A stretch of DNA of 51,476 nt from positions 1-51,476 of the forward strand of contig CAINHS010000052.1 in the NCBI GenBank assembly GCA_903848955.1, written 5' to 3'. The notes below the pieces were generated by a model. The model did no database searches and was not told the DNA's origin. It worked only from the letters and a program-made list of their open reading frames with translations. Numbering within the stretch: position 1 is the first letter of the stretch; the number at the start of each line of letters is the position of its first letter. This document shows positions 1 to 51,476 of the stretch, in pieces. The position numbers and the translations under genes were made by a program. This stretch comes from an uncultured beta proteobacterium (GTDB taxonomy: Bacteria > Pseudomonadota > Gammaproteobacteria > Burkholderiales > Rhodocyclaceae).

Positions 1-552
1 CATCTGCGTCGGCGCACGCACTTCGGCTTGGGCTTTCAGGGCGCGTTGCTGACGGGGTTCCAGGCGCGCCGAGCGGATGCCGCGCTTTGTCAGCCCCTGC
101 AAGTAATCGCGTGCTGCAGCTTCAGTGGCGAAGCCGGCAAGAACGACTTCATGGCGGCCGCCCTCCAGCGCCACCGCCTTGTGTCCTTCGATGCCGAGGC
201 GGGTCAGCTCCGCGACTTTCTTCTCGGCCGCCGCCATGCCGACCAGATCGCCGATGACCGCAACATAGACCACCGGCTCCGCCAGCGGCAGGATCTTCGC
301 TTGTCCGGCAGCCGCTTCCACGGCGGCCTTCAGCGCTCCGGCCTCGGCCATGCTCAGTCCGTTGATCAGACGGCAGCCCGGCTCTTCCTTCTCTATCGCC
401 GCTGCGCCGGTCACGATGCGCAGCTTCTCGGCCTGCAACTGCTGCCCGAGCCGCTGCGTTTCGCGGCCCTCGTCGGACGTGCCGAAATAGCCTTGCGCCC
501 AGGCAAAGAAAAGCAGATTGGCAAAAACCAGCAGGAAGAAAAACAGCCGCAT
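1..552 (-). CDS. SPOR-like membrane-anchored protein (3' end cut by window)
   Basis: 184 codons are visible and the C-terminus lies beyond the window edge. The protein opens MRLFFFLLVFANLLFFAWAQ, a short N-terminal membrane anchor or signal, followed by an Ala/Glu-rich linker. Residues from about 95 on have the alternating VVYVAVIGDL / AAEKKVAEL / GRHEVVLAGF pattern of a SPOR-type fold (about 70 residues, two alpha-beta repeats). SPOR domains bind glycan strands stripped of stem peptides at the septum. The gene follows speD by 12 nt on the same strand and probably ends the cbpA-speD run. The family call rests on pattern and hydrophobic periodicity only, so it could be another small inner-membrane protein. 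Confidence 0.6.
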   Translation of the reverse strand, partial: MRLFFFLLVFANLLFFAWAQGYFGTSDEGRETQRLGQQLQAEKLRIVTGAAAIEKEEPGCRLINGLSMAEAGALKAAVEAAAGQAKILPLAEPVVYVAVIGDLVGMAAAEKKVAELTRLGIEGHKAVALEGGRHEVVLAGFATEAAARDYLQGLTKRGIRSARLEPRQQRALKAQAEVRAPTQM

Positions 553-564
553 GGTCATCCTCCC

Positions 565-975
565 CTATTCCGAACGCACTGTGCGCCGCACTTCGCCGGC
601 ATCGCAAATAGCCGCATCGATAACGCCGCGAACCACATCGCGTCGCGTGATGTGCCCCGGCCTGAACCCGGCGCTCAATGCGCGGTAGGCAAGCTCTGCG
701 GCTGCGCGATTATCCTGACTATAGTTGCAGACGTAAAGATCGAGCGTTACCGAGTTCTGCTCCGGCCAGGTGTGAACGGCCAGATGCGATTCGGCCAGCA
801 CCAGGGCGCCGGTGGCGCCGGCGCCGGCAAATTGATGGAAAGCTTCGGCGACGACGCTGAGTCCGGCTGCGGCACAACTGTGGCGGCAGAGTGCAGCCAG
901 CTCCTGCGCGTCGAGCAGCAAGCCACGGTCGCCTTCGCAGGCGTGAAATTCGGCAAGAATGTGCAGGCCGTTCAT
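565..975 (-). CDS. speD: S-adenosylmethionine decarboxylase proenzyme
   Basis: 136 aa, the usual length of the short prokaryotic class. It makes decarboxylated SAM, the aminopropyl donor for spermidine synthesis. The self-processing site is visible as AESHLAVHTWPE: cleavage is expected between Glu62 and Ser63, Ser63 becoming the pyruvoyl group; His68 and Cys83 match the processing and catalytic residues of the family. The start MNGLHILAEF is the standard SpeD N-terminus. The gene lies 15 nt downstream of the FAD oxidoreductase gene and 12 nt upstream of the SPOR-like gene. No spermidine synthase (speE) is present in the window. Confidence 0.93.
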   Translation of the reverse strand: MNGLHILAEFHACEGDRGLLLDAQELAALCRHSCAAAGLSVVAEAFHQFAGAGATGALVLAESHLAVHTWPEQNSVTLDLYVCNYSQDNRAAAELAYRALSAGFRPGHITRRDVVRGVIDAAICDAGEVRRTVRSE

Positions 976-990
976 CCTGAGTGTCAGGGC

Positions 991-2586
991 TTATAGCGAG
1001 GATGCACAGGATACGCCGAGCCGGGCAAGTGTGCGCTCGGCGGCCAGCACGCCGCGATAGTTCGCTTCCTCGAACAGCGACAGGCCGGAAACATCGGCAT
1101 GGGCGAAGCGGATGGCGCCCCTGCCTGATTCGAGCCCGCTGCGCGCGCCGCCCCAGAGGCGGCCGGGCAGCGGCCGGATCATGGCGTGGGCATGACGGTG
1201 AATGTCGATCTGCGTCGTCAGCTCGCGAATTTCCGGATGCGGCCGCGACAGGTCGTTCAGCACTTCCCCGGCCCATGCGTTCCGGCTTTGCAACAGCTTG
1301 CCCGGGCGGGAGGACGATTCCTCGTGCAGCGCGCGATACCAGGTGATCGTGGTCGGCCCCGCTGCGTAACGCAGTTGCTGATGGGTGGCCACTACATAGC
1401 CGAGACCCGGGCTGTCATGCAGCACATTGTCCCAGGCCAGCGGATGGCCGGCGCGCGTCTGCGGTGCAGATGAAAGCGCGAGATTCGCCACCACCCATGG
1501 GGCATATTCAGCGCCCCGGATGGCCGCCAGCCATTCCGGTCGCGGCGCGGCGAAGACGTGCGGCACCAGAAACAGCGGCGCGGCCCAGATCAGTTCGCGG
1601 GCGATGATGCGCACGCTGCGGTTTTCCGCAGCAAGGTAGACGTCGCAGTTGATCTCTTTGCCGCGCTCTTCCACGCTGAACACCAGTGCGCCGGTCCGTA
1701 CCCGGTCTGTGCTCGTCCGCGCCAGACCGCGTGCCAGCCAGGCATTGCCATCCGGTGCGGTTAGCACCTGTCCTTCGCCGTCGCGGCAGGCAAAGTAGTG
1801 CAGGCCGGCCCATGCCGAAGTCTGCGCCGCCGAGGTGCCATAGTCGTCGCGGCAGGCGTAGTCGGCGAGCCAGTAAAGACCCGGGGCGGTGTAGCCTTCC
1901 CGCAGCAGCCAGTCGCGCAGCGTCATCCGGTCCAGCGCCAGCAATTCCGGATCGCGGCTGGACAGCCCCAGCGGCAGGGCGAAGGCCCGTCGCCCGGCAT
2001 CGCGTCGCCGCCGCAACCCGGCGACATGCTCCTGGAAACGCGAGTACTGCGCGCGCTCGGCTTTCGATACCCCCAGCGTCGGCCACAAACCCTCCTGCCA
2101 GTAGCCGTTGATGTAGAGACGTTCCTGCGGTGCATGGCAAAGAAATTTTTCGTCATACAGCGGCACAGCGGCATCCGGGTCGCCCTGCAGGACGCCGAGT
2201 TCGGCCAGCAACTGGCGCGTCGCTCGCGCTTCGCGAGGGGGCAGCGGCAGATAGTGGGCGCCCAGCGGGTGTGCCGAGACCGGGTTTTTTCCGGCGCGGG
2301 AATTGCCGCCGGCCTCGGCTTCCAGTTCCAGCAGCAGGAAATCATCGCAGCCCGACCGGGCCAGCTTCCACGCCGCCGAAAGCCCGCCGATGCCGCCGCC
2401 GACAATCACCACGGTGCTGCGGTGCGTTTCAGCGGGGGCGGGGAAGTCATGCTTGCGCAAACGATGGCCGAGCGTGTCGTTGGCACCCGTGAGCACACCC
2501 GGCGGCAGCGGCGGTGCCGCTCTCGATCCGCATGCTGCCAGCACGCCGCCGGCCGAAACCCCCGCAATGAAGTCGCGCCGCCGCAT
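991..2586 (-). CDS. Tat-exported FAD-dependent amine-oxidase-like oxidoreductase
   Basis: 531 aa. The N-terminus MRRRDFIAGVSAGGVLAACG has a twin-arginine motif followed by a lipobox (LAAC, Cys19), so it may be a folded, Tat-exported lipoprotein. Residues 59-75 carry the dinucleotide-binding motif VVIVGGGIGGLSAAW, then an acidic strand end (LLLELE) and a GGNSR segment typical of the NAD(P)/FAD-dependent amine oxidase / phytoene desaturase superfamily. Substrate unknown. Immediate linkage to speD (15 nt) suggests a polyamine-related role; this is inference. In related bacteria such proteins are found with spermidine-synthase-like genes, which are absent here. It starts 3 nt after the P-type ATPase stop. 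Confidence 0.8.
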   Translation of the reverse strand: MRRRDFIAGVSAGGVLAACGSRAAPPLPPGVLTGANDTLGHRLRKHDFPAPAETHRSTVVIVGGGIGGLSAAWKLARSGCDDFLLLELEAEAGGNSRAGKNPVSAHPLGAHYLPLPPREARATRQLLAELGVLQGDPDAAVPLYDEKFLCHAPQERLYINGYWQEGLWPTLGVSKAERAQYSRFQEHVAGLRRRRDAGRRAFALPLGLSSRDPELLALDRMTLRDWLLREGYTAPGLYWLADYACRDDYGTSAAQTSAWAGLHYFACRDGEGQVLTAPDGNAWLARGLARTSTDRVRTGALVFSVEERGKEINCDVYLAAENRSVRIIARELIWAAPLFLVPHVFAAPRPEWLAAIRGAEYAPWVVANLALSSAPQTRAGHPLAWDNVLHDSPGLGYVVATHQQLRYAAGPTTITWYRALHEESSSRPGKLLQSRNAWAGEVLNDLSRPHPEIRELTTQIDIHRHAHAMIRPLPGRLWGGARSGLESGRGAIRFAHADVSGLSLFEEANYRGVLAAERTLARLGVSCASSL

Positions 2587-2589
2587 GGC

Positions 2590-5262
2590 TCAGTGGTGGA
2601 CGCCCCGGCGCTGTTGCCGCAGCCAGGTTTTGCGCAGTTCTTCGACCACCCACATCAGCGCCGCGCCGGCCAGCGCCAGCACCCAGACATTGGCGCCGAG
2701 AGGTGCCGTGCCGAACAGCCAGTTGCCGGCTGCGCTATAGACGATGAACAGGATCACGCCGAGTTCCGCCACCAGCCCGAGGAAAATGTAGGGGTTGGCG
2801 AAAAATCCGGCAGCGAGCGAGGACTTGAACGGGTGGCGGCACAGCACCACATTCATCATCTGCATGACCACGATCGTCGCCAGGCAGGCTGTGGTCGCCT
2901 GCAGGTAGATGGGATCGCTGCCGGCCAGACTGCTGCCGTAATGCCATCCCGCCGCATCGAGTACGTAAAAAAACACCGCCATCGCCGCCGCCGCCTCAAG
3001 CACGCCGAGGAACAGGTAGGCGCGCAGCAGCAGGCCCCATGACAGCAGTCGTTCGTGGCGCGCCCGCGGCGGCCGCTGCATGACGTCGGGATCGGGCTTC
3101 TCGGCGCCAAGTGCCAATGCCGGCAGCATGTCGGTGCCGAGGTCGACGGCGAGGATCTGGATGATGGTCAGGGGCAGCGGAATGCGCAACAGGACGAAGG
3201 CGAGATAGGGCACCAGTTCCGGAATGTTCGAACTCAGGATGTAGGTGAGGAATTTGCGGATGTTGTCGAACACCGCGCGCCCTTCCTCGATGGCGGCGAC
3301 GATGCTGGCAAAATTGTCATCGAGCAGGATCAGGTCGGCGGCCTCCTTGGCCACATCGGTGCCGGCAATGCCCATGGCGATGCCGATGTCCGCGGTCTTC
3401 AGCGCCGGTGCGTCATTCACGCCGTCGCCGGTGACGGCAACGATCTCGCCTTTCTGCTGCAGGGCCTGCACGATCAACATCTTCTGCTCGGCGGCGACGC
3501 GGGCGAAGATGATCTCGGGGGCGTCCAGCGCCAGTTGCAGCTGCGCCTTCGAGATCGAGCGCAACTGGTCGCCGCCGATCACTACCGGCTGCTCGCCTTT
3601 CACCAGGCCGATCTGACGGGCGATGGCCAGCGCCGTGTGGGGGTGGTCGCCGGTGACCATGATGATGCGGATGCCGGCCGTGGCGCAGCGCGCGATGGCA
3701 TCCGGCACTTCGACCCGCGGCGGATCTTCGAGGCCGACCAGGCCGGAGAGGATCAGGCCGCGCTCTTCACCGGGCATGCCGTCCTTGAGCGCGCCATGGG
3801 CAAAGGCCAGCACGCGCAGGCCGGCCTCGGCCATCTGCTGCTGCGCCGCCAGCAGGCGGGTCCTGGCCACGGGATCGAGGGGCGCGACGCCGGCATCGAA
3901 CTGGACGAAGTCGCAGGCGGCCAGCACCGTTTCCGGCGCACCCTTGCAGTAGAGCATGCGGCCCTGCGGCGTTTCGACCAGCACCGACATGCGCTTGCGG
4001 TCGGTGTCGAAGGAGATCTCGTCGACACGTCTGCAGTCCGCAAGCGCGCCCGCCACCTGCCGGCCCATGTTCGCCAGTGCCACTTCCATCGGATCGCCAA
4101 GGAGTTTGCCGCCGACGGTCTTGAGGTTGTGGCACAGCGCGGCGTTAACGAAAAGCTCGCGGTTGTCCGCGGTCAGCCTTGGCTGTGCTGCCAGATCACT
4201 GAAGTCGAGGAAGCCGCCACCCAGCCACAGGCGCTGCACCGACATCAGGTTCTGCGTCAGTGTGCCGGTCTTGTCGCAGCAGATGGTCGTCGTCGACCCC
4301 AGCGCCTCGACCGCCGGCAGGTGGCGCACCAGCGCGTTGCGTTTCGCCATGCGCTGGGTCGCCATGGCCAGCGACAGCGTCACCGTCGGCAGCAGGCCTT
4401 CGGGGACGTTGGCGACGATGATGCCGATGGCAAACAGGGCGTTCTCCCACATCGGCAGGCCCATCGCCTGGCCGATGAAGAACAGCGCCACGCCCATGCC
4501 GGTGGCGAGCGCGGCGACGATGCGGGAAAGGCGCGCGATTTCGCGCTGCAGCGGCGACGAGACGGCGCCGGCGGTCTGCGTCAGATGGGCGATGCGGCCG
4601 AACTCGGTATGCATCCCCGTGGCATATACCACCGCCCGCGCCTGCCCCGATACCACGGTGGTTCCGGCCAGCACCACGTTCTTTGCATACAGCGCCGAAT
4701 CCTCGCTGCTGGGCTCGATGCCGCGCGCCTTGGGCAGGGATTCGCCGGTCACCGTCGCGGTGTTCACGCGCAGCCCGAAGGCCTCGATCAGGCGGCAGTC
4801 GGCGGGAACAAAGTTGCCTTCTTCCAGCAGCACGATGTCGCCCGGCACCAGGCCGCTGGCGAGCATCTCCACCACCTTGCCGTCGCGCAGCGCCTGCACC
4901 TTCTGCGGCAGGAGCTGGCGCAGCGCGGCGACCGCCTGCTCGGCCTTGTATTCCTGCCAGAAGGAAAAGATGCCATTGACGAGGATGACGCCGACGATGG
5001 CGACGCCGAGGCGGCCCATGCCCTGGCCCGGCTGGAAGTGTTCGGCGAGGAATGCCAGCGCGGCGCCGAGCCACAGGATGATGGCGAAGAAGTGGGTGAA
5101 TTCGCTGGCGAAGCCGAGCAGCAGATTCTCGCGCGCCACTTCCTCGACATGGTTCGGCCCGAATTCCGCCAGCCGGCGCGCCGCCTCGGCCTCTGCCAGT
5201 CCCGCCGCCCTTGTCTTCAGGCTGGCAAGCGACTGTTCGACGCCGAGGCCATGGATGCGCAT
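2590..5262 (-). CDS. P-type cation-transporting ATPase, P2-type with Na+/K+-ATPase-like ion site
   Basis: 890 aa, complete. It has an N-terminal cation-ATPase domain, the actuator TGES (172-175), the phosphorylation motif CCDKTGTLT (Asp330), KGAPE (440-444), MVTGDHP (535-541) and the hinge TGDGVNDAP (611-619). The membrane segments carry NVPEGLLP (285-292, M4), YILSSNIPE (674-682, M5) and VDLGTDMLPA (706-715, M6). The pattern Glu288 / Ser678-Asn679-Glu682 / Asp707-Asp711 matches animal Na+/K+-ATPase (P2C) rather than SERCA, which has Asn at the first M6 position. No beta-subunit gene is seen. It follows cbpM by 12 nt. The ion specificity is inferred from motifs only; Ca2+ or H+ remain possible. 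Confidence 0.88.
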   Translation of the reverse strand: MRIHGLGVEQSLASLKTRAAGLAEAEAARRLAEFGPNHVEEVARENLLLGFASEFTHFFAIILWLGAALAFLAEHFQPGQGMGRLGVAIVGVILVNGIFSFWQEYKAEQAVAALRQLLPQKVQALRDGKVVEMLASGLVPGDIVLLEEGNFVPADCRLIEAFGLRVNTATVTGESLPKARGIEPSSEDSALYAKNVVLAGTTVVSGQARAVVYATGMHTEFGRIAHLTQTAGAVSSPLQREIARLSRIVAALATGMGVALFFIGQAMGLPMWENALFAIGIIVANVPEGLLPTVTLSLAMATQRMAKRNALVRHLPAVEALGSTTTICCDKTGTLTQNLMSVQRLWLGGGFLDFSDLAAQPRLTADNRELFVNAALCHNLKTVGGKLLGDPMEVALANMGRQVAGALADCRRVDEISFDTDRKRMSVLVETPQGRMLYCKGAPETVLAACDFVQFDAGVAPLDPVARTRLLAAQQQMAEAGLRVLAFAHGALKDGMPGEERGLILSGLVGLEDPPRVEVPDAIARCATAGIRIIMVTGDHPHTALAIARQIGLVKGEQPVVIGGDQLRSISKAQLQLALDAPEIIFARVAAEQKMLIVQALQQKGEIVAVTGDGVNDAPALKTADIGIAMGIAGTDVAKEAADLILLDDNFASIVAAIEEGRAVFDNIRKFLTYILSSNIPELVPYLAFVLLRIPLPLTIIQILAVDLGTDMLPALALGAEKPDPDVMQRPPRARHERLLSWGLLLRAYLFLGVLEAAAAMAVFFYVLDAAGWHYGSSLAGSDPIYLQATTACLATIVVMQMMNVVLCRHPFKSSLAAGFFANPYIFLGLVAELGVILFIVYSAAGNWLFGTAPLGANVWVLALAGAALMWVVEELRKTWLRQQRRGVHH

Positions 5263-5274
5263 GGGACTACTTCT

Positions 5275-5595
5275 TCATCGGCCGGGGCCGCTGCACTGAA
5301 TCCGCGCCCGCAGTTCGGCGATCTCATCGAGCAGGTCGAGCGCCAGCGCCACGCCGGGCGGATTGATGTCCAGGTCGCGCGCCAGGCGCAGTGCCAGCCG
5401 CGTACGGCGCAGGGACTGGCCGCCGAAGCGCCATTCCTGGGGCGATGCGCCGACGGGTTCCAGCACGCCTTCAAGCACCCAGGTAAGCACATGCTCCTGC
5501 TCGGCACAGCAGGCCTGGCAGAGTTCCGCCAGCGTCAAATAGACCTGTTCTTCGACGACCGGACCCTGCGTGAAGGTGATGGTGGTTTGGCTCAT
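5275..5595 (-). CDS. cbpM: Chaperone modulator CbpM
   Basis: 106 aa, usual length for the family. CbpM is a MerR-like helical protein that binds the J-domain of CbpA and blocks both its co-chaperone and DNA-binding activities. Support comes from the N-terminal LTLAELCQACC segment, which resembles the MerR-type helix-turn-helix of CbpM/YccD, the C-terminal leucine-rich helix (LALDLLDEIAELRARI), and the partner gene directly upstream: the start codon overlaps the cbpA stop (ATGA, 5592-5595), so the two are translationally coupled. Confidence 0.88.
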   Translation of the reverse strand: MSQTTITFTQGPVVEEQVYLTLAELCQACCAEQEHVLTWVLEGVLEPVGASPQEWRFGGQSLRRTRLALRLARDLDINPPGVALALDLLDEIAELRARIQCSGPGR

Positions 5596-6533
5596 GGCGC
5601 GCTTCCCTCGAGGTGTGTGCGGGGGTTGAAATCAAAGGCTTTGGCCATGGCCCGGTAGGCCTCCTTCGCTTCTTCCTTGTCGGCCGGGGGCAGGGCGATG
5701 GCCAGCACCACGTACAGGTCGCCCGGTGGTGTGCCGGGGATGCCGCGCTCCTTCAGGCGCAACTGGCGGCCCGCAGCCGAACCGGGAGGAATCGTCAGTT
5801 GCACCGGACCCTCGGGAGTCGGGGCGGTGATCGAAGCCCCCAGCGCCGCCTCCCAGGGCGCGAGCGGCAGAGTCAGATAGATGTCGCGGCCATCGCTGCG
5901 GAACTGCGCATCGGGCTTGAAGGCAATCTCCAGGTAGAGATCGCCCGCGGCGCCCTCGCCGAAGCCCGGCGCGCCCTGCCCTGCCAGGCGCAGGTGCTGC
6001 CCGGCACGAATGCCTTTGGGAATGTTTACATCCAGCGTGCGTTCCTGAGTCGTGACCCGACCCTGCGCGTCCAGCATCGGCATGCGCAGCGAAACGCTGC
6101 GCCGGGCACCGTGATAGGCGTCGGCCAGGTCGATCAGCACCTTGGCGTGATGGTCCTGGCCAGGCGCATGCATGTGTTGTCCGCTGTGGCCCGGACGGCC
6201 GAACAGGGACTCGAAGAAGTCGCTGAATTCGCTTCCCGGACCGTGACCGGAATCGCGGCCGCTGAACTCGAAGCCGGCATCCCAACCCGGCGGCGGCTGG
6301 AAGTCCTGTCCGGTTTTCCACTGGCTGCCCATCTGGTCGTAGGCCGCGCGTTTTTCCGGATCCTTCAATACTGCATAGGCTTCGCCGAGTTCCTTGAAGC
6401 GCGCCTCGGCGTCGGGGTCCTTGCTGACATCCGGATGGTATTTGCGCGCCAGCTTGCGGTAGGCGCGCTTGATGTCGTCCTGGGTGGCGTCGCGCGCAAG
6501 GCCGATGGTCTCGTAATAGTCCTTGAATTTCAT
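5592..6533 (-). CDS. cbpA: DnaJ-class co-chaperone / curved-DNA-binding protein CbpA
   Basis: 313 aa. The J-domain spans residues 1-70 with the invariant HPD at 33-35. A Gly/Phe-containing linker follows (about 75-115: FEFSG, FSDFFESLFG). The C-terminal substrate-binding domains run from about 125 to 290 and lack the DnaJ zinc finger. This is the CbpA architecture: a DnaK co-chaperone that also binds curved DNA in stationary phase in E. coli. Its activity is expected to be held in check by cbpM, with which it overlaps. The start at MKFKDYYETIG is standard. It is divergent from asmA across a 173-bp region; I found no convincing sigma-32 promoter there. Confidence 0.93.
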   Translation of the reverse strand: MKFKDYYETIGLARDATQDDIKRAYRKLARKYHPDVSKDPDAEARFKELGEAYAVLKDPEKRAAYDQMGSQWKTGQDFQPPPGWDAGFEFSGRDSGHGPGSEFSDFFESLFGRPGHSGQHMHAPGQDHHAKVLIDLADAYHGARRSVSLRMPMLDAQGRVTTQERTLDVNIPKGIRAGQHLRLAGQGAPGFGEGAAGDLYLEIAFKPDAQFRSDGRDIYLTLPLAPWEAALGASITAPTPEGPVQLTIPPGSAAGRQLRLKERGIPGTPPGDLYVVLAIALPPADKEEAKEAYRAMAKAFDFNPRTHLEGSAP

Positions 6534-6706
6534 GGCGCAGGATCCGCTCCTGTAGTCCGCAAGAATTTCTGGGTTTCGGCATCCATGGCAGATTCTGCCT
6601 CTTGCGGCGGACTAAGGAAAGCGCGGGCATGCCGGTTTTCATGCAGACGCCTGTCTGTCTGATACTCTCTGCAATCCAGCGCGTTTCACAGGAACGGGAA
6701 AATTCG

Positions 6707-8779
6707 ATGAAAGCACTCCGCATCCTTGCTGTCGTCCTCAGTCTTGCAGTTGCCTTGATCGCGGCCGGCGTCGGCGTGCTTTACGCCCTGTTCGACGGCG
6801 AGAGCCTCAAGGGCGAACTGAGTCGCGCCGTACTTGAGCAGAAGCAGCGCAAGCTCGACATCGCCGGCAAGCTCGAACTCTCGGTATGGCCGGGGATCGG
6901 CATCCGGCTCGGCCGCCTGACGCTGTCGGAACGCGGGAGCAGGGACGAGTTTCTGGCGCTCGAATCGGCGCGCGTCGAAGTTGCCGTGATGCCGCTGCTG
7001 TCGAAGCAGGTGAAGGTGCAGCGCATCGAAGTCGAGGGCCTCAAGGCGACGCTGGTGAAGCAAAAGGACGGCACACTGAATGTCGCCGACCTGCTCGGCA
7101 GCGACGCCGGAAAACACGATGGCAAGGAACCGGCCAAGGGATCCGGCGCCGGCGCCGCGCCGCTGCAACTCGACATTGCCGGCATCCGGGTGGCGAATGC
7201 GCAGCTGACCTGGCGCGACGAAAAGAGCGGCAGCAGCACGGCGCTGTCCAATCTCGATTTCGCCACCGGCCGCATACAAGCCGACGGCGGCAACAAGACA
7301 TTGACGATAGACGCCTTGTCGTTTGCGGCAAAGGGCAAGAGCGGGGCCGATGCCTTCGAGCTGAAGGTGGAGGCGCCCCGGCTTGCGCTGTCACCGGAGA
7401 AGTCCGGTGGCGAGTCCTTGAGTCTTGCCGCGACCCTCACCGGCAGCGGCCGCAATGCCACGCTCAAGCTTCTCCTGTCCGGCGTCGAAGGCAATGCCAG
7501 GGTGCTGAAAGTCGGCAAGCTCGCGCTCGACCTCGATGCCCGGTCGGGTGAAACGGCAATCAAGGCCCGTCTCGATTCAGCGGTGACGGCGAATGCGGAA
7601 GCGCAGACCGTTGCGTTGGAGAAAATCGCCGGCAGCATCGACCTCGCCCATCCGCAGATGCCGATGAAACAGCTCAAGCTGCCGCTCGCCGGCAATCTGC
7701 GTGCGGACCTTGCGCAGCAGACGCTGGCGCTGGAACTCTCCACCGGGTTTGACGAATCGAAGATCGCGGCCAGGCTGAATATCGCAAAGTTCGCGCCGCT
7801 GGCGTTGGGCTTCGATCTCGACATCGACCGGCTCAATGTGGACAAGTACCTGCCCCCCGCCCCCGCCAAAGCCACCGACAAGGCTGGCAAGGCCGGCGAG
7901 TCGGCAGACGGAGGCAAGCTGGATTTCGCGGCGCTCAAGGGCCTCGATGTACATGGCGCGATCCGCATCGGTTCGCTGCAGGTGTCGAAGCTGAAACTGG
8001 CGAAGCTGAATGCGAAGATCAACATCGCCGGCGGTCGCCTCGAAGTGGCGCCGCTGACGCTGAATCTCTATGAAGGTTCGGCCAGCGGCAGCCTGTCGCT
8101 CGACGCGGCCGGAAACGCCGTCACCCTGAGGCAGAATCTGGCCGGCATCAGCATCAACCCGCTGCTGCAGGATCTCGCCGGCAAGGATCTGGTGGCAGGA
8201 CACGGCAGCGTGGTGCTTGACGTCGGCAGCCGCGGCGACAGCGTCGCGGCGATGAAGCAGGCGCTGGGCGGCACGGCATCGGTCAGCCTCAAGGACGGCG
8301 CCATCAAGGGCATCAACCTGGCGCAGAGCCTGCGCGAGCTCAAGGCCAAACTCGGCGCCGGAGGAGACGCGACACAGCAGGCCAGGACCGGCGACAAGAC
8401 TGATTTCTCGGAACTCACTGCCTCGCTGAAGATCGCCAACGGGGTCGCGCACAATGACGACCTGGCCATGAAATCGCCCTTCCTGAGACTCTCCGGCGCC
8501 GGTGACATCGACATCGGCGCCGGCCGCATGAACTACCTGGCGAAGGCCAGTGTGGTTGCCAGCAGCACCGGTCAGGGCGGACAAGGCCTCGACCAGTTGA
8601 AGGGGCTCACCGTGCCGGTGCGCGTCACGGGACCTTTCGAAAACCTGGCCTACAAGATCGAGTTCGGCAGCCTGGTTTCGGATGCCGCCAAAGCCAGGGT
8701 CGAGGAGAAGAAGCAGGAGATCAAGGGCAAGATCGAAGACAAGGCCAGGGACAAGCTCAAGGGATTGTTCGGCAAATGA
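6707..8779 (+). CDS. AsmA family protein
   Basis: 690 aa from the ATG at 6707, preceded by a purine-rich ribosome-binding region (ggaacgggaa). A single transmembrane helix (about residues 7-28) is followed by a long periplasmic part. The first section has the AsmA N-terminal pattern (KLDIAGKLELSVWPGIGIRLG, GRLTLSERG). The C-terminal section has the AsmA_2 pattern, including LAGHGSVVLDV-type repeats near residue 495. The tail (about 660-690) is a charged helix rich in Lys and Glu. AsmA-like proteins are bridge-type lipid transporters between the inner and outer membranes. An in-frame upstream ATG at 6602 would add a stretch not resembling a signal, so I reject it. The gene runs 16 nt ahead of mak. 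Confidence 0.88.
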   Translation: MKALRILAVVLSLAVALIAAGVGVLYALFDGESLKGELSRAVLEQKQRKLDIAGKLELSVWPGIGIRLGRLTLSERGSRDEFLALESARVEVAVMPLLSKQVKVQRIEVEGLKATLVKQKDGTLNVADLLGSDAGKHDGKEPAKGSGAGAAPLQLDIAGIRVANAQLTWRDEKSGSSTALSNLDFATGRIQADGGNKTLTIDALSFAAKGKSGADAFELKVEAPRLALSPEKSGGESLSLAATLTGSGRNATLKLLLSGVEGNARVLKVGKLALDLDARSGETAIKARLDSAVTANAEAQTVALEKIAGSIDLAHPQMPMKQLKLPLAGNLRADLAQQTLALELSTGFDESKIAARLNIAKFAPLALGFDLDIDRLNVDKYLPPAPAKATDKAGKAGESADGGKLDFAALKGLDVHGAIRIGSLQVSKLKLAKLNAKINIAGGRLEVAPLTLNLYEGSASGSLSLDAAGNAVTLRQNLAGISINPLLQDLAGKDLVAGHGSVVLDVGSRGDSVAAMKQALGGTASVSLKDGAIKGINLAQSLRELKAKLGAGGDATQQARTGDKTDFSELTASLKIANGVAHNDDLAMKSPFLRLSGAGDIDIGAGRMNYLAKASVVASSTGQGGQGLDQLKGLTVPVRVTGPFENLAYKIEFGSLVSDAAKARVEEKKQEIKGKIEDKARDKLKGLFGK

Positions 8780-8795
8780 GCGGGGGCGGCATCTG

Positions 8796-9668
8796 ATGCG
8801 TCTCGGCGTGGATCTCGGCGGCAGCAAGATTGAAATCGCCGCACTGGGCGACGATGGCCGGGAGTTGTTGCGCGAACGCGTACCGACGCCGCAGGGCGAC
8901 TACGCGGCGACGGTGATGGCGGTTGCGGCTCTGGTCGAGGCGGCGGAGCGCGAAACAGGCAGCCGCGGCAGCGTGGGTGTCGGCATTCCCGGCGCGGAAT
9001 CGCGCAGCGGCGGGCTGATCAAGAATGCCAACTCGACCTGCCTGATCGGCAAGCCGCTGCGGCACGACCTGCAGCAGCGTCTGCAGCGCGAAGTGCGCAT
9101 CGCCAACGATGCCAACTGCTTTGCCTTGTCCGAAGCGGCCGATGGCGCCGCGGCAGGCATGGGCGCGGTGTTCGGCGTCATCCTCGGCACCGGTGTCGGC
9201 GGCGGCATCGTCATCGACGGCAAGGTGCTGGCGGGCATCAATGGCATCGCCGGCGAGTGGGGCCACAACCCGATGCCGGGTGAATACTCTGCAGAGGCGT
9301 GCTATTGCGGCCGCCGCGGCTGCGTCGAAGTCTACCTCTCGGGTCCCGGCCTCGCGGCGGACCATCATCGCGCCACCGGCATGACGCTGTCCGCCGAAGC
9401 CATCGCCGCCGCCGGCAACGCGGACTGCGAGGCCACTCTGCAGCGCTACGAAGCCCGCCTCGCTCGCGCACTGGCACAGGTCATCAACATCCTCGACCCG
9501 GAGGTGATCGTGCTCGGCGGCGGGCTTTCCAACATCGACCGTCTCTACCGGAACGTGCCGCGGCTGTGGAGCGAACACGTGTTCTCCGACCAGGTGGCGA
9601 CCAGACTGCTCAAGCACAAGCACGGCGACTCTTCCGGCGTGCGCGGCGCGGCGTGGCTATGGCCCTGA
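8796..9668 (+). CDS. mak: Fructokinase (ROK family)
   Basis: 290 aa. ROK-family sugar kinase with ATP-binding DLGGSK (6-11), the sugar-binding NANST segment (78-81), catalytic Asp105 in IANDAN, the GTGVGGG phosphate loop (131-137) and the zinc site His157 (EWGHNP) plus Cys169, Cys171 and Cys176 (CYCGRRGC). Long blocks recall E. coli Mak, including GDSSGVRGAAWLWP at the C-terminus, so D-fructose (also mannose) is the likely substrate. This is recognition from memory, not an alignment. It lies 16 nt after asmA, and its end overlaps the MOSC gene by 10 nt. Confidence 0.88.
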   Translation: MRLGVDLGGSKIEIAALGDDGRELLRERVPTPQGDYAATVMAVAALVEAAERETGSRGSVGVGIPGAESRSGGLIKNANSTCLIGKPLRHDLQQRLQREVRIANDANCFALSEAADGAAAGMGAVFGVILGTGVGGGIVIDGKVLAGINGIAGEWGHNPMPGEYSAEACYCGRRGCVEVYLSGPGLAADHHRATGMTLSAEAIAAAGNADCEATLQRYEARLARALAQVINILDPEVIVLGGGLSNIDRLYRNVPRLWSEHVFSDQVATRLLKHKHGDSSGVRGAAWLWP

Positions 9669-10336
9669 TCGCTGCGGTGATCGTTACCGGCGTCTTCGCC
9701 GGCCGGGTCGGCGTCCTGCCGGGCGGGAGCCGCGCCAGCGCAATCGCCAAGGAGCCGCTCGCCGGTCCTTGCGTGATCGGTGCCGCGGGCCTTGCCGGCG
9801 ACGAGCATGCCGACCCGGGCGCCCATGGCGGCGGCGAGAAGGCGGTGCACCTGTTTCCCGCCGAGCACCACGCGCGACTGGCGGCGGCCTTTCCCGAAGC
9901 GCGCCACCTGGAGCCCGGCGGCCTTGGCGAGAACCTATCGACGCACGGGATCACGGAAGAACAGGCCTGCATCGGCGACATTTTTGCGCTCGGCACGGCA
10001 CGTCTGCAGATCGCCCAGCCGCGCACGCCCTGCTGGAAGATCGACGCCCGCTGCGGGGTCGAAGGCGTGGCCGCCTTCGTCGCCGCGCACGGCCTCGCCG
10101 GCTGGTATTTCCGCGTTCTGGCGTCGGGCGAATGCGCTGCGGGCGATGCCCTGATCCATGTCGAACGGCCGCAGGGCGCAGTCAGCCTGGTGCACTTCAA
10201 TCGCAGCCTGCGTGCGCAGCGTCCGGCGCTGTCGGTGCTGGAAATGCTCGCCGCCGCGCCCGGCCTGGCACCGGACTGGGTCGGCAAGATCCGCAGCCGC
10301 ATGCAGTGGCTTCGCGAAAACGGGGGCGCCGCGTGA
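9659..10336 (+). CDS. MOSC domain protein (YiiM-like)
   Basis: 225 aa from an ATG inside the last codons of mak. MOSC domains bind molybdenum cofactor through a conserved Cys, here Cys125 in QPRTPCWKI. GDEHAD (48-53) with the following HGG, and GGLGENLS (87-94), are MOSC/YiiM hallmarks. The C-terminal helical part (about 165-225) resembles the 3-alpha domain of YiiM. E. coli YiiM reduces N-hydroxylated compounds with Moco; a similar detoxifying reductase role is likely but inferred. It is translationally coupled on both sides: overlap with mak and a GTGA overlap with the MFS gene. Confidence 0.85.
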   Translation: MALIAAVIVTGVFAGRVGVLPGGSRASAIAKEPLAGPCVIGAAGLAGDEHADPGAHGGGEKAVHLFPAEHHARLAAAFPEARHLEPGGLGENLSTHGITEEQACIGDIFALGTARLQIAQPRTPCWKIDARCGVEGVAAFVAAHGLAGWYFRVLASGECAAGDALIHVERPQGAVSLVHFNRSLRAQRPALSVLEMLAAAPGLAPDWVGKIRSRMQWLRENGGAA

Positions 10337-11513
10337 ACCTCTGGCTGCGCGTCTTCCTGCCCTTCGCCGCGGGCTACTTTTTTTCCTACTTTCTGCGCAA
10401 CGTCAATGCCGTCATCGCACCGGAACTGACGCGCGAACTGGGCGTTTCGGCGGCCGATCTGGGCCTGCTGACCAGCGCCTATCTGATCGCCTTCAGCGCC
10501 GCGCAGCTGCCGCTCGGCCTGGCGCTGGACCGCTACGGCGCGCGCCGCGTCGAAGCCTTCCTGCTGCTGATCGCCGCCGCCGGCTGCGCCTGGTTCGCCA
10601 CCGGCACTACGCTGACCGAACTGGCGATGGCGAGGGCGCTCATCGGGCTCGGCGTCTCATCGTGCCTGATGGCCTCCTTCAAGTCTTCCAGCCAGTGGTT
10701 CGGCGTCGAACGCCAGGCCTCGCTCAATGCCGCCATCATGGCCGCGGGCGGCCTCGGCGCATTGACGGCTTCGACGCCGCTGTCCTGGGCGGTTCCCGTT
10801 TTCGGCTGGCGTGCGGTGTTTTACGCGCTGGCGGTTGCCGGCCTGGCGGTTGCCGCCGGGGTCTTCAGCACACCGGACAAGACGGGCAGCGGCCCGGCCG
10901 AACCGCTGCGCAGCCAGATTGCCGGCCTGGTCGAGATATTGACCAGCCGCGTTTTCTGGCGTTACGCGCCGCAAACAGCCCTGATCGTCGGCGGCTTCAT
11001 GGCGCTGCAGGGACTATGGGCGATACCCTGGCTGATGAACTTCTCCGGTCTCGAGCGCAGTGCGGCCGCTGCCCATCTGCTGCTGATGGGCAGCGGCATG
11101 CTGACCGGTTTTCTCGCACTGGCTTTCGGCGTCGCGCCGCTGGCAAGACGAGGCATATCGGCCCAAAGACTGCTTCAAGTCGGCATGGGACTGGGGCTGC
11201 TCGCCATCCTGCTGATCGTGCTTGGCGCTAAGCCCAGCGAACCGCTGTGGTTCATTTTCGGACTGGTCTTCTCGGTCGGCAATCTGGCCTACGCACTGCT
11301 GCAAAGGCACTACGCCGCAACGCTGGCCGGCCGCGTAAACACGGCATTGAATCTGATGCTCTTCGCAGGCGCCTTTGGCATCCAATGGGGGTTTGGCGCG
11401 GTGGTGGATGCCTTGCAGGCCAGCGGATACGCACCGCGCATCGCCTACCAGATGACTTTTGGCGGTCTGCTGGCGGCTCAAACGGCAAGCTGGCTGTGGT
11501 TTCTTAAACGCCG

Positions 11514-11517
<4 letters not shown>
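10333..11517 (+). CDS. Major facilitator superfamily transporter
   Basis: 394 aa, GTG start at 10333 overlapping the MOSC stop (GTGA). About 12 hydrophobic segments are seen. The loop after TM2 has the MFS signature-like GLALDRYGARRVEAF. FKSSSQWFGVERQASLNA (TM4 to loop) is typical of the family containing small organic-anion carriers. Substrate cannot be told. It is the last gene of the asmA-mak-MOSC-MFS run; its stop overlaps the stop of convergent priA by 4 nt, leaving no room for an intergenic terminator. Confidence 0.85.
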
Positions 11518-13487
<1,970 letters not shown>

Positions 13488-13568
13488 GCCGGCTCAGACG
13501 CTTGCCGGCCAATGCTCGAAAAAGTATTGACATAGACCCTCAAGCGATTGCTGCAGAAGGGAAAAATG

Positions 13569-13605
13569 CTTACCCACAAAATCTGTGGATAACTTTGTGA
13601 GTAAG
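13569..13605. promoter_or_regulatory. Cluster of three DnaA-box-like 9-mers in an inverted repeat
   Basis: TTACCCACA at 13570-13578 (plus; 8/9 to TTATNCACA), a perfect TTATCCACA on the minus strand at 13584-13592, and TTACTCACA on the minus strand at 13596-13604 (8/9). The outer two lie in 12-nt inverted arms (13569-13580 and 13594-13605, 11 of 12 complementary) with the perfect box in the spacer. Confidence 0.65.
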
Positions 13606-13759
13606 CCTCGTCCGCAGCGCCTAAGTAGCCGCCCGGCAAGGCCATTTCAATGGATGTGCAATATTTGAACAAAATAACATTGTTTAAAAACAATAGGTTA
13701 TTGCTGTACGGAAGGGACGCGCGGAGATTTTGCGGAAACTACGGTGTCTTACGGAATTC

Positions 13760-13768
13760 TGTGAATAA
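13760..13768 (-). promoter_or_regulatory. DnaA box (TTATTCACA)
   Basis: Minus-strand TTATTCACA fits the consensus TTATNCACA at every position. It has the same orientation as the perfect box at 13584-13592, and the AT-rich core lies between the two. Confidence 0.55.
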
Positions 13769-13872
13769 GTCAACAGCAGAAGGCGATTTCTTGTCCCCGC
13801 GGCGAGCCTTGCCGGGCGGCCTTTTTCAGGGGCGTACGGGTCCTGAACCGCACCGCCGCAGGCTTGAACCAA

Positions 13873-14973
13873 TCAGCCCGGCGCGGAACCGCGCCGGCTG
13901 TGGCTGTGCACGGTGTCAACCAGAATCTTGACGTTCTCGGGCGGGGTAAATTGGGAAATGCCATGACCGAGATTGAAGATGTGGCCGCCGCAATTATTTC
14001 CATCGGCGGCGCCGAAACTGTCAAGCACACGCCGCGCTTCCGCCGCAATTTTTTCCGGGGAGGCAAACAAGGCCATCGGATCCAGGTTGCCTTGCAAGGC
14101 AACACGATGGCCGACACGCCGCCGCGCTTCGCCCAGATCCGTGGTCCAGTCGAGGCCCACGGCATCGCAGCCGATATCCGCAATCGCCTCCAGCCATTGG
14201 CCGCCGCCCTTGGTGAACACGATGCAGGGGATGCGCTCGCCATCATGGGTGCGCTTCAGTCCGGCCATGATGCTTTGCATGTAGCCCAGCGAGAATTCGC
14301 GATAGGCCGCGTGCGACAGCACTCCGCCCCAGGAATCGAAAATCATCACGGCCTGGGCGCCCGACTCGATCTGGGCGTTGAGGTAATCGGTGACAGCCAT
14401 CGCCGTCACCTTCAGGATGTGATGCAAGAGGTCGGGGCGGTCGTAAAGCATGGTCTTGATGGTGCGGTAGTCGCTCGCCGAACCCGAACCGCCTTCCACC
14501 ATGTAGCTGGCCAGCGTCCACGGGCTGCCGGAAAAGCCGATCAGCGGCACCGAGCCGTCCAGCGCACGACGGATTTCGGCCACGGCATCCATCACATAGC
14601 GCAGGTGCACATTGGGATCGGGAACGGTCAGGTCGCGAATCGCCCATTCCTCGCGCAAGGGACGTTCGAACTTCGGCCCCTCGCCTTCGGCAAAATACAA
14701 GCCGAGGCCCATGGCGTCGGGCACGGTGAGGATGTCGGAAAACAGGATCGCGGCATCGAGCTCGAAACGCGCCAGCGGTTGCAGGGTGACTTCGCAGGCA
14801 AGTTGCGGGTTCTTGCACAACTGCAGGAAACTGCCGGCGCGGCGGCGCGTTTCGTTGTACTCGGGCAGGTAGCGCCCGGCCTGGCGCATGAGCCAGACGG
14901 GGGTGTAGTCGACGGGCTGACGCAGCAGTGCGCGCAGGAAGGTATCGTTCTTGGGGCGGGCCGAGGATGACAT
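13873..14973 (-). CDS. hemE: Uroporphyrinogen decarboxylase
   Basis: 366 aa, start chosen at [12 protein letters not shown] (14973), giving the usual length of about 355-365. It decarboxylates the four acetate side chains of uroporphyrinogen III to coproporphyrinogen III in the cytoplasm. Signatures are [15 protein letters not shown] (25-39, substrate-binding Arg), [12 protein letters not shown] (catalytic Asp region), [13 protein letters not shown], and HIFNLGHGI near the C-terminus (conserved His). The gene is downstream of trkH by 92 nt and ends at the AT-rich intergenic region. Confidence 0.96.
13878..13898 (-). terminator. GC-rich hairpin at the end of hemE
   Basis: CGGCGCGG / CCGCGCCG, an 8-bp perfect stem around a 2-nt loop, overlaps the last hemE codons. 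No T-tract follows on the minus strand, so intrinsic termination is doubtful. Confidence 0.3.
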
Positions 14974-15065
14974 GAAGGGCAGTCCAGCGAGGCAAAGACC
15001 GGATTTTACCGGCACTTCGTGCCGCACATATGACTGTCTTCCGCTGCCCGGCTCCGGACCGCCGA

Positions 15066-16526
15066 TCAGCGGCGCCAGAAGGCCGGCGTGAACAACACGA
15101 AGACCGAGAGCACCTCGAGTCGCCCGAGCAGCATGGCGAAGGTGCACACCCAGGTCTGGAAGTCCGTCAGCACGCCATAGTTCTGTGCCGGGCCGACGAC
15201 ATTGAGGCCGGGGCCGGCGTTGTTGATGCAGGCCACGATGGCGGTTATCGAGGAGGTGAAATCGAGGCCGCTGGCAACCAGGAAAAAGCTCAGTTCGCCG
15301 ACGGCCAGAATGTACAGAAAAATGAAGCCGAGGACTGCGCCGGCAATCTGTTGCGGGATGGCGGCGCCGCCCACGCGCAGCGGTGCCACCAGATTGGGAT
15401 GCACCAGGCGTTTGAGTTCGATCAGGCCCTGCTGCGCCAGGATCAGCGTGCGGATCATCTTGATGCCGCCGCCGGTGGAGCCGGAGCTCACCGCGACGCA
15501 GGACAGGAACAGCATCCACAGCGGAACGAAGATCGGCCACTTGTCGTAGTCCTGGCTGGCAAAGCCGCAATCGGTGGCGATCGAAACCAGGTTGAAGGCG
15601 ACGTGGCGCAGCGCGGTGAGGAATCCGGGGTAGGTGCCGAGCACGGTGAGATACACGGAGCAGACCAGGGTGCTGGCGGCGACCAGGGCGACGAAGGCCT
15701 TGGCTTCGGCATCCATCCAGTAGGCACGCAGCGAACGTCCGCGCCAGGCGACAAAGTGGGTGGCGAAGTTCATCCCGGCGACCATCATGAAGAAGATCAG
15801 CACCGCCTCGATGGCCGGCGAATCAAAATGTCCCACGCTGTCGTCATAGGTCGAAAATCCGCCCAGGCCCATTGCCGCGAAAGCGTGGCATATCGCGTCC
15901 AGCCAGTTCATGCCGACCACCCTGAGCGAAAGGATGCAGGCCACCGTGATGACGAAATACACCAGCCACAAGGCCTTGGCCGTATCGGCGATGCGCGCGG
16001 TGAGCTTGGAATCCTTCATCACCCCGGTAGTCTCGGCCTTGTAGAGCTGCATGCCGCCTACGCCGAGCAAGGGCAGGATCGCCACCGCCAGGACGATGAT
16101 GCCCATGCCGCCTACCCAGTTCAGCTCATGGCGCCAGATGTTGATCGACGGCGGCAGCTTGTCGAGTCCGGAAAGTACCGTGGCGCCGGTCGTGGTGAGT
16201 CCCGACATGGTCTCGAAAAAAGCATCGGTGAAGGACAGACCGTCGATCACCAGCAGCAGCGGCAGGGTGGCGATGGCGGCCATCAGCACCCAGGCCAGCG
16301 TCACCAGCAGAAAGCCGTCGCGCGGCTTCAGTTCGCGCTTGTGCCGGCGCGTGCTGAACCAGAGCAGGAAACCGGCGGAAAACGACATGGTCATCGCATC
16401 GACGAAATCGATCAGGGTGCCGTCGTCGTAGATCATCGAGCTGGCAATGGGCATCAGGTAGGTGACGCTGAAAAACATCAGCATCCCGCCGAGAACGTGA
16501 CTGACCGGGAGCAGGCGGTAAAACAT
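15066..16526 (-). CDS. trkH: Trk-type potassium uptake channel subunit TrkH
   Basis: 486 aa, start ATG at 16526 sharing one base with the trkA stop (TGATG). TrkH forms the K+ channel in the inner membrane, gated by the TrkA ring. Four pore-loop filters can be read: TTTGATV (first), AMGLGGFST (second), ATDCGFAS (third) and NNAGPGLN (fourth), each with the conserved Gly. About ten hydrophobic segments surround them, which fits the two-TM-pore-two-TM fourfold fold. The longer reading frame upstream is trkA in another frame. Confidence 0.95.
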
Positions 16527-17956
16527 CAGAAGAAGCCGGCGCTGACCTGAAACAGTTTTTCGACCTGCGCCACCAGCTGCTTGCGGATGCAAAACACAAC
16601 CACGTGATCGCCCGCCTCGATCACCGTGTCGTGATGGGGTATCACCACCTCGTCGAAAAGCTGGTCGACCAGGAAGCCTTCGAGTCGCACGACACTGGTC
16701 TGCCTGCCGCGGCGGACGATGGCGCCGATGCGTGCGCCCTTGATCACCGGCAGCTCGTCGATGCGGCGGCCGACCACCTTCGACGTCGCGCGGTCGCCAT
16801 GCACCACCAGCTCCAGAGCCTCGGCCGCACCGCGGCGCAGGCTGTGCACCCGCTCCACATCGCCGCGCCGGACGTAGGCCAGCAGCGAACCGATGGAGAT
16901 TTGCGCCGGCGACAGGCCGATGTCGATCGGCCCGCCCTGCACCATGTCGGCGTAGGCGCGGCGGTTGATCAGCGCCAGCACGCGCTTGCAGCCCAGCCTT
17001 TTGGCCAGCGAAGCGGCCATGATGTTGTTCTCGTCGTCGTTGGTCAGGGCGAGAAACATGTCCATCTCGTCGATGTTCTCCTGCGCCAGCACTTTCTCGT
17101 CGGTGGCTTCGGCGCACAGCACCAGGGTTCCCGCCAGGCGCACGGCAATGGTCTCGGCGCGGCGCGGGTCGCGCTCGATGATCTTGACCTCATGGTCGGC
17201 TTCCAGCGCGGCGGCAACGCGTGCGCCGATATTGCCGCCACCGGCGATCATGACCCGCTTCACCGGTTCCTGCATGCGTCGCAGCTCGCGCAGGACGGGG
17301 CGGATGAAGCGTGTCGCCGCCAGCAGGAAAACCTCGTCGCCGGCCTCGATCACCGTATCGCCGCGCGGGTCGACCGGCCGCAAGTCGCGGAAGATGGCGG
17401 CGATACGCGCTTCGACGGCCGACCCCAGATGGTCTTTCATGGTGTTGATGGTCTTGCCCACCAGCAGGCCGCCCTCGTAGGCCCGCACGCAGACCAGCGT
17501 AACGCTGCCGCCGGCAAACTCGAGAACCTGCAGCGCCTCGGGAAACTCGATCAGATGCGCAATGTAGTCGGTGACCTCCTGCTCGGGGCAGATCGCGTGA
17601 CTGACGCTGAACATGTCGTCGGCCAGCAGCTTCTCGTCCGTGAGGAAGTCGGCGCCGCGCAGTCGCGCCACGCGTGTCGGCACATTGAACATGCCGCGCG
17701 CAATCTTGCAGGCGACCAGATTGGTCTGGTCCGACTGCGTCACGGCGACCAGCATTTCGGCATCTTCGATGCCGGCATCCTTGAGCACCGAAGGCAGCGC
17801 CGCATTGCCGGTCACGGTGCGCACATCCATCCGGTCGGCAAGCTGCGCCAGGCACTGGCTGCTTTGATCGACCACCGTGATGTCGTTGGCTTCCGAGGCC
17901 AGCGCCTCGGCGACGGAGGCGCCGACCTGGCCGGCGCCGAGAATGATTATTTTCAT
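16526..17956 (-). CDS. trkA: Trk system potassium transport regulator TrkA
   Basis: 476 aa with two RCK halves. The first Rossmann fold begins at residue 3 (IIILGAGQVGASVAEAL) and the second near residue 235 (VMIAGGGNIGARVAAAL); each is followed by a TrkA_C domain. The pattern matches E. coli TrkA, which binds NAD(H)/ATP and gates TrkH. The gene is 46 nt downstream of the NtrX-like gene and coupled to trkH. Linkage of ntrYX with trkAH recurs in proteobacteria. Confidence 0.96.
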   Translation of the reverse strand: MKIIILGAGQVGASVAEALASEANDITVVDQSSQCLAQLADRMDVRTVTGNAALPSVLKDAGIEDAEMLVAVTQSDQTNLVACKIARGMFNVPTRVARLRGADFLTDEKLLADDMFSVSHAICPEQEVTDYIAHLIEFPEALQVLEFAGGSVTLVCVRAYEGGLLVGKTINTMKDHLGSAVEARIAAIFRDLRPVDPRGDTVIEAGDEVFLLAATRFIRPVLRELRRMQEPVKRVMIAGGGNIGARVAAALEADHEVKIIERDPRRAETIAVRLAGTLVLCAEATDEKVLAQENIDEMDMFLALTNDDENNIMAASLAKRLGCKRVLALINRRAYADMVQGGPIDIGLSPAQISIGSLLAYVRRGDVERVHSLRRGAAEALELVVHGDRATSKVVGRRIDELPVIKGARIGAIVRRGRQTSVVRLEGFLVDQLFDEVVIPHHDTVIEAGDHVVVFCIRKQLVAQVEKLFQVSAGFF

Positions 17957-18002
17957 CGGTGTCCTTGATGTCGAATGATCACCACGGAGGAGGCGGCAGC
18001 CG

Positions 18003-19238
18003 CTAGCGCAGTCCGAGGTCTTTCAGCTTGCGATACAGATGGGTCCGCTCCAGCCCGGTTTTTTCCGCCAGGCGCGTCATGTTGCCGCCGTCCCTGGCCA
18101 GGTGGTACTCGAAGTACATGCGCTCGAAGGCTTCGCGCGCCTCGCGCAGCGGCAGCTCGATCACTTCCGGTGCCAGGCGCGCCGGCGCCAGCCCGGGTTC
18201 GCCCGCCGGCGCCAGCAACTGCAGCGCCTCGTCTTCGCCGATTTCCTCACCCAGACTGGCCAGCGCCAGCGATTTCACCGCGCCCCTCAACTCGGCATAG
18301 CCGCCGCTCCATGCATGCTGGCGCAGGGCGTTGAGCGCGGCGCTGGAAAAACGCCGCAGCGGAATCTCGTCGTTTTCCATCAACTGCGTCAGAAGATGCG
18401 CCGCGATGTCCGGCACTTCGTCCTTCAGTTCGGCCAGGCTCGGCACCCCCAGCCCGGTTTCGAACAGGCGCAGCAGGGCGGTGTCTTCCCATCCCATCGC
18501 CACCAGCTCCGCGCTGCTGTGTATGGTGGCCGCCACCAGGCGCAGGCTGTAGCGGTCGAGACGTTCGGCGGCGAACATCAGGTTCTTCTGCTGCAGGCGC
18601 GTCAGACGCGCCAGTTCCTCGCACCACAGCACGCCTCCCGTGGCTCGTTGCAGCACTTCGAGACTCAGCGGATTGGAATCGCCGCCCAGATCGATCCAGG
18701 GCTTGCCGGCGACCTGTGCGGTACGCGCCACCAGTTCAACAATGCCGCCCGGTGCAGCGCGCAGCAGCAGCATCGGGCTCTTGGCCAGCACCTGATCCAG
18801 GCGCCGCTTGAGATCGCGCAAGGGGCCGGGGCGGGCAAAGGCGCCCAGCGAGAGGCCGCCGCCGGCATGGCGGGCGCCGCGCTCGAGCGCCTTCTTCACC
18901 GCCGCCAGCAGCTTCTGCATGCCGATCGGCTTTTCCAGGAAATCCAGTGCGCCGATCCGCGTCGCTTCCACCGCGGTGTCGATGGTGGCATGGCCGGACA
19001 TCATCACCACCGGCATGTTGAGCTGGCCGTTGCCGGCCCATTCCTTGAGCAAGGTGATGCCATCGGTATCGGGCATCCAGATGTCGAGCAGAACCAGGTC
19101 AGGGCGTCCGGCCTCCCGCGCCGCGCGCGCCGCCGCGGCGTTTTCCGCCAGCTGAACGTCATGACCTTCGTCGCGCAGAATCTCCGAGAGCAGTTCGCGT
19201 ATCCCGACTTCGTCGTCGACCACCAGTATCTTCGGCAT
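18003..19238 (-). CDS. NtrX-like response regulator with a degenerate AAA+ domain
   Basis: 411 aa from the ATG at 19238, chosen because MPKILVVDDE is the canonical receiver start and leaves a 4-nt gap to ntrY; an upstream ATG at 19262 is unlikely. Receiver (1-120): acidic pair Asp8/Asp9, phospho-acceptor Asp52, Ser81, Lys103. The middle part (about 140-330) aligns in order with a sigma-54 activator AAA+ domain but lacks Walker A (RAAPGGIVELVAR), the GAFTGA loop is deleted, and Walker B reads GGVLWCEEL. The C-terminal Fis-type HTH (385-411: MTRLAEKTGLERTHLYRKLKDLG) is intact. It should bind DNA but is not expected to hydrolyse ATP or activate sigma-54 polymerase. Confidence 0.85.
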   Translation of the reverse strand: MPKILVVDDEVGIRELLSEILRDEGHDVQLAENAAAARAAREAGRPDLVLLDIWMPDTDGITLLKEWAGNGQLNMPVVMMSGHATIDTAVEATRIGALDFLEKPIGMQKLLAAVKKALERGARHAGGGLSLGAFARPGPLRDLKRRLDQVLAKSPMLLLRAAPGGIVELVARTAQVAGKPWIDLGGDSNPLSLEVLQRATGGVLWCEELARLTRLQQKNLMFAAERLDRYSLRLVAATIHSSAELVAMGWEDTALLRLFETGLGVPSLAELKDEVPDIAAHLLTQLMENDEIPLRRFSSAALNALRQHAWSGGYAELRGAVKSLALASLGEEIGEDEALQLLAPAGEPGLAPARLAPEVIELPLREAREAFERMYFEYHLARDGGNMTRLAEKTGLERTHLYRKLKDLGLR

Positions 19239-19242
19239 TTCC

Positions 19243-21354
19243 CTAGACTCCCTTTGCCGCAAGCGGCAGCCAGATGCTTACCTCGCCACCATGATTGTTC
19301 GCCAGGCGGATCTCGCCGCCGTGGTCATCCACGATCTTCTTCACGATTGCCAGCCCCAGCCCGGTGCCTTTGGACTTGGTTGTGACATAGGGCTCGAAGG
19401 CGCGCGACAGGATGTGCGGCGGAAAGCCCGGGCCATTGTCCTTGATGGTCAGTCTCACGCGCGCTCCGTCCAGTGCCGTGGCGATCGTGATGCACGGCTG
19501 CACGGTGTCGGCCAGAGCGTCCTGAGCGTTGGTCAGCACATTGTGCAACACCTGGCGCAACTGGTTGGCATCGACCAGCACCGGCGGCAGGAGCGGGGCC
19601 GGCGCTGAGGGTGCGGCGATCGCCGCACGCGAAGTTTCGTAAAGCCCCAGTACCTCGCCGAGCAGCGCCTGCAGGTCGACTGCGGCCAGTTGCGGCAGCG
19701 GCGTGCGGGCGTAGTCGCGGAAGTCGTTGACCATGTTTTTCATCGCCTCGACCTGACTGACGATGGTCTGCGTGGCGCGGTCCAGCAATTCCCGCGCGGG
19801 CCCCGTCAGTTCGCCCGCCAGCTTGATCTGCAGCCGCTCGGCGGAGAGCTGGATCGGCGTCAGCGGATTCTTGATCTCGTGCGCCAGGCGCTGCGCCACC
19901 TCGCCCCAGGCGGCGGAACGCTGCGCCGCGATGAGCCGCGTGATGTCGTCGAATACCACCACGTAGCCGCCGCCGCCGGCAGCCGGCAGGGCCGTGCCGC
20001 GCACCAACAGCGCCTGCGGCATGCCATCCGGGCGCGCGATTTCGAGTTGCTCCTGCCATTCGGCGCCGCGCTTGGCAAAGCCGTCAACAATGGCTGCGGC
20101 CAGCGTCTCGTGGCGCGGCCAGTCGGACAGGCGCAGATCTTCAAAGCCGGCCAGATCGTCGCCGAGAATCGCCAGCGCGCCGCGATTCGAGGCCCGCAGG
20201 CGGAAGCGCAGATCGAAGGCCAGCACACCGGCGGACAGATTCGCCAGCACCGATTCGAGGTAGGCCTGCGCCGTCTCCGTCTCCTGGCGATGGTGTTCGG
20301 CCTGCGCGCGCGCCTCTCCCAGTTGATGCGTCATGCTGTTGAAGGAATGGGTCAGCACGCCCAGTTCGTCGGATGCCGCCACCGTGGCGCGCGGCGTGAA
20401 GTCGCCGGCTGCCACCGCCCGGGTGCCTTCGGCCAGGATCAGCAGCGGCCGCGCCAGGCGCTCGGCGAGAAAGAAAGCCAGGGCAATCGCCGCGAACAGC
20501 GCCAGCAGCAGCGCCAGCGTCAGCGTCAGGGTGTAGATGCGCTTCAGGCCGACACGCCCGAGCTGCAGTTCCTGGTAGTCGCGGTGCGCCGCCTCGACGC
20601 TTTCGGCGCTCCTGGCAATCGATGCCGGCACCGCCAGCGTCAATTGCAGAATCCGCGGATCGAGATTGAGGCCGCTGCTGGCCACGGGCGCCAGGGCACG
20701 CACCATCAGGCCGCCGCCGTCGCCGTCGCCGATCAGCGCCAGCCCGCGCCCGCCGCGCGCAATGCGCAGCTGAGCGGGCGCCGGCACCGAAGGCATCAGG
20801 CTGCCCATCTCCGCCGAACTGCTGCCCAGCACCTTGCCGGACAAGGTCAGCAAGGTCGCGGTCTGGACCCCGGCTTTTTCGCGCAGCCGGTTCAGCCGGC
20901 TCGGGCTGACGAAGGAATCGTCGCCCAGATCGAGCGCCGCATCGCGGGTCTTGGCCAGCAACTCGGCCTGCAGGGTATCGAGCACGCTGCGGCCGAGATT
21001 GAGGCCGCCTTCCAGCGCCGCATCGACGCGCACGTCGAACCACGAATCGATGCTCTTCACCGCGAATTGCATCGAGACGCCATACACCAGCGCGCCGGGC
21101 AGCACGGCCATCAATGACAGCATCAGCAGCAGGCGCGATTTCAGGCGCGAGCCGAACACGCCGCTCCTGAAATCGCGGCGCAGGCGCCGCAACTGGAGTC
21201 CGACCAGCACCAGCAGTGCGACGGCAGCGATGCCGTTGATCGCCAGCAGCCAGGGATAGTTCGCCGCAAACAGCGCGGTATTGGCGGAAGCCGAAGCCAG
21301 CAGGAAGAGCAGGATGGCACCGAACGCGGCAACCACCGCGAGGGCAACCCTCAT
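19243..21354 (-). CDS. ntrY: NtrY-like sensor histidine kinase
   Basis: 703 aa. Transmembrane segments are at about 5-25, 36-56, 71-95 and 272-297, with a periplasmic domain (about 100-270) between the last two, which is the NtrY layout. A HAMP linker (298-350), a PAS domain (365-480) and HisKA follow, with phospho-acceptor His492 in AHEIKNPLTPIQLSAERL. The HATPase_c domain ends with KGTGLGLAIVKKIVDDHGG. It overlaps the DUF4390 gene by 4 nt and is followed after 4 nt by its regulator. NtrYX systems sense redox or low oxygen in several beta- and alphaproteobacteria; the signal here is not shown. Confidence 0.92.
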   Translation of the reverse strand: MRVALAVVAAFGAILLFLLASASANTALFAANYPWLLAINGIAAVALLVLVGLQLRRLRRDFRSGVFGSRLKSRLLLMLSLMAVLPGALVYGVSMQFAVKSIDSWFDVRVDAALEGGLNLGRSVLDTLQAELLAKTRDAALDLGDDSFVSPSRLNRLREKAGVQTATLLTLSGKVLGSSSAEMGSLMPSVPAPAQLRIARGGRGLALIGDGDGGGLMVRALAPVASSGLNLDPRILQLTLAVPASIARSAESVEAAHRDYQELQLGRVGLKRIYTLTLTLALLLALFAAIALAFFLAERLARPLLILAEGTRAVAAGDFTPRATVAASDELGVLTHSFNSMTHQLGEARAQAEHHRQETETAQAYLESVLANLSAGVLAFDLRFRLRASNRGALAILGDDLAGFEDLRLSDWPRHETLAAAIVDGFAKRGAEWQEQLEIARPDGMPQALLVRGTALPAAGGGGYVVVFDDITRLIAAQRSAAWGEVAQRLAHEIKNPLTPIQLSAERLQIKLAGELTGPARELLDRATQTIVSQVEAMKNMVNDFRDYARTPLPQLAAVDLQALLGEVLGLYETSRAAIAAPSAPAPLLPPVLVDANQLRQVLHNVLTNAQDALADTVQPCITIATALDGARVRLTIKDNGPGFPPHILSRAFEPYVTTKSKGTGLGLAIVKKIVDDHGGEIRLANNHGGEVSIWLPLAAKGV

Positions 21355-21935
21355 GGCGACACCAAGGGGGCGACGAATTGCCAGCGCAGCACTTTGGCAT
21401 CCACCTGCAGATCGCGATCCATGATCGCATCGACCTGGAAGGGTTTGGGCAGCTGGCTGCGGTCGAGCGCCAGGCGCACCGCCGCCTCGTAGTGTTCGCC
21501 GTTCTTCAGGGCGTCCCGTTCGAGTACCGGCAGCGCCCCGATGCGGCCGACCACGCGCAGCGCCTCCTCCAGGCTGCCGAAGTTCTGGTGCAGGCTGCCG
21601 GTGGTCAGCCGGTATTGGCGCGTCAGGCTGCTGTAGGCCAGGCGGTAGGCCAGGCTGCGCGTGATGACATGCTCATTGACCCAGTACTTGCGGCTGCGCA
21701 CGAGCACGAATTCGAGATTGAAATAGAGCGGGACGCCCCGCGCCACGGCGTCTTCCAGCCGGTTGCCGAGGTCGACCGCAAATTCGGCGGAAAGCGTATA
21801 CCCGTCCTCGCCGGGGGTCAGCGCGGCGCGCTTCGGTTCGATGCTGCCGGCCTGCGCCGCGACCGCCGTCAGCAGCAGCAATGCCAGCAATGCAGCCTCA
21901 ATCCTTTTGCAGCAGCGCGTAATAAAAGCCGTCAT
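21351..21935 (-). CDS. DUF4390 domain protein, exported
   Basis: 194 aa from the ATG at 21935. This start gives a good signal peptide: basic residues (TRCCKR), a leucine core (ALLALLLLTAVAAQA) and likely cleavage after AQA. The body has many aromatic and basic residues (YWVNEHVITRSLAYRLAYSS). It fits DUF4390, found between rsmB and ntrY in betaproteobacteria. It overlaps the end of rsmB by 38 nt and the start of ntrY by 4 nt. No Shine-Dalgarno is visible, so coupling to rsmB translation is likely. Molecular function unknown; a link to NtrY signalling is a guess from synteny. Confidence 0.75.
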   Translation of the reverse strand: MTAFITRCCKRIEAALLALLLLTAVAAQAGSIEPKRAALTPGEDGYTLSAEFAVDLGNRLEDAVARGVPLYFNLEFVLVRSRKYWVNEHVITRSLAYRLAYSSLTRQYRLTTGSLHQNFGSLEEALRVVGRIGALPVLERDALKNGEHYEAAVRLALDRSQLPKPFQVDAIMDRDLQVDAKVLRWQFVAPLVSP

Positions 21936-23178
21936 GTTCGGCATCGGGTAAATGTTGCAGTTGTGCATCACGGGTTGTTGCACGCAGGATCGGCACGAAG
22001 CGGGCATCGGCATGGCGGCCGACGAAGGCTTCTACCTGACGGTCATTCTCTTCCGCAAACACCGAGCAGGTGGCATAGAGCATTTTGCCACCTGCCGCCA
22101 GAGTTAGCCACAGGGCGTCGACAATGGCCTGTTGCGTGGCGACGAATCCGGCAATGTCCGAATCGCGCCGCAACCACTTCGCATCGGGGTGGCGGCGCAC
22201 CACACCGGAGGCCGAACAGGGCACGTCGGCCAGTATGCGGTCATAGGCACGGCCATCCCACCAGGTATCGATGGCGCGCGCATCGGCCACCTTGACCGTC
22301 GCCGCCAGCCCCAGTCGCTCAAGGTTGGCGCTGATGCGCGCAGCGCGCAGGGCATCGGCGTCGAGTGCGGTGAGATCGATGTTCGCGCTTTCCAGCAAGT
22401 GCGCCGCCTTGCCGCCGGGCGCGGCGCAGGCATCCAGCACGCGCATGCCGTCCTCCACATCAAGCCGGCCGGCTGCCGCCTGCGCGCCCCAGTCCTGCAC
22501 CGAGCACAGGCCCGCGGCGAAGCCCGGAATGCGCTCCACCGCCACCGGTTTTTCGATCAGGATCGCCGCATCGTCGAGCGCACGCGCGGCGATGCCGGCA
22601 GCCTGGAGTTCTGCCAGGCAACCGGCGCCGGTGGTGCGGCGCCGGTTGACGCGCAGGCACAGCGGCGGATGGGTATTGCCGGCGGCGAGGACGCTTTCCC
22701 AGTGTGCCGGATGATCCTGCTGCACTCTGGCGATCCACCAGGCCGGATGCCGCCAGCGTGCCACCGGATCGGCATCGGCCGTGGCCAGCAAGGCTTCGCG
22801 CCGGCGCAGGAAATTGCGCAGCACGCCATTCACCAGGCCCTTGAACTGCCCCCGGGCCAGTTGCGCGGCGGCGCTCACCGCCTGATCCACCGTGGTATGC
22901 GCTTCCTCCGGCCGCGCTTCGAGGCGCGCCAGCGCTGCCAGCAGCAGGCCGCGCACGGACTTGTCGGCGAGGGGTCGCTGCAGCAGCAGGCCGAGCAGAA
23001 AATCGCCGCGACCGCAGGCGCGCAGGGCCGTATAGGCCAGATCCATGGTCGCGGCGCGCAACGCGCCGGGCAGGGCGGCGCGCGCCAGGGCGGCATCGAA
23101 ACTGCGCCCGGCAAGCACTTCGGCAATCAGGCCGGCTGCGGCGTGCAGGGACTCGGCAAGGGGAGGGAGCATTCGCAT
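21898..23178 (-). CDS. rsmB: 16S rRNA (cytosine(967)-C(5))-methyltransferase RsmB
   Basis: 426 aa. An N-terminal NusB-like helical domain (1-130) is followed by a SAM-dependent methyltransferase. Motif I is LDACAAPGGKAAHLLE (248-263). Motif IV is DVPCSASGVVRRHPD (318-332) with Cys321. Motif VI is YATCSVFAEEND (368-379), where Cys371 forms the covalent adduct with cytosine. This matches Sun/RsmB in length and order. It normally sits directly after fmt; here a radical SAM gene intervenes. Confidence 0.95.
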   Translation of the reverse strand: MRMLPPLAESLHAAAGLIAEVLAGRSFDAALARAALPGALRAATMDLAYTALRACGRGDFLLGLLLQRPLADKSVRGLLLAALARLEARPEEAHTTVDQAVSAAAQLARGQFKGLVNGVLRNFLRRREALLATADADPVARWRHPAWWIARVQQDHPAHWESVLAAGNTHPPLCLRVNRRRTTGAGCLAELQAAGIAARALDDAAILIEKPVAVERIPGFAAGLCSVQDWGAQAAAGRLDVEDGMRVLDACAAPGGKAAHLLESANIDLTALDADALRAARISANLERLGLAATVKVADARAIDTWWDGRAYDRILADVPCSASGVVRRHPDAKWLRRDSDIAGFVATQQAIVDALWLTLAAGGKMLYATCSVFAEENDRQVEAFVGRHADARFVPILRATTRDAQLQHLPDAEHDGFYYALLQKD

Positions 23179-23261
23179 CGGCCAAGAATACCAGTCCGCC
23201 CGCCGCTTCTGCTCGCCTTCTCCGCGTTGCCCGGTGGCGCCGTCCCGTCAGACGGGTTTGC

Positions 23262-24440
23262 TCACGGCATGATTTCCACGTATTCGTAGACCTCGGCGTC
23301 GAGCAGGCGCTGGCGCAAGGGGAGCGGCAGGCGCGCAAACCAGGCACGGGGATCGTGCCGGTCGATTTCGCGGCCGATGAAACGCAGCAGCTCGCAGATC
23401 GGCTCGACGACATTGCGGCGATAACGCTCGTCCTTGTTCACATAGGCCAGATGCAGGTTTTTCATGCAGTTGCGGCGACACCATGGCAGCGCCTCGCAGC
23501 CTTCGCAGGGCATGTCGGCATGCGGCTGGAGGGGGCTCGCCCGCAGCCAGTTGCCCTGAATCTCGCCCATTTGCATCGCCGGCACGTACATCATGTCGGG
23601 ACAGGGAAATATCTGTCCGTTCGGCATCACATTGAGCAGGTGCGTCGATACCCGGCACTGGGTCTGTCCGGCGTACAACTCGAGGGCGCGATTCGGCAGC
23701 AGCTTGTTGCGCACTATGCCCATCAGCGGTACCAGCGGATACAGCACATCGCTGCGCGAAAAGAACTTGTCGATCAGTTGCACCAGCACGAGCTTGCGCC
23801 GCTCGACCGAATCCCCCTGATACATTTCGTCGGCAACAAACTGCCAATAGAGGTAATCGAAGCTTTCGGCCAGACCGTCAAGCTCCTCGAAGCTGGTCTG
23901 CGGATTGCTCCAGGTGACCCGCGCCGTCAGCGTGCCGCCGACACGGTCGCGGATGTTGCGCACATTGCGCATGACGCTGCTCCAGATGCCGCGTCCGCGA
24001 TAGGCGTCGGTGATTTCCTCGCCGCCGTCGATGGATACCAGGACATTCGACAGCCGCGCCAGCACCCACTGCGGCATCCTGTGGAGCAGGGTGCCGTTGG
24101 TCTGCAGCTGATAGCGGAATGCGGGGAAGCGCTTCATGACGTCGAACATCAGGCGCTTGTTGAGCGTCGGCTCGCCGCCGTAAAAGGTGACATAGACTTC
24201 CTTGCCGGAGAGATGGCGGTCGACGAAAGCGGCGAGTTGTTCGATGTCGTAGCCGAGTTCGGTCTGCGAGCCGAGAACCTCGCCGACGCCGAGCGAGCAA
24301 TAGGTGCATTTCAGGTTGCACTTCAGCGTCGTCAGCAGCTGCAATTCGACGCGCCCGCCGACGACCGGCGGCCTGGCCGGCACCGGGCCGGCGTGGCTTG
24401 TCGCCGGTGCTGCCGGAAAAAGCATGTCCTGGGCGGTCAT
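23262..24440 (-). CDS. Radical SAM/SPASM enzyme, possible peptide-modifying
   Basis: 392 aa. The radical SAM cluster motif is CNLKCTYC (Cys41, Cys45, Cys48), with GGEP at 88-91 and SIDGG after the fourth strand. A C-terminal SPASM-like region has Cys262, Cys280, Cys312, Cys315, Cys321, Cys325 and Cys349, enough for two auxiliary Fe-S clusters. Such enzymes modify ribosomal peptides or protein side chains (sactipeptide, PqqE and anSME types); the substrate here is unknown. No obvious precursor peptide lies in the flanking 44-nt or 83-nt gaps. It is inserted between fmt and rsmB, which are usually adjacent. The start at 24440 is the first ATG; ATG 24425 is also possible. Confidence 0.8.
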   Translation of the reverse strand: MTAQDMLFPAAPATSHAGPVPARPPVVGGRVELQLLTTLKCNLKCTYCSLGVGEVLGSQTELGYDIEQLAAFVDRHLSGKEVYVTFYGGEPTLNKRLMFDVMKRFPAFRYQLQTNGTLLHRMPQWVLARLSNVLVSIDGGEEITDAYRGRGIWSSVMRNVRNIRDRVGGTLTARVTWSNPQTSFEELDGLAESFDYLYWQFVADEMYQGDSVERRKLVLVQLIDKFFSRSDVLYPLVPLMGIVRNKLLPNRALELYAGQTQCRVSTHLLNVMPNGQIFPCPDMMYVPAMQMGEIQGNWLRASPLQPHADMPCEGCEALPWCRRNCMKNLHLAYVNKDERYRRNVVEPICELLRFIGREIDRHDPRAWFARLPLPLRQRLLDAEVYEYVEIMP

Positions 24441-24484
24441 GAGCAGTCTGCAGGCAGGCGTCTACGCCTCTGCTCAGGCACCGG

Positions 24485-25402
24485 TCAGTCCGGCCGCAGG
24501 GCGCTGCCGTTAAGAAAGTCGGCGGCGCTGACACGGCGCCCGCCGGGCTTCTGCAGTTCGGTGAGACGCAGCGCGCCTTCGCCGCAGGCCACGACGATGC
24601 CCGAGCTGTCGGCGGCAAGGATCTGACCGGGTCTGCCGGCGGCGGCCACCACCTCGCCGCGCCAGGCCTTGACCGGTTCGCCGGCGAGGGTGGCTGTGGC
24701 GCCGGGAAAAGGATTGAAGGCGCGCAGCGTGCGCGCCAGATCGGTGGCGGAGCGTGTCCACTCCAGCCGCGCCTCGGCCTTGTCGATCTTGCCGGCGTAG
24801 GTGACCCCGGCCTCGGGCTGTGGCAGCGGAACGAGGGCGTCAATGCGCGCCAGCGCCTCGACCACCAGTTTGCCGCCGAGCCGGGCCAGCCGGTCATGCA
24901 GGCTACCCGTGGTGTCCTGCTCGCCGATGGCGATGGCCTCGGCCAGCAGCATCGGTCCGGTATCCAGCCCGGCTTCCATCTGCATGATGGTGATGCCGGT
25001 TTGCGCATCGCCCGCCTCGACGGCGCGGTGGATCGGCGCCGCGCCGCGCCAGCGCGGCAGGAGCGAGGCATGGATATTGATGCAGCCGCGGCGCGGCAGG
25101 TCGAGCACGGCTTGCGGCAGGATCAGGCCGTAGGCCGCCACCACCATCAGTTCGGCGCCCTGCCCGCTGCAGGCGGCGCGGATCGGCTCATGCGTCGCCG
25201 GATCCTTGAGGCGCTCGGGCTGGAATACCGGGATGCCGTGGGCCAGTGCCACTTTCTTCACCGCAGAGGCCTGCAGCAGCATGCCGCGGCCGGCCGGCCG
25301 GTCAGGCTGGGTCAGCACCAGCACCACCTCGTGCCCCGCCGCCAGCAGGGCCTCAAGGGCCCGCGCCGCGAATTCGGGTGTGCCGGCGAAAGTCAGCTTC
25401 AT
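24485..25402 (-). CDS. fmt: Methionyl-tRNA formyltransferase
   Basis: 305 aa. It formylates initiator Met-tRNA using 10-formyl-THF. Family motifs are [16 protein letters not shown] at the N-terminus, [10 protein letters not shown] (36-45), and the catalytic [18 protein letters not shown] block with Asn/His, followed by DTGPML. The C-terminal OB-like domain is present, so the gene is complete. The ATG follows the def stop codon with no gap, the standard def-fmt arrangement. Confidence 0.96.
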
Positions 25403-25906
25403 CTAGAAGGTCTCCCGCGCCTGCTTGACCAGCTTGCTCTTGATCCGCGCCTGCTTGAGCCGCGACAGGTATTGGACGAACACCTTGCCTTCGAGATGAT
25501 CCATTTCGTGCTGGATACACACCGCGAGCAGATCGTCGGTCTCCAGTTCGAAGGGCCGGCCGTCGAGCCCGAGGGCGCGCACCCTGACGTGGCTGGCGCG
25601 CTTCACGGTGTCGTATATGCCGGGCACCGAAAGACAGCCTTCCTCGCCTTCGCCTTCGCCTGATTTTTCCAGCAGTTCGGGATTGATGAAGATCTGCAGT
25701 TGCGAGCGGTCTTCGGAAATATCGATCACGATCAGGCGCACGTGCTGATCCACCTGCGGTGCGGCGAGACCGATGCCGGGCGCGGCATACATGGTCTCGG
25801 CCATGTCGGCGGCAAGCTGGCGGATTCGCGCATCGATCTGCTCAATCGGGGCTGCCTTCTTGTGCAGCCTGGGGTCGGGGTAACGCAATATCTGCAATAG
25901 GGCCAT
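25403..25906 (-). CDS. def: Peptide deformylase
   Basis: 167 aa from the ATG at 25906 ([14 protein letters not shown], the standard N-terminus). A longer in-frame opening at 25993 does not resemble the family. All three motifs are present: GIGLAAPQV (44-52), EEGCLSVPG (88-96, metal ligand Cys91) and QHEMDHLEG (132-140; ligands His133 and His137, catalytic Glu134). It removes formyl groups from nascent chains. It is divergent from the LysM gene across 106 bp. Confidence 0.96.
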
Positions 25907-26012
25907 GAAACCGCTCTTGAAGGAATTGATGCTGGGGTAATTGTCGGGCAGAATCGGGCGGATACTCGGATGGCTCGCCATCCATACAGACACTCGGCCA
26001 GGAGATCACGCC

Positions 26013-27029
26013 ATGCGTCGCATTATATCTGCGCTGCTTATCAGCATTTCAAGCACTCTTGCCCTGGCTCAGGGGGCACAGCCGCTGCAAATGGCCGAGG
26101 GCGCACCCGACCGGTATATCGTCACGTCCGGCGACACCCTGTGGGGCATCGCCGCAAAATTCCTCAAGGATCCCTATCGCTGGGGTGAATTGTGGAAATT
26201 GAACGCAGACGAAATCAAGGCGCCGCAGCGCATCTATCCGGGTCAGGTCATTGTCCTCGACAAGAGCGGTCCTCAGCCCCGCGTCAAGCTGGTGACGCTC
26301 CACGAGGAACGCCGCGAGTACATCGAGCCGCTGCGCAAGGGTATTCCCTCCATCCCGCCGCAGGACATCGAACCCTTCCTCAGTGAGCCGCGCGTGCTCG
26401 AAGCCACCGGACTGGATGCCGCGCCGCGAGTCGTCGCGCTGCAGGGTGACCGCGTGATCGCCGGTGCCGGCGACACCATCTACACCACACAGGTTAACGC
26501 TCAGCAAAGGATCTGGCAGCTGTTCCGCCCGGGCGAGGCGCTGGTCGACCCCGACACCAGGGAAACGCTCGGCCACGAAGCCGTGTTCATCGGCACCGCA
26601 CGCCTGACCAGCGGCGGTCTGCCGTCGAGCTTCCTGATACTCACCTCGAAGCTGGAAGTCGTCCGCGACGACCGGCTGCTGGCCGCGCCGCGACAGGACG
26701 TACCGAATTACATCCCGCGCCCGCCGGCAAAAATGATCAAGGCCAAGGTGATGTCCATCTACGGCGGGGTGAGCTTTGGCGGCCCGCAATCCGTGGTTGT
26801 CATCAACCGCGGCAAGGCCGACGGACTGGAGTCCGGCCACGTGCTTGCAGTCGATCTGGCGGGTGCCGAAATAACCAACCGCTACAAGGGCGATGCCAGC
26901 ACTTACCAGTTGCCGGACGCCCGCAACGGGCTGCTTTTCGTTTTCCGTGTGTTCGACCGGGTGTCCTACGCCCTGGTCATGAACGCGACGCATCCGATGG
27001 TGGTCGGCGACACGGTACGTACGCCCTGA
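26013..27029 (+). CDS. LysM peptidoglycan-binding protein, exported
   Basis: 338 aa from the ATG at 26013 with GGAG about 8 nt upstream. Signal peptide MRRIISALLISISSTLALAQ. One LysM domain at about 34-83 (YIVTSGDTLWGIAAKFLKDP ... IYPGQVIVLDK). The rest is a mixed-strand domain of unknown function. The same family lies next to def-fmt or dprA in many beta- and gammaproteobacteria (the PA0020-like gene in Pseudomonas), so it is a conserved periplasmic or cell-wall protein. The in-frame start at 25941 would put non-signal sequence first and is rejected. Confidence 0.88.
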   Translation: MRRIISALLISISSTLALAQGAQPLQMAEGAPDRYIVTSGDTLWGIAAKFLKDPYRWGELWKLNADEIKAPQRIYPGQVIVLDKSGPQPRVKLVTLHEERREYIEPLRKGIPSIPPQDIEPFLSEPRVLEATGLDAAPRVVALQGDRVIAGAGDTIYTTQVNAQQRIWQLFRPGEALVDPDTRETLGHEAVFIGTARLTSGGLPSSFLILTSKLEVVRDDRLLAAPRQDVPNYIPRPPAKMIKAKVMSIYGGVSFGGPQSVVVINRGKADGLESGHVLAVDLAGAEITNRYKGDASTYQLPDARNGLLFVFRVFDRVSYALVMNATHPMVVGDTVRTP

Positions 27030-27065
27030 CGGCGGCGGGGCCGGACCCGCAAAGCCACCGCAGCC

Positions 27066-28163
27066 ATGGCAACCGATCGCCAAGAACTCGCTGCCTGGCT
27101 CCGGCTGACGCTGATACCCGGCGTCGGCGGCGAGGCCAGGCGTGCGCTGCTCAAAACCTTCGGACTGCCGCCGGCGATTTTCGAGGCGGCTGCGCAGGCA
27201 CTCTCGGCGGTCATCGATCCGGCGCTGGCCGGGAGCCTGTTGAGCCATGAGTGCAGTGCCGGTATCGAGGCGGCGCTTGAGTGGCAGGCTCAGCCCGGCA
27301 ATCACCTGCTGACGCTGGCCGATGCGGATTACCCGCCAAGCCTGCTGACTTCGGACGATCCTCCGGTACTGCTGTATGCCAAGGGCAACATCGCGCTGCT
27401 CAAGCGGCCGATGCTGGCTGTGGTCGGCAGCCGCAACGCTACCGCGCAGGGCGTACGCGATGCCGAGGCTTTCTCGAAATCCCTCGGCGATGCCGGCCTG
27501 ACCATCGTCAGCGGACTGGCATTGGGTATCGACGCCGCCGCGCATCGCGGCGCGCTGGCAACCGCCGCGGCTACGGTGGCCGTGATCGGCACCGGCGCCG
27601 ACCGCCTCTATCCCGCACGCAACGAAGCCCTGGCCCGCAGCATTGCGGAAAACGGCGTGGTCTTGAGCGAATTCCCGCTCGGCACCCCGGCGCTGGCTTT
27701 CAACTTCCCGCGTCGCAACCGCATCATTGCCGGCCTGGGACTGGGCTGTCTGGTGGTCGAGGCGGCCCAGCGCAGCGGCTCGCTGATTACGGCGCGACTG
27801 GCGGCGGAAAGCGGACGCGAGGTGTTCGCGATCCCGGGTTCGATCCACTCGCCGCTGTCGCGCGGCTGCCATCAGCTGATTCGCCAGGGGGCAAAACTGG
27901 TCGAATCGGCGCAGGACATTCTCGAGGAATTGCGCTGGAAGACGCCGTCTGCCGCAAGCCCTGCGACGGATCCGTCTGTTGCAGCGCAGAGCGGCAGCGA
28001 AGAGCAAGTGCTTGCCTTCCTGGGCGATGCGCCTTGTCCCCTCGACACACTTTCTGCACGCAGCGGCTTGACGCCCGCCGACCTTCTTGCCATGCTGTTG
28101 CCCATGGAACTCGCCGGCCGCGTTGCCCGATTGCCCGGTGGCCTCTACCAAAGACTTCATTAA
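27066..28163 (+). CDS. dprA: DNA-processing protein DprA
   Basis: 365 aa. DprA loads RecA on incoming single-stranded DNA during natural transformation. It has an N-terminal SAM-like helical part (1-75), a Rossmann-like DprA core with VVGSRNATAQG (119-129), SGLALGIDAAAHRGAL (151-166), GTGADRLYPARN (176-187) and the SEFPLGTPALAFNFPRRNRIIAGL block, and a C-terminal winged helix (about 305-365). All parts are intact. It ends in TAATG, sharing a base with smg. Confidence 0.95.
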   Translation: MATDRQELAAWLRLTLIPGVGGEARRALLKTFGLPPAIFEAAAQALSAVIDPALAGSLLSHECSAGIEAALEWQAQPGNHLLTLADADYPPSLLTSDDPPVLLYAKGNIALLKRPMLAVVGSRNATAQGVRDAEAFSKSLGDAGLTIVSGLALGIDAAAHRGALATAAATVAVIGTGADRLYPARNEALARSIAENGVVLSEFPLGTPALAFNFPRRNRIIAGLGLGCLVVEAAQRSGSLITARLAAESGREVFAIPGSIHSPLSRGCHQLIRQGAKLVESAQDILEELRWKTPSAASPATDPSVAAQSGSEEQVLAFLGDAPCPLDTLSARSGLTPADLLAMLLPMELAGRVARLPGGLYQRLH

Positions 28164-28651
28164 TGATTGATATATTGGTCTATCTCTTCGAGAACTACCT
28201 GCCCGATGCCTGTCCCGAACCCGCCGTGTTGGCGAGGAAGCTTTCGGCAGCGGGTTTCGGCACCGACGACATCAGCGCGGCGCTGTCCTGGCTCGACGGT
28301 CTCGCCGGCGAAGAAAGCGGGCGTTGCCGCGAACCGGCGCTCGCCGGCGCCATGCGAATTTACGACGAGGAAGAACAGGAACGGCTGCCCAGCGTGTGTC
28401 GCGGCTTCATCGCCTTTCTGGAGCAGCACGATGCCGTCGATGCCCCCTTGCGCGAAGCCATCATCGAGCGTGCCCTGGCCCTGCCCGATGCGCAAATCAG
28501 CCTCGACCGGCTCAAGGTCATCGTGCTCGCCGTGATCTGGCGCTACCGCCACGAGGTCGATGCCCTGATCCTCGAGGAACTCCTCGCCGAGGAGGCCGAC
28601 GATGAGGATTTTGGCGTCGGCGAGGACGTAAGCCGCATCCTGCTCAACTAA
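28163..28651 (+). CDS. smg: Smg family protein (DUF494)
   Basis: 162 aa from the ATG overlapping the dprA stop. Recognised by MIDILVYLFENYLPDACPEP and the acidic middle and end (EEEQERLP, LAEEADDEDFGVGED). Smg follows dprA in many beta- and gammaproteobacteria; its molecular role is not settled. The longer frame starting inside dprA is a shadow. Confidence 0.92.
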   Translation: MIDILVYLFENYLPDACPEPAVLARKLSAAGFGTDDISAALSWLDGLAGEESGRCREPALAGAMRIYDEEEQERLPSVCRGFIAFLEQHDAVDAPLREAIIERALALPDAQISLDRLKVIVLAVIWRYRHEVDALILEELLAEEADDEDFGVGEDVSRILLN

Positions 28652-28659
28652 TTCACGGC

Positions 28660-28689
28660 TTGCCTAATTGGGAGAGGCGCGCTTATGAT
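28660..28689 (+). promoter_or_regulatory. Possible sigma-70 promoter for topB
   Basis: TTGCCT (28660-28665) and TATGAT (28684-28689) with an 18-nt spacer lie just after smg and about 105 nt before topB. Motif match only. Confidence 0.4.
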
Positions 28690-28754
28690 GCGCCGCTGTC
28701 GCAGACCCATTTAGTCCCGATTGTTCCATTTCGAGCATAGCCAGCCTCCGTCAC

Positions 28755-28773
28755 CCCCTTTCCCGGAAAGGGG
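28755..28773 (+). promoter_or_regulatory. Hairpin in the topB leader
   Basis: An 8-bp perfect stem CCCCTTTC / GAAAGGGG around CCG, just upstream of the G-rich ribosome-binding region (28777 on) and 21 nt before the topB ATG. There is no T-tract, so it is more likely a translational or stability element or a small interspersed repeat than a terminator. Confidence 0.4.
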
Positions 28774-28794
28774 ATCGGGGGGAAAGCCCACACC

Positions 28795-31458
28795 ATGAAG
28801 CAGCTCATCATCGCCGAAAAACCTTCCGTCGCGCAGGACATCGCCAAGGCGCTGGGTGGCTTTGCCAAGACCGGCGACTACTTCGAGAGCGACGACTATG
28901 TGTTGTCCTCCGCCATCGGCCATCTGCTGGAACTGGCGGTGCCGGAAGAGTACGACGTCAAGCGTGGCAAGTGGAGCTTTACCCATTTGCCGATGATCCC
29001 GCCGCATTTCGCACTGAATCCCATAGAAAGGACGCAGGAACGGCTGCGCCTGCTGACGCGCCTCATCAAGCGCAAGGATGTCACCGGCCTGGTCAACGCC
29101 TGCGACGCCGGGCGCGAAGGCGAACTGATTTTCCGCTACGTGGCACAGCACGCCCTCGGCGCCAAACAAAAGCCCATCCGCCGCCTGTGGCTGCAGTCCA
29201 TGACCAGCACTGCGATTCGCGACGGCTTCGCCCATCTGCGCACCGACCATGAAATGCTGCCGCTGGCCGACGCCGCGCGCTGCAGGTCGGAAGCCGACTG
29301 GCTGATCGGCATCAACGGCACGCGCGCCATGACCGCCTTCAACTCGAAGGAGGGCGGCTTCTACAAGACGCCGGTGGGACGCGTGCAGACGCCGACGCTG
29401 GCCATCATGGTCGAACGCGAAAGCCGTATCCGCGCCTTTGTCTCCCGCGACTACTGGGAAGTCGAAGGCGAATTCCAGTGTGTCGCCGGCACCTACCGAG
29501 GCCGCTGGTTCGACGAGAAGTTCAAGAAGGCCGAGGACGAGCACGCCCGCGCCGAACGCCTCTGGGACAAGGCCAGGGCCGACGGCCTGCGCAAGAAATG
29601 TCTGGGCCAGCACGGCACGGCGGTCGACGAAAGCAAGCCCAAGACCGAGGCCTGCCCGATGCTCTATGACCTCACCAGCCTGCAACGCGAAGCCAACGGC
29701 CGCTTCGGCTTTTCGGCCAAGAATACGCTGGGCATCGCTCAGGCGCTGTACGAAAAGCACAAGGCGCTGACCTACCCGCGGACCGACAGCCGGCACCTGC
29801 CCGAGGACTATGTCGGCACCGTCAAGGAAACCCTGGCGTCAATGGCCGGCACGCCTTACGCGAGCTTTGCCGGCGCCATCATCAAGAACGGCTGGGTGCA
29901 TCCCAACAAGCGCATTTTCAACAATGCCAAGGTGAGCGACCACTTCGCCATCATTCCCACCGGAGCTGCGCCGAAGAGCCTCTCCGAGCCGGAACAGAAG
30001 ATCTACGACCTGGTGACCAAGCGCTTCCTCGCCATCTTCTACCCGGCGGCCGAATACAACATCACCACCCGCATCACGCGCATCGAACAGGAAGCCTTCA
30101 AGACTGAAGGCAAGGTGCTGGTGACGCCGGGCTGGCTTGCCGTATATGGCAAGGAGTCGCAGGAGGTGCGCGAAGAAGGCGGCGAGAACCTGAACCTGCC
30201 GGCACTGGAAAAGAACGAACGGATCTGGGCCAAGGACGTCGAGGTCAAGGGCAAGGCGACGCTGCCGCCGCCGCGCTTCTCCGAAGCCACGCTGCTGACC
30301 GCGATGGAAGGCGCCGGCAAGCTGATCGAGGACGAAGAACTGCGCGACGCCATGGCCGAGCGCGGTCTCGGCACGCCGGCCACGCGCGCGGCGACCATCG
30401 AGGGCCTGCTGGCCGAGGAATACCTGCATCGCAACGGCCGCGAACTGCAGCCGACGGCCAAGGCCTTCTCGCTGTTGTTCGCGCTGGAGAACCTCGGCGT
30501 TGACGAAATCCGCTCGCCGGAACTGACCGGCGAATGGGAGTACAAGCTGAGGGAAATGGAGCACGGCCGCCTCGGCCGCGACGAGTTCATGAACCACATC
30601 ATGGACCGGACGCGCGAGATGGTCGAGCGCATCAAGACCGGCGAATTGCCCGAAGCCGCCTTCTCGACGCTGAAGACGCCCTGCCCGCGCTGCGGCGGTG
30701 TGATCCAGGAGAACTACAAGAAGTTCCAGTGCAAGGGCTGCGACTACGCCCTGTGGAAAATCGTCGCCAGCCGGCAATGGGAACCGGAGGAAATGGACGA
30801 ACTGCTGACGAAGCGCGTGATCGGACCCTTGCAGGGATTCCGCAGCAAGATGGGGCGGCCCTTTGCGGCGATGATCAAGCTCAAGGACGACCACATGCCG
30901 GAGTTCGATTTCGGCCAGTCCGATGCCGACGCCGATGCCGAGGAGGTGGATTTCTCCACCCAGGAATCGCTGGGCGCCTGCCCGAAATGCGGCGGCGGCG
31001 TCTATGAACACGGCATGGCCTACGTCTGCGAAAAGGCCGTGGGCGCAGGCAAGACTTGCGACTTCCGTTCCGGCAAGGTGATCCTGCAGCAGGAAGTCGC
31101 CCGCGCCGACATGCAAAAACTGCTGGAAACCGGCAAGACCCATCTGCTCAAGGGCTTTATCTCGAACAAGACGCGGCGCAAGTTTTCCGCCTATCTGGTG
31201 CGCGATCCGGCCAGCGGCAAGGTCGGCTTCGAGTTCGAACCCAGGGCGCCGAAGGCCGGGGCAAAGCCCGCTGAGGCCAAATCCGCCGAAGCGAAACCGG
31301 CGAAACCGGCAAAGGCAAAAGCCGGCGCGACAGCGGGTGCCGGGGATGCGGTCAATGAACCGGTGCTGAAAAAAGCGGCGGCGAAAAAGCCGGCGGCGAA
31401 AAAAACCGCAGCAAAGAAGCCGGTGGCGAAGAAGGCGGCGAGCAAAAAAGCAGGATGA
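28795..31458 (+). CDS. topB: DNA topoisomerase III-type enzyme with basic C-terminal tail
   Basis: 887 aa, type IA topoisomerase. Toprim domain at the N-terminus (MKQLIIAEKPSVAQDIA; acidic triad NACDAGREGE with Asp104), active-site Tyr327 in LTYPRTDSRHLP. Two zinc-ribbon-like modules follow: CPRCGG...CKGCDYAL (about 628-650) and CPKCGG...CEKAVGAGKTCDF (about 729-755). The last 50 residues are a Lys/Ala-rich repeat (AAKKPAAKKTAAKKP) like histone H1 tails. The N-terminal blocks fit topoisomerase III better than TopA. It relaxes negative supercoils and decatenates. It stands alone after smg with its own likely promoter. Confidence 0.93.
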   Translation: MKQLIIAEKPSVAQDIAKALGGFAKTGDYFESDDYVLSSAIGHLLELAVPEEYDVKRGKWSFTHLPMIPPHFALNPIERTQERLRLLTRLIKRKDVTGLVNACDAGREGELIFRYVAQHALGAKQKPIRRLWLQSMTSTAIRDGFAHLRTDHEMLPLADAARCRSEADWLIGINGTRAMTAFNSKEGGFYKTPVGRVQTPTLAIMVERESRIRAFVSRDYWEVEGEFQCVAGTYRGRWFDEKFKKAEDEHARAERLWDKARADGLRKKCLGQHGTAVDESKPKTEACPMLYDLTSLQREANGRFGFSAKNTLGIAQALYEKHKALTYPRTDSRHLPEDYVGTVKETLASMAGTPYASFAGAIIKNGWVHPNKRIFNNAKVSDHFAIIPTGAAPKSLSEPEQKIYDLVTKRFLAIFYPAAEYNITTRITRIEQEAFKTEGKVLVTPGWLAVYGKESQEVREEGGENLNLPALEKNERIWAKDVEVKGKATLPPPRFSEATLLTAMEGAGKLIEDEELRDAMAERGLGTPATRAATIEGLLAEEYLHRNGRELQPTAKAFSLLFALENLGVDEIRSPELTGEWEYKLREMEHGRLGRDEFMNHIMDRTREMVERIKTGELPEAAFSTLKTPCPRCGGVIQENYKKFQCKGCDYALWKIVASRQWEPEEMDELLTKRVIGPLQGFRSKMGRPFAAMIKLKDDHMPEFDFGQSDADADAEEVDFSTQESLGACPKCGGGVYEHGMAYVCEKAVGAGKTCDFRSGKVILQQEVARADMQKLLETGKTHLLKGFISNKTRRKFSAYLVRDPASGKVGFEFEPRAPKAGAKPAEAKSAEAKPAKPAKAKAGATAGAGDAVNEPVLKKAAAKKPAAKKTAAKKPVAKKAASKKAG

Positions 31459-31491
31459 AGCCGTAATCCGCGCGCAAGCCGGCGCGACCGC

Positions 31492-31527
31492 AAAACATAA
31501 AGGACCCCGCGGGGTCCTTTATGTTTT
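31492..31527. terminator. Perfect 36-nt palindromic bidirectional terminator
   Basis: Two exact 18-nt complementary arms; the core is GGACCCCGCGGGGTCC with flanking A-rich and T-rich ends (AAAACATAAA / TTTATGTTTT) that give a T-tract on both strands. It serves topB (plus) and rhlE (minus), which converge here. Confidence 0.93.
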
Positions 31528-31545
31528 CAGGAACGCCTGGCGGAA

Positions 31546-32862
31546 TCAGCGATGCCGCTGCCCGCTGTGATGACTGGCCGGCTTGGCGCCGCCAGTGCCG
31601 GAACGGGCCGGTCGCGGGGCGCCGCTGCGGCTCCCCGTACCGCTGCGCGTGCGCGCCTGGGCCGGCTTCTGCGCCGGCGGACGGCCGGCGGCGGGACGCG
31701 GCACGGAACTGTTGTGCTGCGGCTCGAAACCGGGCATGACCGAGGTCGGAATCTCGCGCTTCAAGAGGCGCTCGATGTCGCGCAGCTGAATGCGCTCGTC
31801 GCTGCTCACCAGCGACAGGGCTTCGCCGCTGGCGCCGGCACGGCCGGTGCGGCCGATGCGGTGGATGTAGTCCTCGGGCACGTTGGGCAGTTCGAAATTC
31901 ACCACCCGCGGCAGGGAATCGATGTCGAGACCGCGCGCAGCGATGTCGGTCGCCACCAGGGCGGCGAGCTTGCCGGCCTTGAAGTCGGCCAGTGCCCGGG
32001 TGCGGGCGTTCTGCGACTTGTTGCCGTGCAGCGCCGCGGTGCGCACGCCCGACTGCTCGAGCTTCTTGGCGAGCGCGTCGGAGCCGTGCTTGGTGCGGCA
32101 GAACACCAGCACCTGGTGCCAGCCGTGGGCGGCGAAGAGGTGCAGCAGCAGGTCGCGCTTCTTGTCCTGGTCGACCTTGATCACCGCGTGCGAGACCAGT
32201 TCCGCCGGCGCATTGCGGCGCGCGACTTCAACCAGTGCCGGGTTCTTCAGCACGGCGTGGGCGAGTTCGCGCACTTCTGCGGCGAAGGTGGCGGAAAACA
32301 TCAGGTTCTGCCTTTCCTTGGGCATGCGCTCGATGATGCGGCGGATGTCGCGGATGAAGCCCATGTCGAACATGCGATCGGCTTCATCGAGCACCAGCGT
32401 CTGCACTTTCGACAGATCGACGGTGCGCTGGCCGAGGTGGTCGAGCAGGCGGCCGGGCGTGGCAACGAGGATGTCGATGCCGCGGCGCAGGGTCTGGATC
32501 TGCGGGTTGATGCCGACGCCGCCGAATACCGCAAGGCTGCGCAGGCCGGTATGGGCGCCATAGACGCGCACGCTTTCCAGCACCTGGGCGGCAAGTTCGC
32601 GCGTCGGCACCAGCACCAGCACGCGCGGCGCGGTGTGGGTCACCTTCTGCAACGGGCTGTTCACGGGGTTGGTCAGGCGCTGCAGCAGCGGCAGGACGAA
32701 GGCGGCGGTCTTGCCGGTGCCGGTCTGGGCCAGGGCTTCGAGGTCGCGCCCGGCGAGAATGTGGGGGATGGCCTGTTGCTGGACAGGAGTGGGCGTGGTG
32801 TAGCCCTGCTCGCCAATGGCGCGCAGGAGCTCGGCCGAAAGGCCAAGTTCATTGAATTGCAT
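31546..32862 (-). CDS. rhlE: DEAD-box RNA helicase, RhlE type
   Basis: 438 aa from the ATG at 32862 ([21 protein letters not shown]-motif follows). Motif I is AQTGTGKT (45-52); [20 protein letters not shown], the SAT motif MFSATF, and [10 protein letters not shown] are all present. The C-terminus is a disordered Arg/Pro/Ala-rich tail (about 375-438), typical of RhlE. It acts in ribosome maturation and RNA turnover. In-frame sequence upstream of the ATG is not helicase-like. It converges on topB at the palindromic terminator. Confidence 0.93.
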
Positions 32863-33060
32863 GTTGAATACCTCTGAAGCCGACCCCGGCAATGCTGCTG
32901 GCCAATCTGGGCGGAGACTTCTATGGGGTGTAACCTTCGATGCGACAGAGATGTCGCCATTCAGGCACGACCGGCAGACTGGGGCGCGGTCGCTGAGGAG
33001 GTGAAGCGGGGCGCACTGTAACACAGCCCGCCCGGATCTCCCGGATTTCTTCAGGGAAGG
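32863..33060. other. 198-nt gap between rhlE and ubiT
   Basis: It holds the rhlE leader and promoter and the end of the ubi operon. I see no ORF with coding character, no clear terminator and no RNA gene. Confidence 0.4.
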
Positions 33061-33516
33061 CTAGCGCAGGCCTTGCAAGGATAGCTGCGGCCATTCCAGG
33101 GCGTCGAGCATGTTCTTCACCCGCAGGCCCAGTTCGGTGTCGCCCTCCACCGTCAGGCTGCGATTGAAGAACAGCGTGTCCGGGTCTTCCTGGCGGCTCA
33201 CCAGTTGCAGGAAGGCCGACAGGCGTGCGGTGAAGTGCAGGTCGGGCTTGTCCAGCGTGATGAAGATCGGCCGAAAGCTGCCGCCGTTGTAGGCAAAGTC
33301 GGCCACCATGCCGGTGTCCGCCACCGTCACGCGAAAGCTGCGGCCTTCGATCTGTTGCAGGGTCTCGTCCGGCAGCACACCCAGCTTGCGCGCCGCATTC
33401 AGCGCCAGCACCAGGCTGACCGAATGCGGCCATTGCGGCAGCCGGGCTCCCAACCGCGCGATCAGCGGCGGCAGGGCAAAAGCTGGAATCGTCGGCAGGT
33501 TCAAACTGTTTCTCAT
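33061..33516 (-). CDS. ubiT: Anaerobic ubiquinone biosynthesis accessory factor UbiT (SCP2 domain)
   Basis: 151 aa from the ATG at 33516. A single SCP2 lipid-binding domain: IPAFALPPLIARLGARLPQWPHS, then the strand pattern RSFRVTVADTGMVADFAYNGG and hydrophobic FITLDKPDLHFTARLSAFL. UbiT is thought to carry ubiquinone precursors and is needed, with UbiU and UbiV, for O2-independent ubiquinone synthesis. It starts 10 nt after the ubiV stop, so it is the third gene of the operon. Confidence 0.9.
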   Translation of the reverse strand: MRNSLNLPTIPAFALPPLIARLGARLPQWPHSVSLVLALNAARKLGVLPDETLQQIEGRSFRVTVADTGMVADFAYNGGSFRPIFITLDKPDLHFTARLSAFLQLVSRQEDPDTLFFNRSLTVEGDTELGLRVKNMLDALEWPQLSLQGLR

Positions 33517-33526
33517 CACAAATTCC

Positions 33527-34417
33527 TCAGGCGGCCTCGTGCGCAGTGCCGGCACGACCAAACCAGAAACCATTGACCAGACCGGCCGGCGCCCAGTTTT
33601 CGTCATCCTTCTCCGGCTCACCGTGCCGCGCGCGGTCGAATGCTTCCAGCACATCGAAAGTATGCGCCGGTTGCGGGCTGATGCGCACGGCATCGATGCC
33701 CTGCGCCATGAGTTCCGGCATCTGCGCCAGCAGGCTGTGGGTTTGCGCCGACATGGTCTGGATGCCGTTGAGCGTCAGGAAGGCCTGTCCTTCGCGGGTA
33801 TTCACCAGCATGCCTTCCGCATGGTCGAGGCACTTGAACTGGCAATCGTCCTTGTTCAGGCCGTAGTGGCGCGCCGTGAAGCAGCGCGCCGAAAACGCCA
33901 GCGGCAGCTTGCCGAAAGCGAACAGCTCGGTTTCCATCCCCGCCGGGCGCGTCCGGTGCAAAGCCTCGATCACGCTGCCGGCAAGCTCCAGTGGCGGCAG
34001 CCAGCGCTGCGCGCCCTGGGCGGCGAAGAAGGCCAGGGTCTGATCGTTATAGATGTTGAGGTGGGGACCGGCGACGAAGCCGATACCCTGGTCGCAGGCC
34101 ATCTTGACCGCACCCAGGTCATTCGCCTCGATCATGCCGCCGGCATCGGCGATGAGGCGGCGCAAGGCCTTCAGGTCGCTCTCCGATTCGAGCAGGGCCT
34201 GGGCGGTGAGCACCACTTCCTTGCCGGCCTCGCGCAGATCCCTGGCCAGGCCGATCCAGTCCGCCGCACGCAACTGCTGGCGGCGGGAACAGACGGCTTC
34301 GCCGAGGTAGATGCGGTCGATCGCCGGATGCTGCGCGGCGCGGGCGTAGAACTCCATGACCTCGGCCTTGGGCCAGAAGAACAACAAAGGGCCGAGCGTG
34401 ATCTGCATCCCGGTCAT
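33527..34417 (-). CDS. ubiV: O2-independent ubiquinone hydroxylation protein UbiV (peptidase U32 family)
   Basis: 296 aa. UbiV and UbiU form a complex with two 4Fe-4S clusters that supports O2-independent hydroxylation of ubiquinone precursors. The four cluster cysteines are here: Cys43 (GEAVCSRR), Cys179, Cys192 and Cys196 ([20 protein letters not shown]), with spacing matching E. coli UbiV Cys39, 176, 193 and 197. GPHLNIYN (118-124) is typical of U32 proteins. Either M1 or M4 ([12 protein letters not shown]) could be the start. It lies 63 nt downstream of ubiU. Confidence 0.92.
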
Positions 34418-34480
34418 GCCTCGCGGACAGGAAAGGAAAAGAATTTACCGCGGAGGCGCAGAGATTTGGCTCTCATGCCA

Positions 34481-35488
34481 TCAGCGCCAGGGCCGGTTGT
34501 AGGCGCCCAGAGTAATCTGCGAACCCTCGGCAACCTTGCCCAGCTCGGCGGCCCAGGCCGGCTTGACGCTGTACCTGTCCGGCGCGGCAATCACCGCATC
34601 GAGGGCCTGACGCAGGTTGCGGGTGACCTGCGCGACATAGGTCGGGCTGCGCTGGCGGCCCTCGACCTTGATCGCGGCAACGCCTATCCTGACGATCTCC
34701 GGCAGCATTTCAAGCACGTTGAGACTGGCCGGTTCCTCCATCGCGTAGTAGGTTTCGCCCGCCACTTCGAAGCGGCCCTTGCAGATGGTCGGATAGCCGG
34801 CGTTTTCCTCGTTGCCGTAGCGGTCGATGAGGATGCCGTTCAGGCGCACATCCATTTCCGTCGGTTTCTTTTCCCACTGCACGTACTTGGCCGGCGAACA
34901 GGCGCCGACCGTGTTGGGCGATTCCCCGGTGGCGTAGGACGAGAGCCAGCAGCGGCCCTCGTTCATCACGCACAGGCTGCCGAAGCCGAACACCTCGATC
35001 TCGACCTCGGTGTTGCGGATCACGTTTTCGACCTGGGCCAGCGTCAGCACGCGCGGCAGCACGGCGCGTTGGATGCCGAACTTGTCGCGGCAGAAATTGA
35101 TCGCTTCGTAGCTGGTGGCCGAGGCCTGCACCGACAGATGGCGGCGCATGGCCGGATGTGTCTTGGCGGCGTAGTCGAGCACGGCCGGGTCGGCGATGAT
35201 GACGGCATCTATCCCCAGTGCGGCGGCGGCATCGACGGCACGCGTCCAGTCGGCGAAGCGTCCGGCCTGGGCATAGGTGTTGATCGCCGCCAGCACCCGG
35301 CGTCCGCGCTGATGGGCGTAGCGAACGCCTTCGACGAGGCTCTTCTCGTCGAAGTTGAGCCCGGCGAAGTTGCGCGCGTTGGTGTCGTTGCGGAAACCCA
35401 GATAGACGTCGTCGGCACCGTTATCGACGGCCGCCTTGAGCGCCGCCAGGCTGCCCGCCGGACACACCAGTTGAGGTTTTGCGGCCAT
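34481..35488 (-). CDS. ubiU: O2-independent ubiquinone hydroxylation protein UbiU (peptidase U32 family)
   Basis: 335 aa. Cluster ligands Cys173, Cys180, Cys197 and Cys236 are offset by exactly four from E. coli UbiU Cys169, 176, 193 and 232. The N-terminus MAAKPQLVCPAGSLAALKAA is the U32 start, and VFGFGSLCVMNEGRC is the family signature. It is the first gene of the ubiUVT operon. Upstream lies an FNR-type site and a possible -10, so expression should rise when oxygen falls. The organism probably respires anaerobically (for example by denitrification) using ubiquinone, which is inference. Confidence 0.94.
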   Translation of the reverse strand: MAAKPQLVCPAGSLAALKAAVDNGADDVYLGFRNDTNARNFAGLNFDEKSLVEGVRYAHQRGRRVLAAINTYAQAGRFADWTRAVDAAAALGIDAVIIADPAVLDYAAKTHPAMRRHLSVQASATSYEAINFCRDKFGIQRAVLPRVLTLAQVENVIRNTEVEIEVFGFGSLCVMNEGRCWLSSYATGESPNTVGACSPAKYVQWEKKPTEMDVRLNGILIDRYGNEENAGYPTICKGRFEVAGETYYAMEEPASLNVLEMLPEIVRIGVAAIKVEGRQRSPTYVAQVTRNLRQALDAVIAAPDRYSVKPAWAAELGKVAEGSQITLGAYNRPWR

Positions 35489-35514
35489 TCCCAGCCCCTG
35501 AAAACAAGGTCGCC

Positions 35515-35520
35515 AGTGTA
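35515..35520 (-). promoter_or_regulatory. Possible -10 element of the ubiUVT promoter
   Basis: TACACT on the minus strand, 21 nt from the edge of the FNR-type site. This puts the FNR-site centre near -41 for a start near 35508, the usual class II activator position. Confidence 0.5.
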
Positions 35521-35541
35521 GTTTAGCCGCGGAAAATCCGC

Positions 35542-35555
35542 TTGATCGGCGTCAA
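35542..35555 (-). promoter_or_regulatory. FNR/Anr-type binding site upstream of ubiUVT
   Basis: TTGATCGGCGTCAA, which matches TTGAT-N4-ATCAA at nine of ten fixed positions. Its centre is about 60 nt upstream of the ubiU ATG, with a -10-like TACACT at the right distance. It supports oxygen-responsive control of the operon. Confidence 0.75.
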
Positions 35556-35617
35556 CTGAATCCTGCCGCAGCTCACTTGACTGCCCGGCACGCCATGCCG
35601 CAAGGCCGCCGCAAATC

Positions 35618-35986
35618 CTAGCCCAGGCAATAGACGTTCAGCTTGTTGCCGTCGAGATCGCGAAAGTAGCCGGTGTAGAAACCTTCGCCGCGCAGGCCCA
35701 CCGCACCTTCATCCTTGCCGCCCAGTTGCAGCGCCTTGGCATGAACGCGGTCGACCTTGTCGCGCGAGTCGACGCTGAGGGCCGCCATGACGCCGTTGCC
35801 GACGGTGGCCGGGCTGCCGTCGAAGGGCTTCATGATCGCCAGGCTCGGCTTGTCCTGCGCCACTCCCCAGGCGATGCCGCGACCCAGATCCAATACGCGA
35901 CGGCCGCCGATCTCGGCCAGCAGTGCGTCATAGAAGGCCGCTGCGCGCGGCAGGTCGTTGGTGCCGAGGGTCACGTAACCGATCAT
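35618..35986 (-). CDS. VOC family protein (glyoxalase/dioxygenase fold)
   Basis: 122 aa, complete single-domain VOC protein: MIGYVTLGTNDLPRAAAFYD at the start, then GGRRVLDLGRGIAWGV, and FRDLDGNKLNVYCLG at the end (beta-alpha-beta-beta-beta motif). Metal ligands cannot be assigned with certainty, and the usual ligand His after the first strand is Thr/Gly here. Substrate unknown. It is transcribed away from the divergent kinase fusion gene. Confidence 0.8.
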   Translation of the reverse strand: MIGYVTLGTNDLPRAAAFYDALLAEIGGRRVLDLGRGIAWGVAQDKPSLAIMKPFDGSPATVGNGVMAALSVDSRDKVDRVHAKALQLGGKDEGAVGLRGEGFYTGYFRDLDGNKLNVYCLG

Positions 35987-36046
35987 TTGATTCTCCTTGC
36001 ATTGTCAGGGCTTGCCAGTCTAGATCAGGAGCCGGGTGGAGTGATA

Positions 36047-37594
36047 ATGTCGGCCATGTCCGCTGCCCTGCCGCCCCTGATCAATGCGCTGCTCGATCCG
36101 CGCTGTTATCCGCATGCCGTCGATCGCGTCGAATGGATCGAGACGCATGCCTCGTGGCTGCTGCTGGCCGGTGATTTCGCTTACAAGATCAAGAAGCAGA
36201 TCACCCTGCCCTTCCTCGACTACGGCACGCTGGCACGGCGCGAGGCCTTCTGCCGCGCCGAACTGGTGCTGAACCACCGCCTTGCGCCGGACCTGTATCT
36301 CGCCGTGGTGCCGGTCGGCGGAACGCCGGAGCGGCCGCGGCTGGGTGTGCAGCCGGCGATCGAGTGGGCGGTGCAGATGCGGCGCTTCGACGAAAACGGC
36401 CGCCTCGACCGGGTCGCCGCGCGCGGCGAACTGCAGCCGGCTCACCTCTCCCGGCTGGCCGGGACCCTTTGCGCCTTTCAGCAGGCCGCCGCCGTGGCCG
36501 CGCCCGGCACGCGTTTCGGCGCGCCCGAGCAGGTGCTGGCGGCGGCGCGGGAGAATTTCGTCGAGCTGCGCCAGCTCCTGCCGCCGTCCGGGCAACCGCA
36601 AGTCGAGCAACTGGCGTCCTGGACCGGGGCCGAGTTCGCCCGCCGCGAGAAGGACTTCGCCGCGCGCAAGAGCGGCGGTCGCGTGCGTGAAGGCCACGGC
36701 GACCTGCATCTGGGGAATCTGGTGCTGATCGACGGCCAGGTCACGGCCTTCGATTGCATCGAGTTCAACGAGGACTTCCGCTGGAACGATGCCGCCAGCG
36801 AGATCGCCTTTGTCTGGATCGACCTGCTCGACCACCGCCAGCCGGGGCTTGCCGCCTGGCTGCTGAATGCCTGGCTGGAGGCCGGCGGCGATTTCCAGGC
36901 GCTGGCCGTGCTGCGCTTCTATGCCGTGTACCGCGCCGTGGTCCGCGCCAAGATCGCCGCCCTGCGCGCCGGCCAGGAAGATGGCGGACAGTCATCAGCC
37001 GAGCTCGAGCTGGCTGGCGGCTATCTGCAGCTGGCCCGGCAGATAGCCATGCCGCCGCCGCCGACCCTGGTCATCACCTGCGGCCTGTCCGGCTCGGGCA
37101 AGACCACGGCAAGTTCGGCGCGACTGCTGGACGGCACCAACGCCGCCGCCGGCAGCATTGTCCGTCTGCGCTCGGACGTCGAGCGCAAGCGCCTGTTCGG
37201 GCTGGCTCCCCTGGCCGGCAGCGGCTCGGCGCCCGACAGCGGAATCTACACGGCAGAAGCGACGACGCGGACCTATGCACGCCTGCTGGGCCTGGCGCGG
37301 GATATCCTCAGCGCCGGCTGGCCGGTGATCGTCGATGCCGCCTTCCTGCAGCGCGCCGAGCGCGCCGCCTTCCGCGCACTGGCCGCCGAGCTTGGCGCCG
37401 GCTTCGGCATCCTTGCCACGGCGGCACCCGCCGCCGAGCTGCGCCAGCGCCTGATGCTGCGCAGCGGCGACGCCTCGGAAGCCACCGTGGCCGTGCTGGA
37501 AAAGCAGATGACATGGTTCGAAGCGCTCGATGAGGACGAACAAAGCTGCGTTGTCGCCGCCGGTCAGTTGCCGAGCAGGCAGGAGCGACCATGA
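36047..37594 (+). CDS. Fusion of aminoglycoside-phosphotransferase-like kinase and P-loop kinase
   Basis: 515 aa from the ATG at 36047, with GGTGGAG about 6 nt upstream. The first half is APH-like: catalytic GHGDLHLGN (216-224) and the metal motif AFDCIEFN. The second half is a P-loop kinase-like ATPase: CGLSGSGKTT (345-354), IVRLRSDVERKRLFGL and IVDAAFLQRAERAAF. This two-part architecture (COG2187 plus COG0645) occurs widely in beta- and gammaproteobacteria; its substrate is not known and it need not act on antibiotics. The start of the longer frame at 35726 overlaps the VOC gene and is rejected. Confidence 0.82.
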   Translation: MSAMSAALPPLINALLDPRCYPHAVDRVEWIETHASWLLLAGDFAYKIKKQITLPFLDYGTLARREAFCRAELVLNHRLAPDLYLAVVPVGGTPERPRLGVQPAIEWAVQMRRFDENGRLDRVAARGELQPAHLSRLAGTLCAFQQAAAVAAPGTRFGAPEQVLAAARENFVELRQLLPPSGQPQVEQLASWTGAEFARREKDFAARKSGGRVREGHGDLHLGNLVLIDGQVTAFDCIEFNEDFRWNDAASEIAFVWIDLLDHRQPGLAAWLLNAWLEAGGDFQALAVLRFYAVYRAVVRAKIAALRAGQEDGGQSSAELELAGGYLQLARQIAMPPPPTLVITCGLSGSGKTTASSARLLDGTNAAAGSIVRLRSDVERKRLFGLAPLAGSGSAPDSGIYTAEATTRTYARLLGLARDILSAGWPVIVDAAFLQRAERAAFRALAAELGAGFGILATAAPAAELRQRLMLRSGDASEATVAVLEKQMTWFEALDEDEQSCVVAAGQLPSRQERP

Positions 37595-37672
37595 CCATGA
37601 TCACGGCAGTGGCTTGAATCGGAAACCCATTCGGGCTAGTCTGCTGCCTGCAGCCACTGTTGCGGAGAACCC

Positions 37673-38107
37673 ATGAAGGCAAGATCCGGACTTGTTACCC
37701 TGATTTCAATACTGCTGGGCACACTGTCCATTGCCGGCGGGGCTGCCGGCGCCGACAGCAGTTCTGCTGCAGGCAGCCGCGGCAAGGTCGCGGCTGCGAC
37801 GGCGAAGGGAGCCGCCGCGGCAGAGTCGCCGGTCGAAGAGGAGCCGGTGGAAGACGGCGGCGACCTCTTGAAGAAAGCCGCGAAGACTGCCGGCGACAAG
37901 CGCAAGGCCGAGGAAGACCGCAAACACCGGGAAATGGAACGCCTGGCGCAGGAGGCCGCCGAAGAGCGCAACCTGGAAATACTTCGTCTCGCCCAGGAAA
38001 AGAAGAAGAAGCAGGAAGAACAGTCGCGCCTGCAGGCGGAACTCGAACGGCGCTGCAAACTCAGGCCGGTCATGACGGATGCCGAAATTGCCAAGTGCAG
38101 CAGGTGA
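37673..38107 (+). CDS. Hypothetical exported coiled-coil protein
   Basis: 144 aa. Signal peptide about 1-26 (VTLISILLGTLSIAGGAAGA). After an Ala/Ser-rich stretch and a Glu-rich patch comes a charged coiled coil (about 65-125) rich in Lys, Glu and Arg (KAEEDRKHREMERLAQEAAEE). It ends with two cysteines (RRCKLR and AKCSR) that could form a disulphide in the periplasm. No known domain is recognised. It has a strong terminator after it, so it is probably monocistronic. Confidence 0.65.
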   Translation: MKARSGLVTLISILLGTLSIAGGAAGADSSSAAGSRGKVAAATAKGAAAAESPVEEEPVEDGGDLLKKAAKTAGDKRKAEEDRKHREMERLAQEAAEERNLEILRLAQEKKKKQEEQSRLQAELERRCKLRPVMTDAEIAKCSR

Positions 38108-38132
38108 GTCGTTGCCGGCTCCACAAAGACAG

Positions 38133-38156
38133 CGGGCGCCCTGAGCAGGGCGCCCG
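38133..38156 (+). terminator. Hairpin terminator after the coiled-coil protein gene
   Basis: A perfect 10-bp stem (CGGGCGCCCT / AGGGCGCCCG) around GAGC, starting 25 nt after the stop; a short, weak T-run follows. Confidence 0.7.
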
Positions 38157-38169
38157 TTGCTGCATCAGG

Positions 38170-38199
38170 CCCTTGCCGGCGAGGGCCTGCCGGCAAGGG
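38170..38199. repeat. Second perfect hairpin
   Basis: An 11-bp perfect stem, CCCTTGCCGGC (38170-38180) with GCCGGCAAGGG (38189-38199), around an 8-nt loop. It could be a second terminator for the minus strand or a small REP-like element. Confidence 0.45.
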
Positions 38200-38220
38200 T
38201 AACCGGTTGGCGCCAAGCAG

Positions 38221-38243
38221 CCGGTAGTTGCCGGTAGTTGCCG
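38221..38243. repeat. 10-bp tandem repeat upstream of the CZB-hemerythrin gene
   Basis: CCGGTAGTTG twice, then a partial third copy (CCG). Each copy supplies a TTGCCG that resembles a -35; TAACAT at 38259-38264 could be a -10 at 15 nt from the second. Function uncertain. Confidence 0.4.
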
Positions 38244-38311
38244 ATATCGCCATGATGCTAACATGGCTACCCACATGAGTTATTCAGCCATCCCTGCAAC
38301 GGAGGTGCGCC

Positions 38312-39112
38312 GTGATTGATTTCGACATTGCCAAGGCATGGCACAAGATATTCGCTCTTCATGTCGAATTTGTCGTTGAAGGGATAGAAAAGACCAGTCT
38401 CGATCCGCATACCGTAGCTGATGACACGGTCTGTGATCTCGGCAACTGGATATTCGGTTCGGGCCGGCGCTACGCCAATTCGCCTGCTTACAACGACCTG
38501 GTCGAAACACACATACGCTTCCATTACGCCGCCAGTTCGATGCTCGTGCAACACCTCGCGGGCAACGCCGCAACTCAGCTGGCCTTGTTCCAGGCAACGT
38601 CGGCAGCGGTCCTTGCCTCAATCGATGCCCTGGCATCCAGTGCCGGCGCGCTTGCCGCGCCGGTCCGGGCGGACGTGCCGGCTGAACCGGTCTGGCAGGA
38701 CTCGATGCGCATCGGAATGAAATTGATCGATGAACAGCACAAGGAGTTGCTGGGCTGGATTGAAAAACTCAACGACCAGCCGGGTGCGTCAGTTACCTCG
38801 AAATCTTTTGTCCGGGCGATATCCGCCGTCAAGAGGCTGGAGCAGCTGCATTTCGAGACGGAAGAGACCTTCATGAAAAGAGCCGGGGTCCCTTTGGATC
38901 AGATGGCCGGGCACATCCGCGAGCACAGCAGGCTGCTCGATCTGCTGGTTGAAATCGTGACCGACGGCGATGACGGAATTCGCAAGACCGCCGCAGAGGC
39001 GCACCGCGCAATCAAGGACCAAGTAATCGGTCATATCGTCAGGTATGACCTGCCCTTGCGTTTTCTGGTGGCGGATTCAGGGAGCGCAGGGACCGACGCA
39101 CCTGCTAAATGA
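38312..39112 (+). CDS. CZB zinc-binding domain fused to bacteriohemerythrin
   Basis: 266 aa, GTG start with a strong GGAGGT 6 nt upstream. N-terminal part (about 1-80): a CZB domain with the 3-His/1-Cys zinc set His11, Cys41 (CDLGNWIFGSGRRY), His67 and His71; spacing matches DgcZ. Linker 110-125. C-terminal part (about 126-250): hemerythrin with all seven diiron ligands His143, His180, Glu184, His201, His205, His241 and Asp246. Hemerythrin binds O2 reversibly; CZB zinc sites respond to zinc or hypochlorous acid in known proteins. No transmembrane segment, so it is cytoplasmic. The output is unclear because no catalytic or methyl-accepting domain is present. Confidence 0.87.
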   Translation: MIDFDIAKAWHKIFALHVEFVVEGIEKTSLDPHTVADDTVCDLGNWIFGSGRRYANSPAYNDLVETHIRFHYAASSMLVQHLAGNAATQLALFQATSAAVLASIDALASSAGALAAPVRADVPAEPVWQDSMRIGMKLIDEQHKELLGWIEKLNDQPGASVTSKSFVRAISAVKRLEQLHFETEETFMKRAGVPLDQMAGHIREHSRLLDLLVEIVTDGDDGIRKTAAEAHRAIKDQVIGHIVRYDLPLRFLVADSGSAGTDAPAK

Positions 39113-39161
39113 GATCCTGCCGCCATGAGCGGTGCGGCTGCCGCCTTCGCGATGGCGCAGC

Positions 39162-39818
39162 CTACTGCTTGCGGTAGGTATCCAGATGTATGCCTTCGCG
39201 GGCCATGGCGGCTGCGACCGGCGCTACCGCCGCGAGGCGACCGACGTAGGCCTGATAGGCCGGCAGGGATGCCGGATCAATACCGGCGAGGCCTCCCCAG
39301 CGCAGAAACACCAGCGCATAGGCATCGAGGAAGGAAAGCGTGTCGCCCAGGAGGAAAGGGGCCGCCTTTTCCGCCATGCTCTGGATCCGTTCGAGTTGAT
39401 CGCGGAAGGCGCCCTGGGCGGTCCGCTTGATTTCCGCCTGGGCCGCTTCGCCGTCAGCAAATTTTCCGGAGCGGAAGATGTGGGTGAAGGTCGGATGGAC
39501 GGTGTTGTTCATCCAGGCAAACGTGGACATCGCTTGCGCGCGTTGCCAGGTATCGGCCGGTAGCAGCCCGGCCTGGGGACAACGCCGGTCGAGATAATCG
39601 CAGATCGCCACGATCTGGGTCAGGGGTTTGCCGTCGACCACCAGCAGCGGTACCAGACCGAGCGGATTCAGTGCCAGGTATTCGGCCGAATGCTGCTCCC
39701 CTTTGTGCAGCTTTACCGCCTGCGCCTCAAAGGCCTCGCCCGTGGCGGCCCGGATCGCTTCCAGGCCGACATGGGGGACAAACGAACAGGCGCCGGGACC
39801 GTAGTAGAGCTTCATCAT
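39162..39818 (-). CDS. Glutathione S-transferase
   Basis: 218 aa. N-terminal thioredoxin-like fold, KLYYGPGACSFVPHVGLEAI, with the active-site region around the GACS Cys/Ser, and NPLGLVPLLVVDGKPLTQIVAICDYL giving the cis-Pro and the gamma-glutamyl site. The C-terminal helical domain ends in VFLRWGG...RLAAVAPVAAAM. The motif pattern is nearest to the beta-class bacterial GSTs. The start may be M2 (39815), with AGGA at a better distance. Substrate unknown. Confidence 0.85.
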   Translation of the reverse strand: MMKLYYGPGACSFVPHVGLEAIRAATGEAFEAQAVKLHKGEQHSAEYLALNPLGLVPLLVVDGKPLTQIVAICDYLDRRCPQAGLLPADTWQRAQAMSTFAWMNNTVHPTFTHIFRSGKFADGEAAQAEIKRTAQGAFRDQLERIQSMAEKAAPFLLGDTLSFLDAYALVFLRWGGLAGIDPASLPAYQAYVGRLAAVAPVAAAMAREGIHLDTYRKQ

Positions 39819-39876
39819 GATTTCCTGATCTCCTGTGTGTCAGGGCAGACAGTCCGCCCTATGCTCTCGGGGGTCA

Positions 39877-42159
39877 TCATATCTCTGTTGTTCGCCCGGA
39901 TGCGGCACCGGCGCTGCGCCAGGCCACCAGTTCGTCGGCAGGCATCGGCAGCGCGATGCCGTAGCCCTGGCCGACCTCGCAGCCCATCTGCAGCAAGGCC
40001 TGGCAATGCGCCTCGGTGTCCACCCCTTCCGCCACGACGCTCATGTCAAACGCCCTGGCCAGCGCGATGATCCCCTGCACCACGGCGTGGTCGCCTTTGT
40101 CCTGCTGCATGTCGCGCACAAAGGATTGATCGATCTTCAGCACGTCCACATCGAGCTTGCTCAGGTAGGTGAGCGATGAGTAGCCGGTGCCGAAGTCGTC
40201 CAGGGCGAAGCTGACACCGAGCTCCTTGCACGCCTTGATGAGGCTGCCGATGCGGGCGATGTCTTCCAGCGCTGCGGTTTCCAGCACTTCGAGCTGCAGG
40301 CGGCTGAAGCAGTCCGGCGCAGGACAGCGCTTTTGGTGTTGCGCCAGCTTGGCGACGAAACCCGGCGATTCCAGGTGATAGGCCGAGATGTTGATGCTCA
40401 GCTCGATTTCGAAGCCGGCCTCGCGCCAGCGGCAGAGCTGGTCGATGGCGGTACTGACCACCCAGTCTCCGAGTTCTATTTCCAGCTCGGTGTTTTCCGT
40501 CACGCGCAGGAATTCCTCCGGCGGCAGCCGTCCGCGCTGCGGATGATTCCAGCGTATCAGTGCCTCGGCGCCGAGCAGGCGGCGGGTTCTGATTTCCACT
40601 TTGGGCTGGTAGTACAGCTCGAATTCACCGTGCCGCAGGCCGTGCCTGATCTGCTGCTGCAAGTCGTGGTGGGAGCGGGCGCGCTGATCGCTGGCCGGGT
40701 CGAAGAAGTGAAAGCGGTTTCTGCCCGATTGCTTGGCGACATACATCGCCTGGTCGGCGTGGCGCAGCAGGGTATCCGCATCCTGCTCGTCCTCCGGATA
40801 GAGGGCGACGCCGATGCTGGCGCTGATAGTGAGCACCGCGCCCTTGAGCGCAATCGGCTGGTTGATGCTCTGCAGCAGGCGATGCAGGCTGCCCGCGCAT
40901 TCTTCCGGCGCCTGCAGCCCGACCAGCAGGACGACGAATTCATCGCCACCGAGGCGCGCCACCGTATCGTCCTCGCGCACCGCATCCTTGATGCGCCGCG
41001 AGATCTCCACCAGCACCCTGTCGCCGGCGTCGTGGCCGAAGCTGTCATTGACCGGCTTGAAGCCGTCGAGGTCGATGTAACACACGGCCATCAAGCCTTT
41101 GTCACGCTTGGCGCGCGCCAGGGCCTGCGACAGGCGGTCGGCCAGCAGCACGCGGTTGGGAACGCCGGTCAGCGTGTCGTAGTGCGCCATGTGCTCCAGT
41201 GCCTTCTCGTGCTCGGTGCGCTCCGTCACGTCGGTGGCCAGGCCGATGTTGCCCTTGACGCTGCCATCCTTGTCGAGCAGCCTGAGCTTGGTGATTTCCA
41301 GCAGATGTTCGCGGCCGTCGGCGAACGGCAGCCGCTCCAGCGAAATATGGGGCGCATCCTGCTCCAGGCATTCCCGGTCCGATTTCAGGCAGCTCGCGGT
41401 GACGGCTTCCGGCATGAGATCGGCATAGCGGTCCGCGGCGAGGAATTGCGCTTCGGAAATGCCCGTGGCATCGCAAAAGTTCCGGTTGACGAACTGCACC
41501 TTGCCGCCGGTGTCGACCATCCAGATTCCCAGCGGCGCATTGTCCAGTATCGTCTGGAACAGCTTGCGTTCATCAAGCAGGCTTTGTACCCCGCTTTCGC
41601 GTTCGCGCCGCGACTGATCGTCCCTCAGCGTCTGGTAATTCCACAGGACGAAGAACAGCGCGCCCAGATACAGGCAGGTAGTGGCAATCTCGAGAGCGGA
41701 GAACCCGGTCCTGAAAGACGGCACCAGATGTGTCGCGACAATGGCGATGATGATGAACACCAGCCAGAAGCCGCCGACGCGTATTCCCTTGAGGAAAAAT
41801 GCCCCGGCCGAGAGCAGGAAGAACAATGACAGCCGGTTGGCCTGGTACGGCGCCAGCAGGTAGACGGCGTAAAACAGCAGGAACAGCAGCGCCAGCGCGA
41901 TCGAACCGATCAGCTCCACCCTTTCCCGGTGCCGCTTGAGGTAGTAAAGCAGGCTGAAGCCGACAGCCGAAAAAGCGAAGTCCATCGCAGCCAGAACGGG
42001 GCTGATCTGCCAGCGGTAGAGGCCGATGCCGCACGACAGCAGGGCCGCCAGCAGGAATATGCTGTTGAGGAACGCCACCTTGTACTTGAGGCGTTGCTCG
42101 CCCTCAGGCAAGGGCTGATCGGAGCAAGGCTGGCGCAGCGGGGGCTTGGTCATGGCCAT
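39877..42159 (-). CDS. Membrane-bound PAS-GGDEF-EAL c-di-GMP enzyme
   Basis: 760 aa. About five or six transmembrane helices at the N-terminus (about 28-172). A PAS domain follows (about 200-312: AVTASCLKSD, LEITKLRLLDKDG). The GGDEF domain has an intact RLGGDEF (402-408) with the canonical acidic residues. The EAL domain has EALIRWNHP (532-540), and DDFGTGYSSL further on, so both catalytic sites look intact. It can be a diguanylate cyclase, a phosphodiesterase, or both. The neighbouring CheA with an MshEN-type motif makes c-di-GMP a plausible local signal. Confidence 0.9.
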   Translation of the reverse strand: MAMTKPPLRQPCSDQPLPEGEQRLKYKVAFLNSIFLLAALLSCGIGLYRWQISPVLAAMDFAFSAVGFSLLYYLKRHRERVELIGSIALALLFLLFYAVYLLAPYQANRLSLFFLLSAGAFFLKGIRVGGFWLVFIIIAIVATHLVPSFRTGFSALEIATTCLYLGALFFVLWNYQTLRDDQSRRERESGVQSLLDERKLFQTILDNAPLGIWMVDTGGKVQFVNRNFCDATGISEAQFLAADRYADLMPEAVTASCLKSDRECLEQDAPHISLERLPFADGREHLLEITKLRLLDKDGSVKGNIGLATDVTERTEHEKALEHMAHYDTLTGVPNRVLLADRLSQALARAKRDKGLMAVCYIDLDGFKPVNDSFGHDAGDRVLVEISRRIKDAVREDDTVARLGGDEFVVLLVGLQAPEECAGSLHRLLQSINQPIALKGAVLTISASIGVALYPEDEQDADTLLRHADQAMYVAKQSGRNRFHFFDPASDQRARSHHDLQQQIRHGLRHGEFELYYQPKVEIRTRRLLGAEALIRWNHPQRGRLPPEEFLRVTENTELEIELGDWVVSTAIDQLCRWREAGFEIELSINISAYHLESPGFVAKLAQHQKRCPAPDCFSRLQLEVLETAALEDIARIGSLIKACKELGVSFALDDFGTGYSSLTYLSKLDVDVLKIDQSFVRDMQQDKGDHAVVQGIIALARAFDMSVVAEGVDTEAHCQALLQMGCEVGQGYGIALPMPADELVAWRSAGAASGRTTEI

Positions 42160-42255
42160 GGGCGGAGGCTTCCATTCTATGGCGGCGGCACCGTGCCATG
42201 CGGCGGATATTGCTGCGCCGGAGCTGCCGCCGCAACAGCGCGTGGCGCGGCGGCC

Positions 42256-42786
42256 TCAGTCGAAGTAGGTCCGGCCTTCCTCGAAACGGGCGGCAAACCA
42301 GCTGTTCTTCAGGCTTTCGGTACGGACCTTGCCAAGACTGTTGGGGGCGTGCACGAAACGGTCGTCGCCGATGTAGATGCCGACATGCGAATAGGATTTG
42401 TGGCCGATGTTGAAGAAGACCAGATCGCCGGGGCGCAGTTGCGCTGCCGGCACCGGCTTGCCCTGCCTGGCGAGGTCGGCGGCCGAGCCGGCGAGCCGCA
42501 TGTCGGCCGACTTCTGGAAGACGTAACTGACCATGCCGCTGCAATCGAGGCCGGCCTCGGGGTTCTTGCCGCCGAAGCGGTAGCCGGTTTCAATCAGGCC
42601 CAGCGCGAACAGCACCACGTCGCTGGCCTTGTCGCTGATGTGGCTTGCACTGTCCGTCGCCGCGCCGCCGCTGCGCGAAACCACCGGCGCCGGCGACTGC
42701 GTGGCATACGACAGGACGCCGCAGGCGTTGAGCACCAGGCTGGAACCGGCAAGCAGGGCGGCAAGCGAATAGCGGGATCCTGACAT
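42256..42786 (-). CDS. NlpC/P60 family peptidoglycan hydrolase lipoprotein
   Basis: 176 aa. Lipoprotein signal with lipobox LNAC (Cys22). The catalytic triad of the NlpC/P60 domain is Cys82 (LDCSGMVSYVF), His134 (KSYSHVGIYIG) and His146 (FVHAPN). It cleaves the gamma-D-Glu to diaminopimelate bond in stem peptides and resembles Spr/NlpC lipoproteins of the outer membrane. It is divergent from metK. The 42160-42255 gap holds no gene. Confidence 0.9.
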   Translation of the reverse strand: MSGSRYSLAALLAGSSLVLNACGVLSYATQSPAPVVSRSGGAATDSASHISDKASDVVLFALGLIETGYRFGGKNPEAGLDCSGMVSYVFQKSADMRLAGSAADLARQGKPVPAAQLRPGDLVFFNIGHKSYSHVGIYIGDDRFVHAPNSLGKVRTESLKNSWFAARFEEGRTYFD

Positions 42787-42810
42787 GAGGCAAATCTAAT
42801 CCGCTACACT
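42780..42810 (+). promoter_or_regulatory. Possible promoter for the metK leader
   Basis: CTGACA (42780-42785) and TACACT (42805-42810) with a 19-nt spacer, just upstream of the leader ORF. The match is modest and the spacer is long. Confidence 0.3.
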
Positions 42811-42844
42811 GATGCCGGTTAAGCCAAGCAAGGCAGAAAACATC

Positions 42845-42945
42845 ATGCAAATCCGCGCCGTGGACAGCCTCGTTGCCGAAGAACGCAGGCTGAAGGGCTG
42901 CTGTTCCGGCCCGGCCGGACGTCAGGTCATTCTGTTCGGCCGGCC

Positions 42946-42949
<4 letters not shown>
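42845..42949 (+). CDS. 34-codon leader ORF coupled to metK
   Basis: Encodes [20 protein letters not shown] followed by [14 protein letters not shown]. Its stop overlaps the metK ATG (ATGA, 42946-42949). metK has no Shine-Dalgarno of its own, whereas the leader has AAGGCAG about 10 nt before its ATG. The frame is open from its ATG to the shared stop. This suggests that metK is translated by re-initiation after the leader. The peptide resembles nothing I recognise; it could be regulatory, or a small protein in its own right. Confidence 0.55.
42911..42943 (+). promoter_or_regulatory. Hairpin sequestering the metK start region
   Basis: CCGGCCG (42911-42917) pairs with CGGCCGG (42937-42943) around a 19-nt loop, and ends two bases before the metK ATG. 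A ribosome finishing the leader ORF would open it. No known SAM or SAH riboswitch core is seen. Confidence 0.45.
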
Positions 42950-44121
<1,172 letters not shown>

Positions 44122-44169
44122 CTGCAGCCGCCGCGGGCTGACCCGGCCGCCGCGGTCGCCCTGCGGCAA

Positions 44170-44215
44170 CTACGTAGGTTCCGCAGTTTCTCGCGTATTT
44201 CACGGATTAACAAAA
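44170..44215. repeat. 46-bp upstream element, copy 1
   Basis: Starts CTACGTAGGTTCCGCAGTTT and ends CAAAA. It matches copy 2 (44857-44902) at 41 of 46 positions. It lies between metK and the 70-aa gene, 76 nt before its ATG. It includes a perfect 8-bp palindrome (CTACGTAG) at its left edge. It may be a shared promoter or regulator site. Confidence 0.8.
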
Positions 44216-44291
44216 CGCCGGCCCTTTGACATCATGTGCTCTCTTGGGCGCGGGCTGTCCTTCTGCCTGCGCCGTCGCAAAGGAGTATGTC

Positions 44292-44504
44292 ATGGCCGCA
44301 AACGCCGTCAGCGCCGTCAGTAGTTCCCTGCAGCAGGTGCAGCAAGCCTCGAATCAGCCGGCCCGGCAGGCCGCAGAAAGCAAGCCCGCCGAGACCGCCA
44401 AAGCTCAGCCGGTGCTGCCGCAGGCACAGGCCGCCGCCCAATCTCGTCCGGTAACCAATGCCCAGGGCCAGCGCACCGGCACCGTGGTCAATACCACGGC
44501 CTGA
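44292..44504 (+). CDS. Small Ala/Gln-rich protein of unknown function
   Basis: 70 aa from the ATG at 44292 with AGGAG 6 nt upstream. Composition is dominated by Ala, Gln, Ser and Val, with low complexity (LQQVQQASNQPARQAAESKP). There is no signal peptide and no recognised domain, and it is probably disordered. It sits after copy 1 of the 46-bp element and before a DUF2934-like gene. Its good ribosome-binding site and shared upstream element argue that it is expressed. Confidence 0.55.
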   Translation: MAANAVSAVSSSLQQVQQASNQPARQAAESKPAETAKAQPVLPQAQAAAQSRPVTNAQGQRTGTVVNTTA

Positions 44505-44575
44505 AACCCCGGCTGGCGAAATCTTTCTGCATTCCGGGGTCCGCTTCGTGACCCCGTCATTCCAAGGAGATGACC

Positions 44576-44800
44576 ATGAAAACCCGCAGCGGTTCTGCCG
44601 GCAAGGAGAAAGCCCCCGCTTTGCAGCTGCAGGCGCGCGAACCGGATCAGGTCGAAAGCGGTGCCTGTCCGCGCCAGCAGATGGTTGCGGTGGCCGCCTA
44701 TTTCCGCGCCGAACACCGCGGCTTCGCGCCCGACAACGAAATCTCCGACTGGCTTGAGGCCGAAGCCGACGTCGAAGATTTGCTGCGGCACAGCCATTAG
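44576..44800 (+). CDS. Small DUF2934-like protein
   Basis: 74 aa. The ATG at 44576 is preferred to that at 44570, since AAGGAG (44564-44569) then stands at 6 nt. The core VAVAAYFRAEHRGFAPDNEI followed by SDWLEAEADVE is the DUF2934 pattern (about 35-65). Such proteins occur widely in betaproteobacteria, often near envelope or regulatory genes; function unknown. It is followed by copy 2 of the upstream element. Confidence 0.65.
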   Translation: MKTRSGSAGKEKAPALQLQAREPDQVESGACPRQQMVAVAAYFRAEHRGFAPDNEISDWLEAEADVEDLLRHSH

Positions 44801-44856
44801 AAGAAATCCCGGCACCGCGCCGGAAGCCGGTTGGCGGCAAGAGCAGCCGGCTGAGC

Positions 44857-44902
44857 CTACGTAGATTCCGCAGTTTGTCGCGTAATCCACGGATAAACAA
44901 AA
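44857..44902. repeat. 46-bp upstream element, copy 2
   Basis: 41 of 46 positions match copy 1 (44170-44215). It precedes the chemosensory operon by 105 nt. Five differences only: positions 9, 21, 29, 31 and 39 of the element. Both copies have the same orientation relative to the downstream genes. Confidence 0.8.
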
Positions 44903-45007
44903 TCTTGCCCTTCTGCGATTATCTCTTCCGACAGGCGCAAGCATGCTTGGGCCATGTTCCGGTATGGGTACCGGGGAGTTTGCGACTTCAAACAGGGGAA
45001 AAGCACT

Positions 45008-45373
45008 ATGAGCACAATCATGCTGGTGGACGATTCGGCGACGATACTTTTGTCCATCTCGAACATTCTGACCAAGGCGGGCTACGCCGTCGAAAAGGCC
45101 AGCAATGCGGCCGAAGGACTGACCAAGTTCAAGGGCGGGGTGAAGGTGGATCTGCTGATCACCGACCTCAACATGCCCGGCATGAACGGCATCGAGTTCA
45201 TCAAGGCGGTGCGCACCCTGCCGAACTACAAGTTCATGCCCATTCTGTTTCTCACCACCGAGTCGCAGCAATCCAAGCGCCTTGAAGCCAAGGCTGCCGG
45301 CGCCTCCGGCTGGCTGGTGAAGCCGGCCACCGCCGACGAATTGCTCGGCACCATCAAGCTCGTGATCCGCTGA
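45008..45373 (+). CDS. CheY-like single-domain response regulator
   Basis: 121 aa from the ATG at 45008 (AGGGG upstream). Receiver only: Asp8/Asp9 (LVDDS), phospho-acceptor Asp53 ([11 protein letters not shown]), Thr in FLTTES and Lys in LVKPAT are all in place. No output domain, so it probably acts like CheY on a motor or an effector. It is the first gene of the chemosensory operon; its stop overlaps the next start (TGATG). Confidence 0.92.
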
Positions 45374-46641
45374 TGGACTTCCTGCTGCTGCTGCGACGCA
45401 ATCTGCTGGTGTCGGCTCTGGTCGGGCTGGGCGCGGCGGTTTCCGTCTATTTCTGCAATGAGTGGTGGCACGAGACGGTACTGCCTGCCATGGGGGTTTC
45501 GTCTGCCCTGGGCGATGCTCTGGGCGTCCTGCTGATCGTGGTGATCACTTTCATCGGCCAGCGCATGATGTCGGTGCTTTTTTACCGCGACTGGCTGTTC
45601 GGCATGGGCAAGGTGCAGGCCGACACCATCGGCCGCGCCGATTCCTGCGTCACCGCCGCCGAACAGGTTGCCGGCGAATTGCGCGCCGTCAAGGGCTACA
45701 ACGACGTGGTGCGCGGCCAGTTGAACGGCGTCGTCAGCGAAACCGAAAAAGCCGCATTCGACATCGCCAGCCGGCTGCAGAGCATCGACGAGATCATCTC
45801 GCGGCTCGCCGCCTACGCCGAGTCCACCACCACCGAGTCGAACAAGCTGCTGTCGGCCTCGGAAGACCGCATCACGCAAAACCGCAGCTTGATCACCACG
45901 CTGGAAAGCTACATCCGCCAGCGCGTCGCCACGGGGCAGGAAGACCGGGAGCGCATCACCCATGTCGTAGCCGATGCGCGCTCGTTGGGCACCCTGGTGG
46001 AACTGATCAAGCACATCTCCGGACAGACCAACCTGCTGGCGCTGAATGCGGCGATCGAAGCCGCCCGCGCCGGCGAGGCCGGCCGCGGTTTTGCCGTGGT
46101 AGCCGACGAAGTCCGGAAGCTCTCGGGCGAGACCGACAAGGCGGTCGGCGAGATCAGCAAGGGCATCAAGACCGTCGCCGACTCCATCGAAGCGCAATTT
46201 GCCGAAAAGCTTTCCAAGGACAGCGCCAAGTCCGAGAGTGCGGCGCTGGAAAGCTTCGCTGCCCAGCTCGACGACCTCGGCAAGAGCTACCGCGAAGTCA
46301 CCGAACACGAGGCAGCGGTGGTGGCCACCATCACCGACAGCAGCCAGCAACTGGCCGGCATGTTCATGTCGGCGCTGGCCAGCGTGCAGTTCCAGGACGT
46401 GACAAGACAGCAGATCGAGCAGGTGATCGACGCGCTGAACCGGCTCGACGGCCATTCGGCCATGCTGGCCAGCCGGCTGGGTCAGATGGAAGACCCCCAC
46501 TTTGTTCTGCAGCCGCTGTCGGAACACCTGGCGCAGATCTACAGCAGCTACGTCATGGAGTCGCAGCGCGACACGCATCACAGCGCGACAAAAAGCGGCG
46601 CTGCGGCGGCCAAGGCCGGACCGAAAATCGAATTGTTCTAG
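45373..46641 (+). CDS. MCP-like signalling protein with CheZ-like C-terminal signature
   Basis: 422 aa. Two N-terminal transmembrane helices (about 10-27 and 46-66) with almost no periplasmic loop, so it may sense the membrane or the cytoplasm. The MCP hairpin tip [20 protein letters not shown] (216-235) is intact for CheA/CheW contact. The C-terminus has [14 protein letters not shown] (338-351), where Asp342 and Gln346 have the spacing of the CheZ active pair (Asp143/Gln147). It ends in IELF. It is coupled to the CheY-like gene by TGATG. It could be a receptor, a phosphatase for that CheY, or both. Confidence 0.82.
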
Positions 46642-46655
46642 GCGGGAGACCCTGA

Positions 46656-46985
46656 ATGAAATTTTCCAGCAAAACCACGACCGACGGCGCAAAGCGCCTC
46701 ACCGTCAACGGCGATCTGACCATCTATCACGCGGCCGAGGTCAAGAAGCGGCTGATCGCCGACATTCGCGCCGGCGGCGTGCTCGAACTCGATCTTTCGC
46801 AGGTGGGCGAAATGGACACTGCCGGCTTGCAGTTGCTGGCGCTGGCCAAGCGCGAAAGTCAGCACCTTGATCACGCCCTGCGCATCGTCGGCCACAGTCC
46901 GGCGGTACGCGAAGTCATCGAATTTTTCAACATGGTGGCCTTCTTTGGCGACCCGCTGGTGATTCCCGCCAGCGAGAACTCTTGA
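46656..46985 (+). CDS. STAS domain protein
   Basis: 109 aa. The fold is LTVNGDLTIYHAAEVKKRL, then LELDLSQVGEMDTAGLQLLALA, where DTAGL takes the place of the DSSG/DTAG phospho-acceptor loop (Thr). Small STAS proteins of this kind are coded between MCP and CheA genes in several betaproteobacterial chemosensory clusters; the role there is unclear, perhaps coupling to a partner kinase or phosphatase. It starts 14 nt after the previous stop and ends 13 nt before cheA. Confidence 0.85.
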   Translation: MKFSSKTTTDGAKRLTVNGDLTIYHAAEVKKRLIADIRAGGVLELDLSQVGEMDTAGLQLLALAKRESQHLDHALRIVGHSPAVREVIEFFNMVAFFGDPLVIPASENS

Positions 46986-46998
46986 GCCGGAGCCGATA

Positions 46999-49212
46999 AT
47001 GGACGAAATACTCAGCGTTTTTTCGGTCGAGGCCAGGGAGCAGCTGGAAGCCATGGAAGCCGGGCTGATGCAGCTCGAGCAGGGCGACCGCGATCCTGAA
47101 ACCATCAATGCCGTATTCCGCGCCGCGCACACCATCAAGGGCGGCGCCGGGGTGGTCGAAATCCACTCCGTGGAGAAATTCACCCACGTCCTCGAGAACG
47201 TCCTCGACCGCCTGCGCAATGGCGAGATCGAAGTCAGCGGCGACATGATCTCGGCCCTGCTCCTGGGCTGCGACCACATCGGCGCGCTGCTCGGCGTGGT
47301 GCAGGCAGGGGGAATGGAACCGGACGAGGAACTCAAGCAGGCCGGCGAGGTGATCACCGAGGCCTTGCGTCCCTTCCTCGGCGGCAAGGCACAAGCCGGA
47401 GTCGCTACCAAGCCGGCAGCGGACGACCTGGCGGAGACGGACAGCGGCAATGTTCAGCGCAACGACCGCGACAGCCCCACCAACGACTGCTGGCACATCT
47501 CCATCCGCTTCGGCGAGAGCGTGCTGAAGAACGGCATGGACCCGCTGGCCTTCCTGCGCTACCTGCTCAACCTCGGCGAAATCGCCCACATCACCACCCT
47601 CACCGACGCCCTGCCGGATACCGACGAGATGGATCCGGAGCTGTGTTATCTGGGCTTCGAGATCAACTTCCGCAGCCATGCCACCAAGGACGCCATCGAG
47701 AAAGTCTTCGACTTCTGCCGTGACGACTGCGACCTGCACATCCTGCCGCCCAACAGCAAGGTTGCCGACTTCCTGCAACTGATCGACGCCCTGCCCGAAG
47801 AGACCATGCGTCTGGGCGAGATCCTGATCAAGAGCGGCGCGCTGACCAAGGAAGAACTCGACGACGGCCTGCGCCGGCAATCCGGCGCAACGGCCGGAAC
47901 CGACGACGCGGCGTCGGCGCCGCAACTGGGCGACATCCTGATTCAGCAGAGCAACGTCCAGCCCGAACTGGTCGAAGCCGCGGCCGCCAAGCAGAAAGTC
48001 GTTTCCGAAAAGAAGGCCGCCGAATCGAGCCTGATCCGGGTGCACGCCGACAAGCTCGACCAGTTGATCGACCTGGTCGGCGAACTGGTCATCGCCGGCG
48101 CCTCGGCCAATCTGCTGGCGCGGAAGAGCGGCGAAGGCACGCTGGTGGAGGCCACCTCGGTCTTGACCCGTCTGGTCGAGAGCATCCGCGATTCCGCCCT
48201 GGCCTTGCGCATGGTGCAGATCGGCGAGACCTTCAACCGCTTCCACCGCGTCGCCCGCGATGTGTCAAAGGAACTGGGCAAGGACATCGAACTGGTCATC
48301 ACCGGCGCCGAGACCGAACTCGACAAGTCGGTGGTGGAAAAGATCGGTGACCCGCTGATGCACCTGGTGCGGAACGCCATGGACCACGGCATCGAATCGG
48401 CCGCAGTGCGCGCCGCCAATGGCAAGCCGGTCAAGGGCCGGGTCGAGTTGAACGCCTACCATGACTCCGGCAGCATCGTCATCGAAGTGGTGGATGACGG
48501 CGGCGGCCTCAACAAGGACCGGATCCAGGCCAAAGCGGTTGAAAAGGGCTTGATCCAGCCCGGCGACAGCTTGTCCGACCAGGAAGTGGTCAATCTCATC
48601 TTCGAAGCCGGCTTCTCCACCGTGGAAAAGGTCACCAACCTGTCCGGGCGCGGCGTCGGCATGGATGTGGTGCGGAAGAACATCACGGCGCTGCGCGGCA
48701 GCGTCGACGTCAAGACCGAACTCGGCGCCGGCTCGCGCTTCACCATCCGCCTGCCGCTGACCCTGGCCATCATCGACGGTTTCCTCACCGGCGTCGGCAA
48801 GTCCTCCTACGTGATTCCGCTGGACATGGTGGTCGAATGCATCGAGCTGGCCAACACCAGCGCCGACCGCGACTACATCAACCTGCGCGGCCAGGTGCTG
48901 CCCTATGTGCGGCTCAGGGAACTGTTCGAAGTTCCCGGCACGCAGCCGCCGCGGGAAAACGTCGTCGTCGTTCAGTACGCCGGGCAGAAGGCCGGCATCG
49001 TCGTCGATCAGCTGCTGGGCGAATTCCAGACCGTAATCAAACCCCTGGGCACGCTGTTCCGCAATATGCGCGGCATCGGCGGCTCGACCATTCTCGGCAG
49101 CGGCGAAGTCGCCCTGATCCTCGATGTACAGGCGCTGGTGAGCCGCAGCGCACGCAGCGAAGAGCAGCAGGCGCAGGGCGCCACCGGCACGCGCCGGCTC
49201 GAGGCGCATTGA
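46999..49212 (+). CDS. cheA: Chemotaxis histidine kinase CheA with MshEN-like tandem motifs
   Basis: 737 aa. The P1 Hpt domain has His44 ([10 protein letters not shown]). A P2-like region is at about 162-250. At 271-294 is a 24-residue motif matching the MshEN c-di-GMP-binding consensus at all fixed positions ([17 protein letters not shown] then DDGLRRQ); a weaker second copy is at 309-332. P3 dimerisation is at 340-420. P4 ATP-binding has [12 protein letters not shown] (455-466), VVDDGGG (497-503) and GRGVGMDVV (550-558). The P5 CheW-like domain is at about 590-720. The kinase looks complete. Confidence 0.93.
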
Positions 49213-49279
49213 TCATGCACTACCCCTTCCCGCATTTCTTTTGCAAGTTCCTTTCCTTTGGCATCACGGAGAACACACC

Positions 49280-50911
49280 ATGTTGAACAATCTCAAAATC
49301 GGCGTCCGTCTGGGGATAGGCTTTGCCGTCACCCTGGTCCTGCTGATCGCCATTGCCACCGCCAGCTACATGAAACTCGCGATGCTCAACGGCGAAATCA
49401 ATGACCTGGTCAAGGTCGATTTCCCCAAGACAGTGCAGGCCAACGACGTGATCGACGCGATCAACGTCATCGCCCGCCGCCTGCGCAACGCCTACATCTT
49501 CTCCGGCGCCGACTCGCAAAAGGAAATCGATGCGATTCCCGAGCAGCGCAAAGTCATCTCCGACCGTCTGGAGAAGTTGGAAAAGAGCATCACCAGCGAC
49601 AAGGGCAAGGAAATCCTGAAGAAGGTGCAGACCGCGCGCGCCGCCTATGTCACCGACCAGGACAAGTTCCTCGAGTTGCTCAAGGCCGGCAAGCGCGATG
49701 ACATGGTTGCCCTGCTGCAGGGCAGCTTGCGCAAGAGCCAGACCGAGTACATGGGCTCGATCAACACCCTGGTCGACTTCCAGACCGAGCTGATGGAAAA
49801 ATCCGGCAAGGAGGCCGACGAAGCGGCAACGGCGGCGGAACGCCTGGTGCTGATCCTCTCCGTCGTGGCGGTGTTGCTGACGATCGCCTTCGCCTTCCTC
49901 ATCACGCGCAGCATCACCAAGCCGGTAGGCGAAGCCCTGGCGGTGACCCAGCGCCTGGCCGAGGGTGACCTGACGGTGAGGATAGACGATGTCAGCAAGG
50001 ACGAAATCGGCCAGATGCTGGGCGCGCAGCAGGCCCTGATCGCCAAGCTGAACCAGATCATCGGCGAGGTCATCGGTGCTGCCGACGCCCTGTCCAACGC
50101 CGCCGGTCAGGTCTCGGCCACGGCGCAGTCTCTGTCGCAGTCGTCCTCCGAGCAAGCCGCCTCGGTCGAAGAGACAACAGCCTCCATCGAACAGATGACG
50201 GCCTCCATCACCCAGAACACCGAGACCGCCAAGGTCACCGACAACATGGCCACCAAGTCTTCGGTGGAAGCCACCCAGGGCGGCACGGCGGTGAAGGACA
50301 CGGTAGAGGCCATGAAGTCCATCGCCGGCAAGATCGGCATCATCGACGACATCGCTTACCAGACCAATCTGCTGGCGCTCAATGCGGCGATCGAGGCGGC
50401 CCGCGCCGGCGAGCACGGCAAGGGCTTCGCGGTGGTCGCCGCCGAAGTCCGCAAGCTGGCCGAACGCAGCCAGGTTGCCGCGCAGGAGATCGGGCAACTC
50501 GCCGGTTCCTCCGTCAAGATGGCCGAACAGGCCGGCAAGCTGCTCGACGAGATGGTGCCTTCCATCAAGAAGACTTCCGACCTCGTCCAGGAGATCGCCG
50601 CCGCGAGCCAGGAACAATCTGCCGGCGTCGGCCAGATCAACGGTGCCATGGGCCAGCTCAACAAGGCCACGCAGCAGAACGCTTCGGCTTCCGAGGAACT
50701 CGCCGCCACTTCCGAGGAAATGGGCGGTCAGGCCGCGCAACTGCAGGAGCTCATGGAGTTCTTCAAGATCGAGGAGCAGGGCAGGCCCGGCGCCGGCGCA
50801 GCAGCGAGCCGCGCCCGTCCGGCCGCTGCGGCGGCCCCCAAGGCGGCCAAGGCCCGCGTTTCACGTCCGGCGGCGGTGGCCGCCGCCGAAGGCGATTTCG
50901 AACGCTTCTGA
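49280..50911 (+). CDS. Methyl-accepting chemotaxis protein
   Basis: 543 aa from the ATG at 49280, with GGAG 8 nt before. TM1 (about 9-31), a four-helix-bundle type ligand domain (about 32-190), TM2 (about 191-212), HAMP (about 213-265), and a signalling hairpin with [20 protein letters not shown] (362-381). The C-terminus is a low-complexity Ala/Pro/Arg tail (515-543) ending GDFERF, unlike the NWETF pentapeptide that binds CheR/CheB. Ligand unknown. It lies between cheA and cheW. Confidence 0.92.
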
Positions 50912-50938
50912 TCCCGGGGAGAAATCAAGGAGAACAGC

Positions 50939-51476
50939 ATGGGACAAGTCGTTCAGCAATCCGGCGGCAAGACCGCCGTGGCCGTGGCCGGCACGGCCGA
51001 AATCGCCCAGTACCTCACCTTCCAGCTTTCCGGCGAGATGTATGCGGTGGGCATCCTCAACGTCAAGGAGATCATCGAGTACGGCAGCCTCACCGAGATA
51101 CCGATGATGCCGGCCTTCATCCGCGGCGTGATCAACCTGCGCGGCTCGGTGGTGCCGGTGATCGACCTGGCGGCACGCTTCGGCGGCCACCAGACGGAGA
51201 CCTCGCGCCGCACCTGCATCGTCATCATCGAACTGACCACGGCCGACGAGCATCATGACATCGGCGTGGTGGTGGATGCGGTGTCGGAAGTGCTGGAAGT
51301 GTCGAGCGCCGACATCGAACCGGCGCCGGCCTTCGGCGCCAAGATCCGCGCCGACTTCATCGCCGGCATGGGCAAGATCGCCGGCAAGTTCGTCATCATC
51401 CTCGACATCCAGAAGGTGCTCTCGGTGGATGAGATCGCTTCCCTGGCAACCGTCGCCGAGCGCGGTGCCGAGGCCG
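50939..51476 (+). CDS. cheW: Chemotaxis coupling protein CheW (3' end cut by window)
   Basis: 179 codons are visible; the end lies past the window. The ATG at 50939 is preceded by AAGGAG 6 nt away. YLTFQLSGEMYAVGILNVKEI (29-49), IPMMPAFIRGVINLRGSVVPVIDL (about 59-82) and the GVVVDAVSEVLEV region are CheW signatures. It bridges CheA to receptors. Its N-terminus (about 1-24, QQSGGKTAVAVAGTAEIA) is a longer leader than in short CheW proteins. More chemosensory genes probably follow. Confidence 0.94.
   Translation, partial: MGQVVQQSGGKTAVAVAGTAEIAQYLTFQLSGEMYAVGILNVKEIIEYGSLTEIPMMPAFIRGVINLRGSVVPVIDLAARFGGHQTETSRRTCIVIIELTTADEHHDIGVVVDAVSEVLEVSSADIEPAPAFGAKIRADFIAGMGKIAGKFVIILDIQKVLSVDEIASLATVAERGAEA

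Follow-up and report, generated by a model that had tools for sequence, protein, structure and literature searches.

Does a CheA kinase sense c-di-GMP through a module of its own? The question is raised by a CheA-type histidine kinase of 737 amino acids encoded at 46,999-49,212 on the plus strand of the window (the whole 51,476-nucleotide stretch of DNA analysed here, from an uncultured beta proteobacterium), which had been predicted to carry one complete c-di-GMP-binding motif of the MshEN type and a second, degenerate copy. MshEN has been connected with CheA before: Wang et al., 2016 named CheA once in their main text, among the partners with which MshEN associates, without a test (PMC5013675). 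No report of c-di-GMP binding to a CheA was found among the titles and abstract beginnings searched, a scope that left subscription papers, preprints and supplementary tables mostly outside, and the available parts of PMC10212136, PMC10333796, PMC10519070, PMC12564702, PMC12943098 and PMC5812497 do not describe an MshEN-bearing CheA. In the papers covered, c-di-GMP is linked to chemotaxis by way of a PilZ chemoreceptor (PMC6454048), or the influence has the opposite direction and CheA recruits a phosphodiesterase and tunes it (PMC10212136).

The CheA protein and its neighborhood

The domains that define a CheA are all present above their Pfam cut-offs and, like the gene, read on the plus strand: the P1 Hpt domain (residues 3-93, 47,005-47,277; PF01627, 60 bits), the P3 dimerisation domain (residues 343-401, 48,025-48,201; PF02895, H-kinase_dim, 41 bits; predicted helices 350-377 and 380-409), the P4 ATPase domain (residues 451-588, 48,349-48,762; PF02518, HATPase_c) and the P5 CheW-like domain (residues 595-716, 48,781-49,146; PF01584, CheW). 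Between P1 and P3 lies a P2-like domain, at about residues 165-249 (47,491-47,745), which has no Pfam match and which an AlphaFold2 model of residues 150-410 predicts as beta-alpha-beta-beta-alpha-beta; most of the Foldseek rows shown for it have ferredoxin-like folds, and their TM-scores are low. P2 of CheA generally docks response regulators, while P3 dimerises and hosts helices next to P4.

The gene has a chemotaxis neighborhood: a response regulator, two MCP-type proteins and, downstream, CheW. Upstream on the same strand are a single-domain response regulator (44,954-45,373; PF00072) and an MCP-like signalling protein (45,373-46,641; PF00015), and directly upstream of cheA a STAS-domain protein (46,656-46,985; PF13466/PF01740); a methyl-accepting chemotaxis protein follows, also on the plus strand, at 49,241-50,911 (PF00015, PF12729, PF00672). 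Similar genes occur in 75 (regulator), 63 (MCP-like protein), 76 (STAS) and 69 (downstream chemoreceptor) of 80 related loci, counted with tblastn (E<=1e-5) anywhere in the loci with their 3-kb flanks, some of them shortened by contig ends, and regardless of order and distance; a CheW-like neighbor was seen in 12 of the 80, lying mostly beyond the flanks. Because STAS, regulator and MCP neighbors recur in this way, the CheA with the module belongs to a chemotaxis gene set that is conserved. Elsewhere in the window (38,312-39,112), one protein joins a chemoreceptor zinc-binding (CZB) domain to a hemerythrin domain.

The PAS-GGDEF-EAL gene to which the original prediction drew attention is real, the domain search placing it on the minus strand at 39,877-42,159, 4.8 kb from the start of cheA; it is weak evidence and is given as context only, since there are 21 GGDEF matches in the genome, and it has been set aside also because the 3-kb flanks of the related loci cannot reach it. 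Those 21 matches make it very likely that c-di-GMP is made by this organism.

Two motifs ahead of P3

The two 24-residue copies occupy residues 271-294 (motif 1, 47,809-47,880) and 309-332 (motif 2, 47,923-47,994) on the plus strand, separated, as had been predicted, by 14 residues (295-308, 47,881-47,922) that are mostly loop in the model and vary among relatives. Motif 1 agrees with every position of the consensus used in the original prediction, and its ligand-contact positions are complete; it misses the consensus published in 2016 at one position, 11, where L, V or I is wanted and Ala281 is found. Motif 2 keeps Leu2, Gly3 and Gln24 and has the four losses that had been read from it -- Gln309 for Arg1, Ser318 for Gly10, Val325 for Leu17 and Ala329 for Leu21. 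The published two-motif consensus is thus departed from at position 11 of motif 1 and at positions 1, 10, 11, 17 and 21 of motif 2, while Gly3 and Gln24, the key polar contacts, are present in both.

Across all six frames of the window, the strict consensus of the original prediction has a single match, and none of 20,000 shuffles of the CheA protein contains it; 0.00035 matches are expected per 1.2 million residues of CheA composition. A relaxed consensus finds both copies in CheA; at least one relaxed match occurred in 20 of 20,000 shuffles and two in none.

Relationship to MshEN

A profile built from 73 CheA modules was compared with the sequences of the PDB, and all 14 distinct matches at E<=10 were MshEN-family pilus ATPases (type IV pilus ATPases named PilF, PilB or MshE), the best with E 7.6e-12. 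Conversely, the MshE-related NCBIfam model NF053729 (c-di-GMP_motif) matches every one of the 73 modules (E<=0.01), the best at 9.4e-15, and in a genome search it detects both copies in the CheA of the window, at 22.7 and 12.9 bits. Its score there is 28.6 bits for the whole protein and 34.9 and 35.2 for fragments (35.2 for that of 94 residues), under its cut-off of 38. The NfrB model matches 58 of the 73 modules (best E 4.9e-5). DUF4388 (PF14332) also matches 15 of the 73 weakly (best E 0.00026), which hints at a shared motif.

The Pfam MshEN model, PF05157, has no match in the CheA of the window at E<=10, and none of the 73 modules matches it at E<=0.01. PF05157 does match at five places in this genome, and at three of them its match starts 1 to 13 bases after that of NF053729 ends, so PF05157 represents the neighboring C-terminal part, behind the 53-residue ligand-binding stretch. 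Its absence was accordingly dropped as a refutation of MshEN, being uninformative about the motifs themselves. Proteins that carry the ligand-binding half alone escape the Pfam model.

The resemblance could in principle be chance, or that of a generic helix-turn-helix repeat with no kinship to MshEN, and the empty Pfam search and Foldseek E-values that are not significant by themselves (see below) would fit such a reading; it is nevertheless very improbable, given the shuffles, the derivation of all 14 PDB matches from one family and the matching of NF053729 by every member. By profile and predicted fold, the CheA module can securely be regarded as homologous to the ligand-binding subdomain of MshEN. 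The profile search suggested by the original prediction has given a divided answer, with nothing from the Pfam model and a match, though one below the cut-off, from NF053729. The prediction was to be abandoned if profile match and fold both failed; a profile match and a like fold were found, the Pfam part alone being negative.

Predicted structure

An AlphaFold2 model of residues 253-346, made with 73 sequences, has a mean pLDDT of 79.8 and helices at 254-264, 272-279, 284-298, 310-316 and 322-344; the second and third of these cover motif 1 and the last two motif 2, and together they give the four-helix bundle of the MshEN N-terminal subdomain, as a prediction from AlphaFold2 and Foldseek. 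The top seven Foldseek matches in the PDB are all c-di-GMP-bound structures (six of PilF-GSPIIB, one of MshE), with probabilities of 0.97-1.00 and rmsd of 1.5-2.3 A over 58-66 columns, and the other 28 of the 35 matches have probabilities of 0.09 or below. The structures on which AlphaFold2 was trained are those of the PDB, MshE among them; for this reason, and because the E-values are poor (0.29 at best), the match is to be taken as recognition more than as independent proof.

In the model of residues 150-410, the four module helices recur between the P2-like domain and the helices of P3. The fourth reaches residue 343 there (322-343, as against 322-344 in the module model), so that an extension of about 12 residues, 333-344 (47,995-48,030, plus strand), runs beyond Gln332 toward P3. 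Among the 50 of 838 Foldseek matches listed for this longer model there is no MshEN structure; these are mainly small alpha-beta folds (PII-like, CutA, ribosomal S6) that fit the P2-like part.

Conservation among related CheA proteins

For the P2-plus-module region, at least 559 relatives have been confirmed, with scan patterns that lie in the P2-like domain, outside the motifs; the 80 loci used here are the best 80 of the 559 and so lean toward close kin. They were joined by an order-level set (30 of 45 places, including the window's own). The window, the 80 loci and the 29 other order loci gave 110 sequences, reduced at a similarity of 0.85 to 89 non-redundant CheAs; the alignments covered 25 of the 29 other order loci (A1) and 72 (A2) and 65 (A3) of the 80 loci. 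Titled genomes among the 80 include Thauera, Azoarcus, Zoogloea, Accumulibacter, Gallionella and Duganella. The same two-motif arrangement is present in the 30 order-level CheAs and in the 80 loci, with some variability at position 1 of motif 1, and the caution in the original prediction that the motif might be widespread in CheA proteins was right, at the order level as well as in the scan of at least 559 relatives.

All of the 89 CheAs have Gly3 and Gln24 in each of the two motifs. The other positions divide the two copies: Arg1 is found in 79 of the first motifs and 4 of the second, Gly10 in 88 and 19, and L, I, V or M at position 21 in 89 and 62; 70 of the first motifs and none of the second fit the strict consensus. 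In 11 of the 89, motif 2 has both Gly10 and Leu21, as GSPII-C does. Position 1 of motif 1 is R, K or L in 85/89. The 17 same-genus rows, the window's own included, have the same pattern, with all motif-1 contacts kept, Leu2, Gly3, Val12 and Gln24 of motif 2 in 17/17, Gly10 of motif 2 in none, and Gln (8) or Pro (9) in place of its Arg1. Motif 2 also has conserved residues of its own: Ala19 and Ala20 (each in 88/89) lie outside the set of ligand contacts reported for MshE. Position 23 (residue 331), just before the invariant Gln, is Lys or Arg in 87/89, and is Lys in the GSPII-C domain of PilF; this residue could be a charged contact with a ligand or partner, replacing the lost Arg.

Because Gly3 and Gln24 persist throughout, and because Pro1 and Val17 are also found in PilF GSPII-C, the second copy is best described from these alignments as a conserved second type that is not decaying in the lineage of the window, and the word degenerate, originally applied to it, has been given up. 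The window's version is one of the weaker ones, owing to the Ala at position 21, which it shares with others for a total of 27/89. Spacers range from 5 to 52 residues in the 89 CheAs, with a median of 13. The spacing of about 5 residues that had been thought necessary for MshEN is not needed; PilF GSPII-C has 7, so that the 14 of the window break no strict requirement.

A CheA on a plasmid of Pseudomonas sp. HR96, with the same gene order, has RLGDILTRCGALTPLELQSSLDMQ as its motif 1 (off the strict form, with Thr at position 7), a 12-residue spacer and PLGEILIEQRLVEPSVVQSALDKQ as its motif 2. Some CheA-like proteins from other families of this phylum, such as those of loci L224 and L225, have the motifs one residue apart and Pro-Leu-Gly in motif 2; a search with the motif pattern in loci L226-L239 gave nothing in 12 of 14. 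A phylum search with a 101-residue fragment found 24 of 398 genomes, the query being too insensitive, while the P2-plus-module profile found 199 of 398, a figure that mixes module-only, P2-only and full matches and from which the fraction of CheAs concerned cannot therefore be derived. Four other loci (L201, L202, L205 and L209) each have an open frame, about 680-780 aa long, in which three or four MshEN-like motifs occur, and may encode c-di-GMP receptors with several sites.

Possible binding of c-di-GMP

In the MshE complex, Arg1 stacks on guanine, the backbone of Gly3 and the following residue contacts its Hoogsteen edge, positions 17 and 21 supply the hydrophobic face together with Leu2 from the partner motif, and Gln24 keeps ribose and phosphate in place (PMC5013675). 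From the homology, family-wide conservation and predicted fold of the CheA module, we infer ligand binding, its affinity and kinase coupling with a probability of about one half: by this analysis the module would sense c-di-GMP at micromolar levels and be coupled to P3. Residues 271-332 or thereabouts would form a stand-alone four-helix bundle of the MshEN_N type between the P2-like domain and P3, most likely with a low micromolar affinity for c-di-GMP. If the contacts follow those of MshE, one guanine site would be complete (Arg271, the backbone of Gly273 and Glu274, Leu287, Leu291 and Leu310) and the other weaker (Leu272, the backbone of Gly311 and Asp312, Val325, and Ala329 replacing Leu), with Gln294 and Gln332 holding the sugar-phosphate ring. 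The ligand may lock helix pairs otherwise joined by a loop into one bundle and so fix the long fourth helix before P3. Since that helix runs about 12 residues past the motif, the geometry or freedom of P2 and P3 could be altered; a change of this kind would act on autophosphorylation or phosphotransfer, with a sign that is not predictable.

Binding is favored by the retention of Gly3 and Gln24, which are lost in the reported non-binders XpsE (G11, G40 and Q61 among the lost residues; PMC5013675) and PilF GSPII-A (in motif I, H33 replaces Gln24; in motif II, A41 replaces Gly3 and R62 replaces Gln24; PMC12002112), and by the presence of Pro1 and Val17 in motif II of PilF GSPII-C, an assigned binder. 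The loss of Arg from motif 2 was dropped as an argument against binding, since PilF GSPII-B, with Lys and Leu replacing Arg, binds c-di-GMP at about 6 nM, and GSPII-C has Pro there (PMC11731258). Tight binding is disfavored by Gln309, Ser318 and Ala329 together with the score below the NCBIfam cut-off. Counted in favor of binding, the L58A change of V. cholerae MshE, which corresponds to Ala329, brings a loss of about 10-fold (PMC5013675). Against it, four changes coincide in motif 2 in the lineage of the window (Gln309, Ser318, Val325 and Ala329), and the effects of single changes need not add gently. The triple mutant L10A/L54A/L58A of MshE reportedly fails to bind in vitro, which also counts against binding here, although a melting assay still showed stabilisation by c-di-GMP (PMC5013675). 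Further points that weaken the case are the missing Pfam match, the weak Foldseek E-values, the lack of MshEN among the 50 of 838 matches listed for the longer model, and the failure of GSPII-A to bind even with its consensus motifs restored (PMC12002112).

That same GSPII-A, folded and non-binding, is the precedent for a quite different role, of the sort suggested in print for that domain (PMC12002112), in which CheA would keep the MshEN_N fold without binding c-di-GMP, as a structural or docking element between P2 and P3 -- a spacer, an array contact or a partner-binding surface. The absence of Arg1 from motif 2 in 85 of 89 CheAs and of Gly10 in 70 would be understandable then, and the conserved Ala19, Ala20 and Lys/Arg23, outside the ligand contacts of MshE, are what would be expected of a protein contact face. 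Such a role has a substantial chance of being the true one, though a somewhat smaller one than c-di-GMP sensing, because Gly3 and Gln24, which the fold-keeping non-binders have lost, are invariant in both motifs, and because the Arg1 that stacks on guanine in MshE (PMC5013675) has been kept in 79 of 89 first motifs.

The asymmetry itself, with the strict form in 70 of 89 first motifs and no second motif, could also mean a half-complete site put to another use: the binding of one guanine, as a mononucleotide or linear nucleotide, of a mixed cyclic dinucleotide, or of c-di-GMP held between the two motif-1 halves of a dimer. Points in favor are that the CheA dimer forms via P3, directly after the module, and that the motifs of MshEN can be closely superposed on each other (PMC5013675). 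Such a use is improbable all the same, the single-chain model resembling MshEN, where motif 1 pairs with motif 2 of its own chain, and MshEN having bound no GMP, GDP or GTP and cGAMP weakly (PMC5013675).

If c-di-GMP sensing by the module is the right reading, the nucleotide would act on the central kinase itself and, with no fewer than 559 confirmed relatives of the P2-plus-module region, in many bacteria at once. The wider proposal, that proteobacterial CheAs include a large and deeply conserved class of c-di-GMP receptors in which an asymmetric MshEN_N module before P3 sets kinase output directly, without a PilZ adaptor, is put forward tentatively and could fall either way. The module is small, 94 residues, which makes direct binding assays simple. 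The Pfam MshEN model leaves the ligand-binding half uncovered, and the CheA module has thus gone unannotated; a family-wide, asymmetric, Pfam-invisible form of MshEN in CheA seems not to have been described in the literature searched.

Comparison with known MshEN proteins

Among the closest known systems is the GSPII-C domain of Thermus thermophilus PilF (PDB 6f8l, residues 301-359), the best match of the CheA profile. Its motif II, PLGEILVELGLARPEDVEEALQKQ in the PDB sequence, is very near the CheA motif-2 consensus, starting with Pro, having Val17 and ending in Lys-Gln, and 11 of 24 residues in each motif are identical to those of the window CheA; unlike the latter it keeps Gly10 and Leu21 in motif II, has a spacer of 7 residues and a third motif, and belongs to a pilus ATPase. 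A Kd of about 0.32-0.46 uM has been assigned to it, and more than one pair of its three motifs could do the binding (PMC11731258). The MshEN domain of V. cholerae MshE (PDB 5htl) shares with the CheA module the predicted four-helix fold (rmsd 1.7 A over 65 columns) and the motif-1 contacts; in MshE both motifs are complete, 5 residues apart and followed by MshEN_C, whereas the CheA of the window has an altered motif 2, a spacer of 14 and no Pfam match to the C-terminal part. In E. coli NfrB the module is described as fully conserved and, unlike that of CheA, is the C-terminal domain of a membrane glycosyltransferase; as in CheA, however, it is an MshEN module carried by an enzyme that is not an ATPase, and it binds c-di-GMP with a Kd of 1.0 uM, its authors inferring allosteric activation of the enzyme (PMC8669469).
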